Shown: in pieces, positions 1 through 64,000 of the stretch
Layout of the letters: each line of letters begins with the position of its first letter
How positions within the stretch are numbered: position 1 is the stretch's first letter
Assembly (NCBI GenBank): GCA_902799765.1
Contig: CADCBZ010000004.1
Coordinates: forward strand, 1-64,000
Reading direction: 5' to 3'
Length of the DNA stretch: 64,000 nucleotides
DNA from: an uncultured Prevotellaceae bacterium
GTDB lineage: Bacteria > Bacteroidota > Bacteroidia > Bacteroidales > Bacteroidaceae
Notes under the pieces: generated by a model
Told to the model about the DNA's origin: nothing
Seen by the model: only the letters and a program-made list of their open reading frames with translations
The model's database searches: none
Made by a program: the position numbers and the translations under genes

Positions 1-432
1 GTTAAGATGTGTACGTAATTGATTAAGCGCACGGCGCAGATGCTTATAGACAGTGGTCTCACTGACACCTTGGCGAATGGCAATCTCTTTAAAGGTGACC
101 CCATCGCGATAATGTTGCATGATGATGTCTTGATAGATGGGCGGATCGAGCTGAGCTATCCCCTTTTGTAAGGCTTTAAGCTCTTCATCAAGGCGCTCTG
201 TCGGCAAGATGGTTGTGTCGAGATCAAGAAGATATAGGTGCTCTACGCGTTCTTGAATCTTTCGGCTTCGTATCATGTTCAGGCATCGGTTTCGTACGCA
301 TGTAAGCAGATAGTGCTCGGCTGTCTCTTCCTTTAAATCTTTTGGATCGTCGAGTAGATGGGCGAAGATGTCGTGCACAACATCCTTGCTCTCTGCATCG
401 TCGTGAAGTAGTATGGTGGCCAGCCGATACAT
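1..432 (-). CDS. ECF-type RNA polymerase sigma factor, C-terminus cut by window edge, apparent 5' frameshift
   Basis: Translated on the minus strand this gives sigma-70 region 2 features (ATILLHDDAESKDVVHDIF) and a clear region 4 helix-turn-helix (FKEIAIRQGVSETTVYKHLRRAL), so it should direct core RNA polymerase to an extracytoplasmic-function promoter set. The frame runs off the left edge, so the last residues are unknown. The first in-frame ATG is at 432, which is late for the family. The usual N-terminal DFDSI residues are present just upstream (461-441) but in another frame. Inserting one base near 439-443 would join them into DFDSIYRQMYRLA. I see no anti-sigma gene in the visible part. 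Family assignment is firm; intactness is not. Confidence 0.8.
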   Translation of the reverse strand, partial: MYRLATILLHDDAESKDVVHDIFAHLLDDPKDLKEETAEHYLLTCVRNRCLNMIRSRKIQERVEHLYLLDLDTTILPTERLDEELKALQKGIAQLDPPIYQDIIMQHYRDGVTFKEIAIRQGVSETTVYKHLRRALNQLRTHLN

Positions 433-523
433 CTGACGGTAATGCTGTCGAAATCATACACTCTTAATACACACGAAAACCGAATTACTAAACCCTTTAT
501 GCAAGTTTTTTTTTCGAAGGGCA

Positions 524-585
524 CGAGGCACGTACCTCAAAATGGTCGAGGCACGTAGGTCGAGATAGTCGAGCTACGTGCCTCG
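524..585. repeat. Three copies of CGAGGCACGTA, two forming a 12-bp inverted repeat
   Basis: CGAGGCACGTA occurs at 524-534 and again within 547-558 (CGAGGCACGTAG). It is repeated in inverse as CTACGTGCCTCG at 574-585. The last two arms match perfectly over 12 bp with a 15-nt loop. The structure lies just downstream of the esterase gene on the minus strand, so it may act as its terminator, although only a weak T run follows. Confidence 0.7.
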
Positions 586-607
586 TTGGTTTCTAGCCTT
601 ATGGGCT

Positions 608-1609
608 TTATTTCCAAGTGGCGCCTTGGCGAAGAATGAGTTTGATTTTGGATTTCTTGGGGAGGACTGGTCGCTCCCACTCGCCTCCAAGAATCTGAAT
701 GGTAACAGTATCCTTCGATGAAGCCTGGGCGGCATCGATGGCGTCGGCAAGGCTGAAGAACTGACCGCGCCCTTGCTGATCGACGGTGAAATCGGCATCG
801 CAACGATAAGGTGCCAGTACGGGAATCTCCGCACAGAGAGCATCAGCCAACAAGCGGGCTACAGTATGGGCACCATATATATTATAATGTGTATTGTCCT
901 GCTTGCCATTAGGCTCCGTAGGTTCTGTGCCAGGCAGATACCACATGTGGAGCTTCTTAGACTCTTCTTTGCCTAAACGCTGTTCTAGATCGCTCGTGAT
1001 CTGGTTGGCATCGATGAAATGGCAATTCATGCGCTGAGCCACATCTCGGGGCGCCACACGGTAGAGTCCGTGGGTATCAATCAGCGAATCGCCCTCCTCG
1101 ACTCCAGCCCCATCGGCAAAGGTTGTATTGCGTAGTTTCTCATCGTCATCGTTTTTGGGAGTAACCTTGGCGAAGTTACGACGGGCTACACAGTTCATGA
1201 GCACAGGAATGCCCCCACGCTCACGGGTCTCACGGACATACTTGGAGAGGTTGTAGTCGAAGGTGGAGCCTGGTTCGGTGTGACGGGCGGGTTGCGGCTT
1301 CTCGTCGTTATGACCAAACTGGATGATAACATAGTCGCCTGGTTTCAACTGTGAGAGCACCTTGTCCCATCGGCCTTCGGTAATGAAAGACAGCGAGGAA
1401 CGGCCATTGACAGCGTGGTTGGAAACGAGGATGCGATCGTCGAAATAACATTGCAATGCCATACCCCAGCCTCGTTCGAGCTTGCCTTTGGAGAGGTCTT
1501 TGTTGGCAGCGGTAGAGTCGCCTATGATAAAGATCGTGGTGATCTTGTCAGGTGTGAAAGCGGTAAGCACAAACAGTGCAGTAAGGGCTAATGCAAGAAG
1601 TTTCTTCAT
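608..1609 (-). CDS. Secreted SGNH/GDSL acetylesterase (rhamnogalacturonan acetylesterase-like, CE12) with a truncated pectinesterase-like tail
   Basis: A 333-residue protein with a signal peptide ([18 protein letters not shown]). SGNH blocks are in order: GDSTAA nucleophile near residue 31, NGRSS, FGHND near residue 99, and DNTHYNIYG with the catalytic Asp and His near residue 240. The first 260 or so residues resemble CE12 pectin deacetylases, which remove acetyl groups from rhamnogalacturonan. From about residue 270, [12 protein letters not shown] followed by LADAIDAA resembles the first turn of a pectinesterase (CE8) beta-helix, but the protein stops after about 64 residues. It overlaps hisS by four bases (ATGA). 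The active site looks complete; the substrate is inferred from family likeness. Confidence 0.85.
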
Positions 1610-2970
1610 GCCAATACAGTTTTGATAATTTCTGATATATCAACGAGTTGCTGCTCACCTGTCAACATATTCTTCAGTGTAAGTTTCTGGGCAGCCATCT
1701 CGTTTTCGCCAGCAAGAGCCACGAAGGGAATTTGCTTGGCATTGGCATACGACATCTGCTTCTTCATCTTTGATGAGTCGGGGAAGATCTCCGTGCGAAT
1801 GCCTGCCGCGCGTGCCTGTGCTACAAAGGGCAGACAGTAAGCTGTCTCTGTCTCGCCGAAATTGATAAAGAGCAGTTGGGTACCGTTGACTGCATCCTTC
1901 GGATAGCAATCGAGCACGTTGAGTACGTCGAAGATTCGATCGACACCGAAGCTGATGCCGACACCAGAGATGCCTGGCATACCAAAGATGCCCGTGAGGT
2001 TGTCATAACGACCACCACCCGTGATAGAACCAATCTGCACATCGAGTGCCTTTACCTCGAAGATAGCACCCGTATAGTAGTTAAGACCGCGTGCGAGGGT
2101 GAGATCGAGTTGAATTTCATTCTTTAGCCCGAGAGATTTCAGGGTGTCAAGGATAAAACGGCACTCCTCTACACCTTTCAGACCTGTCTCAGAGTCTTTT
2201 AGCTCCTCAGCGATGGTATCGAGCTTCTCATCGTTCGTACCTTCAAGAGAAATGATAGGTTGCAACTTGGCAATCTGCTCTTCAGTAAGTCCATCGCCAC
2301 GAAGCTCTTCATTTACATTGTCAAGACCGATTTTATCGAGTTTATCGATGGCTACGGTGATATCGACGATTTTGTCGGCAGCACCGATGATTTCGGCAAT
2401 TCCTGTGAGGATCTTACGATTGTTAATCTTAATCTGTATTCGTACGCCAAAACGGCTGAACACGGTATCGACAATCTGCATCAGTTCGACCTCATTGAGG
2501 AGCGAATCAGAACCTACGATGTCGCCGTCAAACTGCCAAAACTCACGGTAACGACCTTTCTGCGGACGATCAGCGCGCCATACAGGTTGCATCTGATAAC
2601 GCTTGAAAGGCAGCTGTAGTTCCTCACGGTGCATCACCACATAACGGGCGAAAGGTACAGTTAGATCGTAACGCAGTCCTTTTTCGCAGAGTTTGGCTGC
2701 GAGGTGAAGAGTGTTACGTTCTTTCAGTTCATCATCAGATATTTTAGAAAGGTAGTCGCCTGAGTTGAGTACTTTGAAAAGCAGTTTGTCGCCCTCCTCG
2801 CCATACTTACCCATCAGCGTTCCGAGCGTTTCCATCGCAGGGGTCTCTATCTGCTGGAAGCCATAGAGCTGATACACCTGTTTGATGGTGTCGAAGATAT
2901 AGTTGCGCTTCGCCATCTCCAATGGAGAAAAGTCGCGCGTTCCTTTAGGAATACTTGGTTTCTGTGCCAT
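1606..2970 (-). CDS. hisS: Histidine--tRNA ligase
   Basis: A class II aminoacyl-tRNA synthetase of 454 residues that charges tRNA-His in the cytoplasm. Visible signatures are motif 2 around residues 125-155 ([21 protein letters not shown]), the HisRS-specific [10 protein letters not shown] near residue 295, TGGGRYDNL near 320, and motif 3 [15 protein letters not shown]-terminal anticodon-binding domain follows (LLFINFGE onwards). The length fits the longer Bacteroidetes form. It starts three bases after the purA stop, and its own stop overlaps the esterase start, so it sits in the Fur-purA-hisS-esterase transcription unit. Confidence 0.97.
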
Positions 2971-2973
2971 TAT

Positions 2974-4284
2974 TTACTTACGAACTATTGTCTGGTCGCG
3001 GTCAGGACCAATAGAGATAATCTTAATCGGTGTCTCAAGTTGCTTCTCGAGGAAGGCGATATAATCGCTAAATTCCTTCGGGAACTGATCCTCGCTGGTG
3101 AACTTGGTCATGTCGGTCTTCCAGCCTGGCAGTTCCTCATACACGGGTTCGATACCCTCTTCGATATTGTAAGGGAAATAGTCAATCTGTGTGCCATTCT
3201 GTTTGTATGCCACACACGCCTTAATGGTGTCGAAGCCATCGAGTACATCGCTCTTCATCATGATGAGTTGGGTAACACCGTTCACCATGATCGAGTATCT
3301 CAGGGCAACGAGGTCGATCCAGCCACAACGACGCTCACGACCTGTGACGGCACCATACTCATGGCCGAGGTCGCGGATGGTCTTACCCGTTTCATCGAAC
3401 AGTTCCGTGGGGAAAGGACCAGCACCGACACGCGTGCAGTAAGCTTTCATGATACCATAGACTTCACCGATCTTGTTGGGACCGATACCCAGACCAGTGC
3501 AAGCTCCTGCGCAAATGGTGTTGGATGAGGTAACAAAAGGATAAGAACCGAAATCCACATCGAGCATTGTGCCCTGAGCACCCTCGCAGAGAACGCTCTT
3601 ATCGCTCTTAAGCAGATTGTTGAGCTCATGCTCAGAATCAACGATTGGGAACTGACGGAGGTACTCTACACCCTCAAGCCACTTCTTCTCTACTTTGTGA
3701 AGCGTTGTAAGTTGATTATTGAGCGCAAAGCGTTGCTCCTCATCCAGGTTGCTCGCTATAGAGTTGATGATGTTCAGGTGACGAGCCTTCGCCTTAGCGT
3801 ATTTCTCCTCGAAGTTCTCAAGGATATCACCTACACGCAGACCGTTACGACTAACCTTATCTGTATAAGTAGGACCAATACCCTTTCCAGTAGTACCTAC
3901 CTTATCCTTACCCTTCTGAGCCTCATAAGCAGCATCGAGAACGCGATGGGTTGGCATGATGAGATGAGCCTTCTTTGAGATATGCAGACGACTACGAAGC
4001 TCGTGTCCGCTTGCCTCAAGAGCCTTGGCCTCGTCCATAAACAGGTCTGGAGCCAATACTACACCATTACCGATGATGTTAACCTTGTCGCCCTGGAAAA
4101 TACCAGATGGAATAGAGCGAAGCACATACTTCTGGCCCTCGAACTCAAGAGTATGACCAGCATTTGGACCACCCTGGAAACGGGCTACCACGTCGTACTT
4201 TGGGGTTAACACGTCAACTACCTTACCTTTTCCTTCGTCGCCCCACTGCAAACCGAGCAGGACATCTACTTTACCTTTGTTCAT
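2974..4284 (-). CDS. purA: Adenylosuccinate synthetase
   Basis: Converts IMP, aspartate and GTP to adenylosuccinate, the first committed step to AMP. The 436-residue protein carries the N-terminal GLQWGDEGKGK phosphate loop at residues 11-21, the GPNAGHT IMP-binding stretch near 39-45, and GTTGKGIGPTY near 130. GAGPFPTEL and TGRERRCGWID lie in the C-terminal half. The C-terminus ends in IISIGPDRDQTIV. It lies ten bases after the Fur-family gene and three before hisS. Other purine genes in this window are purC and purM, far away on the plus strand. Confidence 0.97.
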   Translation of the reverse strand: MNKGKVDVLLGLQWGDEGKGKVVDVLTPKYDVVARFQGGPNAGHTLEFEGQKYVLRSIPSGIFQGDKVNIIGNGVVLAPDLFMDEAKALEASGHELRSRLHISKKAHLIMPTHRVLDAAYEAQKGKDKVGTTGKGIGPTYTDKVSRNGLRVGDILENFEEKYAKAKARHLNIINSIASNLDEEQRFALNNQLTTLHKVEKKWLEGVEYLRQFPIVDSEHELNNLLKSDKSVLCEGAQGTMLDVDFGSYPFVTSSNTICAGACTGLGIGPNKIGEVYGIMKAYCTRVGAGPFPTELFDETGKTIRDLGHEYGAVTGRERRCGWIDLVALRYSIMVNGVTQLIMMKSDVLDGFDTIKACVAYKQNGTQIDYFPYNIEEGIEPVYEELPGWKTDMTKFTSEDQFPKEFSDYIAFLEKQLETPIKIISIGPDRDQTIVRK

Positions 4285-4294
4285 AATACGTTAT

Positions 4295-4780
4295 TTATTC
4301 TGTTTTTAACTTCTTCTCTTGGCGGCGCTTGCGCGTGAGTTTGGCCTGACAGGTACTGCAGACGCCATATATATAAAGGTTGAACCCATCTTTTCGAAAG
4401 CGTTTCAGACTGATGTTCTCAACTGCCTCCACAATCGCCGGGGAATTGATTTCCGTCACCTTTCCACAGGTCGTACAAATCTGATGACAGTGGTTTTGGT
4501 TACCATAGAAAGCTTCGTATTTCGTGATTCCCTGGATATGATGACGCATCACCAGACGGATATCCCTAAAGAGGTTAAGCGTGTTGTAAAGCGTCGCCCT
4601 ACTGACAGGGAAGGTATATTTCTCTTCCAATTCGTCTTTGAGCTCCTCCAGGGTGAAATGACCTTTATGGTTGTAGATAGCGCGCAGAATGGTATAACGC
4701 TCTGGTGTCTTGCGATGACGAGTCACCTCAAGATAATTATCCAAAATGCGTGTTACAGACTTGATTACTGCTTCTTTCAT
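4295..4780 (-). CDS. Fur-family metal-dependent transcriptional regulator
   Basis: A 161-residue Fur-superfamily repressor. The N-terminal winged helix includes RYTILRAIYNHKGHFTLEEL and the recognition region FPVSRATLYNTLNLF. The dimerisation half has NHCHQICTTCGKV and a second VCSTCQ, forming the structural CxxC zinc pair, and a basic tail (KLTRKRRQEKKLK). Whether it senses iron, zinc or peroxide cannot be told from sequence alone. It is the first gene of a unit with purA and hisS, and it has a good TACCTTTG promoter element just upstream. Confidence 0.93.
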   Translation of the reverse strand: MKEAVIKSVTRILDNYLEVTRHRKTPERYTILRAIYNHKGHFTLEELKDELEEKYTFPVSRATLYNTLNLFRDIRLVMRHHIQGITKYEAFYGNQNHCHQICTTCGKVTEINSPAIVEAVENISLKRFRKDGFNLYIYGVCSTCQAKLTRKRRQEKKLKTE

Positions 4781-4802
4781 CTATTTTTCCACAAAAACCG
4801 TA

Positions 4803-4810
4803 CAAAGGTA
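4803..4810 (-). promoter_or_regulatory. Promoter -7 element for the fur-purA-hisS-esterase unit
   Basis: On the minus strand this reads TACCTTTG, matching the Bacteroidetes TAnnTTTG consensus. It ends 23 bases before the Fur-family ATG at 4780. Confidence 0.75.
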
Positions 4811-4841
4811 CGCATTTTCGGGCAGACGAAAGAGAGTTAAT

Positions 4842-5456
4842 CTATAAAAAATCTAAATTAGCCTGTTTTAATGCGCTTTTAGCAATCCGCTCATACACCA
4901 GACCTAAGTTGGCAAAACGTTGTACGGCAGCCATTGCAGCCTTGCGCACAGGGATATTCTCACTTTGAAGTGCCACTATAGCCTGATCGATGAACTCATT
5001 GATACCTCGTTCATTAGGCTCTTGGCCGTTCATAAACAGACGAGTAATGATATGGAATCCGCAGAGCTGATATAGGGGTTCGGGTGAAGCCATCCAGGTG
5101 TAAGCCTTCTCTGGGGCATAGGGCAGATACTGATAAAGGTTGAAAGCAGCTTGTTCGGCAATCTCTTGTGTAGGAGTCTGTTCCATCCAGATGTCGATGA
5201 CTTCGGGCAATACCTCGTCGGCAGGCATCAGCATCGTCGCAAGGATCTTACACTCCCGAACATTCTCTTTCCATAAAGCAATGGCGAGATCGTAGTTCTT
5301 GCCGAGTTCATCGGCTTTTTCGCGGAGGCGCGGCAAGGTGGCGCCCCAGTTCAGCTTGTAATCGACACCTTTGGTGCGCATCGATGTAGCAACTGCTCCA
5401 TCCATCATCTGGCGGAACGATTGCTTGATTTCTTTCACTTGCTGTTGTATATCCAT
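4842..5456 (-). CDS. DNA alkylation repair enzyme-like HEAT-repeat protein (AlkD-like)
   Basis: A 204-residue, helix-rich protein. The segment NYDLAIALWKENVRECKILATML matches the signature of the AlkD/DNA alkylation repair family, where HEAT-like repeats cradle DNA for base excision. It is somewhat short for the family (usually about 220-240), and I cannot locate a definite catalytic Asp/Trp pair by eye, so glycosylase activity is uncertain. It begins three bases after the dipeptidyl peptidase III stop and is probably cotranscribed with it. Confidence 0.72.
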   Translation of the reverse strand: MDIQQQVKEIKQSFRQMMDGAVATSMRTKGVDYKLNWGATLPRLREKADELGKNYDLAIALWKENVRECKILATMLMPADEVLPEVIDIWMEQTPTQEIAEQAAFNLYQYLPYAPEKAYTWMASPEPLYQLCGFHIITRLFMNGQEPNERGINEFIDQAIVALQSENIPVRKAAMAAVQRFANLGLVYERIAKSALKQANLDFL

Positions 5457-5458
5457 CG

Positions 5459-7411
5459 TCAGATCAGTGTAGCATAAGACTGGCTGTAGCGAAGCATCTG
5501 ATGAGCATAGCTCTCACCATAATAAACGTTGACATCGGTGATTTCACTGTTCTTGTCATAGACAGGCAACAGCACAGGATTGATAAATCCCTTATAAGGT
5601 GCGAGGTTCAGGCGCTCATAACGGGTCAGCACCTCTGCATGTATGGCGGGATCGACCTGAACTGCATAACGTTCCACCAGTTGACGGGCAGCCTCGAAGT
5701 CACCCTCACTCTTGATGCGTTGGATCTCAGCCAACAGTTGGGCTATGAGCTGGCGTAAAGCGGGATAATCGGTAATTTTAACGTAGGTCTTACCCTTGAG
5801 CGACACGAGATGGACGCAATCGCCATTCTCTTGACACCAGTGGGCGATGAGGGCACGATTGCGCATGTGAGCCTCTTCAATTTGATGACCAGGCGTGATA
5901 CGTATCAGTTGTGTCAGCAGTCCGTTCATCATATAGGTATAGTACTGTGACTGATAGGCGAATCCATCGGGCAACAGACCCAGTTCAACTAGTTTGGGAT
6001 CAGCCATATAGTAGAGTCCGAAGAGATCGGCCCTCGCCTCTTCGATGGTGTTGCCATAGGCTTTCAATGCATCAGGATCGACACCCGGCAACAACTGTCC
6101 GCTTCCGTGCCCCAGACACTCATGGAGGTCGGTATGCAAATCGTCGCATATATCACCATATTTCTCGATGAGAGCGAGCGTTTCGTCATCGATCACAAAT
6201 TCCTCTTTGAAGCCATTACCACGCGAAGCCTTGTTGTAAGCATCGGTAATATTGCTGATGGTGATACTCTTGGAACCATACTGTGCACGGATCCAGTCAG
6301 CATTGGGCAGATTGATGCCAATGGCAGTAGAGGGATATTCGTCACCACCCAACATAGCTGCACAGATGACATTAGCGGAAACACCTTTGACTACAGGCTT
6401 GCGGAAACGGGGATCAATAGGCGAATGGTCTTCAAACCACTGTGCATTGCGACTGATGGTCTGTGTACGCTGAGTAGCCTCAGAGTCGATATATTCTACC
6501 AATCCTTCCCAGGAACCTTTCAGTCCTATGGGATCGCCATACACCTCTATAAAACCGTTGATAAAATCGACGGTGCCATCATGTTCCTGTAGCCATTCAA
6601 TGCAATATTGATTAAAAGTCTGCAAATCACCTGTACGATAATAATTTATCAACAGAGAGATTGCTTTTTTCTGTTGCTCATTCTCTGCCACTGTCAAAGC
6701 TTTTTCCAACCAATATATAATATGTAAGAGAGCATTGGCATATTTCCCGTTGGCAGACCACACTTCTTCGCGGATGCTGCCATCAGCAGATTTTACGAGA
6801 GTAGAATTCAGTCCAAAGGATGGCGGTGTATCGGAGGATGCCTGAGCCAGCTTCTGAGCAGCATAGAAGTTTTCTGCCTCTGCCTGCGTCACTCCGTCAT
6901 AGAAATGGCAGGCAGAAGTCAGCAGAAGGTCTGAACCGTCAGCTTTGTTGACGCGCTTCGGCAACACATCTGGGTCAAAGATCACTGGAAAGATGGCATC
7001 ACAGAATGCATCAACGGTCTCGCCTTCTTCTAATGGCAGGCTGCGCACATCAACCTGATGCATCTGAGTACGTAACCAGACTGACGAGAAATCGGGTTTG
7101 AATTTCTCGCAGCCATAGTGATGATAGATACCGTTAGAAAACCAGACGCGCTTTAGATAGACCTCCATCGCCTTGAAGTCATCGGTTTCACGGGAAATAG
7201 TGGCATCACAATAGACAACCTCCAGCATCTTCCGGATGCGGAGGTTGTATTTTCCAAACTGATCAAACGTGATGTCTCTCCCCCACAAGGTGGCTTCAGA
7301 CAGGTAAAAAACCAACGCTTTCTGTTGAGGGGTTAACTGTTCGAAACCATTCAATCTGTACCTGAGCAGTTGTAAATCTGCAAACCGCTCATCTTGATAA
7401 GAAAAATCCAC
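5459..7411 (-). CDS. Dipeptidyl peptidase III (zinc metallopeptidase, M49)
   Basis: Releases dipeptides from the N-terminus of short peptides. The 650-residue protein contains the M49 zinc motif HECLGH at residues 430-435, followed by the second motif EEARADLFGLYYM roughly 28 residues later, which supplies the third zinc ligand. The HECLGH variant, with Cys where animal enzymes have Leu, is known from the Bacteroides thetaiotaomicron enzyme. No signal peptide or lipobox is visible at the N-terminus (MDFSYQDERF), suggesting a cytoplasmic location. It sits between an AraC-type regulator (19 bases upstream) and the AlkD-like gene. Confidence 0.93.
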   Translation of the reverse strand: MDFSYQDERFADLQLLRYRLNGFEQLTPQQKALVFYLSEATLWGRDITFDQFGKYNLRIRKMLEVVYCDATISRETDDFKAMEVYLKRVWFSNGIYHHYGCEKFKPDFSSVWLRTQMHQVDVRSLPLEEGETVDAFCDAIFPVIFDPDVLPKRVNKADGSDLLLTSACHFYDGVTQAEAENFYAAQKLAQASSDTPPSFGLNSTLVKSADGSIREEVWSANGKYANALLHIIYWLEKALTVAENEQQKKAISLLINYYRTGDLQTFNQYCIEWLQEHDGTVDFINGFIEVYGDPIGLKGSWEGLVEYIDSEATQRTQTISRNAQWFEDHSPIDPRFRKPVVKGVSANVICAAMLGGDEYPSTAIGINLPNADWIRAQYGSKSITISNITDAYNKASRGNGFKEEFVIDDETLALIEKYGDICDDLHTDLHECLGHGSGQLLPGVDPDALKAYGNTIEEARADLFGLYYMADPKLVELGLLPDGFAYQSQYYTYMMNGLLTQLIRITPGHQIEEAHMRNRALIAHWCQENGDCVHLVSLKGKTYVKITDYPALRQLIAQLLAEIQRIKSEGDFEAARQLVERYAVQVDPAIHAEVLTRYERLNLAPYKGFINPVLLPVYDKNSEITDVNVYYGESYAHQMLRYSQSYATLI

Positions 7412-7430
7412 GTAAGTCCACTCCTCTTTT

Positions 7431-7889
7431 TTAAGCTTTGGACTTCTTGGTGCGTTTGGCCAACATGGCGGGATGCTGCTTCAGGTGCTGCAGACGATAC
7501 TCACGCGGGGTAATGCCTACTACACGGTAGAAAGAAGCATAGAACGACTGACGGTTGGCAAAGCCTACCATGTCGCTGACCTCCTCCATGCGGAGATCCT
7601 GATACCGCTTGTCAACGAGAATAGTCATCGCCTCGTCAATGCGATATTTGTTCACAAAAGATGTGTAATTCATGTGGAATCGCACATTTACTACGGCAGA
7701 GATGTAACGAGTGTTGGTTCCTAGATCCTCAGCAAGTTTTTTGGCAGAGTAATCCTTGTCACGATACTTCTTCTGCATGACAATAATCTGAAGGATCTTC
7801 TCCTGCATCTCATCCATCATTCGAGGGCTCACAAGACTTCTGTAAGCAGCCTCCTTTTCTTTTTTTTCTGTAATGTTATATTTAGCCAT
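7431..7889 (-). CDS. AraC-family helix-turn-helix regulator (DNA-binding domain only)
   Basis: A 152-residue protein with two helix-turn-helix motifs of the AraC type. The first is YSAKKLAEDLGTNTRYISAVVN around residues 48-69. The second is RMEEVSDMVGFANRQSFYASFYRVVGITPREYR near 100-132. No ligand-binding domain or receiver domain is present; only about 45 residues precede the first motif. Its place as first gene of a unit with dipeptidyl peptidase III suggests, but does not prove, that it controls that unit. The C-terminus is strongly basic (AKRTKKSKA). Confidence 0.9.
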   Translation of the reverse strand: MAKYNITEKKEKEAAYRSLVSPRMMDEMQEKILQIIVMQKKYRDKDYSAKKLAEDLGTNTRYISAVVNVRFHMNYTSFVNKYRIDEAMTILVDKRYQDLRMEEVSDMVGFANRQSFYASFYRVVGITPREYRLQHLKQHPAMLAKRTKKSKA

Positions 7890-7917
7890 TTTGAAACATG
7901 GTTTATGATAATTTTTG

Positions 7918-7925
7918 CAAATATA
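7918..7925 (-). promoter_or_regulatory. Promoter -7 element for the AraC-type regulator gene
   Basis: Minus strand TATATTTG matches TAnnTTTG, 28 bases before the start codon. It is divergent from the recQ promoter at 7980. Confidence 0.65.
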
Positions 7926-7979
7926 CGAAAAAAAACGATATGTACAACATTTTTTTCATCTTTTTTTAAATAAAATCAC

Positions 7980-7987
7980 TATCTTTG
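7980..7987 (+). promoter_or_regulatory. recQ promoter -7 element
   Basis: TATCTTTG, 18 bases before the recQ ATG at 8006. The in-frame TTG at 7985 lies inside this element, so it cannot be the start codon. Confidence 0.75.
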
Positions 7988-8005
7988 TACAAAATTTCAA
8001 ATTAT

Positions 8006-9829
8006 ATGGATATTTTCGACGCGTTAAAGCGGTACTTTGGATATGATTCGTTTCGCGAGAACCAAGAAGACATTATCATGCATGTTGTAGCTGGTAACGA
8101 TGCCCTTGTACTCATGCCTACAGGAGGTGGAAAAAGTTTATGTTATCAAATTCCTGCTCTTGTTATGGAGGGAACAACCGTGATTATCTCGCCGCTTATC
8201 AGTCTGATGAAGGACCAGGTGGAGACGCTTCGTGCCAACGGAATTGCTGCTGAGGCACTCAATAGCGGCAACGACAGCACTGAGGATCTGCTGATCAGAC
8301 GGCGGTGTGTGGCGGGAGAAATCAAACTGCTTTACATCTCTCCGGAAAGAGCCATCGCCGAGGCCGATCATCTGCTGAGTCACATGCGCTTGTCGCTGTT
8401 GGCGGTGGATGAAGCCCACTGCATCAGTCAATGGGGACATGATTTCCGTCCGGAATATACACAATTAGCGACTCTCAGGGTAAAATTCCCGAATATACCG
8501 ATAATGGCGCTCACCGCCACAGCCGATAAAGTAACCCGCCAGGATATCATAGAACAGTTACAACTGAAAGATGCACGTGAGTTTATCTCAAGTTTTGATC
8601 GACCAAATCTAAGTCTCTCCGTAAAAAGAGGTTATAAAAATGCTGAGAAGATGCATTTTATCCTGAATTTCATCAAGGCGAGACCATTGGAAGCAGGTAT
8701 CATCTACTGTCTGAGTAGAAAGACGACCGAGAAAGTGGCTGAAGACCTCAGGAAGAAAGGTATTAACGCAGCAGCATATCATGCCGGTATGAATCCATCG
8801 GAACGAAGTATGACGCAGGAGCAGTTTAAGAACGACCAACTCTTGGTGGTGTGTGCCACAATCGCTTTTGGTATGGGCATCGACAAAAGTAATGTGAGAT
8901 GGGTGATCCACTATAATATGCCCAAAAGCATCGAGAGCTTCTACCAGGAGATCGGTCGTGCAGGCAGAGACGGTGCTCCGGCAGATACCGTACTTTTCTA
9001 TTCATTAGCAGACATCATCCAACTGACGGAGTTTGCCAAGCAGAGCGGTCAGCAGGACGTGAATATGGAGAAACTCAGAAGAATGCAAGAATATGCGGAG
9101 TCAAGTGTTTGCAGGAGAAGAATTCTCCTAAACTATTTTAGTGAACAGACCGACCGCGATTGCGGCAACTGTGACGTGTGTGAGAATCCACCGAAACGAT
9201 TTGACGGTTCATGTTATGTACAGATGGCGCTGAGTGCTGCCAAGCGAACCAATGAGGAGATCAGAATCTCGACCATCATTGAAATTCTGAAAGGCATCCA
9301 TTCTCCTATTGTTAACAAAAAAGGTTATGACCGTCTGAAGACTTTCGGTGTAGGCAAAGAGCTTACAACCAATGACTGGCAAGATTATTTATTACAGATG
9401 TTACAGATGGGGTTCTTCGAAATTGCCTATAATGACGGAAACAAGGTAAAGGTGACGGCTATAGGCGAAGATGTACTCTATGGAAGAAAGAAAGCAGAAC
9501 TCTACATTGTTGATCATAGTGAGAAAGAATCACCAAAGAAGAAGACAAAATTTAGACTGGAGATTCCTACTATTACCATCCCTGGTTTACCGCCGACAAC
9601 GGGTATTGAGGATCCAAAACTATTTGAGGCATTGCGCAGTCTGCGAATGACCTGTGCCGAGAAAGAAGGTCTCCCACCATACATCATCTTCAGTGACAAG
9701 GTGCTACATGCCCTTGCCACTATCAAGCCCACGACCTTGGAACAGTTCGGCTGTATCTCTGGTATCGGTGAGCATAAACTGCAAAAGTATGGCGAACGCT
9801 TTGTATCACTCATCAGGAAATTCGTTTAA
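8006..9829 (+). CDS. recQ: ATP-dependent DNA helicase RecQ
   Basis: A 3'-to-5' DNA helicase for recombination and fork repair, 607 residues from the ATG at 8006. Motifs seen: Walker A PTGGGKS at residues 38-44, DEAH at 135-138, TATAD, the helicase C segment ATIAFGMGIDKSNVRWVIHYNMP, and QEIGRAGRDG. The RQC zinc cluster C(R3)... CGNCDVC follows, then a winged helix. A C-terminal HRDC domain includes GISGIGEHKLQKYG. The start was chosen because the upstream TTG overlaps the promoter. The next gene begins about 105 bases downstream with its own promoter. Confidence 0.96.
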   Translation: MDIFDALKRYFGYDSFRENQEDIIMHVVAGNDALVLMPTGGGKSLCYQIPALVMEGTTVIISPLISLMKDQVETLRANGIAAEALNSGNDSTEDLLIRRRCVAGEIKLLYISPERAIAEADHLLSHMRLSLLAVDEAHCISQWGHDFRPEYTQLATLRVKFPNIPIMALTATADKVTRQDIIEQLQLKDAREFISSFDRPNLSLSVKRGYKNAEKMHFILNFIKARPLEAGIIYCLSRKTTEKVAEDLRKKGINAAAYHAGMNPSERSMTQEQFKNDQLLVVCATIAFGMGIDKSNVRWVIHYNMPKSIESFYQEIGRAGRDGAPADTVLFYSLADIIQLTEFAKQSGQQDVNMEKLRRMQEYAESSVCRRRILLNYFSEQTDRDCGNCDVCENPPKRFDGSCYVQMALSAAKRTNEEIRISTIIEILKGIHSPIVNKKGYDRLKTFGVGKELTTNDWQDYLLQMLQMGFFEIAYNDGNKVKVTAIGEDVLYGRKKAELYIVDHSEKESPKKKTKFRLEIPTITIPGLPPTTGIEDPKLFEALRSLRMTCAEKEGLPPYIIFSDKVLHALATIKPTTLEQFGCISGIGEHKLQKYGERFVSLIRKFV

Positions 9830-9908
9830 AAAGTAAAAAAACGCCCCAACAAATGTCACTTTTTGCTAAAATATAGCACAGAAAGTCTTTTTTGTGCGAA
9901 ATAATTAG

Positions 9909-9916
9909 TAACTTTG
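9909..9916 (+). promoter_or_regulatory. Promoter -7 element of the glycogen-synthase-like gene
   Basis: TAACTTTG, followed 18 bases later by an ATG at 9935 (MAKKK). That ATG is out of frame with the rest of the gene; see the adjacent CDS. Confidence 0.7.
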
Positions 9917-9959
9917 CGCGGTAAAATCATAGCTATGGCAAAGAAAAAGCGACAACACC

Positions 9960-10712
9960 TTGTCACTCATGGGAAAGGGCCTTCCGCAAGCAATGCAGGA
10001 GCGTAATCATGAAATCCGTACGTTTATGCCGAAATGGGGTACCATCAACGAGCGTCGCGGACAACTTCATGAGGTGATTCGTCTGTCGGGTATGAACTTG
10101 ATCATCAACGATACCGATCACCCCTTGATTATCAAGGTGGCTTCTATCCCATCTGCCAGAGTCCAGGTGTATTTCATCGATAATGATGATTATTTTGGCA
10201 AGAGACTGATGGAGAAGGACGAGCAGGGAGAAGACTATACGGATAACGGTGAGCGTGCCATTTTTTTTGCCCGTGGTGTGCTGGAGACAGTTAAGAAACT
10301 TCGTTGGATACCAGATATCATCCATTGTCAAGGTTGGATGAGTGCTACCATCCCCTTCTACGTGAAGACAGCTTATCACGATGAGCCGTCTTTTGCTGAA
10401 ACAAAGGTGGTGACTTCACTCTTTTCACAGCATCTCGACAAGGATTTCGGAAGTGATTTCAAACAATGTCTGGAGTTCCGTGAGGGACGTGCAGCGTTGT
10501 TGAAGGACTATCCTGATAGCTTTGATTTTAACGAACTGTCAAAAATGGCCATAGAATACAGCGATGGTGTTGTGGTGGCAGACAAAGATGTGAATAAGGG
10601 CCTTGTGGACTTTGCAGAGGGAAAGAACATTCCTGTGCTTGACTATCATGAGGATTTTGCCGATGCCTATGAGGCATTTTACGGGCAACTTTTTCCCGAG
10701 GAGGCCGAATGA
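9960..10712 (+). CDS. Glycogen/starch synthase catalytic-domain (GT5 N-terminal) protein with a damaged 5' end
   Basis: The readable frame resembles the short Bacteroidetes glycogen-synthase-like proteins that contain only the N-terminal GT5 Rossmann half: GKGLPQAMQERNHEIRTFMPKWG, then LHEVIRLSGMN, YFIDNDDYF, FFARGVLETVKKL and DIIHCQGWMSA. The family normally opens with MAKK-type residues and a first beta strand before this point. Here the ATG at 9935 encodes MAKKK, but the frame then differs by one base and stops at about 10006. The homologous frame has no ATG before 9969. A short internal deletion with frameshift is the simplest reading. The enzyme also lacks the C-terminal donor-binding half, as is normal for this family, so catalysis is unproven. 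Confidence 0.75.
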   Translation: MSLMGKGLPQAMQERNHEIRTFMPKWGTINERRGQLHEVIRLSGMNLIINDTDHPLIIKVASIPSARVQVYFIDNDDYFGKRLMEKDEQGEDYTDNGERAIFFARGVLETVKKLRWIPDIIHCQGWMSATIPFYVKTAYHDEPSFAETKVVTSLFSQHLDKDFGSDFKQCLEFREGRAALLKDYPDSFDFNELSKMAIEYSDGVVVADKDVNKGLVDFAEGKNIPVLDYHEDFADAYEAFYGQLFPEEAE

Positions 10713-10744
10713 AATAATAAAAATAGATACCCACTGAAGAATAT

Positions 10745-12211
10745 ATGAAAATAAGATTGTTGACAGCGATTGCATTCACAGCAATGGCGATATTCTCTTG
10801 TACAGAAGATACGAATAATATCGGAGGTTCGCTTACACAGAATACGGATAACTTGAAGATAAGTACGGGTATTTACTCGGCGACCACTAGGTCGATTCTT
10901 GCAGACTCTGTGTATGCTCGTAATTTCGATTGTTACTTCGGCATGGTGAAAGATCCCGAGACCGACACTTACGTTAAGAACGAGTATATGGCACAGTTTA
11001 ATATGCTCGAAGATTTGATCATGCCTGAGGAAATTGAGATTGAGAGTAAGATTGGCAATGAGATCGTAGCAGATTCCTGTGAGATCTGGTTTTACTTTGA
11101 CAAAGCCAACTGCTATGGTGACACCCTAACCCCAATGAAGATGCGTGTAATGGAGTTAAACAGGGCGATGGACTCTGAGGCTACCTATTACAGTAACTAT
11201 GATCCTGAGAAGGAAGGTTACATTAGGGAGGGTGGTCTGCAGAAAGACTTGGTGTTCACATTAGCCAATCTCACCTACTCTGATAGCGCCCGTAACGTAA
11301 AAAACTATGTAGACATTGGGCGTGTGACTATTAATGACCCGTACAAGGACAAAAATGGTAAGATATACTCGAATTACGGTTCCTATATCCTACAAAACTA
11401 CTATAACCATCCCGAGTATTTCAAGAACTCTTATACGTTTGTCCAAAATCTTTGTCCTGGTTTCTATTTTAAGCATACAGACGGACTAGGTGTGATGGCC
11501 AAGATGTCACGTATCGAATTGAAGACCTACTTCAGATACACGAGATCAGAGAAGACTATTTATGCTGTGCTGACGCTTGCATCTACTTCAGAAGTATTAC
11601 AGACTGTAAAGGTAACGAATGATAAGGAAGGACTGGAACGACTGGTGAGTGACAACAGCTGCACCTATCTGAAAGCACCTGCAGGTATCTTCACAGAGGT
11701 TACGTTGCCTGTAGATGAGATTATGGCAGATAATTCCCTCGACGACTATCTGCTCTCTGTCAGTATGAGCTTCGAACGTCTGAATAGTCTGAATCCGAAC
11801 GACAAATATAACTTTGCCGCTCCTTCGACCATCCTCTTACTGCCGAAGGATAGTCTGTACACTTTCTTTGAGAAAGAGAAGACATACGACTACAAACGTT
11901 TTTATGTGGCAACACTCGCGAAGAACAATTACGCCTTTACGAACTTAGGCGACTTGATTTCGACTATGTATGTTGATAAGATCATGGGGATACTTGATGA
12001 TCCTGACTGGGTCAAGAAACACCCGGATTGGAACAAGGTCGTGCTGGTGCCCATCACCCAACCGAAGACAATTACCGTCACCACAAAAAGTGGCAGTACT
12101 ACGACTTCGACAACTCCTATCAGTAATCAGATAGGATTGTCGAGTACGCAGTTGGTTGGTGGTTTGAATTCTCCTATAGAGATTAAAGTTATCTTCGCAA
12201 AATTCTTATAG
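10745..12211 (+). CDS. DUF4270-family outer-membrane-associated lipoprotein
   Basis: A 488-residue lipoprotein: the N-terminus MKIRLLTAIAFTAMAIFSC ends in a lipobox Cys at residue 19, followed directly by TEDTNNIGGSL, typical of DUF4270. Repeated segments such as SCEIWFYFDKANCYGDTLTPMKMRV and STILLLPKDSLYTFFE fit the family, whose role is unknown. It lies 32 bases after the glycogen-synthase-like gene, the same neighbour order seen in related genomes as far as I recall, and is likely cotranscribed with the small gene that follows. Confidence 0.88.
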   Translation: MKIRLLTAIAFTAMAIFSCTEDTNNIGGSLTQNTDNLKISTGIYSATTRSILADSVYARNFDCYFGMVKDPETDTYVKNEYMAQFNMLEDLIMPEEIEIESKIGNEIVADSCEIWFYFDKANCYGDTLTPMKMRVMELNRAMDSEATYYSNYDPEKEGYIREGGLQKDLVFTLANLTYSDSARNVKNYVDIGRVTINDPYKDKNGKIYSNYGSYILQNYYNHPEYFKNSYTFVQNLCPGFYFKHTDGLGVMAKMSRIELKTYFRYTRSEKTIYAVLTLASTSEVLQTVKVTNDKEGLERLVSDNSCTYLKAPAGIFTEVTLPVDEIMADNSLDDYLLSVSMSFERLNSLNPNDKYNFAAPSTILLLPKDSLYTFFEKEKTYDYKRFYVATLAKNNYAFTNLGDLISTMYVDKIMGILDDPDWVKKHPDWNKVVLVPITQPKTITVTTKSGSTTTSTTPISNQIGLSSTQLVGGLNSPIEIKVIFAKFL

Positions 12212-12220
12212 AGACAAACT

Positions 12221-12349
12221 ATGGCTGACGGATTCCTCGAGAAACATCATGAAGCGTATGAGGCCCGCAAGGAAGCGTGGCTCAGAAAGAAGAAACATTT
12301 ACCCAAGATAACCAAAAGAATAGAGCGCCCAGATGATGAGGCGCTCTAA
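12221..12349 (+). CDS. Small basic protein of 42 residues, conserved Bacteroidetes type
   Basis: Translation begins MADGFLEKHHEAYEARKEAW and continues through LRKKKHLPKI to the end ERPDDEAL. It starts nine bases after the DUF4270 stop. I recall similar 40-50 residue proteins (MADN-LE-, KKKHLP, ERPDDEAL) in other Bacteroidales; no function is known to me. The last eight codons and stop form an intrinsic terminator, so the C-terminal sequence may be constrained by RNA as much as by protein. It is highly charged, with no membrane segment or signal peptide. Confidence 0.7.
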   Translation: MADGFLEKHHEAYEARKEAWLRKKKHLPKITKRIERPDDEAL

Positions 12350-12356
12350 TTCTTTT
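12321..12356. terminator. Bidirectional intrinsic terminator inside the end of the small CDS
   Basis: TAGAGCGCC (321-329) pairs perfectly with GGCGCTCTA (340-348) across a ten-base loop, followed by AATTCTTTTC. Read on the minus strand the stem is followed by TTCTTTT, so it also serves uvrD, which ends at 12357. Confidence 0.85.
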
Positions 12357-14693
12357 CTATCCGATGATTTTGAACTTGGCAAACTTCAGCAACAGCTGTT
12401 TGGTGCCTGTATTCTTAAACTCCACTGTAGCCTTGGTGTTTTCCCCTGTTCCCTCAATCCGGGTTACGGTTCCGATACCAAAACGCTGATGCTCGATCTT
12501 GGCACCTTCTCGTAGGTCACTGGGACTGGGATCGGTAGCCAAAGGTCGAGGAGCCACAGCATTATATACTCGCTTGAAGTTTGGGCCAAAGGGATCGACA
12601 GGCTTCTCTGGTTGACGGGGCGCGACAACACGAGGCTTCGGATCGGCCTTAAACTGCGTAGCAACGGGGCGCGGGTTCTGCATCCATTCTGGACCGTCGC
12701 TGCGGTAGTTGCGATTTCGTTCAAAGGAAACTTTTTCGATAGTGCCCTCTGATTGTACCTGCAACAATTCGGGATCGATATCACGGATGAAACGCGAAGG
12801 TGTGTCGTACTCCATGCGTCCATAGCGCCAACGATTCTGGGCGCAGGTTAGGATGCAGTGTTTCTCGGCACGTGTGATGGCTACATATAGCAGACGGCGT
12901 TCCTCCTCAAGTTCACGCATGGAGTTGGTACACATGGGACTGGGGAAGATATTCTCTTCAAGTCCTACCACAAACACCGTCGGAAACTCCAGACCTTTGG
13001 CAGAATGGATGGTCATCAGTGTCACCTTATCATCAGAATCTCCTTCATCACTATCCAGATCGGTGAGAAGTGCCACTTCTTGCAGGAAATCAGGCAAATA
13101 AATCTGATCCGCCATATCTTCCTCGCGACGAGCCTCAACGAAGTCTTGCATACCACTCAGAAATTCTTCTAAGTTCTCCTGACGGGATATATCCTCAGGA
13201 TTACGCCCAGAATAGATATCCTTGCTGATACCAGAATTCATGATAATATCGTGACCTAAGGTGTAGGCATCCTCTGTGTTCAGTCGCGTTATCCAACCCT
13301 CTATCAGTTCACGGAAGTTTTGGAGCTTGGTCATCGTGCCCTTGCTGACATCCATCGGGAATAGTACAGGTTCCTTGATCACCTGCCAAAGACTGACACC
13401 AAAAACTTGTGCTGTTTGGACAATCTTCCCGACTGTCGTATCACCAATTCCTCGTGACGGGTAGTTAACGATACGTTTGAAAGCCTCCTCGTCGTTGGGA
13501 TTGGCAATCAGACGGAAATAAGCAATCACATCCTTGATTTCCTTACGCTGATAGAAACTTAATCCTCCGTAGATACGATATGGGATATTATCCTTACGCA
13601 TCTGTTCCTCAAAGGAACGGCTCTGAGAGTTTGTACGGTAAAGGATAGCGAAGTCACTCCAGGAGCAGTGATCTTGCCGACGAATGCGTTTGATGTCCTG
13701 TGTGACAATCATAGCCTCTTCTTTATCCGAGTAGGCAGGTTTCAGTTGCAGACGTTCCCCATGCTCATTTTTAGAGAACACATTCTTGGGTATCTGTCGC
13801 TCATTACGACGGATTAGGGAATTGGCAGCCTGCACAATCAACTGTGTAGAACGGTAGTTCTGTTCCAGTTTGAAGAGTCTGGCATTCTGATATTGCGACT
13901 GGAAATTGAGAATGTTATCGATATTGGCACCACGGAACGAGTAGATACTTTGGGCATCATCACCCACGACACACACTTTCTGGCGCTCTTTCGTCAGTTG
14001 ATAAACAATAGCCTGTTGGGCATAGTTGGTGTCCTGATACTCATCAACCAGTACGAACTGGAACTTCTCGACATATTTCTGACGGATATCCTCATGTGTC
14101 TGGAATAGCACCCATGTCTGCACCAACAGATCGTCGAAGTCCATCGCATTCGCCTGACGGCATCGTTCCGCGTACCTTATATATATTGTTGACACCTGAG
14201 GACGTTTCTGCTGAGTATCGTCAGTCGCCCATGCACTTTGGGCATACTGCTGCGGTAATAGCAGGTGGTTCTTTGCCATTGAGATACGATCGGCCACAGA
14301 TGAAGGCTTATATACCTTATCGTCAAGTCCCAACTCTTTGATAATGGCTTTCACCAGAGAACGGGCATCTGTCTGATCGTAAATCGTAAAGTTGGAGGAA
14401 TAACCGATCTTATCGGCTTCTGCCCGAAGAATTCGGGCAAAGACACTATGAAAGGTACCCATCTGCAGATAACGGGCATGTTCTTCGCCAACTAGTCGGC
14501 CTATTCGTTCCTTCATCTCACGTGCCGCTTTGTTGGTGAATGTCAGGGCGAGGATCTGCCAAGGTCTCATGCCCTGTTCCAACAGCCAGGCAATCTTATA
14601 GGTTAGAACGCGCGTCTTTCCTGATCCCGCACCGGCAATGACCAGACTTGCCCCGTCACAGTAGAGTACCGCATCTCGCTGACTATCATTCAG
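12357..14693 (-). CDS. uvrD: UvrD/PcrA-type ATP-dependent DNA helicase, no standard start codon
   Basis: A superfamily 1A helicase. Motifs: Walker A AGAGSGKTR (minus strand, about 14636-14610), ALTFTNKAAREM, DEYQDTN, GDDAQSIYSFRGA, LEQNYRST, TIHSAKGLEFPTVFV and LLYVAITRAEK. The C-terminus carries the usual PcrA-like beta-rich tail (HQRFGIGTVTRIEG). The frame is closed by TGA at 14705-14703, and between it and Walker A there is no ATG, GTG or TTG. The coordinates assume the CTG at 14693, giving 778 residues. The promoter -7 element ends at 14710, so very little upstream sequence is transcribed. It could use CTG, or carry a small indel. Confidence 0.9.
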   Translation of the reverse strand: MNDSQRDAVLYCDGASLVIAGAGSGKTRVLTYKIAWLLEQGMRPWQILALTFTNKAAREMKERIGRLVGEEHARYLQMGTFHSVFARILRAEADKIGYSSNFTIYDQTDARSLVKAIIKELGLDDKVYKPSSVADRISMAKNHLLLPQQYAQSAWATDDTQQKRPQVSTIYIRYAERCRQANAMDFDDLLVQTWVLFQTHEDIRQKYVEKFQFVLVDEYQDTNYAQQAIVYQLTKERQKVCVVGDDAQSIYSFRGANIDNILNFQSQYQNARLFKLEQNYRSTQLIVQAANSLIRRNERQIPKNVFSKNEHGERLQLKPAYSDKEEAMIVTQDIKRIRRQDHCSWSDFAILYRTNSQSRSFEEQMRKDNIPYRIYGGLSFYQRKEIKDVIAYFRLIANPNDEEAFKRIVNYPSRGIGDTTVGKIVQTAQVFGVSLWQVIKEPVLFPMDVSKGTMTKLQNFRELIEGWITRLNTEDAYTLGHDIIMNSGISKDIYSGRNPEDISRQENLEEFLSGMQDFVEARREEDMADQIYLPDFLQEVALLTDLDSDEGDSDDKVTLMTIHSAKGLEFPTVFVVGLEENIFPSPMCTNSMRELEEERRLLYVAITRAEKHCILTCAQNRWRYGRMEYDTPSRFIRDIDPELLQVQSEGTIEKVSFERNRNYRSDGPEWMQNPRPVATQFKADPKPRVVAPRQPEKPVDPFGPNFKRVYNAVAPRPLATDPSPSDLREGAKIEHQRFGIGTVTRIEGTGENTKATVEFKNTGTKQLLLKFAKFKIIG

Positions 14694-14709
14694 TTGCTGA
14701 AGTCAAGTG

Positions 14710-14717
14710 CAAAGTTA
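14710..14717 (-). promoter_or_regulatory. uvrD promoter -7 element
   Basis: Minus strand TAACTTTG. Transcription should begin around 14703, only about ten bases before the candidate CTG start. Confidence 0.7.
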
Positions 14718-14750
14718 CGAAAAAACGAGGGAAAAGCCAAATAATTTTTG

Positions 14751-14758
14751 TACCTTTG
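14751..14758 (+). promoter_or_regulatory. Promoter -7 element for the flavodoxin/ferredoxin gene
   Basis: TACCTTTG, 26 bases before the ATG at 14785; divergent from the uvrD promoter. Confidence 0.7.
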
Positions 14759-14784
14759 CATTCTCAATCAAGAATAATTCAATT

Positions 14785-15564
14785 ATGATACTCTATTTCT
14801 CAGGAACAGGAAACACCCGTTGGGTGGCCCAGCAGATAGCAAAGGCCATCGGTGAAGATTTACGATATATTCCCGATCTCATCCGGGAAGGAAACTACCA
14901 GCTGCAGTTAACGGAAGGTGAGCGATTGGGCATCTGCTATCCCACACATGGCTGGCAACCGCCAAGGATCCTCCGTGAATTCATCGGAAAGATGACGATT
15001 GTTGGAAAACCGGAATATTGTTGGGCACTGACCACTTGTGGCGATAGTACGGGCGAGGCGATGACGATCCTCAATAAGGATTTGGAGAAAAAAAGTTTGA
15101 AGGCAGAGACTTGTTTTTCCGTCATCATGCCAGAATCATACGTCTGTCTGCCGTTTATGTACACCGATCCTAAGGAGATAGAACAGAGAAAGATTGCACA
15201 CGCCAAACAACAGCTGGGACATATCATCGAAACGATCAGAGCTTGCCGTAAAGGTATTGAGGAACTGGAGAAGGGCGCCACTCCCCGCCTCTACTCCTAT
15301 GTGATTGGTGGCTATTTCAATAAGAAGATGGTGACAGACCGCAAGTTTACCGTTGATGCAGACATCTGCATCCAGTGTGGCAAATGTACCAAGGTCTGTC
15401 CTGTAGATAATATAGAAGGTACACCTCCCGTATGGCTTCATAACGGAAAGTGTACCTCATGTTTGGCCTGTTACCATTATTGTCCGGTACATGCCATCAA
15501 TTTTGGAAAGATCACACGCAAGCGTGACCAATACTATTTCAATAGACGCGGGGACCAAAAATAG
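14785..15564 (+). CDS. EFR1-type flavodoxin/ferredoxin fusion protein
   Basis: A 259-residue redox protein. The N-terminal flavodoxin fold starts at once with the FMN phosphate loop FSGTGNTRWVA (residues 5-15). The C-terminus has two [4Fe-4S] motifs: CIQCGKCTKVCP and CTSCLACYHYCP. Such proteins shuttle electrons between pyridine-nucleotide or ferredoxin pools and unknown partners. The ATG at 14785 is used because it directly precedes the flavodoxin loop and follows the promoter; upstream in-frame codons lie within the promoter. Its 3' end overlaps the convergent yggS gene by 26 bases. Confidence 0.9.
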   Translation: MILYFSGTGNTRWVAQQIAKAIGEDLRYIPDLIREGNYQLQLTEGERLGICYPTHGWQPPRILREFIGKMTIVGKPEYCWALTTCGDSTGEAMTILNKDLEKKSLKAETCFSVIMPESYVCLPFMYTDPKEIEQRKIAHAKQQLGHIIETIRACRKGIEELEKGATPRLYSYVIGGYFNKKMVTDRKFTVDADICIQCGKCTKVCPVDNIEGTPPVWLHNGKCTSCLACYHYCPVHAINFGKITRKRDQYYFNRRGDQK

Positions 15565-16213
15565 AAGTGCCGATGCGAACCATAGTGGAATGGGTTTCTA
15601 CAGCAATGAGATAGTCGTCGCTCATACCCCATGAACGTTCACGGAAAGCATCATCATTTGCAAAATATTTCTCTTTTATCTCATCAAAGAAATCTGCAGC
15701 CGTCTGCATCTCCCGACGGATCTGATCCTCATCGTCTACATTGGATGCCATCATCATCAGACCGCAGATACGGACGTGGGACATCGAGTGCCACTCACCT
15801 GCTTTAAGCAACTCACGACAGGCATCTAAAGTTAGTCCGTATTTGGTAGCTTCTTCAGCAATATGAAGTTCCAACAACACGTTGATAACACGTCCGCATT
15901 TCTCTGCCTGACGATTAATCTCTTTCAAGAGCTTCAGTGAATCAACAGCCTCAATCATAGACACATAAGGTGCTATATATTTGACTTTATTCGTCTGCAG
16001 ATGACCGATAAAATGCCACTCGATATCCTTTGGCAGTTGTTCATGTTTCTGGCGCAGTTCTTGTTCATGACTCTCACCAAAGACCCGTTGCCCTTCCTCA
16101 TATGCGGCCTCGATATATTCGTTCGGATGGTACTTACTAATTGCCACAAGGCGTACACCCTGTGGCAATGTGTCGAGTATTTGATGTAAATGAGATTTTA
16201 CGTCGTAATCCAT
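15539..16213 (-). CDS. YggS-family pyridoxal-phosphate-binding protein
   Basis: A 224-residue PLP homeostasis protein (PLPBP/YggS), a fold type III alanine-racemase-like barrel. The PLP lysine lies in LVAISKYHPNEY near residue 27. Family blocks WHFIGHLQTNKVKYI, ICGLMMMAS and MGMSDDYLIAVETHSTMVRIGTSIFG are all visible (the first with W instead of M). It lies two bases before DUF4494 in a unit headed by the pseudokinase, and its 3' end runs into the convergent ferredoxin gene with no room for a terminator. Confidence 0.93.
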   Translation of the reverse strand: MDYDVKSHLHQILDTLPQGVRLVAISKYHPNEYIEAAYEEGQRVFGESHEQELRQKHEQLPKDIEWHFIGHLQTNKVKYIAPYVSMIEAVDSLKLLKEINRQAEKCGRVINVLLELHIAEEATKYGLTLDACRELLKAGEWHSMSHVRICGLMMMASNVDDEDQIRREMQTAADFFDEIKEKYFANDDAFRERSWGMSDDYLIAVETHSTMVRIGTSIFGPRVY

Positions 16214-16215
16214 CG

Positions 16216-16698
16216 TTATTGTTCGTATTCTGGTTTGTCGTCTTTTTTGTCACCTTTACTATATTCGAAGACATCCATCAGGGTAGTCTCTGCCACTGAG
16301 GCAATCACATAGTCGATCATCGTACCACCCATCACCTCTTCGATATTCTTTACAGCACCATTAAAGGAACCTGCCTGAGCCAGATAAGTCACCGTAGATC
16401 GCTTCTCTTTCTCAGTCTTCTCGTCAATGGTGATAAACTGAAGTTTAGCCTTATACCATTTGTCGGCCATTTCGTCGTCGGAGAAGAAAATCTCCTTATA
16501 GGCAGCCTTCTTAATATCGGTGACATCGAATTCACCGCTAATGTATGAAGACATCTCCTCGATGATACGTTCCTCAGCCTCACTAAAGCTAAGGGCATCC
16601 ACCACATACGATTCTGTTACTTTCTTCTGCAAGCCATCATCCATCACCTTCTCGTAACGGATCTTGCATTCAAACCAATTTGCTGTTCTACTTCTCAT
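16216..16698 (-). CDS. DUF4494-family protein
   Basis: A 160-residue soluble protein beginning MRSRTANWFECKIRYEKVMDDG, a hallmark of Bacteroidetes DUF4494. The pattern of predicted strands and amphipathic helices is regular, with no signal peptide, zinc motif or membrane segment. Its function is unknown. It overlaps the pseudokinase gene by 11 bases, implying coupled translation, and is followed by yggS two bases later. In this genome it therefore belongs to the pseudokinase-DUF4494-yggS unit. Confidence 0.85.
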   Translation of the reverse strand: MRSRTANWFECKIRYEKVMDDGLQKKVTESYVVDALSFSEAEERIIEEMSSYISGEFDVTDIKKAAYKEIFFSDDEMADKWYKAKLQFITIDEKTEKEKRSTVTYLAQAGSFNGAVKNIEEVMGGTMIDYVIASVAETTLMDVFEYSKGDKKDDKPEYEQ

Positions 16699-17983
16699 TA
16701 TTATTCTTTTGTTTTTTAATACCTAAATAGTCTTTATCTAATTCTGCCTTCTTTTTCTCGGTCAGCTGTTCGATGATCTTATCTGCAATAGCCCCGGCAC
16801 GGTCTGAACTAATAGCTGTTGACTTCATAATCTCATCTTTCTTTGACACGAGTTCATCGGTCATCTTTTGTGCTTTGATCGTAAAGTCTTTCTCAGATCC
16901 ATTCATCTGGTCTTTATTATAGACCTTAGAGATAATCTGCTCTGCAGCTTTGGTGAACTGTTTACGGAAGATCTCTTCTGCCTTTGAATTGTATTCACGC
17001 ATCTTTCCCTCACTGATACCGAGTGAATCTTTTACGTGTTGCTGTTGCTTGACGATTTGTGCAATTGTTGCGGAGTCTGTATCGGCACCGATACCCAACA
17101 AGGCATCCATATCTTCCTCAATCATCTCGTCAGGTACAGGCTCCTTAACGGGTTTGACATACTCCATATCATCCGGACTTGGTAACGTATAGAAGAACAG
17201 ACCGACAATCGCTAAGGCAATGGCAAGGGCTGCTGCACCAAGGAGACTTGTTCGCTTCAGATTCTGGGCTTTTTTGATAGCTGCCTCAAACTCTTCAGCA
17301 GAAGCATAGCGCTTATCTGGATCGGCATCTGTAGCCTTTTTTATGATTGGTTTCAGTTCAAAAGGTATGTTTGCAGAATTATATAGGTAAGAAATCAACT
17401 TACCCAGTGAATAGACATCGGTACGAGCGTCTATCTTACCTTTATTAAAGGCCTCAGGTGCAATATAATCTGTTACACCTTCATATAATATGTCAGCATC
17501 CACATTTTTATAGAAGGAACCATGACAGAGCAGACGGACAGCATTATCGTTCTTTCTCATTAAGATGTTTGAGGGCGCATAACATACGTGATAAATACCT
17601 CTCGAGTTCAGATAACTAGTAAAATCGAAGAGAGTCTTCAACGTGGCAGAAATAAATTCATTTCTGGCGACGATAGCGGGATCCTCATTCAATAACTGTT
17701 CGAGCGTCTGGTAGTTTCCTACTTCTACTGCGATGGCAAACACGCCATCGTCTTCTCCATTAGTTGAGAAATGCAACTGCGTCTTATGATCGATAGAAGC
17801 TACAGCATCGCTTTCAGCTTTCACACTATGGCCGAAGAAGATGTCTTCCGTCAACTCATCGTGGAACTGAACGAAATTGGAATACTTTCCATCTATCAGC
17901 CGCTTATAAAAGTAGCCGTAAGGCATGCGAATCTTAGAGGTTTTCTTGACTTCGCGCTGTTCAAGCATTTCTTCGAAATTCAT
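16688..17983 (-). CDS. Membrane-anchored Ser/Thr protein kinase-like protein, predicted pseudokinase
   Basis: A 431-residue protein. Residues 1-240 follow the eukaryotic-type kinase fold: YIAPEAFNKGKIDARTDVYSLGKLISYL retains the APE and DVYSLG motifs. However, the HRDxKxxN loop is HVCYAPSN (132-139) and the DFG motif is CHG (153-155). Both catalytic aspartates are thus replaced, and no glycine-rich loop is apparent. One transmembrane helix lies near residues 245-267. A charged, helical tail with a possible coiled coil follows (KKAELDKDYLGIKKQKNNNEK). It probably acts as a scaffold or allosteric partner rather than an enzyme. Confidence 0.8.
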   Translation of the reverse strand: MNFEEMLEQREVKKTSKIRMPYGYFYKRLIDGKYSNFVQFHDELTEDIFFGHSVKAESDAVASIDHKTQLHFSTNGEDDGVFAIAVEVGNYQTLEQLLNEDPAIVARNEFISATLKTLFDFTSYLNSRGIYHVCYAPSNILMRKNDNAVRLLCHGSFYKNVDADILYEGVTDYIAPEAFNKGKIDARTDVYSLGKLISYLYNSANIPFELKPIIKKATDADPDKRYASAEEFEAAIKKAQNLKRTSLLGAAALAIALAIVGLFFYTLPSPDDMEYVKPVKEPVPDEMIEEDMDALLGIGADTDSATIAQIVKQQQHVKDSLGISEGKMREYNSKAEEIFRKQFTKAAEQIISKVYNKDQMNGSEKDFTIKAQKMTDELVSKKDEIMKSTAISSDRAGAIADKIIEQLTEKKKAELDKDYLGIKKQKNNNEK

Positions 17984-18017
17984 CGCTCAAATGTTACTTT
18001 TAATTGATTTTGATGGG

Positions 18018-18025
18018 CAAAAGTA
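18018..18025 (-). promoter_or_regulatory. Promoter -7 element for the pseudokinase unit
   Basis: Minus strand TACTTTTG, 34 bases before the ATG at 17983. Confidence 0.65.
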
Positions 18026-18089
18026 CACATAAATTCCGAGAAACACAAATTTTTGGGCAGAGATTGCATAGTTTTACGATAATTTGTGT

Positions 18090-18097
18090 TACCTTTG
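18090..18097 (+). promoter_or_regulatory. Promoter -7 element for the aminotransferase gene
   Basis: TTACCTTTGC contains TACCTTTG (TAnnTTTG), about 62 bases before the ATG at 18160; divergent from the pseudokinase promoter. Confidence 0.7.
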
Positions 18098-18159
18098 CAC
18101 CGGTTTTCACAAAAATAAGGTGTGAATTGCCAGAAAGTAATTAAGTAAAACTTAAAAAG

Positions 18160-19362
18160 ATGCCAGAAATATCTGTCCGCGGCCTTGAGATGCCCGAGTC
18201 TCCTATCCGGAAACTTGCTCCTCTTGCTGCTGCCGCCAAGAAAAGAGGAACAAAGGTTTATCACCTGAATATCGGTCAGCCGGATCTGCCTACACCACAG
18301 GTGGGTCTTGATGCGTTGAAGCAGATTGACCGTAATATTCTCGAATATTCCCCGTCACAAGGTTATCTCAGCTATCGTGAGAAGCTGGTCAGCTATTACG
18401 CCAAATATAACATCAACGTCACTGCCGACGATATCATTATCACCTCAGGCGGAAGTGAGGCTGTACTGTTTGCCTTCCTCTCCTGTCTGAATCCTGGTGA
18501 CGAGATTATCGTACCAGAACCAGCTTACGCCAATTATATGGCATTTGCCATCTCTGCCGGTGCGAAGATTCGTACCATTGCAACCACCATTGATGAAGGA
18601 TTCTCGTTGCCAAAGGTAGAGAAATTTGAGGAGCTGATCAATGAGCGCACCCGTGCCATCATGATCTGTAATCCCAACAACCCGACAGGTTATCTCTATA
18701 CCCGTCGTGAGATGAACCAGATCCGTGACCTAGTGAAGAAATACGACCTGTATCTTTTCTCTGATGAGGTTTATCGTGAGTATATCTACACGGGATCTCC
18801 TTATATCTCTGCCTGTCATTTGGAGGGTATCGAACAGAATGTGATTCTGATCGACTCGGTGTCAAAACGCTATTCTGAGTGTGGTATCCGTATCGGTGCG
18901 CTGATTACGAAGAATACCGAGGTGAGAAAGGCAGTGATGAAGTTCTGTCAGGCACGTCTCTCCCCGCCCCTGATCGGTCAGATTGTAGCAGAGGCATCGT
19001 TGGATGCTCCCGAAGAATACTATAGAGATGTTTACGACGAATATGTAGAGCGTCGTAAATGTCTGATTGATGGTCTGAATCGTATTCCTGGAGTCTATTC
19101 CCCCATTCCAATGGGTGCTTTCTATACTGTAGCCAAGCTGCCTGTGGATGATTCAGAGAAGTTCTGTAGATGGTGTCTGTCAGAGTTTGAGTACGAAGGT
19201 GAGACCGTGATGATGGCGCCTGCTGCTGGTTTCTATACCACGCCCGGTGCCGGCATCAACCAAGTGCGTATTGCATACGTGCTGAAGAAGGAAGATCTTG
19301 AGCGTGCACTTATTGTTCTGAAAAAAGCTTTAGAAGCTTATCCCGGTCGAGTGGAAGAATAG
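18160..19362 (+). CDS. Class I/II pyridoxal-phosphate aminotransferase (aspartate aminotransferase-like)
   Basis: A 400-residue fold-type-I aminotransferase. Visible residues: NIGQPDLPTP substrate loop, TSGGSEAVLFAF cofactor-binding turn, CNPNNPTGYLYT with the PLP-ring asparagine near residue 171, SDEVYREYIY, and SVSKRYSECGIRIG with the Schiff-base lysine near residue 233. AspC-type activity (aspartate/2-oxoglutarate) is the likely role, but specificity within this family cannot be fixed by eye. It is followed by the permease gene nine bases later, so the two are likely cotranscribed. Confidence 0.9.
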   Translation: MPEISVRGLEMPESPIRKLAPLAAAAKKRGTKVYHLNIGQPDLPTPQVGLDALKQIDRNILEYSPSQGYLSYREKLVSYYAKYNINVTADDIIITSGGSEAVLFAFLSCLNPGDEIIVPEPAYANYMAFAISAGAKIRTIATTIDEGFSLPKVEKFEELINERTRAIMICNPNNPTGYLYTRREMNQIRDLVKKYDLYLFSDEVYREYIYTGSPYISACHLEGIEQNVILIDSVSKRYSECGIRIGALITKNTEVRKAVMKFCQARLSPPLIGQIVAEASLDAPEEYYRDVYDEYVERRKCLIDGLNRIPGVYSPIPMGAFYTVAKLPVDDSEKFCRWCLSEFEYEGETVMMAPAAGFYTTPGAGINQVRIAYVLKKEDLERALIVLKKALEAYPGRVEE

Positions 19363-19371
19363 TATCTTTCA

Positions 19372-20619
19372 ATGAATTTTCCTTTATTCATAGCCAGAAA
19401 GATCTATAGCGATCAGGGCGACAAACGAAAAGTCAGCCGCCCTGCTATTCGTATTGCCACCATTGGTGTCGCCATTGGTCTGGCGGTTATGATTGTCACT
19501 GTGGGGGTGGTGCTCGGTTTTAAGCACACCATACGTGACAAGGTGGTAGGCTTTGGTGGACATATTCAGATTCATAACATCCTCAGATTCAACGATACTG
19601 ATCCTTACTTCATCACTGCCGATGATAGTCTGATGACGGCCATCAGGAAAATCAAAGGTGTGAGACACACAGAACGCTATACCATCACACAGGGTCTGTT
19701 GAAGACAGAAAGCGACTTCTTAGGCATTGCCTTCAAAGGTGTAGGACCAGAATTCGACAGCACCTTCCTCAAACAGAATCTGGTGGAGGGTCGTATTCCG
19801 AAGTTCAGCGATACCAGCAGCCATTATGAGCTGCTGCTGTCGAAGATGATCGCCAACAAACTGCAACTCAAACTTGGCGATAAAGTCTTTGCCTATTTTA
19901 TTGAGGATGAGAGTGTCCGTACCAGAAAATATACAGTCAGCGGCATCTACGAGACGAACATGACACGCTTTGATGAGAGTCTGTGCTTTATCGATCTTTA
20001 TACCGCCAACAAACTGAATGGTTGGGGGCCTGATGCTTGTACAGGTATTGAGGTTTCGGTGGATAATCTTATGCATCTGGATCATATTGAGAGTACATTC
20101 ATCAAACAGGTGAACCGCAGTACCGACCGAAGTGGCAATACCCTTTCCACACAGACCATTTACGAGGCTTATCCCCAGGTATTTGTCTGGCTTGAACTGC
20201 TTGACATCAACGTGTGGATCATTCTGATACTGATGGTATGCGTGGCTGGATTCACCATGATCAGTGGTCTTCTGATCATCATTCTCGAACGCACGCAGAT
20301 GATCGGTATCCTCAAGGCCCTTGGTGCCCGTAATAAGACCATCCGTCACACCTTCCTCTGGTTCTCCGTGTTCATCATTGGTCAAGGCATGCTCTGGGGT
20401 AACGTGCTGGGCATCGGCATCATTCTGCTGCAGCGATATACAGGCATTATCACACTGGACCCACAGACCTATTACGTCAGTGAAGCTCCAATGGAACTGA
20501 ACCTGCCACTGATTCTTTTAATCAATGTGGCTACATTGTTGATTTGTGTCTTTGTTCTGATAGCTCCTAGTTATCTGATTTCACATATCCATCCAGCAAA
20601 ATCTATGAGATACGAATAA
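19372..20619 (+). CDS. LolC/LolE-type ABC transporter permease (FtsX/MacB fold)
   Basis: A 415-residue inner-membrane protein with the classic four-helix FtsX layout: one helix near residues 27-50 (IATIGVAIGLAVMIVTVGVVLGF), a large periplasmic domain to about residue 280, then three helices including IILILMVCVAGFTMISGLLIII and LILLINVATLLICVFVLIA. ERTQMIGILKALGARNKTIR is the coupling motif typical of lipoprotein-releasing permeases. No cognate ATPase is adjacent. An FtsE-like ATPase is encoded about 23 kb away, but nothing links the two. Probable role: releasing lipoproteins from the inner membrane. Confidence 0.88.
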   Translation: MNFPLFIARKIYSDQGDKRKVSRPAIRIATIGVAIGLAVMIVTVGVVLGFKHTIRDKVVGFGGHIQIHNILRFNDTDPYFITADDSLMTAIRKIKGVRHTERYTITQGLLKTESDFLGIAFKGVGPEFDSTFLKQNLVEGRIPKFSDTSSHYELLLSKMIANKLQLKLGDKVFAYFIEDESVRTRKYTVSGIYETNMTRFDESLCFIDLYTANKLNGWGPDACTGIEVSVDNLMHLDHIESTFIKQVNRSTDRSGNTLSTQTIYEAYPQVFVWLELLDINVWIILILMVCVAGFTMISGLLIIILERTQMIGILKALGARNKTIRHTFLWFSVFIIGQGMLWGNVLGIGIILLQRYTGIITLDPQTYYVSEAPMELNLPLILLINVATLLICVFVLIAPSYLISHIHPAKSMRYE

Positions 20620-20673
20620 ATGTGTTCATTTTTTCACCTATTACGACTTTTTTTCTTCTAAAGCATAAAATAT

Positions 20674-20740
20674 TGCACATTTTTTTTTGAAATGTGCAGA
20701 AGATGACGTATCTTTGCACAAAATTTTCAAATTTGTGCAA
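20674..20740. promoter_or_regulatory. Two dyad operators of TGCACA half-sites flanking the acyl-CoA ligase promoter
   Basis: Dyad 1 is TGCACATTT (20674-20682) with AAATGTGCA (20690-20698). Dyad 2 is TTGCACAAA (20714-20722) with TTTGTGCAA (20732-20740). The promoter -7 element TATCTTTG (20709-20716) lies between and partly inside them. Dyad centres are about 41 bp apart, near four helical turns. This arrangement suits a dimeric repressor, perhaps responding to acyl-CoA. Confidence 0.65.
20709..20716 (+). promoter_or_regulatory. Promoter -7 element of the first acyl-CoA ligase gene
   Basis: TATCTTTG, 28 bases before the ATG at 20745. Confidence 0.75.
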
Positions 20741-20744
20741 TTTA

Positions 20745-22403
20745 ATGGAAGCTTTTAGCAGTTTTAATGCTTATATCCAAAATGCAATCATAGAGAACTG
20801 GGATCAGGATGCGCTGACAGATTATCAAGGCGTGACTCTCCAGTTTCACGATGTGGCACGTAAGATTGAGAAAATACATATCCTCTTTGAGAACAGTGGT
20901 GTTATCAAAGGTGATAAGATAGCCATCTGCGGTCGAAACTCAGCCCATTGGGCTGTTGCTTATCTGGCAACATTGACTTATGGTGCTGTAGCAGTCCCAA
21001 TCCTGCATGAGTTCAATGGAGAACAGATACAAAATATCGTCAATCATTCCGAGTCGAAGTTGCTGTTCATTGGCGACTATGCCGTGAAGACCATTGATCC
21101 TGAACAGATGCCTGCCTTGGAGGCCATCATCAATCTGCCAGACTTCTCTTTGTTGATTTCCCGTTCTGAAAAGGTAACGTATGCGCGCGAACATCTTAAT
21201 ATGTTGTTTGGTAGCAAATATCCAAGGGCTTTCCGTGCAGAGCATGTCAACTATCACAAAGACGAGGCAGAAGAACTGGCACTGATCAACTACACCAGTG
21301 GTACGACTGGCTTTTCTAAAGGTGTGATGCTACCCTATCGTGCGCTTTGGGGAAATGTGGAATTCATTATCAACCGTCTCGGCAAGGAGGTGAAGGCTGG
21401 TGACAATATGCTGAGCATTCTGCCGATGGCCCACATGTATGGAATGGCCATTGAGTTCCTGTTCGGTTTCTGTAATGGGTGTCATCTGTTCTTCCTCACT
21501 CGTCTGCCGTCTCCAGCTATCATCGCTGAGGCTTTTGCTACGGTCAAGCCAGCCGTCATCATCACCGTACCGCTGATCATAGAGAAGATTATCCGTAAGA
21601 AGGTATTCCCGAAGATCCAGAACAATCGCATGCGCTTGTTGCTCCAGATGCCTTATGTCAGCAAGAAGGTGAAGGATCGTATCTACAAAGAGGTCTATAA
21701 GGCCTTCGGCGGAAACTTCTATGAGATCATCGTGGGTGGTGCCCCCTTATCCAAGGAAGTTGAGGAGTTCTTACTTTCTATCAACTTCCCGTTGACCGTC
21801 GGCTATGGTACGACAGAATGTGCCCCATTGATCTCATACTGTGACTGGAAGATCTTCAAGGCTGGTTGTTGTGGTGTTCCTGTAGATAGAATGGAAGTTA
21901 AGATTCTTTCGAGCGACCCGGAAAACATCCCTGGTGAGATTGTCACGAAGGGCACCAATCTGATGCTGGGATATTTCAAGAATGAAGAAGCCACTCATGA
22001 AGCTATTGATGAGGAAGGCTATTATCATACAGGTGATCTTGGTACCATGTCTGAGAGCGGACATATCTTCATCCGTGGACGCATCAAGAACATGCTGCTT
22101 GGTGCCAACGGACAGAATGTCTATCCAGAAGAGATTGAGGATAAGCTCAACACAATGGCTATGGTATCAGAGAGTATTGTCATCCAACGCGGCGACAAGT
22201 TGGTGGCACTTGTACATCCTGACAAGGATGATATGATGTCGTTCAATGAAGATGAACTACAGCATATCATGGAGCAGAACCGTCAGGAACTGAACAATCA
22301 GCTGCCCGTCTATAGCCGCATCTCTGCTATTGAACTCCATGAAGAGGAGTTTGCCAAGACCCCGAAGAAGAGTATCAAACGCTACTTATATCAGAATATC
22401 TAA
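20745..22403 (+). CDS. Long-chain fatty acid--CoA ligase (AMP-binding), copy 1
   Basis: Activates fatty acids to acyl-CoA through an acyl-adenylate; 552 residues. ANL-superfamily motifs: A3 INYTSGTTGFSKGVMLPYRA near residue 180, A5 VGYGTTECAPLISY, A7 YHTGDLG, A8 GRIKNMLLGANGQNVYPEEIE, and A10 TPKKSIKRYLY with the catalytic lysine. The ATG at 20745 is used because upstream in-frame codons overlap the promoter. A second, closely related gene starts six bases downstream. This copy has a stop-gap promoter flanked by two dyads, suggesting regulated expression of both genes. Confidence 0.92.
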   Translation: MEAFSSFNAYIQNAIIENWDQDALTDYQGVTLQFHDVARKIEKIHILFENSGVIKGDKIAICGRNSAHWAVAYLATLTYGAVAVPILHEFNGEQIQNIVNHSESKLLFIGDYAVKTIDPEQMPALEAIINLPDFSLLISRSEKVTYAREHLNMLFGSKYPRAFRAEHVNYHKDEAEELALINYTSGTTGFSKGVMLPYRALWGNVEFIINRLGKEVKAGDNMLSILPMAHMYGMAIEFLFGFCNGCHLFFLTRLPSPAIIAEAFATVKPAVIITVPLIIEKIIRKKVFPKIQNNRMRLLLQMPYVSKKVKDRIYKEVYKAFGGNFYEIIVGGAPLSKEVEEFLLSINFPLTVGYGTTECAPLISYCDWKIFKAGCCGVPVDRMEVKILSSDPENIPGEIVTKGTNLMLGYFKNEEATHEAIDEEGYYHTGDLGTMSESGHIFIRGRIKNMLLGANGQNVYPEEIEDKLNTMAMVSESIVIQRGDKLVALVHPDKDDMMSFNEDELQHIMEQNRQELNNQLPVYSRISAIELHEEEFAKTPKKSIKRYLYQNI

Positions 22404-22409
22404 TCGCGT

Positions 22410-24071
22410 ATGGAACAAATACCAAGCTTTAACGCTCTCATTCAGAAGAGTGTCATTGACAACTGGGACCGCGATGCGCTGACCGACTTTAAGGGACAGA
22501 CGCTACAGTTTCATGATGTTGCCAGAAAAATCGAAAAACTGCACATCCTTTTTGAGAACAGTGGCATTCAGAAAGGCGACAAGATCGCTATGTGTGGCCG
22601 CAATTCATCACAATGGGCCGTAGCATTCATTGCTACCCTCACTTATGGTGCCATCGCAGTGCCCATCCTGCATGAGTTCAATGCAGAGCAGATCCACAAC
22701 ATTGTAAACCATTCTGAGGCCCGTCTGCTTTTCGTGGGCGATCATGTGGCAACGATCATCGATCCTCAGGCGATGCCCACACTGGAAGGTATCATCAACA
22801 ACCCCGACTACTCGCTGATGATCAGTCGTACCGACAAACTGACCTATGCCCGTGAACATCTGAACGAACTCTATGGTAAGAAGTTCCCGAAATACTTCCG
22901 TAAGGAGCATGTGGACTATTACAAGGAGGAGAGTCCGGAAGAGTTGGCTGTCATCAACTACACCAGCGGAACAACAGGCTTCTCCAAGGGTGTGATGCTC
23001 CCCTATCGTGCGCTTTGGTCTAATTATGATTTTGCTTTGAATGTACTTGGCAAACAGATCAAGGCAGGCGATCCTGTCATCTCGATGCTGCCGATGGCCC
23101 ACATGTATGGTATGGCTTTCGAGTTCCTTTTTGAGTTCCTCCATGGCTGTCATGTATTCTACCTAAACCGCATCCCGTCGCCTGCAATCATTGCCCAAGC
23201 TTTGCAGGAGGTGAAACCGGTCATCGTCATTGCCGTACCGCTGATCATTGAGAAGATCGTGCGAAAGAAGGTCTTCCCGAAGATCCAGAACAATCGCATG
23301 CGCCTGTTGCTCCAGATGCCAGTCATCTCTAAGAAAGTCCGTGAGATGATCTGTCAGGAAGTACTGAAGGCATTCGGTGGAAGAATGTATGAAGTCATCA
23401 TCGGTGGTGCTGCCCTGAACCAGGAGGTTGAGCAGTTTCTGAAGCGTATCGACTTCCCCTATACCGTCGGCTATGGTGCAACGGAGTGCGCACCGATTAT
23501 CTGTTACAGAGACTGGCACACCTTCGCCCCTGGCTCATGTGGACGGGCTGCCTTGCACCAGAAGGTGGAGATTGACTCTCCCGATCCTCGTCGCATTCCC
23601 GGTGAGATCCTCACTAAGGGACCTAACGTGATGCTCGGCTACTATAAGAATCCTGAGGCCACAGCAGAAACCATTGACCAGAACGGCTGGTACCACACTG
23701 GAGACCTCGGTACGATGGATGATGATGGTAACGTCTATATCAACGGACGCTCAAAGAATATGCTCCTCGGTCCTAACGGTCAGAACATCTATCCTGAGGA
23801 AATTGAGGACAAGTTGAACTCTATGACAATGGTGATGGAGAGTATCGTCGTACAGCGTGACACCAAGTTGGTGGCCCTTGTTCACCCGGATATGGATGAA
23901 GCCAAGAACTTAGGTTTCTCTATAGAGGATCTGAAGAACATCATGGACCAGAACCTGAACGGACTGAATGAGATGCTTCCTGCCTACGAGAAGATCACCG
24001 AGATAGAGATCCATGAGGATGAGTTTGAGAAGACTCCTAAGAAGTCGATTAAACGATACCTCTATCAATAA
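22410..24071 (+). CDS. Long-chain fatty acid--CoA ligase (AMP-binding), copy 2
   Basis: A 553-residue tandem paralogue of the preceding gene with the same adenylation motifs: INYTSGTTGFSKGVMLPYRA, VGYGATECAPIICY, YHTGDLG, GRSKNMLLGPNGQNIYPEEIE and TPKKSIKRYLY. Identity is high throughout. Around KIQNNRMRLLLQMP even the DNA is nearly identical in the two genes, consistent with a recent duplication or gene conversion. The A5 region and the linker after it differ most (SCGRAALHQKVEID here against CCGVPVDRMEVKIL), which may reflect different chain-length preference. A strong terminator follows. Confidence 0.92.
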   Translation: MEQIPSFNALIQKSVIDNWDRDALTDFKGQTLQFHDVARKIEKLHILFENSGIQKGDKIAMCGRNSSQWAVAFIATLTYGAIAVPILHEFNAEQIHNIVNHSEARLLFVGDHVATIIDPQAMPTLEGIINNPDYSLMISRTDKLTYAREHLNELYGKKFPKYFRKEHVDYYKEESPEELAVINYTSGTTGFSKGVMLPYRALWSNYDFALNVLGKQIKAGDPVISMLPMAHMYGMAFEFLFEFLHGCHVFYLNRIPSPAIIAQALQEVKPVIVIAVPLIIEKIVRKKVFPKIQNNRMRLLLQMPVISKKVREMICQEVLKAFGGRMYEVIIGGAALNQEVEQFLKRIDFPYTVGYGATECAPIICYRDWHTFAPGSCGRAALHQKVEIDSPDPRRIPGEILTKGPNVMLGYYKNPEATAETIDQNGWYHTGDLGTMDDDGNVYINGRSKNMLLGPNGQNIYPEEIEDKLNSMTMVMESIVVQRDTKLVALVHPDMDEAKNLGFSIEDLKNIMDQNLNGLNEMLPAYEKITEIEIHEDEFEKTPKKSIKRYLYQ

Positions 24072-24083
24072 AATCCAAAAAGA

Positions 24084-24118
24084 AAGCTCTCCGTTGGTTG
24101 GAGAGCTTTTCTTTTTTA
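24084..24118. terminator. Bidirectional intrinsic terminator
   Basis: AAAGCTCTCC (24084-24093) pairs with GGAGAGCTTT (24101-24110), loop GTTGGTT, then TCTTTTTTATT on the plus strand and CTTTTTGG on the minus strand. It separates acyl-CoA ligase 2 from the convergent membrane protein gene. Confidence 0.9.
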
Positions 24119-25267
24119 TTCAAACTCGAAGAAATACCAGTAGGTTCCGCGATACTCCTCACTAACCCTGGTCTTCCGTTCCATCGTATCCTGATACTGC
24201 TGTTTCAACTCCTGATAGTTGGCATAGTCTTCTTCCATCACAGGAACCTTAAAGTTTACCAACGGATTAGAGCGGCTATGCATATAGAGTGTCAATGCCT
24301 CACGATAATGCTTCGGCAGATGAGCATCCAAAGTATAATAATCGCCTACTGTCTGTGCAAAGCTATCAAGTTTCTTATCTATCAGATAGCCGCAAAGCAG
24401 ATAGTCTGCAATCGCCTTGTTGTTCACGGAATCACGGCGTTGCAGCATCGCTAAATAACGCTGAGGTTCCATCGTCTCAGCCGGACGGGCGCCCATAAAT
24501 CGATAAAGGCTGTCTGTCGGACAAAGCAACATCTTGGTCTTACCATTGGTAGGCAATATATCCGAACTGTTACCCGTGATCGGATACTCAAAGAGATGTT
24601 CGCCCATCTCCCCACAGCGTGCCAGCGCATACATACGGAGCATCAGCAGATCAGCGTCACTTTCAAGCGACTTCTTCCCCACCTTCAATGCCTCCTGATA
24701 GTTGCCTCGCATCAGATTTCCTTCCACTTTCATACGGTATTGGAACACGATATTGGTATTACCGATCCACGCCACACTGGCAATCATCACTACCATGATC
24801 AGCAGATTCACCCACATCGAACGGGACAATAACGAGAACATGAGTTCCTTCTCTATGTTATCATACATGCGGGCAAAGAAGATCAGTACTACCCATATTA
24901 CTGCCAGAATGATGACCACTCCCAGGGAGTAGTTAAAAGACTCTCCTTGATCAATGGTCTGACTAATACCAGTCAGCATCGCTAACATGAGCATCGACGG
25001 ACCGTATGTCAACGCATGGAAACGCTTGTGCAACTTGACAGCTCTATGGATGATCAACTGCAGGATCATCAACACGACCGTGATGATCACTGCCCCCACG
25101 ATACGGTTATAGTGGGTTAAGCCACCACTCAACACATGTTGCGTCATGGCCAGGGCATCAGCCTGGAAGTTATAAAGCCAGCCCCAGGCAAACAGCACAA
25201 AAACAATAGCACACATCACACGGATGGTAATGGTGCTACTGTCTTTATCAGGTTTGTAATAATTCAT
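24116..25267 (-). CDS. Multi-pass membrane protein with C-terminal soluble domain (possibly DUF6057)
   Basis: A 383-residue protein with about five predicted transmembrane helices in the first 190 residues (IRVMCAIVFVLFAWGWLY, VGAVIITVVLMILQLII, PSMLMLAMLTGI, LGVVIILAVIWVVLIFF, WVNLLIMVVMIASVAWI). A helical C-terminal half includes GNYQEALKVGKKSLESDADLLMLR, resembling a tetratricopeptide-like helix pair. I am not certain of the family name. It begins one base after the glgB stop, so the two are almost certainly translated from the same message. A link to glycogen metabolism is only positional. Confidence 0.65.
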   Translation of the reverse strand: MNYYKPDKDSSTITIRVMCAIVFVLFAWGWLYNFQADALAMTQHVLSGGLTHYNRIVGAVIITVVLMILQLIIHRAVKLHKRFHALTYGPSMLMLAMLTGISQTIDQGESFNYSLGVVIILAVIWVVLIFFARMYDNIEKELMFSLLSRSMWVNLLIMVVMIASVAWIGNTNIVFQYRMKVEGNLMRGNYQEALKVGKKSLESDADLLMLRMYALARCGEMGEHLFEYPITGNSSDILPTNGKTKMLLCPTDSLYRFMGARPAETMEPQRYLAMLQRRDSVNNKAIADYLLCGYLIDKKLDSFAQTVGDYYTLDAHLPKHYREALTLYMHSRSNPLVNFKVPVMEEDYANYQELKQQYQDTMERKTRVSEEYRGTYWYFFEFE

Positions 25268-25268
25268 A

Positions 25269-27401
25269 TTATACTTTCTTCAAAACAACGGCAGAACGTG
25301 CCGGGATATAGAGTTTCAACCACTCCTTATGATCCTTGACATAGAGTGGATCATAGTTGGTCAGGTGTGTCATCGTGTCATCGGCAAAGCCGTTACCACC
25401 AAAGTCCTTCGAGTCGGTGTTCAGCACCACCTCGTATGAACCTGTCGGCACGAGGAAACCGTAATCGGTATAGCTGCGTGTCGGTGAGAAGTTGAACACG
25501 AAGACAAGGTCGCCTCTCATGAAGCAGAGCACCTGGTCACCATCGTCGTGCCAGATCTCAACCACGGGTTTATCCTGGAAGTTACGCACGCTCTTAATGG
25601 TCTTCAGCATCTCACGGTCGAAGTCGCCCAACCAGTGATAGCAGAGGTCCTTATTATCCACGAGATTCCACTGACGGCGGGCATACTTATATGACCAGCC
25701 GTTACCCTCACGCGGGAAGTCGATCCACTCCGGATGACCGAACTCATTACCCATGAAGTTCAGATAACCACCGTTGATGGCAGCAGCCGTCACCAGACGG
25801 ATCATCTTATGCATGGCGATACCACGCTGAGCCATATCGTTGACATCCTTCTTGGCGAAGTGCCAGTACATATCTGCATCAATCAGACGGAAGATGATGG
25901 TCTTATCACCTACCAATGCCTGGTCGTGACTCTCGCAGTATGAGATGGTCTTCTCGTCAGGACGACGGTTCTTAACCTCCCAGAAGATAGAACATACGTT
26001 AATATCCTCGTCGCGTACCTCCTTAATCGTCTTGATCCAGTAGTCAGGGATGTTCATCGCCATACGGTAGTCGAAGCCGTAACCGCCATCCTCGAACTTA
26101 GCAGCCAAGCCAGGCATACCTGATACTTCTTCCGCAATGGTGATAGCATCTGGATTCACCTCGTGAATCAGGCAGTTTGCCAGTGTGAGATAACAGATGG
26201 CATTATCGTCCTCGTGACCGTTAAAGTAGTCACCATAACCACCGAAGGCCTCACCGAGTCCATGAGAGTAATACAGCATGGAGGTCACACCGTCGAAACG
26301 GAAACCGTCAAACTTGAACTCCTCCAACCAATACTTACAGTTAGAGAGCAGGAAGTGCAACACGTCATCCTTACCATAGTCGAAGCAGAGAGAGTCCCAT
26401 GCCGGATGCTCATGACGATCACCGGGATAGAAGAACTGATTCGGGTCACCAGCCAGGTTGCCCAAGCCTTCCACCTCGTTCTTCACAGCGTGAGAGTGTA
26501 CGATATCCATGATGACAGAGATGCCCAGACGGTGAGCCTCGTCGATCAAAGCCTTCAACTCCTCAGGCGTTCCGAAACGGCTGCTGGGAGCAAAGAACGA
26601 GCTCACATGATATCCGAAGGAGCCATAATAAGGATGCTCCTGAATAGCCATCACCTGAATAGCGTTATAACCATCCTTGGCAACGCGCGGCAGAATCTTC
26701 TCCTTGAACTCCGTATAGGTACCTACCTTCTCGGCATCCTGAGCCATACCTACATGACATTCGTAGATCAGCAGCGGACTCTTCTTAGGCTTGAAGTTCT
26801 TCTTTTTGAATTCGTATTTCTCCTCAGGATTCCAGACCTGTGCAGAGAAAATCTTGGTATTGTCGTCCTGTACCACACGACGGCACCAGGCTGGGATACG
26901 TTCACCTTCACCACCGTTCCACTTTACCTTCATCTTGTAAAGCTGACCGTGCTTCAAGGCCTTCTCTGAGAGCTTCAGTTCCCAGTTGCCAGTACCCTCA
27001 ATACGCTTGCAACGATACTTCTCATCTTCCTTCCAGTCATTGAAGTCACCGATCAGATAAATGTCTGTGGCGTTAGGAGCCCACTCGCGGAACACCCAAC
27101 CTTTGGGCAGCTTGTGGAGTCCGAAATAGAGATGACCGGAAGCAAAGTCAGAGAGCTTCTGCTTTCCGTTCTTTGTCAGCTGTCCGATCTTCCACAGGGC
27201 ATGGTCGTGACGGCCGCGGATCGCCCCTTCGAAGGGCTCCAGCCATGAGTCGTTCCTCACAAGACCAATGTGCTGCGGAGCAGTCTGGTCAACAATCTTC
27301 TCAACCTTCTTGGCGCAAGATTTCTTCGCCGTTGTGGCTTTTTTAGGAGCTGCAGCTTTCTTTGCAGCAGGCTTTTTAGTGGTTTCTTTCTTTGTTGCCA
27401 T
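25269..27401 (-). CDS. glgB: 1,4-alpha-glucan branching enzyme (GH13, eukaryote-like) with a Lys/Ala-rich N-terminal tail
   Basis: Forms alpha-1,6 branches in glycogen; 710 residues. After a tail of about 39 residues rich in Lys, Ala and Thr (MATKKETTKKPAAKKAAAPKK), a CBM48-like domain (WVFREWAPNATDIYLIGDFNDW) precedes the GH13 barrel. Barrel regions: DIVHSHAVKN, FRFDGVTSMLYY with the nucleophile Asp, TIAEEVSGMPG with the acid Glu, and CESHDQALVGDKT. The organisation is that of the GH13_8, eukaryote-type branching enzymes found in Bacteroidetes. It sits between a YhcH-like gene and the membrane protein gene. Confidence 0.95.
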   Translation of the reverse strand: MATKKETTKKPAAKKAAAPKKATTAKKSCAKKVEKIVDQTAPQHIGLVRNDSWLEPFEGAIRGRHDHALWKIGQLTKNGKQKLSDFASGHLYFGLHKLPKGWVFREWAPNATDIYLIGDFNDWKEDEKYRCKRIEGTGNWELKLSEKALKHGQLYKMKVKWNGGEGERIPAWCRRVVQDDNTKIFSAQVWNPEEKYEFKKKNFKPKKSPLLIYECHVGMAQDAEKVGTYTEFKEKILPRVAKDGYNAIQVMAIQEHPYYGSFGYHVSSFFAPSSRFGTPEELKALIDEAHRLGISVIMDIVHSHAVKNEVEGLGNLAGDPNQFFYPGDRHEHPAWDSLCFDYGKDDVLHFLLSNCKYWLEEFKFDGFRFDGVTSMLYYSHGLGEAFGGYGDYFNGHEDDNAICYLTLANCLIHEVNPDAITIAEEVSGMPGLAAKFEDGGYGFDYRMAMNIPDYWIKTIKEVRDEDINVCSIFWEVKNRRPDEKTISYCESHDQALVGDKTIIFRLIDADMYWHFAKKDVNDMAQRGIAMHKMIRLVTAAAINGGYLNFMGNEFGHPEWIDFPREGNGWSYKYARRQWNLVDNKDLCYHWLGDFDREMLKTIKSVRNFQDKPVVEIWHDDGDQVLCFMRGDLVFVFNFSPTRSYTDYGFLVPTGSYEVVLNTDSKDFGGNGFADDTMTHLTNYDPLYVKDHKEWLKLYIPARSAVVLKKV

Positions 27402-27407
27402 AAGTTA

Positions 27408-27857
27408 TTACTTTACCTTAACCTTAAAAATTGCTTTCTTGATTTCCTCGTTTTCCGATATACAGGGTGCATGACCATCCTGAGGGAAGAATATAGCCAT
27501 CTGACAGGGCTTGAGGGTGACATAGGTCTGCGCCATTGTTGTACCGTATTTCGTAATATCCTTCTCTGCATTGTATTCAAACTCAGGCAGGTCTCCTAAA
27601 GGAGTATAGCCGAAGGTCTCGTTGCATGAGAGAGGGATCTGAATATCAATCATGTCAATATGAGTCTCCAGCGTGGCGGCCTCCCTTGCACGGCCTTTAG
27701 CCACAGTGAGATTCAGAAACAGATCCTTGTCCTTGATAGGATACTTGCCAGCCTCCATCGTCTGGAGATCGTGCGTCTTCAGGAATTCCACTACGTCGGC
27801 AAACAGCGGATTCAGTGCTGTGTATTTGCCCAGATTGTCAAGCGTGTCGATGATCAT
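27408..27857 (-). CDS. YhcH/YjgK/YiaL-family protein (DUF386)
   Basis: A 149-residue cupin-like protein of the YhcH/YjgK/YiaL family, implicated in sugar metabolism (sialic acid or 2,3-diketogulonate anomers) in other bacteria. Typical segments: the N-terminal MIIDTLDNLGKYTALNP, LETHIDMIDIQIPLSCNETFGYTPL, and MAIFFPQDGHAPCI with probable metal-binding residues. It is 25 bases after the MORN-repeat gene and six before glgB. The substrate here is unknown. Confidence 0.9.
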   Translation of the reverse strand: MIIDTLDNLGKYTALNPLFADVVEFLKTHDLQTMEAGKYPIKDKDLFLNLTVAKGRAREAATLETHIDMIDIQIPLSCNETFGYTPLGDLPEFEYNAEKDITKYGTTMAQTYVTLKPCQMAIFFPQDGHAPCISENEEIKKAIFKVKVK

Positions 27858-27882
27858 AACGATTATAATTTTTAAGTTGTTG

Positions 27883-28995
27883 TTATTTGATTTGCCTGTG
27901 TCCGCGGGTATAGATCCCTTGGGCTTTTATATTTCCATCTCTGTCTTTCTCTACGAACTTGCCGTCGCGCACATCGTCGGCATAGGTGCCTTCAAAACGG
28001 TTACCATCCTTATCCTCCTCAATGGCAGGACCGTTGCGCTTACCATCCTTGAAGATGCCCTTGAACTTCGAGCCGTCGGCAAAACGGGCGATGCACTCGC
28101 CGTTGGGCTGACCGTTCATGAAGATGCCTTCTACGGTGTCACCGTTCTTCTTACTCAGCTTTCCTTTGCCGCTCTGTTTATCCGATTTCCACTGACCTAC
28201 ATAGCTGTCGCCGTTCTTCCATACGAAAGTGCCCTGACCATGCTTGTCGCCATTCAGAAACTGACCTGTATATTTGTCACCATTGGCATATTTGAAGATA
28301 CCCGAACCAGTACGTGCGCCATGCGAATAGTCGCCCTCATACACGTCACCGTTCTGGAACTTATAGATACCACGCCCGTTCATCTCATCATCCAACCACT
28401 GACCGATATAACTGTCACCGTCAGAATAGGTAAAGGTGCCATTACCAGAGCGCATATTATCCTTCCAGTCACCATTGTATGAAGAACCGTCTCCCCAGTC
28501 GAAGAGGCCCTTGCCGTTACGCTTGTCATTCAGCCAGTCACCTTTATAGAAGGCGCCTGTAGCGTAAAGATACATACCCTTGCCCGAGCGTTTGTCCTGT
28601 TTCCAGTCGCCGTCATACTTGTCGCCGTTGAAGTAATACATCACGCCATGACCATGCTGGTAGTCACGAAACCACAGACCCTCATAACGGTTGTTGTTCA
28701 GGAAATAATAGGTACCTTGTCCGTGCTGCTGGTCCTGAAACCACTCTCCTTCGTATTTCTCGCCGTCGGCAAAGGTATAGACGCCATAGCCCTGACGCTT
28801 GCCCTTCACGTATTCTCCTTCGTAACTGTTACCGTTCTTATAGCTTGTGCGGCCTTTGCCATTAGGCTTTCCGCCCACCATCTCTCCATTGTATTCTCCC
28901 CCGTCCTTCGTCTTGGCAGAACCGAGGGTAATCTTCTGGGCTCCAACCATCAACGGAAGCATCAACATCAGTATTGTATATGTAAATCTCTTCAT
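27883..28995 (-). CDS. Secreted MORN-repeat protein (about 14 repeats)
   Basis: A 370-residue protein with a signal peptide (MKRFTYTILMLMLPLMVGAQ, cleavage near residue 19) and then almost nothing but MORN repeats of 23 residues each (YEGEW...G.G.Y.F.NGD pattern). I count about 14 from residue 34 to the C-terminus. MORN arrays form extended beta sheets and serve as protein- or lipid-contact scaffolds. With the signal peptide it should be periplasmic or cell-surface. It heads a unit with yhcH-like, glgB and the membrane protein genes; its own partner is unknown. Confidence 0.92.
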   Translation of the reverse strand: MKRFTYTILMLMLPLMVGAQKITLGSAKTKDGGEYNGEMVGGKPNGKGRTSYKNGNSYEGEYVKGKRQGYGVYTFADGEKYEGEWFQDQQHGQGTYYFLNNNRYEGLWFRDYQHGHGVMYYFNGDKYDGDWKQDKRSGKGMYLYATGAFYKGDWLNDKRNGKGLFDWGDGSSYNGDWKDNMRSGNGTFTYSDGDSYIGQWLDDEMNGRGIYKFQNGDVYEGDYSHGARTGSGIFKYANGDKYTGQFLNGDKHGQGTFVWKNGDSYVGQWKSDKQSGKGKLSKKNGDTVEGIFMNGQPNGECIARFADGSKFKGIFKDGKRNGPAIEEDKDGNRFEGTYADDVRDGKFVEKDRDGNIKAQGIYTRGHRQIK

Positions 28996-29023
28996 GAGTA
29001 ATCTTGCTTTTTTAAATCATGTG

Positions 29024-29031
29024 CAAATTTA
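29024..29031 (-). promoter_or_regulatory. Promoter -7 element of the MORN-glgB unit
   Basis: Minus strand TAAATTTG, 28 bases before the ATG at 28995; divergent from the kdsB promoter. Confidence 0.6.
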
Positions 29032-29118
29032 CTGATTTTTTCTGAGACCAGCAAATTTTTCTCATACTTATTAACGTTTATTTCTTATTATTTATTTGGT
29101 TTTCTTCTCACTTATTCG

Positions 29119-29126
29119 TATCTTTG
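29119..29126 (+). promoter_or_regulatory. kdsB promoter -7 element, near-leaderless
   Basis: TATCTTTG only eight bases before the ATG at 29135. Transcription would start within a few bases of the start codon, so the message probably has little or no leader. Confidence 0.7.
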
Positions 29127-29134
29127 CATCCTGT

Positions 29135-29875
29135 ATGAAATATATCGCAATTATCCCCGCCCGTTACGCTTCCACGCGATTTCCGGGCAAACCGCTGGCG
29201 ATGCTTGGCGGTAAGTCAGTGATTCAGAGAGTGTATGAGCAGGTGAGCAGCGTGCTCGACGAGGTCTATGTGGCTACCGACGATGAGCGCATCTTCTCCT
29301 GTGTGGAATCCTTTGGCGGTAAGGCAGTGATGACCCGATCCGACCATAAGAGCGGTACCGACCGTATCCAGGAAGCTGTTGAGAAGATCGGTACCCAGGC
29401 CGACGTCATCATCAATGTTCAGGGTGACGAGCCTTTCATCCAACCCTCACAGGTAGAGACCCTGATGCATCTCTTCGACGAGTCCTCTACCCAGATTGGT
29501 ACGCTCGGCAAACGGTTTGATTCCTTAGAGGCCATCCAGAATCCTAATTCGCCAAAGATCGTCACCGACATCCGAGGCTTTGCCCTCTATTTTAGCCGTT
29601 CGGTGATTCCTTATATCAGAGGTGTCGAGACACAGGATTGGTTCGGACAGTATCCCTTCCTCAAGCACTTGGGTATCTATGCTTATCGACGTGAAGTGTT
29701 GGCAGAAGTAACAAAACTGCCTCAGAGCAGTCTGGAGAAGGCTGAGAGTCTGGAGCAGTTACGTTGGCTGGAGAACGGTTATCGCATCCGTGTCGGGCTG
29801 ACCGATGTCGAGACTGTTGGCATCGACACACCAGAGGATCTGCAACGGGCTGAGGCTTTCCTCAAAACCATATGA
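29135..29875 (+). CDS. kdsB: 3-deoxy-manno-octulosonate cytidylyltransferase
   Basis: Activates KDO as CMP-KDO for lipid A-core assembly in the cytoplasm. The 246-residue protein opens with the CTP-binding MKYIAIIPARYASTRFPGKPLA. It also shows VYVATDDERI, MTRSDHKSGTDRI, INVQGDEPFIQP and HLGIYAYRREVL, all standard KdsB blocks. The ATG at 29135 was chosen because the in-frame codons before it lie within the promoter. It fits functionally with the lpxD-lpxC-lpxA genes at the right end of the window, but is transcribed alone here. Confidence 0.96.
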   Translation: MKYIAIIPARYASTRFPGKPLAMLGGKSVIQRVYEQVSSVLDEVYVATDDERIFSCVESFGGKAVMTRSDHKSGTDRIQEAVEKIGTQADVIINVQGDEPFIQPSQVETLMHLFDESSTQIGTLGKRFDSLEAIQNPNSPKIVTDIRGFALYFSRSVIPYIRGVETQDWFGQYPFLKHLGIYAYRREVLAEVTKLPQSSLEKAESLEQLRWLENGYRIRVGLTDVETVGIDTPEDLQRAEAFLKTI

Positions 29876-29887
29876 TAACAAAGAAAC

Positions 29888-29911
29888 GAGGGCGTGATTC
29901 TTCACGCCCTC
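29888..29911. terminator. Terminator hairpin shared by kdsB and the DnaJ-like gene
   Basis: GAGGGCGTG (29888-29896) pairs with CACGCCCTC (29903-29911) across ATTCTT. The right arm contains the last codons and stop (GCG TGA) of the convergent DnaJ-like gene. The plus strand continues TGCATTTCTCTT, a weak T run. Confidence 0.7.
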
Positions 29912-30603
29912 TGCATTTCTCTTAATAGTTCTTTCTGTCGCTCTGTCAGGTTGGTCGGCAACTTCACCTGGTAGGTGATAATCAGATCACCAAAGGTACC
30001 ATCGCCCCGATCATAACCCTTACCTCTCAGACGAACCTTCGTTCCTGGCTGTGTCTCTGGTTTGATCTTCATCTTCACCTTCGAGCCGTTCGACAGCGTG
30101 ATCATCACTTCACCGCCCAACATGGCCGTATAGAAGTCGATGGATACGTTGGCGTTCATCTCGCCGGAATTGGTACGAGTCTGTTGTCTGAAGCCAGAAC
30201 CGCCGCTTGAGAAGCCCTGAAAACCACCAAAGCCCCCACCCTGCTGACCTTTTCTGCCAAACAGGTCCTCAAAGAACGAACTGAAGCCTCTGCCACCCGT
30301 AAAACTCGAGAAGTCGAAGCCACCAAACGGATTGCCGCCACCAGCACCGCCGGCACCGAAACCACCGAACTGGTCAGCCTGTTTCCACTGCTCACCATAC
30401 TGGTCATACTTCTTTCGCTTCTCTGGGTCGCCAATCACGTCATACGCTTCCTGCAGCGCCTGGAACTTAGCCTGCGCTTTCGGATCATCAGGATGCAAGT
30501 CTGGGTGAAACTGCTTGGCACGTTTCAGATACGCCTTCTTCACATCCTTCTGCGGAATCGTCTTATCTACGCCTAAAATCTTGTAATAGTCTATAAATGC
30601 CAT
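29902..30603 (-). CDS. DnaJ/CbpA-like co-chaperone without zinc finger
   Basis: A 233-residue Hsp40. The J domain (residues 4-70) has the HPD motif in [13 protein letters not shown] long Gly/Phe-rich linker (about 80-150, [12 protein letters not shown] onwards) leads to a single C-terminal substrate-binding domain ([18 protein letters not shown] to [12 protein letters not shown]). No CxxCxGxG zinc repeats occur, so this is CbpA-type, and shorter than E. coli CbpA (about 306). It stimulates DnaK ATP hydrolysis. An unusually good Shine-Dalgarno sequence (GGAGG, 30616-30612) lies eight bases before the ATG. Confidence 0.92.
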
Positions 30604-30611
30604 AAACTTGT

Positions 30612-30618
30612 CCTCCTT
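30612..30618 (-). promoter_or_regulatory. Strong Shine-Dalgarno site of the DnaJ-like gene
   Basis: Minus strand AAGGAGG, spacer eight bases. Most genes here, as in Bacteroidetes generally, lack a clear Shine-Dalgarno sequence, so this one stands out. Confidence 0.7.
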
Positions 30619-30737
30619 CTTTTTTGTTATTTATTCTACCAAGCCTACAGCAAAAACCGTGCCTAAAACAAAGGAATATTATCTTTGCTTTGTTCTGATA
30701 ATCTTTACAGTGTGTTCAGATGGCATCTACGAGAGAA

Positions 30738-30817
30738 GGAGATAATCTCCGTTATATAGAAGGGATTATCTCTTTCCTTCGTGGAGATGATCTCCATTAG
30801 TCGTGGAGACTATCTGG
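30738..30817. repeat. Four-copy array of GGAGATnATCTCC-like palindromes, period 22-23 bp
   Basis: Copies start at 30738 (GGAGATAATCTCC), 30761 (degenerate AGGGATTATCTCT), 30783 (GGAGATGATCTCC) and 30805 (degenerate GGAGACTATCTGG). Two are perfect 13-bp palindromes. Spacing is 23, 22 and 22 bp, about two helical turns, so all units face the same side of the DNA. Confidence 0.75.
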
Positions 30818-30860
30818 ATAAGGGAAAGAAGGCATTTCTATGAAAATAATGACTAAATTA

Positions 30861-30892
30861 TTTGGAAATCGACGATTTTTGTTGTATCTTTG
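30861..30892 (+). promoter_or_regulatory. Consensus promoter of an unassigned plus-strand transcript
   Basis: TTTG at 30861-30864 and TATCTTTG at 30885-30892, separated by 20 bases, match both halves of the Bacteroidetes promoter. No protein gene follows, only a nine-codon frame (MKQIQQIHR, 30910-30939) and the cruciform. Confidence 0.7.
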
Positions 30893-30913
30893 CACCGTTA
30901 ATCAAAACTATGA

Positions 30914-31030
30914 AACAGATACAACAGATACACAGATAAAATCTAAGATATCTCGCGTACCGCGCGCCTATATGCGTATACGCGGTACGCGAGGAAATAT
31001 AGAAACTATCTGTTATATCTGTTATCTGTT
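30914..31030. repeat. Large nested inverted repeat: triple ACAGATA arms around a 13-bp GC palindrome
   Basis: The left arm has three repeats (AACAGATA 30914, AACAGATA 30923, CACAGATA 30931). The right arm has three inverse copies (TATCTGTT at 31007, 31016 and 31023). Inside lies a perfect 13-bp inverted repeat, CTCGCGTACCGCG (30952-30964) with CGCGGTACGCGAG (30981-30993). It could be a miniature mobile element or a processed hairpin RNA. Confidence 0.7.
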
Positions 31031-31041
31031 ACTTACCAATG

Positions 31042-31121
31042 TGCTATATAATAGCAATATTTCCTGGATTTAATTCCAGCAATTGCTACATTTAAATGTA
31101 ACAAGTTCCAGAATTAAATCC
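31042..31121. repeat. Cluster of AT-rich palindromes
   Basis: In order: TGCTAT/ATAGCA (31042-31056), CTGGA/TCCAG (31064-31079), GCAATTGC (31079-31086), TACATTTAAATGTA (31087-31100), and GGATTTAATTC (31066-31076), which is complementary to GAATTAAATCC (31111-31121). Several of these pairings exclude each other. Confidence 0.65.
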
Positions 31122-31181
31122 CGCAAATGACACTACTTATTGACAAACTCACGCGCTTCTATTCCACACAAATCTATAAAA

Positions 31182-31222
31182 TAGGCGCAATAACCTCACG
31201 GTCGTGCGCCTAGAAGATTTTT
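31182..31222. terminator. Hairpin with T runs on both sides
   Basis: TAGGCGCA (31182-31189) pairs with TGCGCCTA (31205-31212), followed by GAAGATTTTTTAATT on the plus strand and TTTTATAG on the minus strand. Confidence 0.7.
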
Positions 31223-31377
31223 TAATTGATTTTATTAACTAATTAATCCTGCTGGATGCCTTCACAGGCTACATCAGGCTTCTAAACTTAAGACACCCAC
31301 AGGATTTGTGGGCATATCATTCAACTTGATTCAAGTCGTATATTATAGACATCCCTACGTCAATAACAAAAACACAC

Positions 31378-31620
31378 GAAAAAAGCGTGGCACTATTTGC
31401 CCGCTATTGAATCGAAGGTTGTAGGATACCCGCTAAATGATAACTGACAATAGTCCACGCAGATATGCTATACCTCCACAAAGGGGCTAAATAACATAAT
31501 GCGTGAACGAAGATTGCCGTTAATCCCTTTAGCTGAAACTTCCTACATTTCGATTCAGGACAACAAGCATTTCGCTCTTTTCTAAATAGTGTTCTCTCCA
31601 GCACACCTGCCAGACATTGA
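31378..31620 (-). ncRNA. Candidate structured RNA with pseudoknot-like crossing helices
   Basis: A consensus promoter on the minus strand (TTTG 31657-31654, TATCTTTG 31634-31627, spacing 19) predicts a start near 31620. Helix A pairs 31557-31541 with 31426-31408 (TGAATCGAA.ATGTAGGA with its complement). Helix B pairs 31460-31449 with 31397-31385 (GCGTGGACTATT with AATAGTGCCACGC) and is followed at once by six T. The order A-B-A'-B' means the helices cross. It lacks the hallmark sequences of tmRNA, RNase P RNA and SRP RNA. The only long open frame starts inside the promoter and is not credible. Confidence 0.5.
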
Positions 31621-31626
31621 ACGGTG

Positions 31627-31657
31627 CAAAGATACAAAATAATATGTAAAAACCAAA
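31627..31657 (-). promoter_or_regulatory. Consensus promoter of the minus-strand RNA candidate
   Basis: Minus strand TTTG (31657-31654), 19 bases, TATCTTTG (31634-31627); one of the best full-length promoter matches in the window. Confidence 0.7.
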
Positions 31658-31764
31658 ACTTTTAGAGAAAAAAGTGACACTATCGGAATAAATTCTCAAT
31701 TATGGATTAAATAAATTGTAGAGGTTAGCCTAATTATATTGTCTATTAAATTTCCTTTTGTTGC

Positions 31765-31810
31765 AAAAAATAAAACAGGTGCTGCGTGTCGTTAAGACAC
31801 ACGCAAGCAC
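31765..31810 (-). terminator. Probable terminator downstream of the histidine phosphatase gene
   Basis: GTGC-T-GCGTGT (31779-31789) pairs with ACACGC-AA-GCAC (31799-31810) with one bulge. On the minus strand the stem is followed by CTGTTTTATTTTTTGC. It lies about 220 bases after the phosphatase stop. Confidence 0.65.
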
Positions 31811-31825
31811 TCATCTTATTCTTTC

Positions 31826-31890
31826 ATTATAATCTTTATCTGTATTATCAAGATTATAATAATTATCTGCATTATAAGGCGCGTACGCGC
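31826..31890. repeat. AT-rich inverted repeat next to the palindrome GCGCGTACGCGC
   Basis: ATTATAATCTT (31826-31836) pairs with AAGATTATAAT (31850-31860); its loop contains TATCTGTA. A 12-bp perfect palindrome GCGCGTACGCGC follows at 31879-31890. The TATCTG plus GC-palindrome theme echoes the element at 30914-31030. Confidence 0.6.
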
Positions 31891-31933
31891 GTAAGGCAAA
31901 GAAAAGTAAAACGTAATGAATTGGCTTGCGTTT

Positions 31934-32021
31934 AGTTACTTTTTGCAGTGCAATTAGTTACTTTTTAGTCTGCAAAAAGTTACTTTTTACGATGCGATTA
32001 GTTACTTTTTGCGAGACTTTG
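31934..32021. repeat. Four tandem units of exactly 22 bp with a constant 11-bp core
   Basis: The core AGTTACTTTTT starts at 31934, 31956, 31978 and 32000, an exact 22-bp period. The other 11 bp of each unit vary (GCAGTGCAATT, AGTCTGCAAAA, ACGATGCGATT, GCGAGACTTTG). The last unit ends five bases before the end of the histidine phosphatase gene. Confidence 0.85.
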
Positions 32022-32026
32022 AAAAA

Positions 32027-33304
32027 TCAATTTGTCGGCGCGTCCTCAATATTTTCGTATTCGCTCATGGCTTCGGCCATGCGGTTGTCGAGGTCGGAGA
32101 GACTGTAGAGACCATCTTCGTTGGCAGTAAGACCTTCGATGGTGACGGGCATTACCATTGGTGGCTCTTCAACGGATAGCAACGTGCGACCTTGCAACTG
32201 TGAGACGCTCTGATATACAAGATTGATGGCGACATATTCATCGCAGCCGTCTGTCCACTTCTCAAAGACCAGTTTCGAGCCGATGGGTGTGTGCAGTTCC
32301 AGGGCATGTTTGGTCTCGGGATAGTTAAAACCTAATGCAGCACCTATGCTGGCCAGGTTGGAATCGTGACCGCAGAGGAACATGAACTTACGACCATCAT
32401 TGTGCAGCTCTTCGCGGATACGGCTCACCAGTGGATAGGCCAGATTGACGGCAGCGCTGTGGGTAGTGAAAAGTAAAGCGTCATAGACTTCCTTCACACC
32501 GCAGATGGCGCGCCACTGTTCTTCTGTCAATTCATGACCGAAGACTGTCATGCTCTCACTCTCATAACACTGCAGCACCATCGCATCAGCCACGCTGTTG
32601 GCCAACGTGAAACCGCCAGTCATCTTCGGCTCACTGCCCTTCTCCAGTTTGAACTGCGTATCGTCGTAAAAGAAATGGGTCGTATCGTTCGCAGCGGCTG
32701 GCGAATGAGCCATGTCGATGACTTCTTCCATCAGTGTCAGTGTGGGTTGAACGGATGTCATCAATACCCGAGGACCTCCATGCAGGGCATTGATCTCACT
32801 GAGTACCTGTTGACGGTAAGCGTCGTTCATCTTCGTGAACTGCGGGGTAAAAACGGGATCCATCTTATCCTCAGCGAGTTTATGAGTGATCTCCACATTG
32901 GCGAATGGCAGGAATCCTGCAGAGAAGTATTTCGCCGTGGCAAACGTGCGCTGACGAGAGTTGGCATAGAAGAGCACCTCATCGCCCTCAGGACGATAGT
33001 TCTCAGGTAGCAGTCCCTCGCCTACCAACCACTTGCGGAAGAACTGGCCCATCTCCGTCTCCAGTACACCACCACGCAGTGACAACTGGCTCGACGGCGA
33101 CGACCACTTGAACCACTCGTATGGTGTGACCCGCTTGTAAACAGCCCCACCCGATGTCAGCGGAGAGCGGATGTTATGGCGGCTCATCACCACCACTTCT
33201 TTCAGTTGATACTTTGCACGGAAATCATCCGATCGTTTTGTCTGTGCAGAGAGGTTTATAGCAACCATCATGGCGGCTGCGGCCATTATGAAATACTTCT
33301 TCAT
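32027..33304 (-). CDS. Secreted histidine-type acid phosphatase
   Basis: A 425-residue branch 2 histidine phosphatase (acid phosphatase/phytase-like). It has a signal peptide (MKKYFIMAAAAMMVAINLSAQ), then VVVMSRHNIRSPL, the RHxxRxP catalytic motif near residues 42-48 with the phospho-accepting His. CGHDSNLASIGAALGF near the C-terminus supplies the HD acid/base pair. It probably hydrolyses phosphomonoesters in the periplasm; phytate or sugar phosphates cannot be told apart. Together with the divergently transcribed 5'-nucleotidase it suggests phosphate scavenging. Confidence 0.9.
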   Translation of the reverse strand: MKKYFIMAAAAMMVAINLSAQTKRSDDFRAKYQLKEVVVMSRHNIRSPLTSGGAVYKRVTPYEWFKWSSPSSQLSLRGGVLETEMGQFFRKWLVGEGLLPENYRPEGDEVLFYANSRQRTFATAKYFSAGFLPFANVEITHKLAEDKMDPVFTPQFTKMNDAYRQQVLSEINALHGGPRVLMTSVQPTLTLMEEVIDMAHSPAAANDTTHFFYDDTQFKLEKGSEPKMTGGFTLANSVADAMVLQCYESESMTVFGHELTEEQWRAICGVKEVYDALLFTTHSAAVNLAYPLVSRIREELHNDGRKFMFLCGHDSNLASIGAALGFNYPETKHALELHTPIGSKLVFEKWTDGCDEYVAINLVYQSVSQLQGRTLLSVEEPPMVMPVTIEGLTANEDGLYSLSDLDNRMAEAMSEYENIEDAPTN

Positions 33305-33327
33305 TCCTTACTATTTTGATCTGCTTG

Positions 33328-33335
33328 CAAAGATA
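33328..33335 (-). promoter_or_regulatory. Promoter -7 element of the histidine phosphatase gene
   Basis: Minus strand TATCTTTG, 23 bases before the ATG at 33304; divergent from the nucleotidase promoter. Confidence 0.7.
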
Positions 33336-33398
33336 GACTTTTTTTACTGAAAGAAGAAAATATGCCTGATAAAATTTGCATTCTAGGTTATTTTTTTG

Positions 33399-33414
33399 TA
33401 ACTTTGCATGCAAA
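33399..33414 (+). promoter_or_regulatory. 5'-nucleotidase promoter with overlapping palindrome TTTGCATGCAAA
   Basis: TAACTTTG (33399-33406) is the -7 element. A perfect 12-bp palindrome TTTGCATGCAAA (33403-33414) overlaps its end and would cover the transcription start. A half copy, TTTGCAT, lies upstream at 33375-33381. Confidence 0.6.
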
Positions 33415-33427
33415 TAATTAAAGAATC

Positions 33428-35203
33428 ATGAAAATGAGGATAGCTTTTGTTTCGACTATCATTGCTGCGACGCTGACGCTTTCAGTGCAGGCACAACAGA
33501 CTTCGAAGACCGTCACACTGAAGGTCATCGAGACCAGTGATGTTCACGGACATTTCTTCCCATGGGACTTCATGGAGGCCAGGCCGCTCAGGGGTACACT
33601 GACCCGTGCCAACTCGTATATCAACCGCGAGCGTGAGAAGTGCGGCGAAAACCTGCTGCTCATCGATAACGGCGATATCCTGCAGGGCCAACCTTGTGTA
33701 TATTGGAGCAACTATGTGATGCCAGAAAATGAGAACCTGGCCGCACGGGTAATCAACTACATGAAGTATGATGCCGAGACGGTTGGAAATCACGATATAG
33801 AGCCTGGTCACAAGGTATATGACAAGTGGATCCGTGAGGTGCGCTGTCCGCTGTTGGGCGCCAACATCGTGAAGGAGGAATGTAAGAACGGTGAGGCTAA
33901 TCCCCAGAGCATCTATACCGGTCTGCAGCCCTACTCCGTACATGTGAAAGACGGCGTGAAGATCTGTGTGATCGGTATGCTGACCCCAGCCATTCCGAAC
34001 TGGTTGAATAAGTCGATCTGGAAAGGTATCGAGTTTGAGGAGATGGTCAGCTGTGCCCGTAAATGGGTGAAATACATCCAGGAGAACGAGAAGCCCGACC
34101 TGATCTTCGGTCTTTTCCATAGCGGTAAGGACGGTGGTATCGTGACACCTGACTATGAGGAGAATGCGACGGCAGCCGTTGCCCGAGAAGTGCCCGGCTT
34201 CGACGTGATCTTCTTCGGCCACGACCATCAGGTACATAACGAGTGGATTACCAACAAGGAAGGCAAGCAGGTGCTCATCATCGATCCTTCATGCTGGGTC
34301 AAGAATGTAGCAGAGGCCAATATCGTATTGACCATTCAGGACGGTAAGGTGGTGAATAAGGACATCAAGGGCAAGATTGTCAACGTGGAAGACGAGACCA
34401 TCGACGAGCAGATGCTGGCATACTTTCAGAAGGACATTGATGACGTGAAGACTTATGTTAGTCAGAAAATCGGTTGTTTCAAGTCGCCGATCTATACCAG
34501 AGACAGCTTCTTCGGCAACTCGGCCTTTACCGACCTGATTCATAACCTGCAGTTGCAGATCACCGATGCCGACATCTCGCTAACAGCCCCGCTGGCCTTC
34601 AACTCGACCATCAAAGCCGGTGATGTGACGATGGCCGACATGTTCAAGCTCTACCGCTTTGAGAATCTGCTCTTCACCCTCCGCATGACAGGTGAGGAAA
34701 TACGGAAGCACTTGGAGTACAGCTATGACATGTGGACCAACACGATGATATCACCCGACGACCATGCCCTGCGACTGAATGAGGATTCGAAAGAGGATCA
34801 GCAGCGCACAGGCTTCCAATACTACACTTTCAACTTCGATTCCGCCTGCGGTATCGACTACGAAGTGGACCTGACGAAGCCCGATGGTCAAAAGGTTAAG
34901 ATTCTCCGTATGTCGAACGGTGAACCCTTCGATGAGAAGAAATGGTATAAAGTGGCGATGAACAGCTATCGTGCCAATGGTGGTGGTGAGTTGCTGACAC
35001 AAGGTGCCGGTATCCCCAAGGATTCTCTCGAATCACGTGTAATCTTCCATACTGATCGTGACCAGCGTCATTTCCTGACAGAGGAAATCCGCAAGATGGG
35101 CACGCTGGATCCAAAGCCCAACAACAACTGGAAGTTTGTGCCCGAAGCATGGGTAAAGCCCGCTTTAGAACGCGACAGACAATTACTATTTGGAAATCAA
35201 TAA
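33428..35203 (+). CDS. Periplasmic 5'-nucleotidase / UDP-sugar hydrolase family metallophosphoesterase
   Basis: A 591-residue secreted enzyme with a signal peptide (MKMRIAFVSTIIAATLTLSVQAQ). The calcineurin-like domain has ETSDVHGHFFPWD, DNGDILQGQP, VGNHDIEPG, LFHSGKDGG and FGHDHQVHN, the complete metal-ligand set. The C-terminal 5'-nucleotidase domain contains NSYRANGGGELLTQGAG. Substrates are probably nucleotides or 2',3'-cyclic nucleotides released outside the cytoplasm. ATG at 33428 or 33434 is possible. The stop overlaps the nudC start by one base (TAATG). Confidence 0.92.
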   Translation: MKMRIAFVSTIIAATLTLSVQAQQTSKTVTLKVIETSDVHGHFFPWDFMEARPLRGTLTRANSYINREREKCGENLLLIDNGDILQGQPCVYWSNYVMPENENLAARVINYMKYDAETVGNHDIEPGHKVYDKWIREVRCPLLGANIVKEECKNGEANPQSIYTGLQPYSVHVKDGVKICVIGMLTPAIPNWLNKSIWKGIEFEEMVSCARKWVKYIQENEKPDLIFGLFHSGKDGGIVTPDYEENATAAVAREVPGFDVIFFGHDHQVHNEWITNKEGKQVLIIDPSCWVKNVAEANIVLTIQDGKVVNKDIKGKIVNVEDETIDEQMLAYFQKDIDDVKTYVSQKIGCFKSPIYTRDSFFGNSAFTDLIHNLQLQITDADISLTAPLAFNSTIKAGDVTMADMFKLYRFENLLFTLRMTGEEIRKHLEYSYDMWTNTMISPDDHALRLNEDSKEDQQRTGFQYYTFNFDSACGIDYEVDLTKPDGQKVKILRMSNGEPFDEKKWYKVAMNSYRANGGGELLTQGAGIPKDSLESRVIFHTDRDQRHFLTEEIRKMGTLDPKPNNNWKFVPEAWVKPALERDRQLLFGNQ

Positions 35204-35976
35204 TGGCGAAGACATATTATTTCGTTTTCTGCAAAGAAGACCTGTTGCTCGAAAAGACAGCAGACGGCGGTTATACCATTCCCTTTCAGGAAGAGCCGCC
35301 GACAGAAGTAAAGCCCTGGACGCATCAGATGGACATCACCCCGATGGCTGATGGCTCTCCCGTCATCACCTATCGTATCGATAACCCCATCGCTGATAGC
35401 GACCGCTTTGAGATGATCGGTCTGCGTCAGAGTTACTACAAGCTTCCCCGCCCACTCTATCTCAAAGCAGGGAAATGCCAGGAACTGCTTTACTGGGATC
35501 AGAACACCAAATATTGCGGTGTGTGTGGTGCCCCGATGCGCATGGATACCGATATTTCCAAGAAGTGTACTCAGTGTGGTAAGGAGATTTGGCCCCAACT
35601 GGCCACCGCCGTCATCGTGCTCATTCATAAAGGTGACGAGGTGCTGCTGGTACGCGCCAAGAACTTCAGACGCGATTTCTTCGGTCTGGTGGCAGGTTTT
35701 GTCGAGACAGGAGAGACACTTGAGGAAGCCGTTGCCCGTGAGGCATTGGAAGAGACGGGTGTCACTATCACGAACATCCGTTATTTCGCCTCACAGCCCT
35801 GGCCCTACCCCTGCGGGCTAATGGTGGGCTTCAATGCCGATTATGTGTCGGGCGAGATCCACCTGCAAAAAAGTGAGATTGCCAAAGGCGGATGGTTCCG
35901 TCGTGACAATCTCCCTGAGATTCCTGAGAAGCTGTCGATAGCACGGATGCTACTCGACGACTGGCTGAAAGCTTAA
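35203..35976 (+). CDS. nudC: NAD(+)/NADH diphosphatase (Nudix, NudC-type)
   Basis: A 257-residue Nudix hydrolase that cleaves NAD(H), and in some bacteria removes NAD caps from RNA. A four-Cys zinc ribbon (CGVCGAPM and CTQCGKEI, about residues 106-129) precedes the Nudix box GFVETGETLEEAVAREALEETGV, and the NudC-specific SQPWPYP follows. The start ATG overlaps the nucleotidase stop codon. The cotranscribed nucleotidase suggests nucleotide salvage as a joint theme. Its 3' end overlaps the convergent lipoprotein gene by four bases. Confidence 0.94.
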   Translation: MAKTYYFVFCKEDLLLEKTADGGYTIPFQEEPPTEVKPWTHQMDITPMADGSPVITYRIDNPIADSDRFEMIGLRQSYYKLPRPLYLKAGKCQELLYWDQNTKYCGVCGAPMRMDTDISKKCTQCGKEIWPQLATAVIVLIHKGDEVLLVRAKNFRRDFFGLVAGFVETGETLEEAVAREALEETGVTITNIRYFASQPWPYPCGLMVGFNADYVSGEIHLQKSEIAKGGWFRRDNLPEIPEKLSIARMLLDDWLKA

Positions 35977-36752
35977 TACTCCATCAGCTTCATGGTCTGC
36001 TTGCCTGTAAAGGCTATCTGCGTATCAACCATATAGCAGCTGGCTCCATCAGGTATGCAGAGTGTGGCATCGAAATGCAGGCCATCGGCATCAATATGAT
36101 TGAAGTCCATGGCTCCGAGCACCGCTTCATCCAAGAAACCTGCCGGCACCAGTTTGCTATACATCTGCTTCCTGAAGTCGCTGGAGAATATCTGGTGTGC
36201 CCCGTGGAAGACACTGATGTGCATGATATTGTCGTAATAGACATTTTCCACCTCTAAGCCGTCATCATTGTATGTGTGATTCACGACCTTGTATTTCGTG
36301 GGATTGATAGCGATATACCAATGATAACGTTCTCCGTTGTATGTGACAACAGAATCTTTCTTCACCTGCTGCGTATAGGTGAGTACTTGGGGCTGGTCGT
36401 GCACGAACTCCAGTTCGTCAACGGGATCATCACTTTTCTGCAACTTCACGATGTCACCATTCTGATTTGTGAACCAGAACACATTCGGTGACTGTTTGAC
36501 GATACCATAGGAAGTGCCGGAACCCAAGACCAACGAGTCGCCAATGATCTTGAAATAGGCAGGCATGCTCGTGGTGTCGGAATAGAAGATGGTGTCGCCC
36601 TTCACACGGAACGACACATCACCACCTTCCGAATCCATCCAGACACCTTGCAACATCTGCTTGGCCTCCTTGCTTTCAGCTGGCGCAGAGCCCTGACGGT
36701 TACATCCCACCAGAACGGCTGCAAACATTAATATCGTTGTTATTCTCCTCAT
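35973..36752 (-). CDS. Lipoprotein with C-terminal DUF4738-like domain
   Basis: A 259-residue lipoprotein (MRRITTILMFAAVLVGC, lipobox Cys at residue 17). The first half has beta-rich GVWMDSEGGDVSFRVKGDTIFY, resembling lipocalin-like heme or ligand domains. The second half (YDNIMHISVFHGAHQIFSSDFRK, GAMDFNHIDADGLHFDATLCIP) resembles DUF4738. Its function is unknown. It overlaps the ugd gene by four bases and converges on nudC with a four-base overlap. The family name is from memory and moderately sure. Confidence 0.7.
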   Translation of the reverse strand: MRRITTILMFAAVLVGCNRQGSAPAESKEAKQMLQGVWMDSEGGDVSFRVKGDTIFYSDTTSMPAYFKIIGDSLVLGSGTSYGIVKQSPNVFWFTNQNGDIVKLQKSDDPVDELEFVHDQPQVLTYTQQVKKDSVVTYNGERYHWYIAINPTKYKVVNHTYNDDGLEVENVYYDNIMHISVFHGAHQIFSSDFRKQMYSKLVPAGFLDEAVLGAMDFNHIDADGLHFDATLCIPDGASCYMVDTQIAFTGKQTMKLMEY

Positions 36753-38068
36753 TTACCAATGCAATGATACTCGAACCCGTTCTCATCAAGTTCTTCCGTA
36801 TCAAATATATTTCTTCCGTCGATCACAAGCGGCTGCTTCATTGCCTTCTTGATGACACCCCATCCAGGCAGACGGAATTCCTTCCACTCGGTGAGGAGCA
36901 ACAGGGCATCAGCATCGAGAACGGCATCATACATGTCACGACAGTAAGTGATCTGATCGCCGATACGACGTTTACATTCGTCCATCGCAATCGGATCGTA
37001 AGCGCGGACTTTACAGCCGGCTTCGAGCAGCTTACCGATCATCACGAGAGCGGTAGATTCACGCATATCGTCGGTCTCGGGCTTAAACGACAGACCCCAC
37101 ATGGCAATGGTCTTGCCCTTCAGAGCCTCCACGCTGCCGTATGACTTTACGAGTTTCTCGAAGAGCACGCTCTTCTGCTTCTCATTCACACGTTCCACAG
37201 CCTTCAGCACTTCCATGGAATAACCATTCTGATCGGCAGTCTTAATCAGCGCCTTCACATCCTTGGGGAAGCAAGAGCCGCCATAACCACAGCCTGCATA
37301 AAGGAACTTTCGGCCGATACGCGTATCTGAACCGATACCCGCGCGTACCATATTAACATCAGCACCTACGCGTTCGCAAAGATTGGCGATATCATTCATA
37401 AACGAGATACGGGTGGCCAACATCGAGTTAGCGGCATACTTCGTCATCTCTGCTGAAGGAATATCCATAAAAATCACACGGAAGTTGTTGACCATGAAAG
37501 GCTTATAAAGTCTCGTGAGCACCTTCTTAGCATGCTCGCTTTCCACACCAACGACCACACGGTCTGGTGACATAAAATCTTTGATGGCATTACCCTCTTT
37601 CAGGAACTCCGGGTTAGAAGCCACGTCGAACTCTATATCTACGCCACGCTTCTTCAGCTCGTCCTCAATGGCCTTACGGACTTTCTTTGCAGTACCCACA
37701 GGCACCGTTGACTTGGTAACAACCACCACGTATTTCTTCAGGTTCTCACCAATGGTCTTAGCCACCTGGAGCACATATTTCAAATCTGCAGAACCATCCT
37801 CATCTGGCGGCGTTCCTACTGCAGAGAACACGATTTCTACATCATCGAGTACGGAAGCCAGATCAGTTGTAAACTTCAGACGACCTGCTGCCACGTTCTT
37901 CTTCACAAGTTCATCAAGTCCCGGCTCATAGATGGGGATCTCTCCGTTATTCAGACGCTCAATCTTCTTGGCATCCACATCTACACATGTCACATTAACA
38001 CCTGTGTCGGCAAAACAAGTACCTGACACCAGGCCCACATAGCCTGTTCCTACAATTGCAATATTCAT
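36749..38068 (-). CDS. ugd: UDP-glucose 6-dehydrogenase
   Basis: Oxidises UDP-glucose to UDP-glucuronate for polysaccharide synthesis; 439 residues. The N-terminal NAD fold starts MNIAIVGTGYVGLVSGTCFA. TKSTVPVGTA and FDVASNPEFLKEGNAIKDFMSPDRVVVG follow. The catalytic Cys lies in YAGCGYGGSCFPKDVKAL near residue 260. WGLSFKPETDDMRES marks the C-terminal UDP-binding domain. It is the first gene of a unit with the lipoprotein gene and has its own promoter. Confidence 0.96.
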   Translation of the reverse strand: MNIAIVGTGYVGLVSGTCFADTGVNVTCVDVDAKKIERLNNGEIPIYEPGLDELVKKNVAAGRLKFTTDLASVLDDVEIVFSAVGTPPDEDGSADLKYVLQVAKTIGENLKKYVVVVTKSTVPVGTAKKVRKAIEDELKKRGVDIEFDVASNPEFLKEGNAIKDFMSPDRVVVGVESEHAKKVLTRLYKPFMVNNFRVIFMDIPSAEMTKYAANSMLATRISFMNDIANLCERVGADVNMVRAGIGSDTRIGRKFLYAGCGYGGSCFPKDVKALIKTADQNGYSMEVLKAVERVNEKQKSVLFEKLVKSYGSVEALKGKTIAMWGLSFKPETDDMRESTALVMIGKLLEAGCKVRAYDPIAMDECKRRIGDQITYCRDMYDAVLDADALLLLTEWKEFRLPGWGVIKKAMKQPLVIDGRNIFDTEELDENGFEYHCIGK

Positions 38069-38097
38069 AACTGATATTATTAACTTAAATTCTGCTG

Positions 38098-38105
38098 CAA
38101 AGATA
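38098..38105 (-). promoter_or_regulatory. ugd promoter -7 element
   Basis: Minus strand TATCTTTG, 29 bases before the ATG at 38068; divergent from the HU/SPOR promoter. Confidence 0.7.
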
Positions 38106-38169
38106 ATGCAAAAAAAAGATATAAATGAATTTTTAAGTATCTTTATTTGTTTATTCTAAAAAAAAGTCG

Positions 38170-38177
38170 TACTTTTG
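38170..38177 (+). promoter_or_regulatory. HU/SPOR gene promoter -7 element, near-leaderless
   Basis: TACTTTTG ends five bases before the GTG start at 38183, implying a leaderless message. Confidence 0.65.
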
Positions 38178-38182
38178 CACAC

Positions 38183-39253
38183 GTGATAGAGTTGGAAAGA
38201 CATATTGAGATTCTATTGCTCAGCAACGATTGCGTCATAGTACCCGATTTCGGAGGGTTTATGGCGCATCATGTTGATGCGCATTATGACGAGCAGGAAG
38301 GAGTTTTCCTGCCACCTCAGCGTACACTCGGTTTTAACCCCCAACTCAAAATCAACGATTCTCTCCTCGCCCAGTCTTATGTTGAAGCTTACGACATCAG
38401 TTATCCGGAGGCTATCCTACGGATAGAAGACGAGGTGAATGAGCTGAAGATGCATCTGCAGACAAAGGGCATCTATGAACTCAACAGTATCGGTACACTG
38501 GAGTTCAATGAAAACGGTAATTATGTATTTACTCCCTGCGAGGCTGGCATCCTGACTCCTAATCTTTACGGCTTGTGTTCCTTTGAGATGACACCCCTTA
38601 AGATGGCTACGACACCTGCGGCTGTCGCTGTTGAGGACGAAACTGAGGAGGAAGCTGCTCAGATTATCCGCATGAACCATTTGGAGACTGATTCCGAGGC
38701 TGTAGAAGTGGAGGATGAGGATGAAGAAGATGTGGTTCGTATCAAATTCTCTTGGATCCGTAACACCGTAGCTGTTGCTGCTATCTTGTTGGCAGTCTTC
38801 TTTGCTGCCATGCCGACAGGCAAGACAGAGATGATGACACGTACCATCAGCAACATCAACAACAGCCTGCTCTTTGGCATGATGTCGAAAGATACCAACA
38901 CCAGTAAGATCGAGATCAGCAAATCAGACATACAAAAACCGACAAATAAAGTTGACACGATTTCCCAGCTTGAGAAGATCAAGACAGAACAAACAGTCAA
39001 AACAGACTCCGTAAAAAGAGGCTATTGTATTGTCCTTGCCAGTCAGGTATCCAAGCGTAATGCCGAGATGTTCATCGAAAGACTAAAAGGAAAAGGACTC
39101 GACAGTGCGGAAATCTGTACCACCAATAAAACTCAGGTCATTCGTCGTGTTATCTGCGGAAATTTCCAGACACAAGAAGAGGCATATAAGGCACTAAGGA
39201 ATATCCATAAGGACGAGGAATTGAAAGACGCCTGGGTTTATAAGCTCAATTAA
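38183..39253 (+). CDS. HU-CCDC81-like and SPOR domain membrane protein
   Basis: A 356-residue protein. Residues 1-140 (IELERHIEILLLSNDCVIVPDFGGFMA, FNPQLKINDSLLAQSY) match the Bacteroidetes HU-CCDC81 tandem domains. An acidic linker, one transmembrane helix near residues 190-212 (VAVAAILLAVFFAAMP) and a C-terminal SPOR domain (YCIVLASQVSKRNAEMFIERL onwards) follow. SPOR domains bind denuded peptidoglycan, so this probably links the cytoplasmic side to the division septum. GTG start: no ATG exists in frame between the promoter and the conserved N-terminus. The FHA gene follows five bases later. Confidence 0.88.
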   Translation: MIELERHIEILLLSNDCVIVPDFGGFMAHHVDAHYDEQEGVFLPPQRTLGFNPQLKINDSLLAQSYVEAYDISYPEAILRIEDEVNELKMHLQTKGIYELNSIGTLEFNENGNYVFTPCEAGILTPNLYGLCSFEMTPLKMATTPAAVAVEDETEEEAAQIIRMNHLETDSEAVEVEDEDEEDVVRIKFSWIRNTVAVAAILLAVFFAAMPTGKTEMMTRTISNINNSLLFGMMSKDTNTSKIEISKSDIQKPTNKVDTISQLEKIKTEQTVKTDSVKRGYCIVLASQVSKRNAEMFIERLKGKGLDSAEICTTNKTQVIRRVICGNFQTQEEAYKALRNIHKDEELKDAWVYKLN

Positions 39254-39258
39254 AACAA

Positions 39259-39792
39259 ATGAAGCGCGTACGTTGCCCCAAATGTGAACAGTATATCACT
39301 TTCGATGAGACGAAATACTCGGCTGGTCAGTCTTTGGTATTCAAATGTCCCGACTGTGGTAAGGAATTCGGTATTCGCATGGGTGTCAGCAAACTGCGTG
39401 AGCGTCAGAAAGACGAGAATCCTGATGAGCAGGCTAATGAAGAAGGCTGTGGCTCAATCGTGGTGATTGAAAACGTATTCCACTACAAACAGGTGCTTCC
39501 CCTCCGTATGGGCGATAATGTCATCGGCAGACATCAGAAGGGTAATCCTGCCAATACAGCCTTTGAGACCGTTGACCCCAGTGTTGATCTGAATCACTGT
39601 ACCATTACTGTCAGCCGTGACAAGCGCGGTGGGTTACGCTATACTTTGAAAGACAACAACAGCAATACGGGAACCTTTGTGGATAACGTGGAACTGAACC
39701 CTAAGGAGCGACGTGTCATTGATAACGGTACCCTCTTTACAATCGGCGCAACAAGCATCATTTTACGCAGTGCAGACAGTAAAGATGAATAA
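39259..39792 (+). CDS. Zinc-ribbon and FHA-domain protein
   Basis: A 177-residue protein. An N-terminal MJ0042-type zinc ribbon has CPKCEQYITF and CPDCGKEFGI (about residues 5-36). An FHA domain (residues 68-170) has NVIGRHQKGN, DLNHCTITV and NNSNTGTFVDNVEL, close to the GR/SxxH/NG core; the usual Ser is replaced by Leu-Asn before His. FHA domains bind phosphothreonine, which implies Thr kinase signalling, though the only kinase-like gene here is a pseudokinase. It lies five bases after the HU/SPOR gene. Confidence 0.88.
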   Translation: MKRVRCPKCEQYITFDETKYSAGQSLVFKCPDCGKEFGIRMGVSKLRERQKDENPDEQANEEGCGSIVVIENVFHYKQVLPLRMGDNVIGRHQKGNPANTAFETVDPSVDLNHCTITVSRDKRGGLRYTLKDNNSNTGTFVDNVELNPKERRVIDNGTLFTIGATSIILRSADSKDE

Positions 39793-39800
39793 AAATGCAT

Positions 39801-39838
39801 AATTTCTTAAGAAATTAAGGTCATAGCTTTAATTTCTT
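39801..39838. repeat. Overlapping AT-rich palindromes after the FHA gene
   Basis: AATTTCTTAAGAAATT (39801-39816) is a perfect 16-bp palindrome. AAGAAATTAA (39809-39818) also pairs with TTAATTTCTT (39829-39838), an alternative hairpin. It may terminate the FHA message. Confidence 0.55.
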
Positions 39839-39870
39839 TAAATATTCACACGTTTTACCATATTTTTTTG

Positions 39871-39878
39871 TACCTTTG
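39871..39878 (+). promoter_or_regulatory. Promoter -7 element of the purU-his unit
   Basis: TACCTTTG, 32 bases before the purU ATG at 39911. Confidence 0.75.
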
Positions 39879-39910
39879 CGCCTTGAAATTTCAAAAGTAC
39901 AAAATATTAG

Positions 39911-40774
39911 ATGGAAACAACCGCAATTCTGCTGCTTCACTGTCCTGACCAACAGGGCATCATCTCTGAAGTGACTAAATTTATCACCGACAACAAAGGT
40001 AACATTGTCTATCTCGACCAGTATGTCGATAAGGTAGATGGAATGTTCTTTATGCGCATAGAATGGGAACTTGATGGTTTTCTGATTCCCCGTGATAAGC
40101 TCTACGATTATCTGACTACGCTTTATGCTCAGCGTTACCAAATGAAGTTCAGCCTGTATTATAGTGACAAGCGTCCTCGTATGGCCATCTTCGTTTCAAA
40201 GATGAGTCATTGCCTCTATGACTTACTGGCACGTTGGAAGGCAGGTGAGTTCAATTGCGACATCCCCTGCATCGTGTCGAACCACGAGGATCTGCGTTAT
40301 GTGGCCGACCAGTTTGGTATCCCCTATTATGTTTGGAGCATCAAAAAAGACCACTCCAACAAAGCCGAAGTAGAGGCTGCCGAGATGGAGCTGCTGAAAA
40401 AAGAAGATATCTCGTTTATCGTGTTAGCACGTTATATGCAGATCATCAGCGACGAGATGATTGCCGAGTATCCGCATCATATCATCAACATCCACCACTC
40501 GTTCCTACCGGCATTTATCGGTGCGAAGCCTTATCATCAGGCCTATGAGCGTGGCGTGAAGATTATTGGAGCCACCTCGCATTATGTGACTGCCGACCTG
40601 GATGCAGGTCCAATCATCGAACAGGATGTCACCCGTATCACCCATAAAGATACGCCGGAGAGTTTGGTACTGAAGGGCAAGGATTTGGAGAAGATTGTGC
40701 TCAGTCATGCAGTAAGCAAGCACATCCAGCGCAAGATTCTCACTTATAAGAACAAAACCATCATATTCAGTTAA
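39911..40774 (+). CDS. purU: Formyltetrahydrofolate deformylase
   Basis: Hydrolyses 10-formyl-THF to formate and THF, supplying formate for purine synthesis and balancing one-carbon pools. The 287-residue protein has an N-terminal ACT domain (residues 1-80, ILLLHCPDQQGIISEVTKFI) and a C-terminal formyltransferase fold. This has the catalytic NIHHSFLPAFIGAKPYHQAYERGVK and DLDAGPIIEQDV (Asn, His, Asp triad). Its stop TAA shares a base with the hisH ATG. Position ahead of hisH-A-F-IE makes sense because histidine and purine synthesis share AICAR. Confidence 0.95.
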   Translation: METTAILLLHCPDQQGIISEVTKFITDNKGNIVYLDQYVDKVDGMFFMRIEWELDGFLIPRDKLYDYLTTLYAQRYQMKFSLYYSDKRPRMAIFVSKMSHCLYDLLARWKAGEFNCDIPCIVSNHEDLRYVADQFGIPYYVWSIKKDHSNKAEVEAAEMELLKKEDISFIVLARYMQIISDEMIAEYPHHIINIHHSFLPAFIGAKPYHQAYERGVKIIGATSHYVTADLDAGPIIEQDVTRITHKDTPESLVLKGKDLEKIVLSHAVSKHIQRKILTYKNKTIIFS

Positions 40775-41361
40775 TGCAAGTAGCAATCGTAAAATACAAC
40801 GCAGGAAATATCTATTCGGTAGTGAATGCCCTCCGACGGATGGGGATAGAGCCACAGCTGACGGACGATGCGGAACTACTGAAGAAGGCTGATAGAGTGC
40901 TGTTCCCAGGACAAGGCCACGCCGGAGAGGCAATGGACTATCTGAGAGCACGCAAACTCGATCTGCTCATCCGCGACCTGAAACAACCTGTCTTCGGGAT
41001 CTGTGTCGGACAGCAGTTGCTCTGCAAACACTCAGAAGAAGGTGATACCGATTGCATCGGCATATTCGATGCTGAGGTCAAACGTTTCCAGCCACAGCGT
41101 CATGAGGATAAAGTGCCTTGTATGGGTTGGAACCAGCTGTATGACACACGTTCACCACTCATGAAAGGTATTGAAGGTGGCTATGTGTATTTTGTACATA
41201 GTTATTATGTGCCTCTGTGTAAGGAGACCATCGCAACAGCGGATTACATCCTGCCCTACTCTGCTTCCATGCACAAGGACAATTTCTATACCTGCCAGTT
41301 CCACCCAGAAAAGAGTGGTAAGGTGGGTGAAAAAATACTCAAAAACTTCCTTGAATTATGA
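40774..41361 (+). CDS. hisH: Imidazole glycerol phosphate synthase, glutamine amidotransferase subunit
   Basis: Releases ammonia from glutamine and channels it to HisF. The 195-residue class I amidotransferase has the Cys nucleophile in FGICVGQQLL near residue 76 and the His-Glu pair in CQFHPEKSG near residue 178. PGQGHAGEAM and GWNQL are standard HisH blocks. The start overlaps the purU stop and the end overlaps hisA by four bases, so translation is coupled through the cluster. Its partner hisF is two genes downstream. Confidence 0.95.
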   Translation: MQVAIVKYNAGNIYSVVNALRRMGIEPQLTDDAELLKKADRVLFPGQGHAGEAMDYLRARKLDLLIRDLKQPVFGICVGQQLLCKHSEEGDTDCIGIFDAEVKRFQPQRHEDKVPCMGWNQLYDTRSPLMKGIEGGYVYFVHSYYVPLCKETIATADYILPYSASMHKDNFYTCQFHPEKSGKVGEKILKNFLEL

Positions 41362-42083
41362 TAGAACTGATTCCTGCCATAGATATCATTGAAGGCCAGT
41401 GCGTACGCCTCACGAAAGGTGATTACGATCAGAAGACGGTCTATCGTGATTCTCCTGCCGAAGTGGCCAAAGAGTTTGAAGAGATCGGTTTCAAGCGCCT
41501 TCACGTGGTTGACCTCGACGGTGCCAAATCAAAGCATATCGTGAATAGTGAAGTGCTTCGTCGTATCACGACCGACACACAGCTGGTCGTGGACTTCGGT
41601 GGGGGCATCAAGACTGATGAGGATATTGAGAAGGCTTTTGCCGCTGGTGCCTCAATGGTAACTATAGGCTCTATAGCAGTGACCAATCCTGACTTGTTTA
41701 TGGGGTGGTTGGAGAAATACGGCGCTGAACGTATCATCCTCGGTGCCGATGTACGCCATGGGAAGGTCAGCATTAACGGTTGGAAGGAAGATTCATCTGA
41801 GGATCTTCTGCCATTCCTGAAAAAATATATAGATGCTGGTGTCAAGAACGTACTTTGTACGGAGATCTCTAAAGACGGCACCCTGACTGGTCCAGCCATA
41901 GAGCTCTACCAGTCGATGATGGCAGCCTATCCAGAGCTCCACCTCATTGCTTCCGGTGGTGTCTCTTCCATCGACGACATCAAAGCCCTCGAGGCTGCAG
42001 GCATCCCTGCCGTTGTATTTGGTAAGGCTATCTATGAAGGGAAAATTAATCTGAATGAATTATGGGACTGGCAAAACGCATAA
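41358..42083 (+). CDS. hisA: ProFAR isomerase
   Basis: Opens the ribose of ProFAR to PRFAR by Amadori rearrangement; 241 residues in a half-barrel-duplicated TIM fold. [19 protein letters not shown] carries the first catalytic Asp near residue 8, and [17 protein letters not shown] the second near residue 130. [17 protein letters not shown] and [16 protein letters not shown] are the two phosphate-binding loops. It overlaps hisH by four bases and hisF by 22. Confidence 0.95.
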
Positions 42084-42820
42084 TACCCTGCCTCGACGTG
42101 AAAGACGGTGAAACCGTCAAAGGCACGAACTTCGTGAACTTGCGCTCTGCAGGCGACCCGGTTGAGCTGGGCAAGACTTATAGCGAGCAAGGGGCCGACG
42201 AACTTTGTTTCCTTGACATCACAGCCTCTTTTGAAGGCCGTAAGACGTTTACGGAGATGGTGACCCGTGTGGCACAAGAAATCAACATCCCCTTCACCGT
42301 CGGTGGTGGTGTGAATGAGCTGGCTGATGTGGAGCGACTGCTCTATGCCGGCGCAGATAAGGTGAGCGTAAACTCTGCCGCCATCCGCCGGCCAGAATTG
42401 ATCAACGAGATCACATCACGCTTCGGCTCCCAGGTGTGTGTCGTCGCCATTGACGCCAGACTCGACGAAGACGGTTGGCACTGTTATCTGAAGGGCGGTC
42501 GTGAACGGACGGAACGTGGACTCTTCGAGTGGGCCCATGAGGCACAAGAGCGAGGAGCAGGCGAAATTCTGTTTACCTCGATGAACCATGATGGGGTAAA
42601 GGAAGGTTATGCCAATGAAGCCCTGCGCGAACTGGCCGATCATCTGTCGATACCCATTATCGCCAGTGGTGGCGCCGGTTGTAAGGAGCATTTCCGCGAC
42701 ACCTTTATTGAAGGCCATTCCGATGCAGCCCTCGCAGCCTCGGTCTTCCACTTCGGTGAGATTCCCATCCCCGAACTTAAACAGTATTTAAAATCAGAAG
42801 GTATTAACGTAAGAATATGA
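42062..42820 (+). CDS. hisF: Imidazole glycerol phosphate synthase, cyclase subunit
   Basis: Uses PRFAR and HisH-derived ammonia to make imidazole glycerol phosphate and AICAR. The 252-residue TIM barrel has [21 protein letters not shown] with Asp near residue 12, [19 protein letters not shown] with the second Asp near residue 131, and [12 protein letters not shown]. The conserved N-terminus requires the ATG at 42062, inside the end of hisA. The 22-base overlap is the longest same-strand one in the cluster. Confidence 0.95.
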
Positions 42821-43464
42821 AAATAGATTTTGAGAAGTGCGGCGGTCTGGTACCTGCCATCATTCAAGATGCAACCACAAAGAACGTGCTGATGTTGGGT
42901 TATATGAACCAGGAGGCATACGAGAAAACGATAGCCACAAAGAAAGTGACTTTCTGGAGTCGTAGTCGTAACTGTCTGTGGACTAAGGGAGAGACCTCCG
43001 GCAACTTCCTTCACCTGGTAGATATTATGGTGGATTGCGACAACGACACGCTGTTGGTAAAAGCCAATCCCGATGGACCGACCTGTCACACTGGTACGGA
43101 TACCTGTTGGGGAGAAAGCAACGAGCGGAATCCCCTACTATTCCTGACTGAGCTGCAGGACTTCATCAACCTTCGCCATGAGGAGATGCCCGAGGGCAGC
43201 TATACCACCAAACTCTTCAAAGATGGTGTGAAGCGTATTGCGCAAAAAGTAGGCGAAGAGGCCTTAGAGTCGGTCATTGAGGCCTGTACGGGCAGCAACG
43301 AGCAACTGACTTATGAAGTTTCTGACATGCTCTATCATCTTCTAGTACTAATGACAGCCAAAGGCATGCGTATCGAAGATGTGGCTGCAGAACTGCAGAA
43401 ACGTCATGACCCCAACTGGGATAAGAAACGCCGTGAAGCTAAGGCTAAAGGTGAGATGAAATAA
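42817..43464 (+). CDS. hisIE: Bifunctional phosphoribosyl-AMP cyclohydrolase / phosphoribosyl-ATP pyrophosphatase
   Basis: Carries out steps 2 and 3 of histidine synthesis; 215 residues. The HisI part (1-105) has [20 protein letters not shown] and the metal-binding [21 protein letters not shown]. The HisE part (about 120-205) has [29 protein letters not shown] and [10 protein letters not shown]. It overlaps hisF by four bases and ends the visible his cluster; hisG, hisD, hisC and hisB are not in this window. Confidence 0.95.
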
Positions 43465-43498
43465 ATACAATATATTGATTCTGATAAGAAAATAAAAG

Positions 43499-44179
43499 AT
43501 GCTGATCAATTTAAAGAATGCAAACATCTGCCAACGTGAAGGCAGACTCGTATTAGGTAACGTGAACCTACAAGTGAATGAAGGAGATTTCATTTACCTG
43601 ATTGGACGCGTTGGAGCCGGTAAGAGTACCTTGCTGAAAACATTGTATTGCGAGTTAGTTCTCGATGAAGCCGATGAGGCTACCGTATTGGGGCATGACT
43701 TGCTGACAATCCGTAATAAGGAGATCCCTGCTCTCCGAAGAGAAATGGGAATCGTATTCCAGGATTTCCAACTTCTTAATGATCGCAGTGTCTATAAGAA
43801 CCTTTATTTCGTATTAAAAGCTACCGGTTGGAAAGATAAGGATGCTATCAACGAGCGCATCAAAGAGGTGTTGACAGATATCGGCCTGGCTGATAAGATG
43901 GCGAATATGCCGCACCAGCTCTCTGGCGGTGAACAGAAACGTATCGCCATTGCCCGTGCGATCCTGAATCACCCCAAACTTATTATTGCAGATGAACCGA
44001 CCAGTAATCTTGATAAGGACACTACCGACGAGGTGATGCAGCTGCTGCGTAAGATCTCTGAAACAGGAACAGCTATCGTCATGACAACCCATAACATTGC
44101 CTTGCTCAACAAGTATCCAGGAAAGGCATTCCAATGTCAGGATGAGAAGGTGGAAGAAGTAACCATCAGAAAAGCATAG
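43499..44179 (+). CDS. FtsE-type ABC transporter ATP-binding protein
   Basis: A 226-residue ABC ATPase: Walker A GRVGAGKSTLLK (residues 37-48), Q-loop IVFQDFQLL, signature LSGGEQKRIAIARA, Walker B LIIADEPTSNLD and H-loop MTTHN. The RVGAGKST form and overall length fit FtsE, which works with FtsX at the division septum to control peptidoglycan hydrolases. No ftsX is adjacent; the next gene is lysC, 31 bases away. Transcription may continue from the his genes. Confidence 0.88.
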   Translation: MLINLKNANICQREGRLVLGNVNLQVNEGDFIYLIGRVGAGKSTLLKTLYCELVLDEADEATVLGHDLLTIRNKEIPALRREMGIVFQDFQLLNDRSVYKNLYFVLKATGWKDKDAINERIKEVLTDIGLADKMANMPHQLSGGEQKRIAIARAILNHPKLIIADEPTSNLDKDTTDEVMQLLRKISETGTAIVMTTHNIALLNKYPGKAFQCQDEKVEEVTIRKA

Positions 44180-44210
44180 AAAAAAGAAGTAAAAATAAAA
44201 TATAAAGATT

Positions 44211-45536
44211 ATGAAAGTGATGAAATTCGGCGGTACATCCGTCGGCACCCCACAGAGGATGAAAGAAGTGACCAATCTTGTCACAAAGTCTGGAGAACCT
44301 GTATTCGTTGTGCTTTCTGCCATGTCGGGAACCACTAATTCACTTGTCGAGATCTCTGACTATCTCTACAAGAAGAATCCTGATGGCGCCAACGAGGTAA
44401 TCAATCGTCTGGAGCAGAAATACGACCGTCACGTGGAAGAGCTCTACGCAAGTAATGAAACCAAGGCTACCACACGTGAGTTCCTGCGCAGTGAATTCGA
44501 CTATCTCCGTTCGTTTACCAAGGAACTCTTCACCAGTTTCGAGGAGAAGAGCATTGTGGCACAGGGTGAGATTATCTCAACGAATATGGTTGTAAACTAC
44601 ATGAATGAGATCGGCATCAAGGCTGTGCTCATCAATGCACTCGACTTTATGCGCACTGACAAGAATTCTGAGCCTGATCCAGTATATATCAAGGAGAAGT
44701 TGAAAGCCATCCTTGCAGAGAATGAAGGCGCGCAGGTCTATCTCACACAGGGTTTCATCTGTCGGAACGCTTATGGAGAGATTGACAACCTTCAGCGTGG
44801 TGGTTCAGACTACACCGCCTCACTCGTTGGTGCAGCCATCAATGCGGAAGAAATTCAGATCTGGACCGATATCGACGGTATGCACAACAACGATCCCCGT
44901 GTGGTAGATCATACAGAACCCGTACATCAGCTGCATTTTGAAGAGGCAGCCGAGTTAGCCTATTTCGGAGCCAAGATCCTTCACCCCACTTGCGTACAGC
45001 CTGCCAAATATGCCGGTATTCCTGTTCGCTTGCTCAATACGATGGATCCTGATGCTGAGGGTACTACCATCAGTAATAAGACCGAATACGGAAAAATCAA
45101 GGCCATTGCAGCCAAGGATAACATTACAGCTATCAAGATCAAGTCAAGTCGTATGCTTCTGGCAACAGGTTTCTTGCGTAAGGTCTTCGAGATCTTCGAG
45201 AGCTATCAGACAAGTATCGACATGATCTGTACCTCTGAGGTGGGTGTTTCGATGAGTATCGACAACTCCGCTCACCTGGGCGAGATTGTGGATGAGTTGA
45301 AGAAGTATGGTACGGTAACTGTTGACACCAACATGTGTATTATCTGCGTTGTGGGAGACCTTGACTGGTCGAACATAGGTTTTGAGACACTCGCACTCGA
45401 CGCCATGAAGGATATTCCCGTACGCATGGTAAGCTATGGTGGTTCCAACTATAACATCTCTTTCCTCATCCGTGAAGAGGATAAGAAGCGTGCCCTCCAG
45501 AGTTTGAGCAACACCATATTCAACAAAAACAAATAA
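44211..45536 (+). CDS. lysC: Aspartate kinase
   Basis: Phosphorylates aspartate at the start of the lysine, methionine and threonine routes. The 441-residue monofunctional enzyme opens with VMKFGGTSVGTPQRM. It also has TQGFICRNAYGEIDNLQRGGSDYTASLVG and WTDIDGMHNNDPRVV, with the aspartate- and ATP-binding sites. Two C-terminal ACT domains (IKIKSSRMLLATGFL, CIICVVGDLDWSN) imply feedback control, probably by lysine given the lysA gene 39 bases downstream. Confidence 0.95.
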   Translation: MKVMKFGGTSVGTPQRMKEVTNLVTKSGEPVFVVLSAMSGTTNSLVEISDYLYKKNPDGANEVINRLEQKYDRHVEELYASNETKATTREFLRSEFDYLRSFTKELFTSFEEKSIVAQGEIISTNMVVNYMNEIGIKAVLINALDFMRTDKNSEPDPVYIKEKLKAILAENEGAQVYLTQGFICRNAYGEIDNLQRGGSDYTASLVGAAINAEEIQIWTDIDGMHNNDPRVVDHTEPVHQLHFEEAAELAYFGAKILHPTCVQPAKYAGIPVRLLNTMDPDAEGTTISNKTEYGKIKAIAAKDNITAIKIKSSRMLLATGFLRKVFEIFESYQTSIDMICTSEVGVSMSIDNSAHLGEIVDELKKYGTVTVDTNMCIICVVGDLDWSNIGFETLALDAMKDIPVRMVSYGGSNYNISFLIREEDKKRALQSLSNTIFNKNK

Positions 45537-45575
45537 GAAACAAATACAACACACAACACAAGTAGAACAACAGAT

Positions 45576-46736
45576 ATGGCAAAAGGAATATTCCCTGTAG
45601 AGAAGTTGCAGTCGATTCAGACGCCCTTCTACTACTATGATACAGAACTATTGCGCCAGACACTTCAGGCTATTGTCAGCGAGGCGCGCAAACACGAAGG
45701 ATTCGTGGTGCATTATGCCGTGAAGGCTAATGCTAACCCCAAGATTCTCCGTGTTATACGTGAGACGGGTCTGGGAGCAGACTGCGTAAGTGGCGGTGAG
45801 ATTGAAGCCTCTGTCAAGGCAGGATTCGCCAATAATAAGATCGTCTATGCAGGCGTAGGTAAGAGTGACTGGGAGATTAACCTTGGTCTCGAACATGATA
45901 TTTTCTGTTTCAACGTGGAGAGTATTCCTGAACTGGAGGTCATCAATGAACTGGCAGCCGCTAAAGGTAAGGTGGCACGTGTGGCTTTCCGACTGAATCC
46001 GAATGTCGGAGCGCATACACATGCCAACATTACGACGGGTCTGGCTGAGAATAAGTTTGGTATTGCCATGCGTGATATGGTCTCTGTCATTAGAGAGGCA
46101 GACAAACTTCCAAACGTTAAATGTGTGGGACTTCATTTCCACATCGGTTCACAGATCCTTGACATGGGTGACTTTGAGGCACTCTGTAACAGAGTGAACG
46201 AGCTACAGGACGAACTTGAACGTCATCGTATCCGAGTAGAGCATATTAACGTTGGAGGTGGATTGGGTATAGACTATGCCCATCCCAACCGTGTTTCAAT
46301 ACCAGATTTCAAGTCATACTTCGATACCTATGCCAAGAAACTGAAACTGCGTAACGGTCAGACCCTCCATTTCGAACTTGGTAGAGCTGTCGTAGCCCAG
46401 TGTGGTTCACTTATCACGCGTACCTTATATATAAAAGAAGGAGCTACAAAGAAGTTCGCCATTGTTGATGCAGGTTTTACAGACCTGATCCGTCCGGCTC
46501 TGTATCAGGCTTATCACAAAATAGAGAACATCACCAGTGAGGAGCCTACTGAAGCGTATGATGTGGTTGGCCCCATCTGCGAATCTACAGATGTTTTTGC
46601 CAAACAGATTGACTTGAACCGCACAAAACGCGGGGATTTGTTGGCAATCCGTTCTGCCGGTGCTTATGGAGAGATTATGGCATCACAATACAACTGTCGT
46701 AAGTTGCCTTTAGGCTATATGAGCGACGAATTATAA
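45576..46736 (+). CDS. lysA: Diaminopimelate decarboxylase
   Basis: Final step of lysine synthesis, decarboxylating meso-diaminopimelate with PLP. The 386-residue fold-type-III enzyme has the PLP lysine in VHYAVKANANPKIL near residue 52. It also has LHFHIGSQILD, VGGGLGIDY, the phosphate-binding ELGRAVVAQCG, and GPICESTDVFAK with the active-site Cys of the dimer partner. It follows lysC and probably shares its message, consistent with a lysine-dedicated pair. Confidence 0.95.
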   Translation: MAKGIFPVEKLQSIQTPFYYYDTELLRQTLQAIVSEARKHEGFVVHYAVKANANPKILRVIRETGLGADCVSGGEIEASVKAGFANNKIVYAGVGKSDWEINLGLEHDIFCFNVESIPELEVINELAAAKGKVARVAFRLNPNVGAHTHANITTGLAENKFGIAMRDMVSVIREADKLPNVKCVGLHFHIGSQILDMGDFEALCNRVNELQDELERHRIRVEHINVGGGLGIDYAHPNRVSIPDFKSYFDTYAKKLKLRNGQTLHFELGRAVVAQCGSLITRTLYIKEGATKKFAIVDAGFTDLIRPALYQAYHKIENITSEEPTEAYDVVGPICESTDVFAKQIDLNRTKRGDLLAIRSAGAYGEIMASQYNCRKLPLGYMSDEL

Positions 46737-46746
46737 AATAAGTAAA

Positions 46747-47412
46747 ATGAATATCAGTAAACAAGGATTCTCCATTATCATAACGGTCTATGATCAGGCT
46801 CATGAGTTAAAGGAAAACTTGCCTGCATACCTGACCCAAGTATACGAGCCTGGGTATGAGGTAATAGTGGTCGATGAGACCTCAACTGATGACACACCTG
46901 ATGTATTGAAACTATATAAGCAAGAATATCCGAATCTATACACCACTTTCCTTCCCAAGCCGAATAGGCTTTATACACGTCGAAAGATGGCCTTTAATAT
47001 CGGATTGAAAGCTTCTAAAAATGAATGGGTTATCCTTCATAATATAAACAACAAGCCTACAGATGAAAACGAACTTCAAGCCATTGTAGAATCATTGGAT
47101 GAAGACGCAGAACTCACATTCGGCTATATTAGTAAGAAGGGTATCCGTCTGCAACCATTTGCTTCCTATGAGGATGCGTGTTATCATATTCTCAAGGCCG
47201 AGCGGAAGCTGAAGCACATCTATAACCGAAGAGTCATGAACTACACCTGGGGACGATATAACTTCATTATTGTCCGTAAGGATGTCAGTTATGACGTGCT
47301 GAAGTATTTCGAACAAAAGATCTCTGCAACCAGTCTGTTAGGTTACCGGATGCGTATTCTCTTCAAGAACCTGTTTGGCCGCTCAAATACAACATTTATC
47401 AAGTTCGAATAA
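46747..47412 (+). CDS. Family 2 glycosyltransferase
   Basis: A 221-residue GT-A enzyme. SIIITVYDQAHELKENLPAYL and VIVVDETSTDDTPDVL give the nucleotide-sugar-binding fold, and an NKPTDENE segment takes the place of the usual DxD. The C-terminal part is short and basic (YRMRILFKNLFGRSNTTFIKF), suggesting membrane-surface association; no transmembrane helix is seen. Without a canonical DxD the metal site is uncertain. It lies ten bases after lysA and 16 before the unusual GT4-like gene, so both may serve one glycan. Confidence 0.82.
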   Translation: MNISKQGFSIIITVYDQAHELKENLPAYLTQVYEPGYEVIVVDETSTDDTPDVLKLYKQEYPNLYTTFLPKPNRLYTRRKMAFNIGLKASKNEWVILHNINNKPTDENELQAIVESLDEDAELTFGYISKKGIRLQPFASYEDACYHILKAERKLKHIYNRRVMNYTWGRYNFIIVRKDVSYDVLKYFEQKISATSLLGYRMRILFKNLFGRSNTTFIKFE

Positions 47413-47428
47413 TTCTGCGATCACCGAT

Positions 47429-48511
47429 ATGAAAGTGCTATATATATATCCTAAAGGCGACTCCCTGATCCGGCAACATGTCGAGTTACTGGCTAATGGA
47501 TTGCGTCAGAGTGCTGATATATGTATTGCCGATAGTTATTCCGTTTTCAGACAGCAATTGAAGGCCCAACAGCCAGACATCGTGCATTGTCACGGTTGCT
47601 GGAACTTCGATATAATCCGTGCGACCATGTCAGGCCGTAAAGCTGGTGCAAGGATCGTCATTACCCCACATGGACAAATGGAACCGTGGGCTGTTGAGCA
47701 ACAGACACCACAGGCGAAGGCAGGACGAGTGTTTCAATGGCAGAAAGTCTGTATTCAACGAGCGTATGCCATCATCACGCTTGGCAAGTTGGAACAAAAG
47801 AACTTCTTAAAACTGAAATGGAACCAACGTGTTGAGGTTATCCATAATGCCATCATCACCAATACCATCTCACCAGGAGAAATGTGTTCTCAGACATTTG
47901 CCATCTATCAGAAGGTCATCGACTCAAACACATTGGAACAGATGGATGATCTCACTGCAGATGCGCTCGCCGTTATTATTAAGGCCAGTTTCACCGGTGA
48001 CCGTCGCTGGTGCAGAAGAATCGATCCCATCAGTCATCCCCAGGATATTGACTGGAGACGACTGATGATCTACGCTACCCATGAGAATATTCTAAATTAT
48101 GTGGACTATGGGATCAGCATCCTCGGGTTGCAATCACCAGGCATCGATACCAGACATATTGCTTCCTACTATCCTGACAGCTATACCCTACCTAGTCCCA
48201 TCAAAGAAGTTGTTGGCGATTATCAAGGCAACGAGACAGACTATCTGCTCAGGATGATTACCCAGATTCATCGTCAGCCTCTATTACTTCATTTGATTGA
48301 GTTGACACGTGAGCTCATGCGAGATACCGTCAATGACGATCAACTCAACGAAGCACTTGAAGAAAAGAAGCTGAAGGGGTATGCTGCCAGTCTGATGCAA
48401 GTGCTCAGTGAGGAAACAGAACTTGATGAAGGCTTCATGCCCCTACAACCCGTTGAGAACCGACAAACAAACAAGATCCGCAAACTTTTGACAAATCATT
48501 TAAAGATATGA
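47429..48511 (+). CDS. GT4-like glycosyltransferase N-terminal domain fused to a helical C-terminal region
   Basis: A 360-residue protein. Residues 1-155 look like the acceptor-binding half of a GT4 enzyme: MKVLYIYPKGDS, IVHCHGCWNFDIIRA, IVITPHGQMEPWAV, CIQRAYAIITLGKLE and VEVIHNAIITN. After this the normal donor-binding Rossmann domain with its EX7E motif is missing. Instead there are about 200 residues of mostly helical sequence (FAIYQKVIDSNTLEQMDDLTADAL, LLHLIELTRELMRDTV). It overlaps fbp by four bases. The start at 47429 directly precedes the first beta strand. Confidence 0.7.
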   Translation: MKVLYIYPKGDSLIRQHVELLANGLRQSADICIADSYSVFRQQLKAQQPDIVHCHGCWNFDIIRATMSGRKAGARIVITPHGQMEPWAVEQQTPQAKAGRVFQWQKVCIQRAYAIITLGKLEQKNFLKLKWNQRVEVIHNAIITNTISPGEMCSQTFAIYQKVIDSNTLEQMDDLTADALAVIIKASFTGDRRWCRRIDPISHPQDIDWRRLMIYATHENILNYVDYGISILGLQSPGIDTRHIASYYPDSYTLPSPIKEVVGDYQGNETDYLLRMITQIHRQPLLLHLIELTRELMRDTVNDDQLNEALEEKKLKGYAASLMQVLSEETELDEGFMPLQPVENRQTNKIRKLLTNHLKI

Positions 48512-50493
48512 CAACGACCCATTTAGAAACAACGAAGGATGACCTGCATTACCTGCAACTTCTCTCACAATCCTTCCCTACCATTGCCGATGCCTCCACC
48601 GAGATTATCAATCTAGAGGCCATCATGGCTTTGCCAAAAGGAACTGAACATTTCCTGGCTGATCTCCATGGTGAGAGCGGTGCCTTTCAACATGTCTTGA
48701 AAAATGCATCTGGAAATATCAAACGAAAAGTAAATGAACTTTTCGGTAACAATATTCGTGAGTCGGAAAAGAAGGAACTCTGCACGCTCATCTACTATCC
48801 TGAACAGAAACTTGAGCTCATTAAGACACGTGAGCAGGATATTGATGATTGGTATCGTATCACCATTCATCAGTTGGTAAAGGTTTGCCGCGATGTCTCG
48901 TCAAAATACACGCGCTCAAAAGTTCGCAAGTCATTGCCAGAGGATTTCTCATATATCATTGAAGAGTTGCTTCACGAAAGTCTGTCGGACAATGATAAGG
49001 CTGCTTATGTCAGTGTTATTGTCAACACCATTATTTCCACAGGGCGTGCAGATGACTTCATTGTGGCTATCTGCAATGTCATCCAGCGTCTTGCCATTGA
49101 CCAGCTTCATATCCTCGGCGACATCTACGACCGTGGTCCTGGAGCTCATATCATCATGGATACATTACGCCAATATCACTCTTGGGACATCCAATGGGGC
49201 AATCATGATATTCTCTGGATGGGAGCAGCAGCAGGTAACAATGCTTGTATCTGTAACGTGTTACGCCTCTGTCTCCGCTATGCCAATCTGACGACCATAG
49301 AGGAATATGGCATCAACCTTGTGCCTTTAGCTACATTTGCACTCGACGCCTACCGAGATGATCCCTGTGAGGAGTTTATACCGAAAGTTCTTCCTGGAAA
49401 TGAGATAGATGAGAAAACCCGTCTATTGACAGCCAAGATGCACAAGGCAATAGCTGTGATCCAGTTCAAGGAAGAAGCTGCTATTTATAACCGTCGTCCT
49501 GAGTGGCAGATGCAGGATCGTAATCTGTTTGAGCAGATTGATTACGCAAGAGGCGTCTGCCGTCTTGACGGAAAGGAATATGAAATGCGTAGTTGTCATT
49601 TCCCCACCATTGATCCCGCCCACCCCAATGCACTGACTGCAGAGGAAGCTGACTTGATGGATAAGCTCCACCATTCGTTCCGTATCTGTGAGAAGCTGAA
49701 GAAACATATCCGCACATTACTCTCCCATGGTTGTATGTACACTATCAGCAACTCCAACCTACTCTTCCATGCCAGTTGTCCATTGAATGACGATGGTTCA
49801 CTAAAAGAAGTTGAGGTATATCCTGGTGTCAGTTACAGTGGCAAAGATCTGATGCATAATATCGGCATGATCATCCGTGCCGCCTTTGAAGGCCCCTCTG
49901 ATGATTATCCACTTGACTATGCCCGCGACTATTTCCTCTATCTCTGGTGCGGCAAGAACTCGCCATTGTTCGACAAATCGAAAATGGCTACCTTTGAACG
50001 CTATTTCCTTAAAGACAAGGATACCTATAAAGAAGAGAAAGGTAATTACTTCAAACTACGAGATTCTGAGGCTGTCTGCGACCAGATTCTGGATGCATTT
50101 GAGGTACAAGGCCGTAATCGTCATATTATCAACGGTCATGTGCCCGTCCATGCCTCAAAGGGCGAGAATCCCATCAAGGCAGGAGGAAAATTGATGGTGA
50201 TTGACGGCGGATTCTCTGAGGCTTATCATCATGAGACGGGTATTGCCGGTTACACGCTGGTATATCACTCCCGTGGTTTCCAACTCGTGCAACATGAGCC
50301 GTTTACCTCACAACGAGATGCCATCATGCGTGAGACGGATATTAAATCCACCACACAGATTGTAGAAATGTCAGCCCATCGTATGCTCGTGGCTGACACC
50401 GACAAAGGTACTGATCTGAAGCGACAGGTGGCAGATCTGAAGAAATTACTCTATGCCTACCGGCACGGTATCCTGAAAGAACGTCGTCGATAA
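48508..50493 (+). CDS. fbp: Fructose-1,6-bisphosphatase, class III
   Basis: Gluconeogenic phosphatase converting fructose 1,6-bisphosphate to fructose 6-phosphate. At 661 residues it matches the long class III family typical of Firmicutes and Bacteroidetes. Metallophosphatase motifs: FLADLHGESGAF, LGDIYDRGPGAH, WGNHDILWMGAAAG and INGHVPVHASKGENP. The start overlaps the preceding glycosyltransferase-like gene by four bases (ATGA). A strong bidirectional terminator follows. Confidence 0.95.
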   Translation: MTTTHLETTKDDLHYLQLLSQSFPTIADASTEIINLEAIMALPKGTEHFLADLHGESGAFQHVLKNASGNIKRKVNELFGNNIRESEKKELCTLIYYPEQKLELIKTREQDIDDWYRITIHQLVKVCRDVSSKYTRSKVRKSLPEDFSYIIEELLHESLSDNDKAAYVSVIVNTIISTGRADDFIVAICNVIQRLAIDQLHILGDIYDRGPGAHIIMDTLRQYHSWDIQWGNHDILWMGAAAGNNACICNVLRLCLRYANLTTIEEYGINLVPLATFALDAYRDDPCEEFIPKVLPGNEIDEKTRLLTAKMHKAIAVIQFKEEAAIYNRRPEWQMQDRNLFEQIDYARGVCRLDGKEYEMRSCHFPTIDPAHPNALTAEEADLMDKLHHSFRICEKLKKHIRTLLSHGCMYTISNSNLLFHASCPLNDDGSLKEVEVYPGVSYSGKDLMHNIGMIIRAAFEGPSDDYPLDYARDYFLYLWCGKNSPLFDKSKMATFERYFLKDKDTYKEEKGNYFKLRDSEAVCDQILDAFEVQGRNRHIINGHVPVHASKGENPIKAGGKLMVIDGGFSEAYHHETGIAGYTLVYHSRGFQLVQHEPFTSQRDAIMRETDIKSTTQIVEMSAHRMLVADTDKGTDLKRQVADLKKLLYAYRHGILKERRR

Positions 50494-50506
50494 AAAGAAA
50501 AAATAA

Positions 50507-50545
50507 TAGCTCCCTTGTTTGTTTTGCAAGGGAGCTAATATTTTA
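50507..50545. terminator. Bidirectional intrinsic terminator
   Basis: TAGCTCCCTTG (50507-50517) pairs perfectly with CAAGGGAGCTA (50527-50537). AATATTTTA follows on the plus strand and TTATTTTTTCTTTTT on the minus strand. It serves fbp and the convergent YpfJ gene. Confidence 0.9.
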
Positions 50546-51418
50546 TAAGTCATTATAGTTTTGAACACTGAAGGTGGAGGTTCGCATGTCGCCTGTTTCA
50601 AAACCTCGTTTTAGCCAACGTTTGCGCTGATCAGAGGTACCATGCGTAAAGGATTCTGGTGTAGCACGTCCCTGTGCCTTTTTCTGCAGCCAGTCATCAC
50701 CGATAGCCTTGGCCAGTTCCAAACCTTTCTCAAGATCACCATACTCCATAGAATGATTCATCTGTTCTTCATAATGTGCCCATACACCGGCATAGTAATC
50801 AGCCAATAGCTCCAAACGTACACTGATCTGATTAGCCGACACTTTATCACTCTGGTTCATGGCCTGATGCGCTTTTCCTAACGTACCCGTCAGATTCTCT
50901 ACGTGGTGTCCAATCTCATGGGCAATCACATAGGCATAGGCAAAGGTGTTACCCTCCACGCCCAACTGACGCTTCATCTGGGTAAAGAACGACAGGTCAA
51001 TATATAGTTTCTGATCGCCCGAGCAGTAGAAAGGACCTACTGCTGCCGTAGCAGAACCACAGGCTGAGTTCACCTGATTAGAGAACAACACAAGTGTAGG
51101 CGGAGTATAGGTACCGCCCATCTGTTCAAAGACAGGAGTCCACACGTCCTCAGTTGAAGCAAGGATCTTCTTACAATCAGAGGCTAAGGCCTGTTCCTCC
51201 TCAGTGAAATTCTCCTCACCGATTGTCTCTGTCTGGCCGTTCATCATCTGCTCTTGAGCAGCCTGTAAGCCAGCCGAAAGAGGATCACCTCCACTCATCC
51301 ATGCAAATAATGCAGCAATGACTATGGCTCCGATACCGCCAATACCTGCTTTTGCACCACCGCTCATACCGCGACGATCTTCCACGTTTGAGCTTTCTCT
51401 TCTTCCATCTAATCTCAT
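50543..51418 (-). CDS. YpfJ-type neutral zinc metallopeptidase
   Basis: A 291-residue membrane-anchored peptidase. A short N-terminus (MRLDGRRESSNVEDRRG) is followed by a glycine-rich transmembrane helix near residues 23-42 (AGIGGIGAIVIAALFAW). The catalytic domain has VIAHEIGHHVENL (HExxH, about residue 165) and the third-ligand region ELLADYYAGVWA. Two Cys (CGSATAAVGPFYC) probably form a disulfide, in keeping with a periplasmic domain. Substrates of this family are unknown. It lies 32 bases after the DUF5715 gene. Confidence 0.92.
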   Translation of the reverse strand: MRLDGRRESSNVEDRRGMSGGAKAGIGGIGAIVIAALFAWMSGGDPLSAGLQAAQEQMMNGQTETIGEENFTEEEQALASDCKKILASTEDVWTPVFEQMGGTYTPPTLVLFSNQVNSACGSATAAVGPFYCSGDQKLYIDLSFFTQMKRQLGVEGNTFAYAYVIAHEIGHHVENLTGTLGKAHQAMNQSDKVSANQISVRLELLADYYAGVWAHYEEQMNHSMEYGDLEKGLELAKAIGDDWLQKKAQGRATPESFTHGTSDQRKRWLKRGFETGDMRTSTFSVQNYNDL

Positions 51419-51450
51419 AATACTATGGTTTTAAGTTATTAATATATCAT

Positions 51451-52182
51451 TCATCTCACTGTCATGTGAAAACAGCCTTGCTTAACCTCATACTTGATAT
51501 AGCAACGCTGCTGGAAACGCATATCACGAAGCACCTCAGAGAGAACCCATTTAAGCGTATCGTTCCGAACTTGCCGGCGTGCAGGACCATCTGGATTCTC
51601 AACCGTCTTATAACGATTGTAACAGATATCAAAGGTTGTACCATAGAGATGGCATGAGTTCTCTGTGGCGTTCACATTACGTCCACGCAGTTTACTGACA
51701 TCTTCCTGTGAACGTAACACACTAGTAACTATCAGTTTATGGAAAGGAACACCCTTAACGTACAGGCTATCAAAGAAAGCCTGTCCGATATCCTGAAGAA
51801 GTACGGCAGCACGTGGCACAAGATATGGGATACTGGAAGACAACGGATCTACATGATAATAAGGGTTGGAACCAATATATACCAATTCCTTCTTACGTGC
51901 TTCTGCATCCTCACGGTTCTTAACAGGAGGTACACCCCACTGCTGGGCAGCCACCAACTGAACCGCATTCGTATCAGGGAAGGCCTCCTTATAGCTTGGT
52001 ACGGACAGGATACGATGATTCTTTGCGGGGCTAGCAAGACTTCCAGAACTAGAAAGGTCTGGAAGGGTGGCAATGTTAGATATGCCAGCAGTCGCCACTT
52101 CAGGGAACATCCATCGTACAACGGCCAGTATTGCTACCGTAACAAAGAAACCTTGCAAATATGTTTTTTTTGTCAATCTCAT
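51451..52182 (-). CDS. DUF5715-family membrane-anchored protein (M15 peptidase-like)
   Basis: A 243-residue protein with an N-terminal membrane anchor (LQGFFVTVAILAVVRWMF). A domain follows in which VTSVLRSQEDVSKLRGRN and SCHLYGTTFDICYNRY resemble the SxHxxGxAxD metal-site region of D-Ala-D-Ala carboxypeptidases (M15). The final CFHMTVR may supply the last His. Peptidoglycan trimming is thus possible but unproven. The ATG at 52182 is used because the upstream in-frame codons overlap the promoter. Confidence 0.8.
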   Translation of the reverse strand: MRLTKKTYLQGFFVTVAILAVVRWMFPEVATAGISNIATLPDLSSSGSLASPAKNHRILSVPSYKEAFPDTNAVQLVAAQQWGVPPVKNREDAEARKKELVYIGSNPYYHVDPLSSSIPYLVPRAAVLLQDIGQAFFDSLYVKGVPFHKLIVTSVLRSQEDVSKLRGRNVNATENSCHLYGTTFDICYNRYKTVENPDGPARRQVRNDTLKWVLSEVLRDMRFQQRCYIKYEVKQGCFHMTVR

Positions 52183-52203
52183 AAGAAAATTCTGTTTCGG
52201 GGA

Positions 52204-52232
52204 CAAAGTTACAAAAAAAAAATGTAACTTTG
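52204..52232. promoter_or_regulatory. Mirror-image divergent promoters
   Basis: Minus strand TAACTTTG (52211-52204, for DUF5715-YpfJ) and plus strand TAACTTTG (52225-52232, for phoH) sit back to back. They form a perfect 10-bp inverted repeat, CAAAGTTACA and TGTAACTTTG, around nine A residues. RNA polymerase cannot occupy both at once. Confidence 0.7.
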
Positions 52233-52259
52233 CACGCAAATTAGTAATTTGTCGATAAA

Positions 52260-53207
52260 TTGATAGAGAAACATCTTGTTTTAGAGGATATTGACCCTGT
52301 AGTCTTCTATGGAGTGGGTAATGGTCATCTACAAATGATCAGATCGCTCTACCCTAAGTTGCGTATAGTAGCTCGTGATAATGTCATCCGTGTGCTTGGC
52401 GATGAAGAGCAAATGGCATCCTTCGAAGAAAATGTTGAGAAACTACGTCGTCATGTACTTCGCTTCAACGCTTTGAAAGAAGAAGATATCCTCGATATCA
52501 TCAAAGGTAAGCGTACCAAAGATGAGGTGCCAGAAGGGGTGATTTGCTATTCGATGTCTGGTCGTCCTATCAAGGCTAGAACGGAGAATCAGCAACGCCT
52601 TATAGATGCATACGAGAAGAATGACATGGTGTTTGCCGTAGGACCTGCGGGTACGGGAAAGACCTATCTATCCATAGCTCTGGCTGTAAAAGCATTGAAA
52701 GAGAAGACTGCTAAGAAGATCATATTATCCCGTCCTGCAGTTGAAGCCGGTGAGAAATTGGGATTCCTGCCTGGTGACATGAAAGATAAGATAGATCCAT
52801 ATCTTCAGCCGCTCTATGATGCACTAGAGGATATGTTGCCTCAGGTAAAACTACAGGATTTGATGGAGAAGCATGTGATTCAGATTGCTCCCCTGGCATT
52901 CATGAGAGGACGTACCTTGAGTGACGCAGTTGTCATTCTTGATGAGGCACAGAACACGACCCCTGCACAGATACGGATGTTCTTGACACGTATGGGGTGG
53001 AACACAAAAATGATTATCACGGGTGACATGACACAGATTGACCTGCCTCATTCACAGAAAAGCGGTTTGATTGAAGCCCTGCATATATTAAATAAGGTGG
53101 AAGGCATCGGTGTTGTGAATCTGGACCGCAGTGACATTGTTCGCCATAAGTTGGTAACACGTATTGTCAATGCCTATGAGGAATATGACAAGGAAAAGGA
53201 AAGGTAA
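52260..53207 (+). CDS. PhoH-family ATPase
   Basis: A 315-residue PhoH protein: Walker A AVGPAGTGKTYLSIALAV near residues 122-138, Walker B AVVILDEAQNTTPAQIRMFLTRMG, and TGDMTQIDLP. The N-terminal 100 residues are the standard extension. It is thought to act in RNA metabolism or phosphate-starvation response; its biochemical role is unsettled. The start must be TTG at 52260, since TAG and TAA lie just upstream in frame and the conserved IEKHLVLEDIDPVVFYGV follows. It leads the run phoH-purC-ubiE-aroE-purM-prfA-pyrF. Confidence 0.92.
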   Translation: MIEKHLVLEDIDPVVFYGVGNGHLQMIRSLYPKLRIVARDNVIRVLGDEEQMASFEENVEKLRRHVLRFNALKEEDILDIIKGKRTKDEVPEGVICYSMSGRPIKARTENQQRLIDAYEKNDMVFAVGPAGTGKTYLSIALAVKALKEKTAKKIILSRPAVEAGEKLGFLPGDMKDKIDPYLQPLYDALEDMLPQVKLQDLMEKHVIQIAPLAFMRGRTLSDAVVILDEAQNTTPAQIRMFLTRMGWNTKMIITGDMTQIDLPHSQKSGLIEALHILNKVEGIGVVNLDRSDIVRHKLVTRIVNAYEEYDKEKER

Positions 53208-53229
53208 GAAAATTAAATAGATCAAACAA

Positions 53230-54189
53230 ATGAAAGCATTAACAGGAACGGACTTTAAGTTCGAAGGACAAAAGAGTGTTTATCACGGAAAGGTACGTGA
53301 TGTGTACAACATTAACGATGACATGATGGTGATGGTTGCTACCGACCGTATCTCTGCATTTGACGTCGTATTGCCAAAGGGAATTCCCTTCAAAGGACAG
53401 GTACTGAATCAGATTGCAGCCAAGTTCCTTGATGCAACGACTGACATCTGTCCTAACTGGAAACTGGCAACTCCCGACCCTATGGTGACCGTCGGACTAA
53501 AGTGCGAAGGATTCCGTGTAGAGATGATCATCCGATCTATCTTAACAGGTTCTGCATGGCGTGAATATAAAAACGGTTGCCGTGAGCTCTGCGGCGTCAA
53601 ACTTCCTGACGGCATGAAGGAAAACGAACGTTTCCCAGAGCCGATCATCACGCCAACGACAAAGGCTGATGAAGGTCACGACATGAACATCTCTAAAGAG
53701 GAAATCATTGCCCAAGGCATCGTGTCTGCAGAAGATTATGCTATCATGGAGGATTATACCCGCAAGATCTTTGCCCGTGGACAGGAGATTGCCGCTAAGC
53801 GAGGCCTGATCCTTGTAGATACAAAATACGAATTCGGCAAACGGGATGGTAAGGTATATCTGATTGACGAAATCCACACACCTGACTCCAGCCGCTATTT
53901 CTATGCTGATGGCTATGAAGAGAAGCTTGCAAAGGGAGAGCCTCAGCGCCAGCTTTCAAAGGAGTTCGTACGCCAATGGCTTATTGAACACAACTTCATG
54001 AACGAACCAGGACAGGTGATGCCTGAGATCACTGATGAATATGCAGACAGCGTATCAGAGCGTTATATCGAACTGTATGAGCATATCGTCGGTGAGAAAT
54101 TCGAGCGTGAGACCAATAATGAGGATATTGCTGCTCGCATTGAAAAGAATGTTACTGAATGGCTGAAAGTTTACAAGAGTAAAGCATAA
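53230..54189 (+). CDS. purC: Phosphoribosylaminoimidazole-succinocarboxamide synthase
   Basis: Joins CAIR and aspartate in step 8 of IMP synthesis. The 319-residue protein is the longer SAICAR synthetase type. [39 protein letters not shown] is the ATP-binding start, [19 protein letters not shown] the substrate segment, and [15 protein letters not shown] the C-terminal signature. It lies 22 bases after phoH. Confidence 0.96.
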
Positions 54190-54201
54190 GTCTCAGGTTG
54201 T

Positions 54202-54939
54202 ATGGGCTACGAACAGGAAAAGATCAATCCCTACGAGAAGGGGGTGGAAAAGACGCAGCAGGTGGAGAAGATGTTCGACAACATCGCTCCTACCTATGAC
54301 AAGCTGAACCACCGACTCTCGTGGGATATTGACAGGGGATGGCGTAAAAAAGCCATTCTCCAACTGAAACCCTATCAGCCCCAAACCCTACTCGACATCG
54401 CTACAGGCACTGGCGATTTCGCTATTCTCGCTGCTGAGATGTTGCATCCTACCAGACTGGTTGGTGCAGATATCAGCGAAGGAATGATGGAAATCGGACG
54501 GCAGAAAGTGAAGACTAAAGGCTTCGATGCTGTCATCTCGTTTGAAAAGGAGGATTGTACGGCTCTCTCCTATTCCGATGGTACATTTGACGCTGTGACA
54601 GCAGCCTTTGGCATCAGAAACTTTGCCGATCTGGACAAAGGACTCTCAGAAATGTGCCGTGTACTGAAACCTGGAGGGCACCTTAGTATTGTAGAACTCA
54701 CAACGCCCGTCAGTTTCCCTATGCGACAGCTCTTTCATATCTACAGTCATACCATTTTGCCTATCTATGGCCGGCTTATATCAAAAGATACCAGCGCCTA
54801 TAGTTATCTGACCAAAACCATTGAGGCTTTTCCGCAGGGAGAGCGGATGGTGGATATCCTCTGTAAAGCAGGCTTTAAGGAAGCCTCTTTTAAGCGACTG
54901 ACATTTGGCATCTGCACCATGTATTTTGCAACTAAATAA
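54202..54939 (+). CDS. ubiE: Demethylmenaquinone methyltransferase
   Basis: Adds the final methyl group in menaquinone synthesis, using S-adenosylmethionine. The 245-residue protein has the UbiE signature [25 protein letters not shown] near residue 30. SAM motif I is [16 protein letters not shown], motif [15 protein letters not shown], and motif [15 protein letters not shown]. In an anaerobic bacteroidete, menaquinone serves the fumarate reductase chain. It sits 12 bases after purC and nine before aroE. The name menG is used for the same gene. Confidence 0.94.
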
Positions 54940-54948
54940 TCATAGACA

Positions 54949-55698
54949 ATGGACAAGTACGGATTAATTGGCTATCCTTTGGGACACTCATTCTCCATCA
55001 GTTACTTCAACCAGAAGTTTGCCGATGAGGGCATCAATGCGAAGTATGAGAATTTTGAACTTCCAAGTATTGATATGCTCACAGAAGTACTGGATAAGAA
55101 TCCTGAATTGAAGGGACTTAATGTGACGATTCCCTATAAAGAGAAAGTGATTCCATTCCTTGATGCTATTTCACCTGAGGCAAGAGCCATCGGTGCAGTC
55201 AATGTCATCAAAGTGACCCATGAAAAAGGGAATACACGTCTAAAAGGGTATAATAGCGATGTGATCGGCTTCACCAAGAGCATTGAGCCCATGCTGGACA
55301 AGAAATGGCACAAGAAAGCACTGATCCTTGGTACTGGTGGTGCATCAAAAGCCATCAACTTTGGATTGAAGTCCTTAGGTATAGAACCAGTCTTTGTAAG
55401 TCGTTATGAGCGCCCCGATACCATTCAGTACAATAAGATCACGCCTGAGGTGGTGAAAGAATATAATGTGATTGTAAACTGCACACCTGTCGGTATGTAT
55501 CCACATACAGAAGAATGTCCTCCCCTTCCATATGAGGCGATGGACAACCATACCATTCTCTATGATCTGATCTATAATCCTGACCAGACGCTCTTTATGC
55601 GCAAAGGTGCTCAATATGGAGCAGACGTCAAGAATGGATTAGAGATGCTTCTGCTTCAGGCATTTGCAAGTTGGGAGTTTTGGAATGATAACAAATAG
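54949..55698 (+). CDS. aroE: Shikimate dehydrogenase
   Basis: NADPH-dependent reduction of 3-dehydroshikimate. The 249-residue protein has YGLIGYPLGHSFSISYFNQKF (shikimate-binding Ser pair near residues 14-16), LNVTIPYKEKVIPFLD with the catalytic Lys near residue 65, and the dinucleotide-binding ALILGTGGASKAINFGL. NCTPVGMYP and KNGLEMLLLQAFASWEFW follow. It is a little shorter than the usual 270, as in other Bacteroidetes. Confidence 0.94.
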   Translation: MDKYGLIGYPLGHSFSISYFNQKFADEGINAKYENFELPSIDMLTEVLDKNPELKGLNVTIPYKEKVIPFLDAISPEARAIGAVNVIKVTHEKGNTRLKGYNSDVIGFTKSIEPMLDKKWHKKALILGTGGASKAINFGLKSLGIEPVFVSRYERPDTIQYNKITPEVVKEYNVIVNCTPVGMYPHTEECPPLPYEAMDNHTILYDLIYNPDQTLFMRKGAQYGADVKNGLEMLLLQAFASWEFWNDNK

Positions 55699-55723
55699 AA
55701 CATTATAAAGAACATACACTAAG

Positions 55724-56890
55724 ATGAGCGACAACAGATACATGATGCGTGGTGTAAGTGCAGCCAAAGAGGATGTACACAATGCCATTAAGAATATTGA
55801 CAAGGGAATCTTCCCACAGGCATTCTGTAAGATTATACCTGATATATTGGGAGGTGATCCTGAGTATTGTAATATCATGCATGCAGATGGAGCAGGCACA
55901 AAGTCATCACTGGCCTATATGTACTGGAAAGAGACAGGTGACCTTTCTGTCTGGAAAGGTATTGCCCAAGATGCCATTGTCATGAATACCGATGATTTAC
56001 TTTGTGTAGGTGCTGTTGATAACATTCTTGTTTCCAGCACCATCGGACGTAACAAGATGCTTGTTCCTGGTGAGGTCATCTCGGCCATCATTAATGGGAC
56101 AGATGAGCTCCTGGCTGAGTTACGTGAAATGGGCATTGGTATTTATCCCACAGGTGGCGAGACCGCCGATGTAGGTGATCTGGTACGTACGATCATTGTG
56201 GACTCTACTGTCACCTGCCGCATGAAACGCTCTGATGTCATCAACAATGCGAACATCCGTCCTGGCGACGTGATTGTTGGCCTTTCCTCTACAGGCCAGG
56301 CTACTTACGAAAAACGTTACAACGGTGGTATGGGTAGTAATGGCCTCACTTCTGCCCGTCATGATGTATTTGCAAAATATCTCGCAGAGAAATATCCTGA
56401 GAGTTTCGATCACGCAGTACCTAACGAACTGGTTTATAGTGGTAAGTACAGGTTGACAGATGCCGTAGAGGACTCACCTGTAGATGCAGGACAGCTCGTA
56501 CTCTCTCCCACTCGTACCTATGCCCCTGTGATCAAGAATTTGCTCGACGAGTTGCGTCCTGAGATTCACGGAATGGTACATTGCACTGGTGGTGCCCAAA
56601 CGAAGGTGCTTCACTTTGTCAATGACAATTGCAAAGTCATTAAAGATAACATGTTCCCTGTTCCCCCACTCTTCAAGGCTATCCATGAGTGCTCAGGTAC
56701 TGATTGGAAGGAGATGTATCAGGTGTTCAACATGGGTCATCGTATGGAGATCTATGTACGTCCTGAGGTAGCAGAGAAAGTGATAGAGATATCTAATCGT
56801 TTCAATATCGATGCCCAGATCGTCGGTCATATTGAAGAAGGTCAGAAGAGTCTGACCATCAAATCAGAATTTGGAGAATTTACATATTAA
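55724..56890 (+). CDS. purM: Phosphoribosylformylglycinamidine cyclo-ligase (long Bacteroidetes form)
   Basis: Closes FGAM to AIR with ATP. At 388 residues it is longer than E. coli PurM (345). Its N-terminus (NRYMMRGVSAAKEDVHNAIKNI) is of the divergent Bacteroidetes type. MHADGAGTKSSLAYMYWKET, DAIVMNTDDLLCVGA, TGGETADVGDLV, GLSSTGQATYEKRYNGGMGSNGLTSARH and MVHCTGGAQTKVL cover the ATP-grasping dimer core. The stop shares a base with the prfA ATG (TAATG). Confidence 0.94.
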   Translation: MSDNRYMMRGVSAAKEDVHNAIKNIDKGIFPQAFCKIIPDILGGDPEYCNIMHADGAGTKSSLAYMYWKETGDLSVWKGIAQDAIVMNTDDLLCVGAVDNILVSSTIGRNKMLVPGEVISAIINGTDELLAELREMGIGIYPTGGETADVGDLVRTIIVDSTVTCRMKRSDVINNANIRPGDVIVGLSSTGQATYEKRYNGGMGSNGLTSARHDVFAKYLAEKYPESFDHAVPNELVYSGKYRLTDAVEDSPVDAGQLVLSPTRTYAPVIKNLLDELRPEIHGMVHCTGGAQTKVLHFVNDNCKVIKDNMFPVPPLFKAIHECSGTDWKEMYQVFNMGHRMEIYVRPEVAEKVIEISNRFNIDAQIVGHIEEGQKSLTIKSEFGEFTY

Positions 56891-57999
56891 TGGAGAATAA
56901 CAGTATATTACAGAAACTCGACGGACTGGAGGCACGCTTCGAGGAGGTATCGACCCTGATTACCGACCCCAGTGTGATTGCTGATCAGAACCGTTTCGTG
57001 AAACTCACCAAGGAATATAAGGACCTCGGTGACATTATGGATGCCCGCAAGCGTTATATAGCCTGTCTGAACAGTATCAAGGAGGCAAAGGATATTCTTG
57101 CCAACGAGACTGATCCAGAGATGAAGGAGATGGCACGCGAGGAACTGGCTACCAACGAGGAACTTCAACCCAGATTGGAAGAAGAGATTAAGATTGCACT
57201 CATTCCGAAGGATCCTGAGGATGCAAAGAATGTTCAGATGGAGATCCGTGCAGGAACCGGAGGCGACGAAGCCTGCCTATTTGCCGGTGATCTCTTCAAG
57301 ATGTATAAGAGCTACTGTGATGCTAAAGGCTGGCAACTCTCGATTACGAGTGTGTCAGAAGGTGCAGTAGGTGGTTATAAGGAAATTGATTTTGCAGTCT
57401 CTGGTGCTGATGTCTATGGAACATTGAAATATGAATCAGGTGTGCATCGTGTACAGCGAGTACCTGCTACAGAAACCCAAGGACGTATGCATACCTCTGC
57501 TGCCACTGTAGCCGTATTGCCTGAGGCCGATAAGTTTGAGGTGCATGTGAATGAAGGTGAGATCAAATGGGATACTTTCCGTTCATCAGGTGCTGGTGGT
57601 CAGAACGTCAATAAGGTTGAATCTGGTGTGCGTCTGCGCTATATGTGGAAGAACCCTAACACAGGTGAGACCGAAGAGATACTCATCGAGTGTACGGAGA
57701 CGCGCGACCAGCCAAAGAATAAGGAACGTGCTCTCTCACGTCTCTATACCTTTATATACGATAAAGAGCACCAGAAATATATGGATGATATCGCCTCTCG
57801 CCGTAAAAGTCTCGTCTCCACAGGTGACCGTAGTGCAAAGATCCGCACCTATAACTTCCCGCAGGGACGTGTAACAGACCACAGAATCGGCTATACCACA
57901 CACGATCTACAAGGATTCTTAGGTGGCGATATACAGGCTATGATCGATGCCCTTACGGTGGCAGAGAATGCAGAAAGAATGAAGGAAACGGAATTATAA
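56890..57999 (+). CDS. prfA: Peptide chain release factor 1
   Basis: Recognises UAA and UAG stop codons. The 369-residue class I factor has the PxT-type codon-reading motif within [16 protein letters not shown], and the peptidyl-hydrolysis GGQ in [19 protein letters not shown] near residue 235. [17 protein letters not shown] follows. The PAT tripeptide identifies RF1 rather than RF2 (SPF). Its start overlaps the purM stop by one base. Confidence 0.96.
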
Positions 58000-58009
58000 T
58001 TTGATGATT

Positions 58010-58861
58010 ATGACAAGACAGGAACTGATTAATCAGATAAAAGAGAAACAGAGTTTTCTCTGTGTGGGTCTCGATACCGATATCGACAAGATTCCTCAAT
58101 GCATTATTGAGGAGGCGAAGAAACACGATGGTGAAGAGTATCTCTTCAGAGCCCTCTGTGAGTTTAATGCATTGATCATCGATGCTACAGCTCCCTATTG
58201 TGTAGCCTATAAGCCAAACCTGGCTTTCTATGAGGCCTATGGTGTAGAGGGGTTGATGGCCTTCGAGGCAACCATCGACTATCTGAAAGAGGAATATCCG
58301 AATCATTTCATCATAGCAGATGCCAAACGTGGAGATATCGGCAACACCTCGAAGATGTATGCCAAGACTTTCTTTGAGCAGTATGATGTCGATGCCCTGA
58401 CAGTAGCACCATATATGGGTGAAGACTCTGTGACCCCATTCTTAGGTTATGATGACAAGTGGGTTATTCTTCTGGCCCTGACTTCAAACAAAGGTTCTCA
58501 CGACTTCCAGTTGACTGAGGATGCTAATGGTGAACGTTTGTTTGAGAAGGTTTTGAAGACCTCTCAGCAATGGGGCAATAAAGATAATATGATGTATGTC
58601 GTAGGTGCGACTCAAGGTAAGATGTTTGAGGATATCCGCAAGGTAGCTCCTGAGCATTTCTTATTGGTTCCTGGTGTCGGTGCTCAAGGTGGTAGCCTGC
58701 AAGAGGTTTGTCAATATGGCATGACTGCAGACTGCGGACTCCTAGTCAACTCCTCTCGTGGTATCATCTATGCCTCGAAGGGTGAGGACTTTGCTGAAGC
58801 TGCAGCGGAGGCAGCTAAGAAGCTCCAACAGGAAATGGCTATCGAACTCCAGAAAAAGTGA
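58010..58861 (+). CDS. pyrF: Orotidine 5'-phosphate decarboxylase
   Basis: Makes UMP from OMP. The 283-residue enzyme is the longer PyrF type: [14 protein letters not shown] near the N-terminus, [14 protein letters not shown], catalytic [22 protein letters not shown] near residue 105, [12 protein letters not shown] and [12 protein letters not shown]. Two ATGs (58004 and 58010) are possible; 58010 gives [14 protein letters not shown], which fits the family. The end overlaps the HD hydrolase start by four bases (GTGA). Confidence 0.95.
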
Positions 58862-60084
58862 AGGAAGCGAAGATCATCAACGACCCTGTTTTCGGGTTTA
58901 TCAAGATACCTCGTGGTCTGCTCTATAGTATTGTGGAACATCCATTGTTCCAACGTCTGAACAGAATCAACCAATTGGGGTTGGCTTCCGTTGTCTATCC
59001 TGGTGCACGACACACCCGGTTCCAACACTCTCTGGGTGCTTTTCATCTGATGGGTGAGGCCGTTATTTCTCTTCAGCAGAAAGGCATTTTCATTTTTGAT
59101 GCAGAGGCCGAAGCCGTTCAGGCTGCCATTCTGATGCATGACATCGGACATGGTCCTTTCTCGCATGTGTTGGAGGACACACTGATCCACGGCATCTCAC
59201 ACGAAGATATCTCATTGATGATGATGGAAGAAATCAACCAGCACTTCAACGGTCAGTTGAATCTTGCCATCTCGATTTTCAAAGGCAACTACCCCAAGAA
59301 TTTCCTCCATCAGCTCATATCCAGTCAGCTTGATATGGACCGCCTTGACTACCTACGTCGCGATTCTTTCTATACAGGCGTAACAGAAGGTAATATTGGC
59401 TCTGCACGCATCATCAAGATGCTTAATGTGGTTGATGACTCGCTGGTTGTTGATCAGAAAGGTATCTACTCGTTGGAGAACTACCTGACAACCAGACGTC
59501 TGATGTACTGGCAAGTATATCTCCATCGTACTTGTGTGGCCTACGAGAAAGTATTAGTCAATATGTTGACACGTGCCAAGAATCTCATCAGAGAAGGTCA
59601 GGAAGTGTTTGCTTCCCCTGCCCTACACTATTTTTTGGAGAATGATGTCGATAAAGAGTGGTTTATTAAACATCCGGAGGCACTGAAGAACTACGAAGAA
59701 CTTGATGATTCTGATATCTGGAGTGCGATGAAAGCCTGGCGCCATCATGAAGACAAGATACTTGCTACACTTGCTATTGATATGCTCGACCGCCATATTT
59801 TTAAGGTTGAGGTTTCAGAAGAACCTTTTGAGGAATCACATGTCGAGACCATTGCTAAAGAGATTTCTGCACGTATGGAGATATCCATTGAAGATGCCAA
59901 GAACTATATGATGAGCATCAATACGATCTCCAAAGATATGTATAATGTAGAAGATGACAGTATCGCAATACTTTACAAAAATGGCGACATACGCGATATT
60001 TCTGAGGCATCTGAATTGCTAAATGTTCAATTACTTTCTAAAAAAATAAGAAAATATTATCTCAGTTATCAGAGATTTGAGTAA
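58858..60084 (+). CDS. HD-domain phosphohydrolase (SAMHD1/dGTPase-like)
   Basis: A 408-residue HD hydrolase with the SAMHD1-like layout: [53 protein letters not shown] (HD pair near residue 95) and [17 protein letters not shown] with the last metal Asp near residue 165. It may hydrolyse dNTPs; no allosteric regulatory domain can be recognised. The GTG start overlaps the pyrF stop, and the conserved [20 protein letters not shown] follows directly. Confidence 0.9.
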
Positions 60085-60091
60085 TTTTTGT

Positions 60092-60099
60092 TATCTTTG
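60092..60099 (+). promoter_or_regulatory. Promoter -7 element of the lpxD-lpxC-lpxA-miaA unit
   Basis: TATCTTTG, 29 bases before the lpxD ATG at 60129. Confidence 0.75.
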
Positions 60100-60128
60100 C
60101 AGAAATAATTAAAAAGATAACCAAAGAT

Positions 60129-61172
60129 ATGGAATTTACAGCCAAACAAATTGCTGATCTGATCCAAGGCAAAGTGGAAGGCAACGAACAAACGACAGTC
60201 CACACATTTGCTAAAATCGAAGAAGGTACACCAGGTGCTATCTCCTTTTTGTCGAATCCCAAATATATGCATTATATCTACGAGACCAAATCAAGCGTAG
60301 TATTAATTAACGAGGATGTCGTATTAGAGAAGCCTGTCAGCGCAACGCTTATCCGTGTTAAGAACGCCTATGAATGCGTTGCCAAATTATTGCAGTTTTA
60401 CGAATCAATGAAGCCTCGCAAGACGGGTATTGATCCACTTGCCAGCATTTCTTCTAAAGCAACGATTGGTGAGGACGTATATGTTGGAGCCTTTGCCGTC
60501 ATTGGTGATGGAGCTGTGATTGGTAATGGCACCCAGATTTATTCACATGTGGTGATCGGTGATGGTGTTACCATTGGTGAGAAATGTTTGCTATATCCAC
60601 ATGTAACCATCTATCAGGGTTGTAAAATTGGAAATAATGTTACAATACACGCTGGGAGCGTGATAGGTGCTGACGGATTTGGATTTGCGCCGAACACCGA
60701 AGGATATGACAAGATTCCACAGATAGGTATCGTGATGATAGAGGACAACGTTGAGATTGGTGCCAACACCTGTATTGACCGTTCTACGATGGGTCAGACC
60801 ACCATCCACAAAGGTGTGAAATTGGACAACTTGATTCAAGTGGCTCATAACTGCGAGATTGGCGAAAACACAGTGATGAGTGCGCAGGTAGGTTTAGCTG
60901 GTTCTACTAAGATTGGCAGTTGGTGTATGGTTGGTGGTCAAGCAGGATTTGCAGGCCACATTCATGTAGCCGATAAAACGTTTGTTGGAGCTCAGTGCGG
61001 TGTTATCAGCAACACAAAGGGCAATGGCGAGCAGTTGATTGGTTCGCCTGCCGTTAATCCGAAAATGTACTTCAAGGCTAGAGCCATCGATGCAAAATTA
61101 CCCGATATGTATCGTCAGGTTGCAGCTTTACAGCGCGAGCTGGAGGAGCTGAAGAAGAAACTGAATGATTGA
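60129..61172 (+). CDS. lpxD: UDP-3-O-acylglucosamine N-acyltransferase
   Basis: Third step of lipid A synthesis, adding the N-linked hydroxyacyl chain. The 347-residue protein has an N-terminal uridine-binding domain ([22 protein letters not shown]) and a long left-handed beta-helix of hexapeptide repeats from about residue 100. The catalytic His lies in [16 protein letters not shown] near residue 240. A helical C-terminus ([15 protein letters not shown]) makes the trimer coiled coil. It heads the typical Bacteroidetes lpxD-lpxC/fabZ-lpxA-miaA order. Confidence 0.96.
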
Positions 61173-61192
61173 GGAATTGAAATATTTGAAAT

Positions 61193-62575
61193 ATGAAGCA
61201 AAAGACATTGAAAGGCAGTTTTTCCCTATTTGGAAAAGGACTGCATACAGGTTTGAACTTAACGGTGACCTTTAACCCAGCTCCAGAGAACACTGGTTAT
61301 AAGATTCAGCGTATTGATTTGGAAGGACAACCCGTTATCGATGCCATTGCAGAAAATGTAGGTGATACGCAACGAGGTACTGTTCTTTGCAAAGGTGAAG
61401 CACGTGTATCTACTGTAGAACATGGATTATCAGCCTTATATGCAATGGGGATCGATAACTGCATGATTCAGGTGAACGGTCCTGAGTTCCCGATCCTTGA
61501 CGGTTCTGCGATTCAGTATGTCAAAAAAATCCAAGAGGTTGGTGTTGAGGAACAGAACGCCCCCAAGGACTATTATGTCATCCGCAAGAAGATCGAAGTG
61601 AAAGATGAGCAGACAGGTTCCTGTATTACGATCCTGCCAGATGATGATTTCTCGCTCACTGCGATGTGTTCGTTTGAGTCGAAGTTCATCAACAGTCAGT
61701 TTGCTACACTCGACAACTCTGAAGATTATATCAATGAGATAGCAAGTGCCCGTACGTTTGTGTTTGTTCGTGACATCGAACCACTGTTGCAGGCAAATCT
61801 CATTAAGGGCGGCGATCTTGATAATGCCATCGTCATCTATGAGCGCCAGACCACTCAAGAACGTCTTGACATGCTGGCAGATATGCTACATGTTGAGCAT
61901 CGTGATGCTACAGATCTAGGCTATATCCAGCATAAGCCTCTGCAATGGGAGAATGAGTGTACCCGACATAAGTTGCTTGATATCATTGGCGATATGGCAT
62001 TGATCGGCAAACCTATTAAGGGTCGTATCATAGCCACCCGTCCTGGTCACACCATCAACAACAAGTTTGCCCGTCAGATGCGCAAGGAGATTCGCAAACA
62101 CGAGATTCAGGCTCCTATTTACGATCCAAGCGTAGAACCTATAATGGATGTGAATCGCATTCGTGAACTGCTCCCCCACCGCTATCCGATGCAGCTGGTA
62201 GACAAGGTGGTGGAGCTTGGTGCCAACACGATTGTCGGTATCAAGAACGTTACCAGTAACGAACCATTCTTCCAAGGTCACTTCCCACAGGAACCAGTGA
62301 TGCCCGGTGTACTTCAGATTGAGGCGATGGCTCAGTGTGGCGGATTATTGGTGTTGAATACACTGGAGGAACCTGAGCGCTGGAGCACCTACTTCATGAA
62401 GATCGACGATGTGAAGTTCCGTAAGAAAGTGGTTCCTGGCGACACACTGATCTTCAAGGTTGAACTGCTGGCACCTGTACGTCATGGCATCTCTTCCATG
62501 AAGGGTTACATCTTCGTGGGCGACCAGGTAGTAGCAGAAGCCACATTCACTGCACAAATCGTTAAGAACAAATAA
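61193..62575 (+). CDS. lpxC: Bifunctional UDP-3-O-acyl-GlcNAc deacetylase / 3-hydroxyacyl-ACP dehydratase
   Basis: A 460-residue fusion characteristic of Bacteroidetes. Residues 1-300 are LpxC, the committed deacetylase of lipid A: VSTVEHGLSALYAMGIDN holds the first zinc His, and HKLLDIIGDMALIG the second His and Asp. Residues 315-460 are FabZ: LLPHRYPMQLVDKVVE has the catalytic His, and FQGHFPQEPVMPGVLQIEAMAQ the Glu. One chain thus links fatty-acid elongation with lipid A supply. It starts 20 bases after lpxD. Confidence 0.96.
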   Translation: MKQKTLKGSFSLFGKGLHTGLNLTVTFNPAPENTGYKIQRIDLEGQPVIDAIAENVGDTQRGTVLCKGEARVSTVEHGLSALYAMGIDNCMIQVNGPEFPILDGSAIQYVKKIQEVGVEEQNAPKDYYVIRKKIEVKDEQTGSCITILPDDDFSLTAMCSFESKFINSQFATLDNSEDYINEIASARTFVFVRDIEPLLQANLIKGGDLDNAIVIYERQTTQERLDMLADMLHVEHRDATDLGYIQHKPLQWENECTRHKLLDIIGDMALIGKPIKGRIIATRPGHTINNKFARQMRKEIRKHEIQAPIYDPSVEPIMDVNRIRELLPHRYPMQLVDKVVELGANTIVGIKNVTSNEPFFQGHFPQEPVMPGVLQIEAMAQCGGLLVLNTLEEPERWSTYFMKIDDVKFRKKVVPGDTLIFKVELLAPVRHGISSMKGYIFVGDQVVAEATFTAQIVKNK

Positions 62576-62578
62576 TAT

Positions 62579-63352
62579 ATGGCAAATCAAATACATCCAC
62601 TCGCAGTTGTTGACCCAGAGGCAAAACTGGGCGATAACAACATCATTGGCCCTTTCTGCGTGATTGACAAGAATGTGGTGATAGGCGACAATAACAAGTT
62701 ATTAAATAGCGTCACCTTACACTTTGGTACACGTCTCGGTAATAACAACGAGATTTTCCCTGGGGCATCTATTTCTACCAAGCCTCAGGATCTGAAGTTC
62801 CAGGGTGAAGAGACTACTTGTGAGATTGGCGACAACAACTCCATCCGCGAGAATGTAACCATCAGTCGTGGTACTGCTTCTAAAGGTAAGACCACAGTTG
62901 GTAACGGCAATCTGCTGATGGAGAACATGCATATCGGTCACGATTGTGAAATCGGTAATGGCTGTATCATTGGCAACTCAACCAAGTTTGCCGGTGAAGT
63001 CATTGTTGACGACAACGCCATCATCTCAGCATGCTGTCTGTTCCATCAGTTCCTGCATATTGGCGGCTACATTATGTTCCAGGGAGGTTCTCGCACCAGT
63101 CAGGACATTCCGCCTTACGTGATAGCGGGCAAGGAACCTATTCGCTATGCAGGGGTGAATCTGGTGGGATTACGTCGTAGAGGTTTCCCACGTGAGACCA
63201 TCGAGGCCATCCACGAGGCCTATCGAATCATCTATTCTCAGGGCGTACTGAAGGATGGGGTCGCTATGGCACGTGAACAATTCCCCGACTCGAAGGAAGT
63301 TGAGTATATCTGCAATTTCATTGAGAGTTCAAAACGTGGAGTCATCAGATAA
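62579..63352 (+). CDS. lpxA: UDP-N-acetylglucosamine O-acyltransferase
   Basis: First step of lipid A synthesis. The 257-residue trimeric acyltransferase has a beta-helix of hexapeptide repeats (residues 1-185). The catalytic His lies in ENMHIGHDCEIGNG near residue 122, the second His in CLFHQFLHIGGYIM, and the C-terminal GVNLVGLRRRGFPRETI binds UDP-GlcNAc. It starts three bases after the lpxC/fabZ stop. Confidence 0.96.
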   Translation: MANQIHPLAVVDPEAKLGDNNIIGPFCVIDKNVVIGDNNKLLNSVTLHFGTRLGNNNEIFPGASISTKPQDLKFQGEETTCEIGDNNSIRENVTISRGTASKGKTTVGNGNLLMENMHIGHDCEIGNGCIIGNSTKFAGEVIVDDNAIISACCLFHQFLHIGGYIMFQGGSRTSQDIPPYVIAGKEPIRYAGVNLVGLRRRGFPRETIEAIHEAYRIIYSQGVLKDGVAMAREQFPDSKEVEYICNFIESSKRGVIR

Positions 63353-63370
63353 ACATTCAAGTTCTCACCG

Positions 63371-64000
63371 TTGAAGAAAACGCTGATAGTCATCACAGGA
63401 CCTACGGCTGTTGGAAAGACAGCACTTTGTATGGATCTTGCCACACATTTCGGCATCCCTATCATCAATGCCGATTCGCGCCAGATCTACAGAGAACTGA
63501 AGATTGGAACAGCACGCCCTACAGAGGAACAGATGCAACAGATCAAGCACTACTTCGTAGGTACACTCGGACTGGAAGACTATTACAGCGCCTCGCTCTT
63601 TGAACAACAGGTTTTGGAACTGCTAAGTCAGTTGTTTCAGACACATGACTATGCACTCATGACTGGTGGAAGTATGATGTATATTGATGCCGTTTGTGAC
63701 GGTATTGACGATATCCCCACCATTGATGATGAGACACGCGCGCTGATGAAACGAAGGCTTGATGAAGAAGGACTCGAGCAACTGTGTGAAGACCTGAAAA
63801 AGCTGGATCCTGAGTATTATCAGATGGTTGACAAGCAGAATCCTCGACGTGTGGTACATGCCCTCGAAATCTGTACGATGACAGGTCAAACCTACACCTC
63901 CTTTCGGCGACGCGAGAAACGCGAGCGTCCTTTCCGCATCATCAAGATCGGACTGAACAGACCACGAGAAGAACTCTACGCACGCATCAATCAACGCGTG
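63371..64000 (+). CDS. miaA: tRNA dimethylallyltransferase, 3' end beyond the window
   Basis: Adds the dimethylallyl group to A37 of tRNAs reading UNN codons. The visible 210 residues have the P-loop [17 protein letters not shown] (residues 7-23), the family signature [50 protein letters not shown], and [22 protein letters not shown]. The start is TTG at 63371. No ATG or GTG lies between it and the lpxA stop codon, and the conserved P-loop begins six residues later. It follows lpxA by 18 bases. The C-terminal third is missing. Confidence 0.93.

Follow-up and report, generated by a model that had tools for sequence, protein, structure and literature searches.

A 22-bp-Step Array in an Uncultured Prevotellaceae Genome, Its Dispersed Family, and Arrays of the Same Step beside VapE Genes

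Introduction

Is a strictly periodic array at the 3' side of a histidine phosphatase gene a miniature repeat-spacer system, a local duplication, or one copy of something larger? This question is raised by the 64,000-nucleotide stretch of DNA analyzed here (the window), which belongs to the genome of an uncultured Prevotellaceae bacterium (3.77 Mb, 152 contigs). The preliminary description reported four copies of a constant core in a strict 22-bp period, alternating with variable halves, and likened this alternation to a small repeat-spacer array. It also pointed to a second, unrelated array of the same period, the two flanking a gap considered to be RNA-rich. The features discussed below are the following.

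31913..32022, no strand assigned: 22-bp-phased array of five units, with GTAAT at 31913 and GTTAC at 31935, 31957, 31979, and 32001
31934..32010, + strand: core of the array with four exact AGTTACTTTTT copies, the originally reported feature (exact matching)
31891..31912, no strand assigned: degenerate sixth unit, in phase, GTAAGGCAAAGAAAAGTAAAAC with GTAAG at 31891 (by eye)
32027..33304, - strand: histidine phosphatase gene (PF00328), with its stop codon at most ~20 bp from the array
30738..30817, no strand assigned: second array, made of palindromes of the GGAGATNATCTCC type, with letters that differ from those of the AGTTACTTTTT array and a step of 22-23 bp
31045..31132, no strand assigned: palindromic dispersed repeat of 70-80 bp, with a lag-22 score of 40/66

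The Array and Its Surroundings

The four copies of AGTTACTTTTT are all exact and start at 31934, 31956, 31978, and 32000 (+), 22 bp apart, which bears out the recurrence and the strict period first reported. The alternation of constant and variable halves also holds at the locus. The unit of the array is 22 bp long and of the GTTACTTTTT type. The array extends beyond the limits first given to it, with GTWAY boxes found in 22-bp phase back to 31891. With one mismatch allowed, AGTTACTTTTT has seven matches in the window, a number reached by none of 100 dinucleotide shuffles (largest count, six). The lag-22 identity score of the array is 51/66; when the 1,427-bp gap (30604-32030) was simulated 2000 times under a first-order Markov model, the highest score was 38. 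The four-fold recurrence of AGTTACTTTTT at 22 bp is therefore real and beyond chance. Furthermore, a period scan of 206 kb of the same genome, part of which was DNA chosen for arrays or VapE genes (lags 14-44, threshold 40/66), returned matches solely at lags 22 (eight), 23 (one), and 44 (two).

The second array harbors GAGATAATCTC at 30739, GGGATTATCTCT at 30762, and GAGATGATCTC at 30784. Its unit starts are 22-23 bp apart, and the 22-bp period ascribed to it was roughly right. The label "RNA-rich" did not hold up for the gap between the two arrays: neither tRNA nor tmRNA was found in the whole window, and an Rfam search of 29000-34000 returned three matches at E ≤1, none of which reached its gathering score. 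By eye, the intergenic segment 31240-31640 resembles a structured RNA, with no Rfam match there above its gathering score. The palindromic repeat of 31045-31132 (segment 31050-31132) recurs at 17 further genomic sites, often on both strands (e.g., C45, C13, C43, and C11), and forms a REP-like family that appears separate from the 22-bp array. A long imperfect inverted repeat with a CGCGTACCGCG-rich tip occupies 30909-31030 (self-match 30914-31030, 73%) and is a DNA hairpin candidate. Elsewhere in the window, an array of GAGGCACGTACCTC-like palindromes with a 23-bp step is located at 509-597. Next to the window array itself, no replicase-like ORF was recognized by eye among the ORFs listed for 26000-38000, tblastn gave no VapE or Toprim match within ~6 kb, and an 11-bp array was not found. 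The segment 31890-32040 had no match among plasmid and phage records.

CRISPR arrays carry unrelated spacers of ~20 bp or more. The alternation of constant and variable halves is the trait that the window array shares with them. The variable halves, however, are 11 bp long, and a GCNNNGC-like pattern recurs in them and in further arrays of the same genome (alignment, by eye). At the orthologous phosphatase locus of genome G257, the array is kept with one 22-bp unit fewer, and the remaining halves stand in the same order. There, ACGATGCGATT is identical, AGTCTGC stands against GGTCTGC, and the halves differ by single changes or none. The two G257 contigs concerned break off at the array or close to it, and the unit number there may therefore have been collapsed. 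The resemblance to a repeat-spacer array thus dissolves on the short halves, on the pattern common to other arrays, and on the order kept in the sole orthologue seen; a CRISPR array is rejected, and the chance that the locus is a miniature array of this kind is negligible. Halves identical in all strains had been expected of an ordinary tandem repeat, and near-identity was indeed found, although in one relative only and with contigs that end at the array. Other arrays, the absence of which would likewise have counted against the preliminary reading, are present in the own genome and in genomes of the genus. Of the 40 genomes searched for the phosphatase, the own one included, six others gave a match at E ≤1e-60; the available part of the 3' flank of these six matches shows no array at or above the threshold. 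By eye, the protein continues beyond the end of the window protein in four of the six, and the window phosphatase appears ~40-50 residues shorter at the array side than its relatives in G018, G001, G013, and G007.

A Dispersed Family in the Genus

Judged by sequence similarity, the window array is one copy of a dispersed repeat family in one bacterial genus. Arrays with common letters and phase occur in its own genome at C10, C62, C84, C109, C12, C21, and partly C9 and C49, and a sequence model added that of C51. Seven own-genome arrays, including that of the window, align without internal gaps. A sequence-only model of this alignment (R1) finds matches at E ≤0.01 in 91 of the 298 genomes of the genus, the own one among them; as at most 13 candidates were scored per genome, the copy counts per genome saturate and stand for "at least". 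Arrays of AGTTACTTTTT itself, which the preliminary description proposed to look for in Prevotella genomes, are confined in exact form to the own genome (an exact pair in one of 299 genus genomes). A lag-22 or lag-44 match overlaps the R1 match in 21 of 27 loci, the others being L231, L239, L245, L247, L251, and L252. The units vary among genomes; G010, for example, has AAAAGGTAACCTTTTGC-like units, and G310 has AAAAGATTAGCTTTTGC. A pattern scan of IMG/VR returned 79 stretches, six of which have a lag-22 match and two GTWAC boxes nearby; stretches with the common GTTAC/GTAAC core include L063, L098, and L105. A genome_contigs scan returned four stretches, among which only the contig end of a Prevotella sp. 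MAG (L309, with AAAAAGTAACTAAGTAGTGCTG repeated) is alike by eye.

A plain local tandem duplication, of no family significance, would explain the gain or loss of units between orthologues. It is nevertheless very unlikely, given the homologous arrays elsewhere in the own genome, the matches in the 91 genomes, and the enrichment beside VapE genes described in the next section.

The 43 family arrays with both neighbors lie between convergent genes in 12 cases, between genes of the same direction in 20, and between divergent genes in 11. This split argues against terminators and reveals no promoter preference. The surroundings of 48 window-family arrays (40 from relatives and eight own) were examined, some of the stretches being cut by contig ends. 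A VapE gene lies in the stretch for five arrays, and a Toprim/DnaB-type primase module for four by tblastn, to which C10 is added by eye; one of these four primases is only 33% identical. A module is thus present for 10 of the 48 arrays, and neither type for 38, the window's included. In L020, L261, L285, and L298, a tblastn match to a small CxxC ORF stops 0-35 bp short of the array. In L020 (3755-3932), this ORF is located between the Toprim/DnaB-type gene and the array, the latter at 3932.

VapE genes are not commoner in array-rich genomes (11 of 16) than in array-poor ones (10 of 14), and genomes G053, G060, G310, G047, and G186 possess arrays but no VapE match. VapE is not needed for the persistence of the window family, because its genes are equally common in array-poor genomes and mostly absent beside the arrays.

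Arrays beside BT4734/VapE Primase-Helicase Genes

Several arrays of the own genome adjoin genes with BT4734-like_N and VapE-like domains, and 48 VapE loci were for this reason scanned for any period. Among PDB sequences, the VapE part has a single match (E 1.3e-8), to 7pds ("Similar to D. nodosus vapE"), which we take to be a SaPI protein. A survey of 40 genomes for VapE genes gave 92 matches, which came from 24 of them. The 48 loci comprise eight of the nine own matches and 40 of the 83 from 13 relatives, chosen for long frames and contig room. G094, G120, G081:C84, and G055 were known beforehand to hold arrays, several loci known to be array-less were also taken, and four of the G024 loci (L178-L181) nearly duplicate one another.

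At these loci, 22-bp-step arrays, in other sequences than that of the window, cluster strongly beside the BT4734/VapE genes. At lag 22 (threshold 42), 28 matches lie within 1.5 kb of the 48 VapE genes versus two farther away, and 24 of the 48 loci are concerned; the intergenic DNA compared amounts to 54,129 bp near the genes and 81,920 bp far from them. Over the same loci, lags 16-31 except 22 together gave six matches near and 14 far. A scan of the 48 loci at threshold 41 (lags 5-55, best lag per cluster) placed 17 lag-22 matches in the 1.5 kb upstream of the genes, seven in the 1.5 kb downstream, and none in 558 kb elsewhere. The corresponding numbers at lag 11 are nine, zero, and two. In an earlier scan of 28 loci, lags 22, 33, and 44 gave seven, four, and three matches, respectively, and 19 matches fell at other lags, many of them in simple-sequence stretches.

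The letters of the arrays at VapE genes differ by gene and by genome, and the 22-bp step is common to them. One array family can accompany unlike VapE proteins, such as those of C57 and C59 in G032 (25% identical) or of L177 and L178 in G024 (32%), and VapE itself is therefore unlikely to read the letters of the array. As a candidate reader, it is weakened by this sharing and by the lack of co-occurrence. The array family at the VapE genes of G032 has 59 matches at 29 places (query counted), and zero, zero, and one in three other genomes; that of G024 has 20 matches at 12 places (query counted) and none in three other genomes. Among ten further G032 places, L320, L321, and L322 carry the flank of the VapE module end (229-286 bp), and L327 does so weakly. 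Such genome-specific families and copied flanks are in line with the main rival reading, which is a real possibility. The arrays would then be selfish or passive DNA, a minisatellite or MITE-like repeat dispersed in the manner of BrickBuilt (see below), copied within a genome and drifting between species without a binding protein of its own. The absence of gene-orientation bias (12/20/11 of 43) and the differing unit number of orthologues also fit a selfish repeat; on the other side stand the symmetry and the step, to which we return below.

In C12, a nucleotidyltransferase/HepT-like pair (L118 5846-6515) lies by a GTWAC array and a VapE gene; its Pfam matches are above cut-off, and NCBIfam MntA and HepT are below theirs. 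A similar nucleotidyltransferase gene adjoins the C109 array. C21 carries, close to its solo GTWAC array, an array with an 11-bp step (ATGTCGGTTTT-like, L119 3155-3231) that is alike by eye to one found upstream of the C12 VapE gene (L118 5512-5599).

The ends of the VapE modules were also compared. Inverted matches between the upstream stretch and the first ~160 bp past the VapE stop were found at 11 of 48 loci, namely L173, L175, L182, L187, L198, L200, L201, L203, and C39, together with L170 and L183, where the matches are weak or accompanied by direct copies; this comparison has no control, and some inverted match occurs at 17 of the 48 loci and some direct match at nine. In the G024 module L182 (9906-13081), the inverted ends are 87-91% identical and ~3 kb apart. 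The small ORF between the inverted matches gave a match to DUF6078 in the one case examined. Opposed site blocks around a gap are also observed behind VapE genes, e.g., in L192 and L201. In a mechanical test with 6-mers, they turned up behind eight of 47 genes and in 16 of 267 control windows; the counts were 5/47 and 9/267 for 7-mers, and 4/47 and 4/267 for 8-mers, a weak enrichment that is suggestive only. A bolder reading of these ends is rather improbable. The VapE and DUF6078 modules would be small chromosomal replicators with both ends origin-like, and the symmetric 22-bp arrays, that of the window among them, would form another class of sites, spread over the genome and recognized by one species-specific dimeric protein, with orphan arrays as extra docking or firing sites.

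Symmetry, Folding, and Possible Role

The units lean to reverse-complement symmetry in aggregate, though their letters differ between genomes. In 23 arrays of differing sequence, a mean of 14.1 of 22 positions per unit are symmetric, compared with 11.3 in shuffled units (z 8.8) and 10.5 in 85 folded flank controls. Taken singly, eight of 24 arrays are symmetric at p <0.05, and the window array, with 14/22 (p 0.11), is not significant. The arrays of both tests (24 singly, 23 pooled) were picked by hand. Reverse-complement symmetry about one point of a periodic sequence implies a second such point half a period away, and a symmetric 22-bp unit has therefore a dyad per 11 bp. This lean to dyads and the 22-bp step are both kept despite the changed letters, and drift alone would erode both, which argues against a selfish repeat.

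When folded as RNA, all ten sequences beat their dinucleotide shuffles (z -2.85 to -8.40), the window array scoring -2.85 (+) and -4.37 (-). Near-symmetric DNA folds well anyway, and good folding is thus non-discriminating. An RNA-level element, forming hairpins in the transcript as a terminator or as an mRNA 3' end element, would agree with this folding and with the short distance (at most ~20 bp) between the window copy and the stop codon. It is unlikely, since the folding is expected from the symmetry of the DNA, the arrays do not concentrate between convergent genes (12 of 43), and the Rfam matches all stay below their gathering scores. A terminator was rejected, with no convergent bias and with a folding that follows from symmetry.

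Our tentative preference is that the window array may be an orphan copy of multi-site binding arrays, of an iteron-, operator-, or partition-like nature, and that such arrays would be the putative sites of replication-type modules. This role is the likeliest because arrays of the same build concentrate at VapE genes and because the window family is also present at an unrelated module of the Toprim/DnaB type. A unit would span about two helical turns with a dyad every ~11 bp, a geometry that would suit dimeric DNA-binding proteins lined on one face of the helix. Replication-type modules would use such arrays, which may occur at solo sites too. For the multi-site binding array, we infer binding by a protein, a role in replication, and a descent of the window copy from a module of this type.

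Comparison with Known Systems

The REP and BIME elements of enterobacteria are palindromic, intergenic, and dispersed. The window family resembles them in these three traits and differs by its 22-bp step and array form.

Among published systems, the closest one found is BrickBuilt, a MITE of Porphyromonas gingivalis (PMC4596501, pointed to via PMC5771137). It is a dispersed intergenic element with a 23-nt tandem repeat of unit AGAYCATARTATCCTCTCRTRTG, present in 19 copies in one genome and possessing a leader, a tail, and terminal inverted repeats like those of the IS5 family (CCGAAAGGTCTC). It shares with the window family a short tandem repeat, dispersal, and an intergenic location. However, its 23-nt AGAYCATARTATCCTCTCRTRTG and the 22-bp GTTACTTTTT type of the window array are unlike in letters when compared by eye, and the name "VirE" is absent from the text (PMC4596501).

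Origins of PICIs are located 3' of rep and display a pair of iteron sets, one on each side of an AT-rich region (PMC6092414). The likeness resides in a replication protein whose gene is followed by repeated sites, and some VapE loci do show opposed blocks. The two differ in that the 22-bp arrays are separate from the opposed site blocks, the enrichment of which is weak, and in that the window copy lacks a rep gene (by eye). Iterons of 22 bp are reported for R6K and pPS10 (PMC4980987), and the satellite PLE carries iterons (PMC7145576). Iteron plasmids and PLE resemble the window family by their few direct repeats, with the same 22-bp length in R6K and pPS10. In contrast, the window-family arrays are chromosomal and mostly have no adjoining replication gene; a cognate initiator gene beside the array, by which an iteron origin is recognized, was not found by tblastn within ~6 kb of the window copy. 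Among openly licensed full texts, no published description was found of symmetric 22-bp arrays that change letters and cluster at VapE.

Conclusions

Were the multi-site arrays binding sites, they would represent a fast-changing DNA code of fixed 22-bp geometry, common to scattered intergenic sites and to multi-copy primase-helicase modules. They would then offer a handle on the function of the BT4734/VapE genes, as well as a test case for how a DNA-binding protein and the sites that it reads co-evolve from one species to another. Should the arrays be a selfish repeat instead, they would still form a large family.
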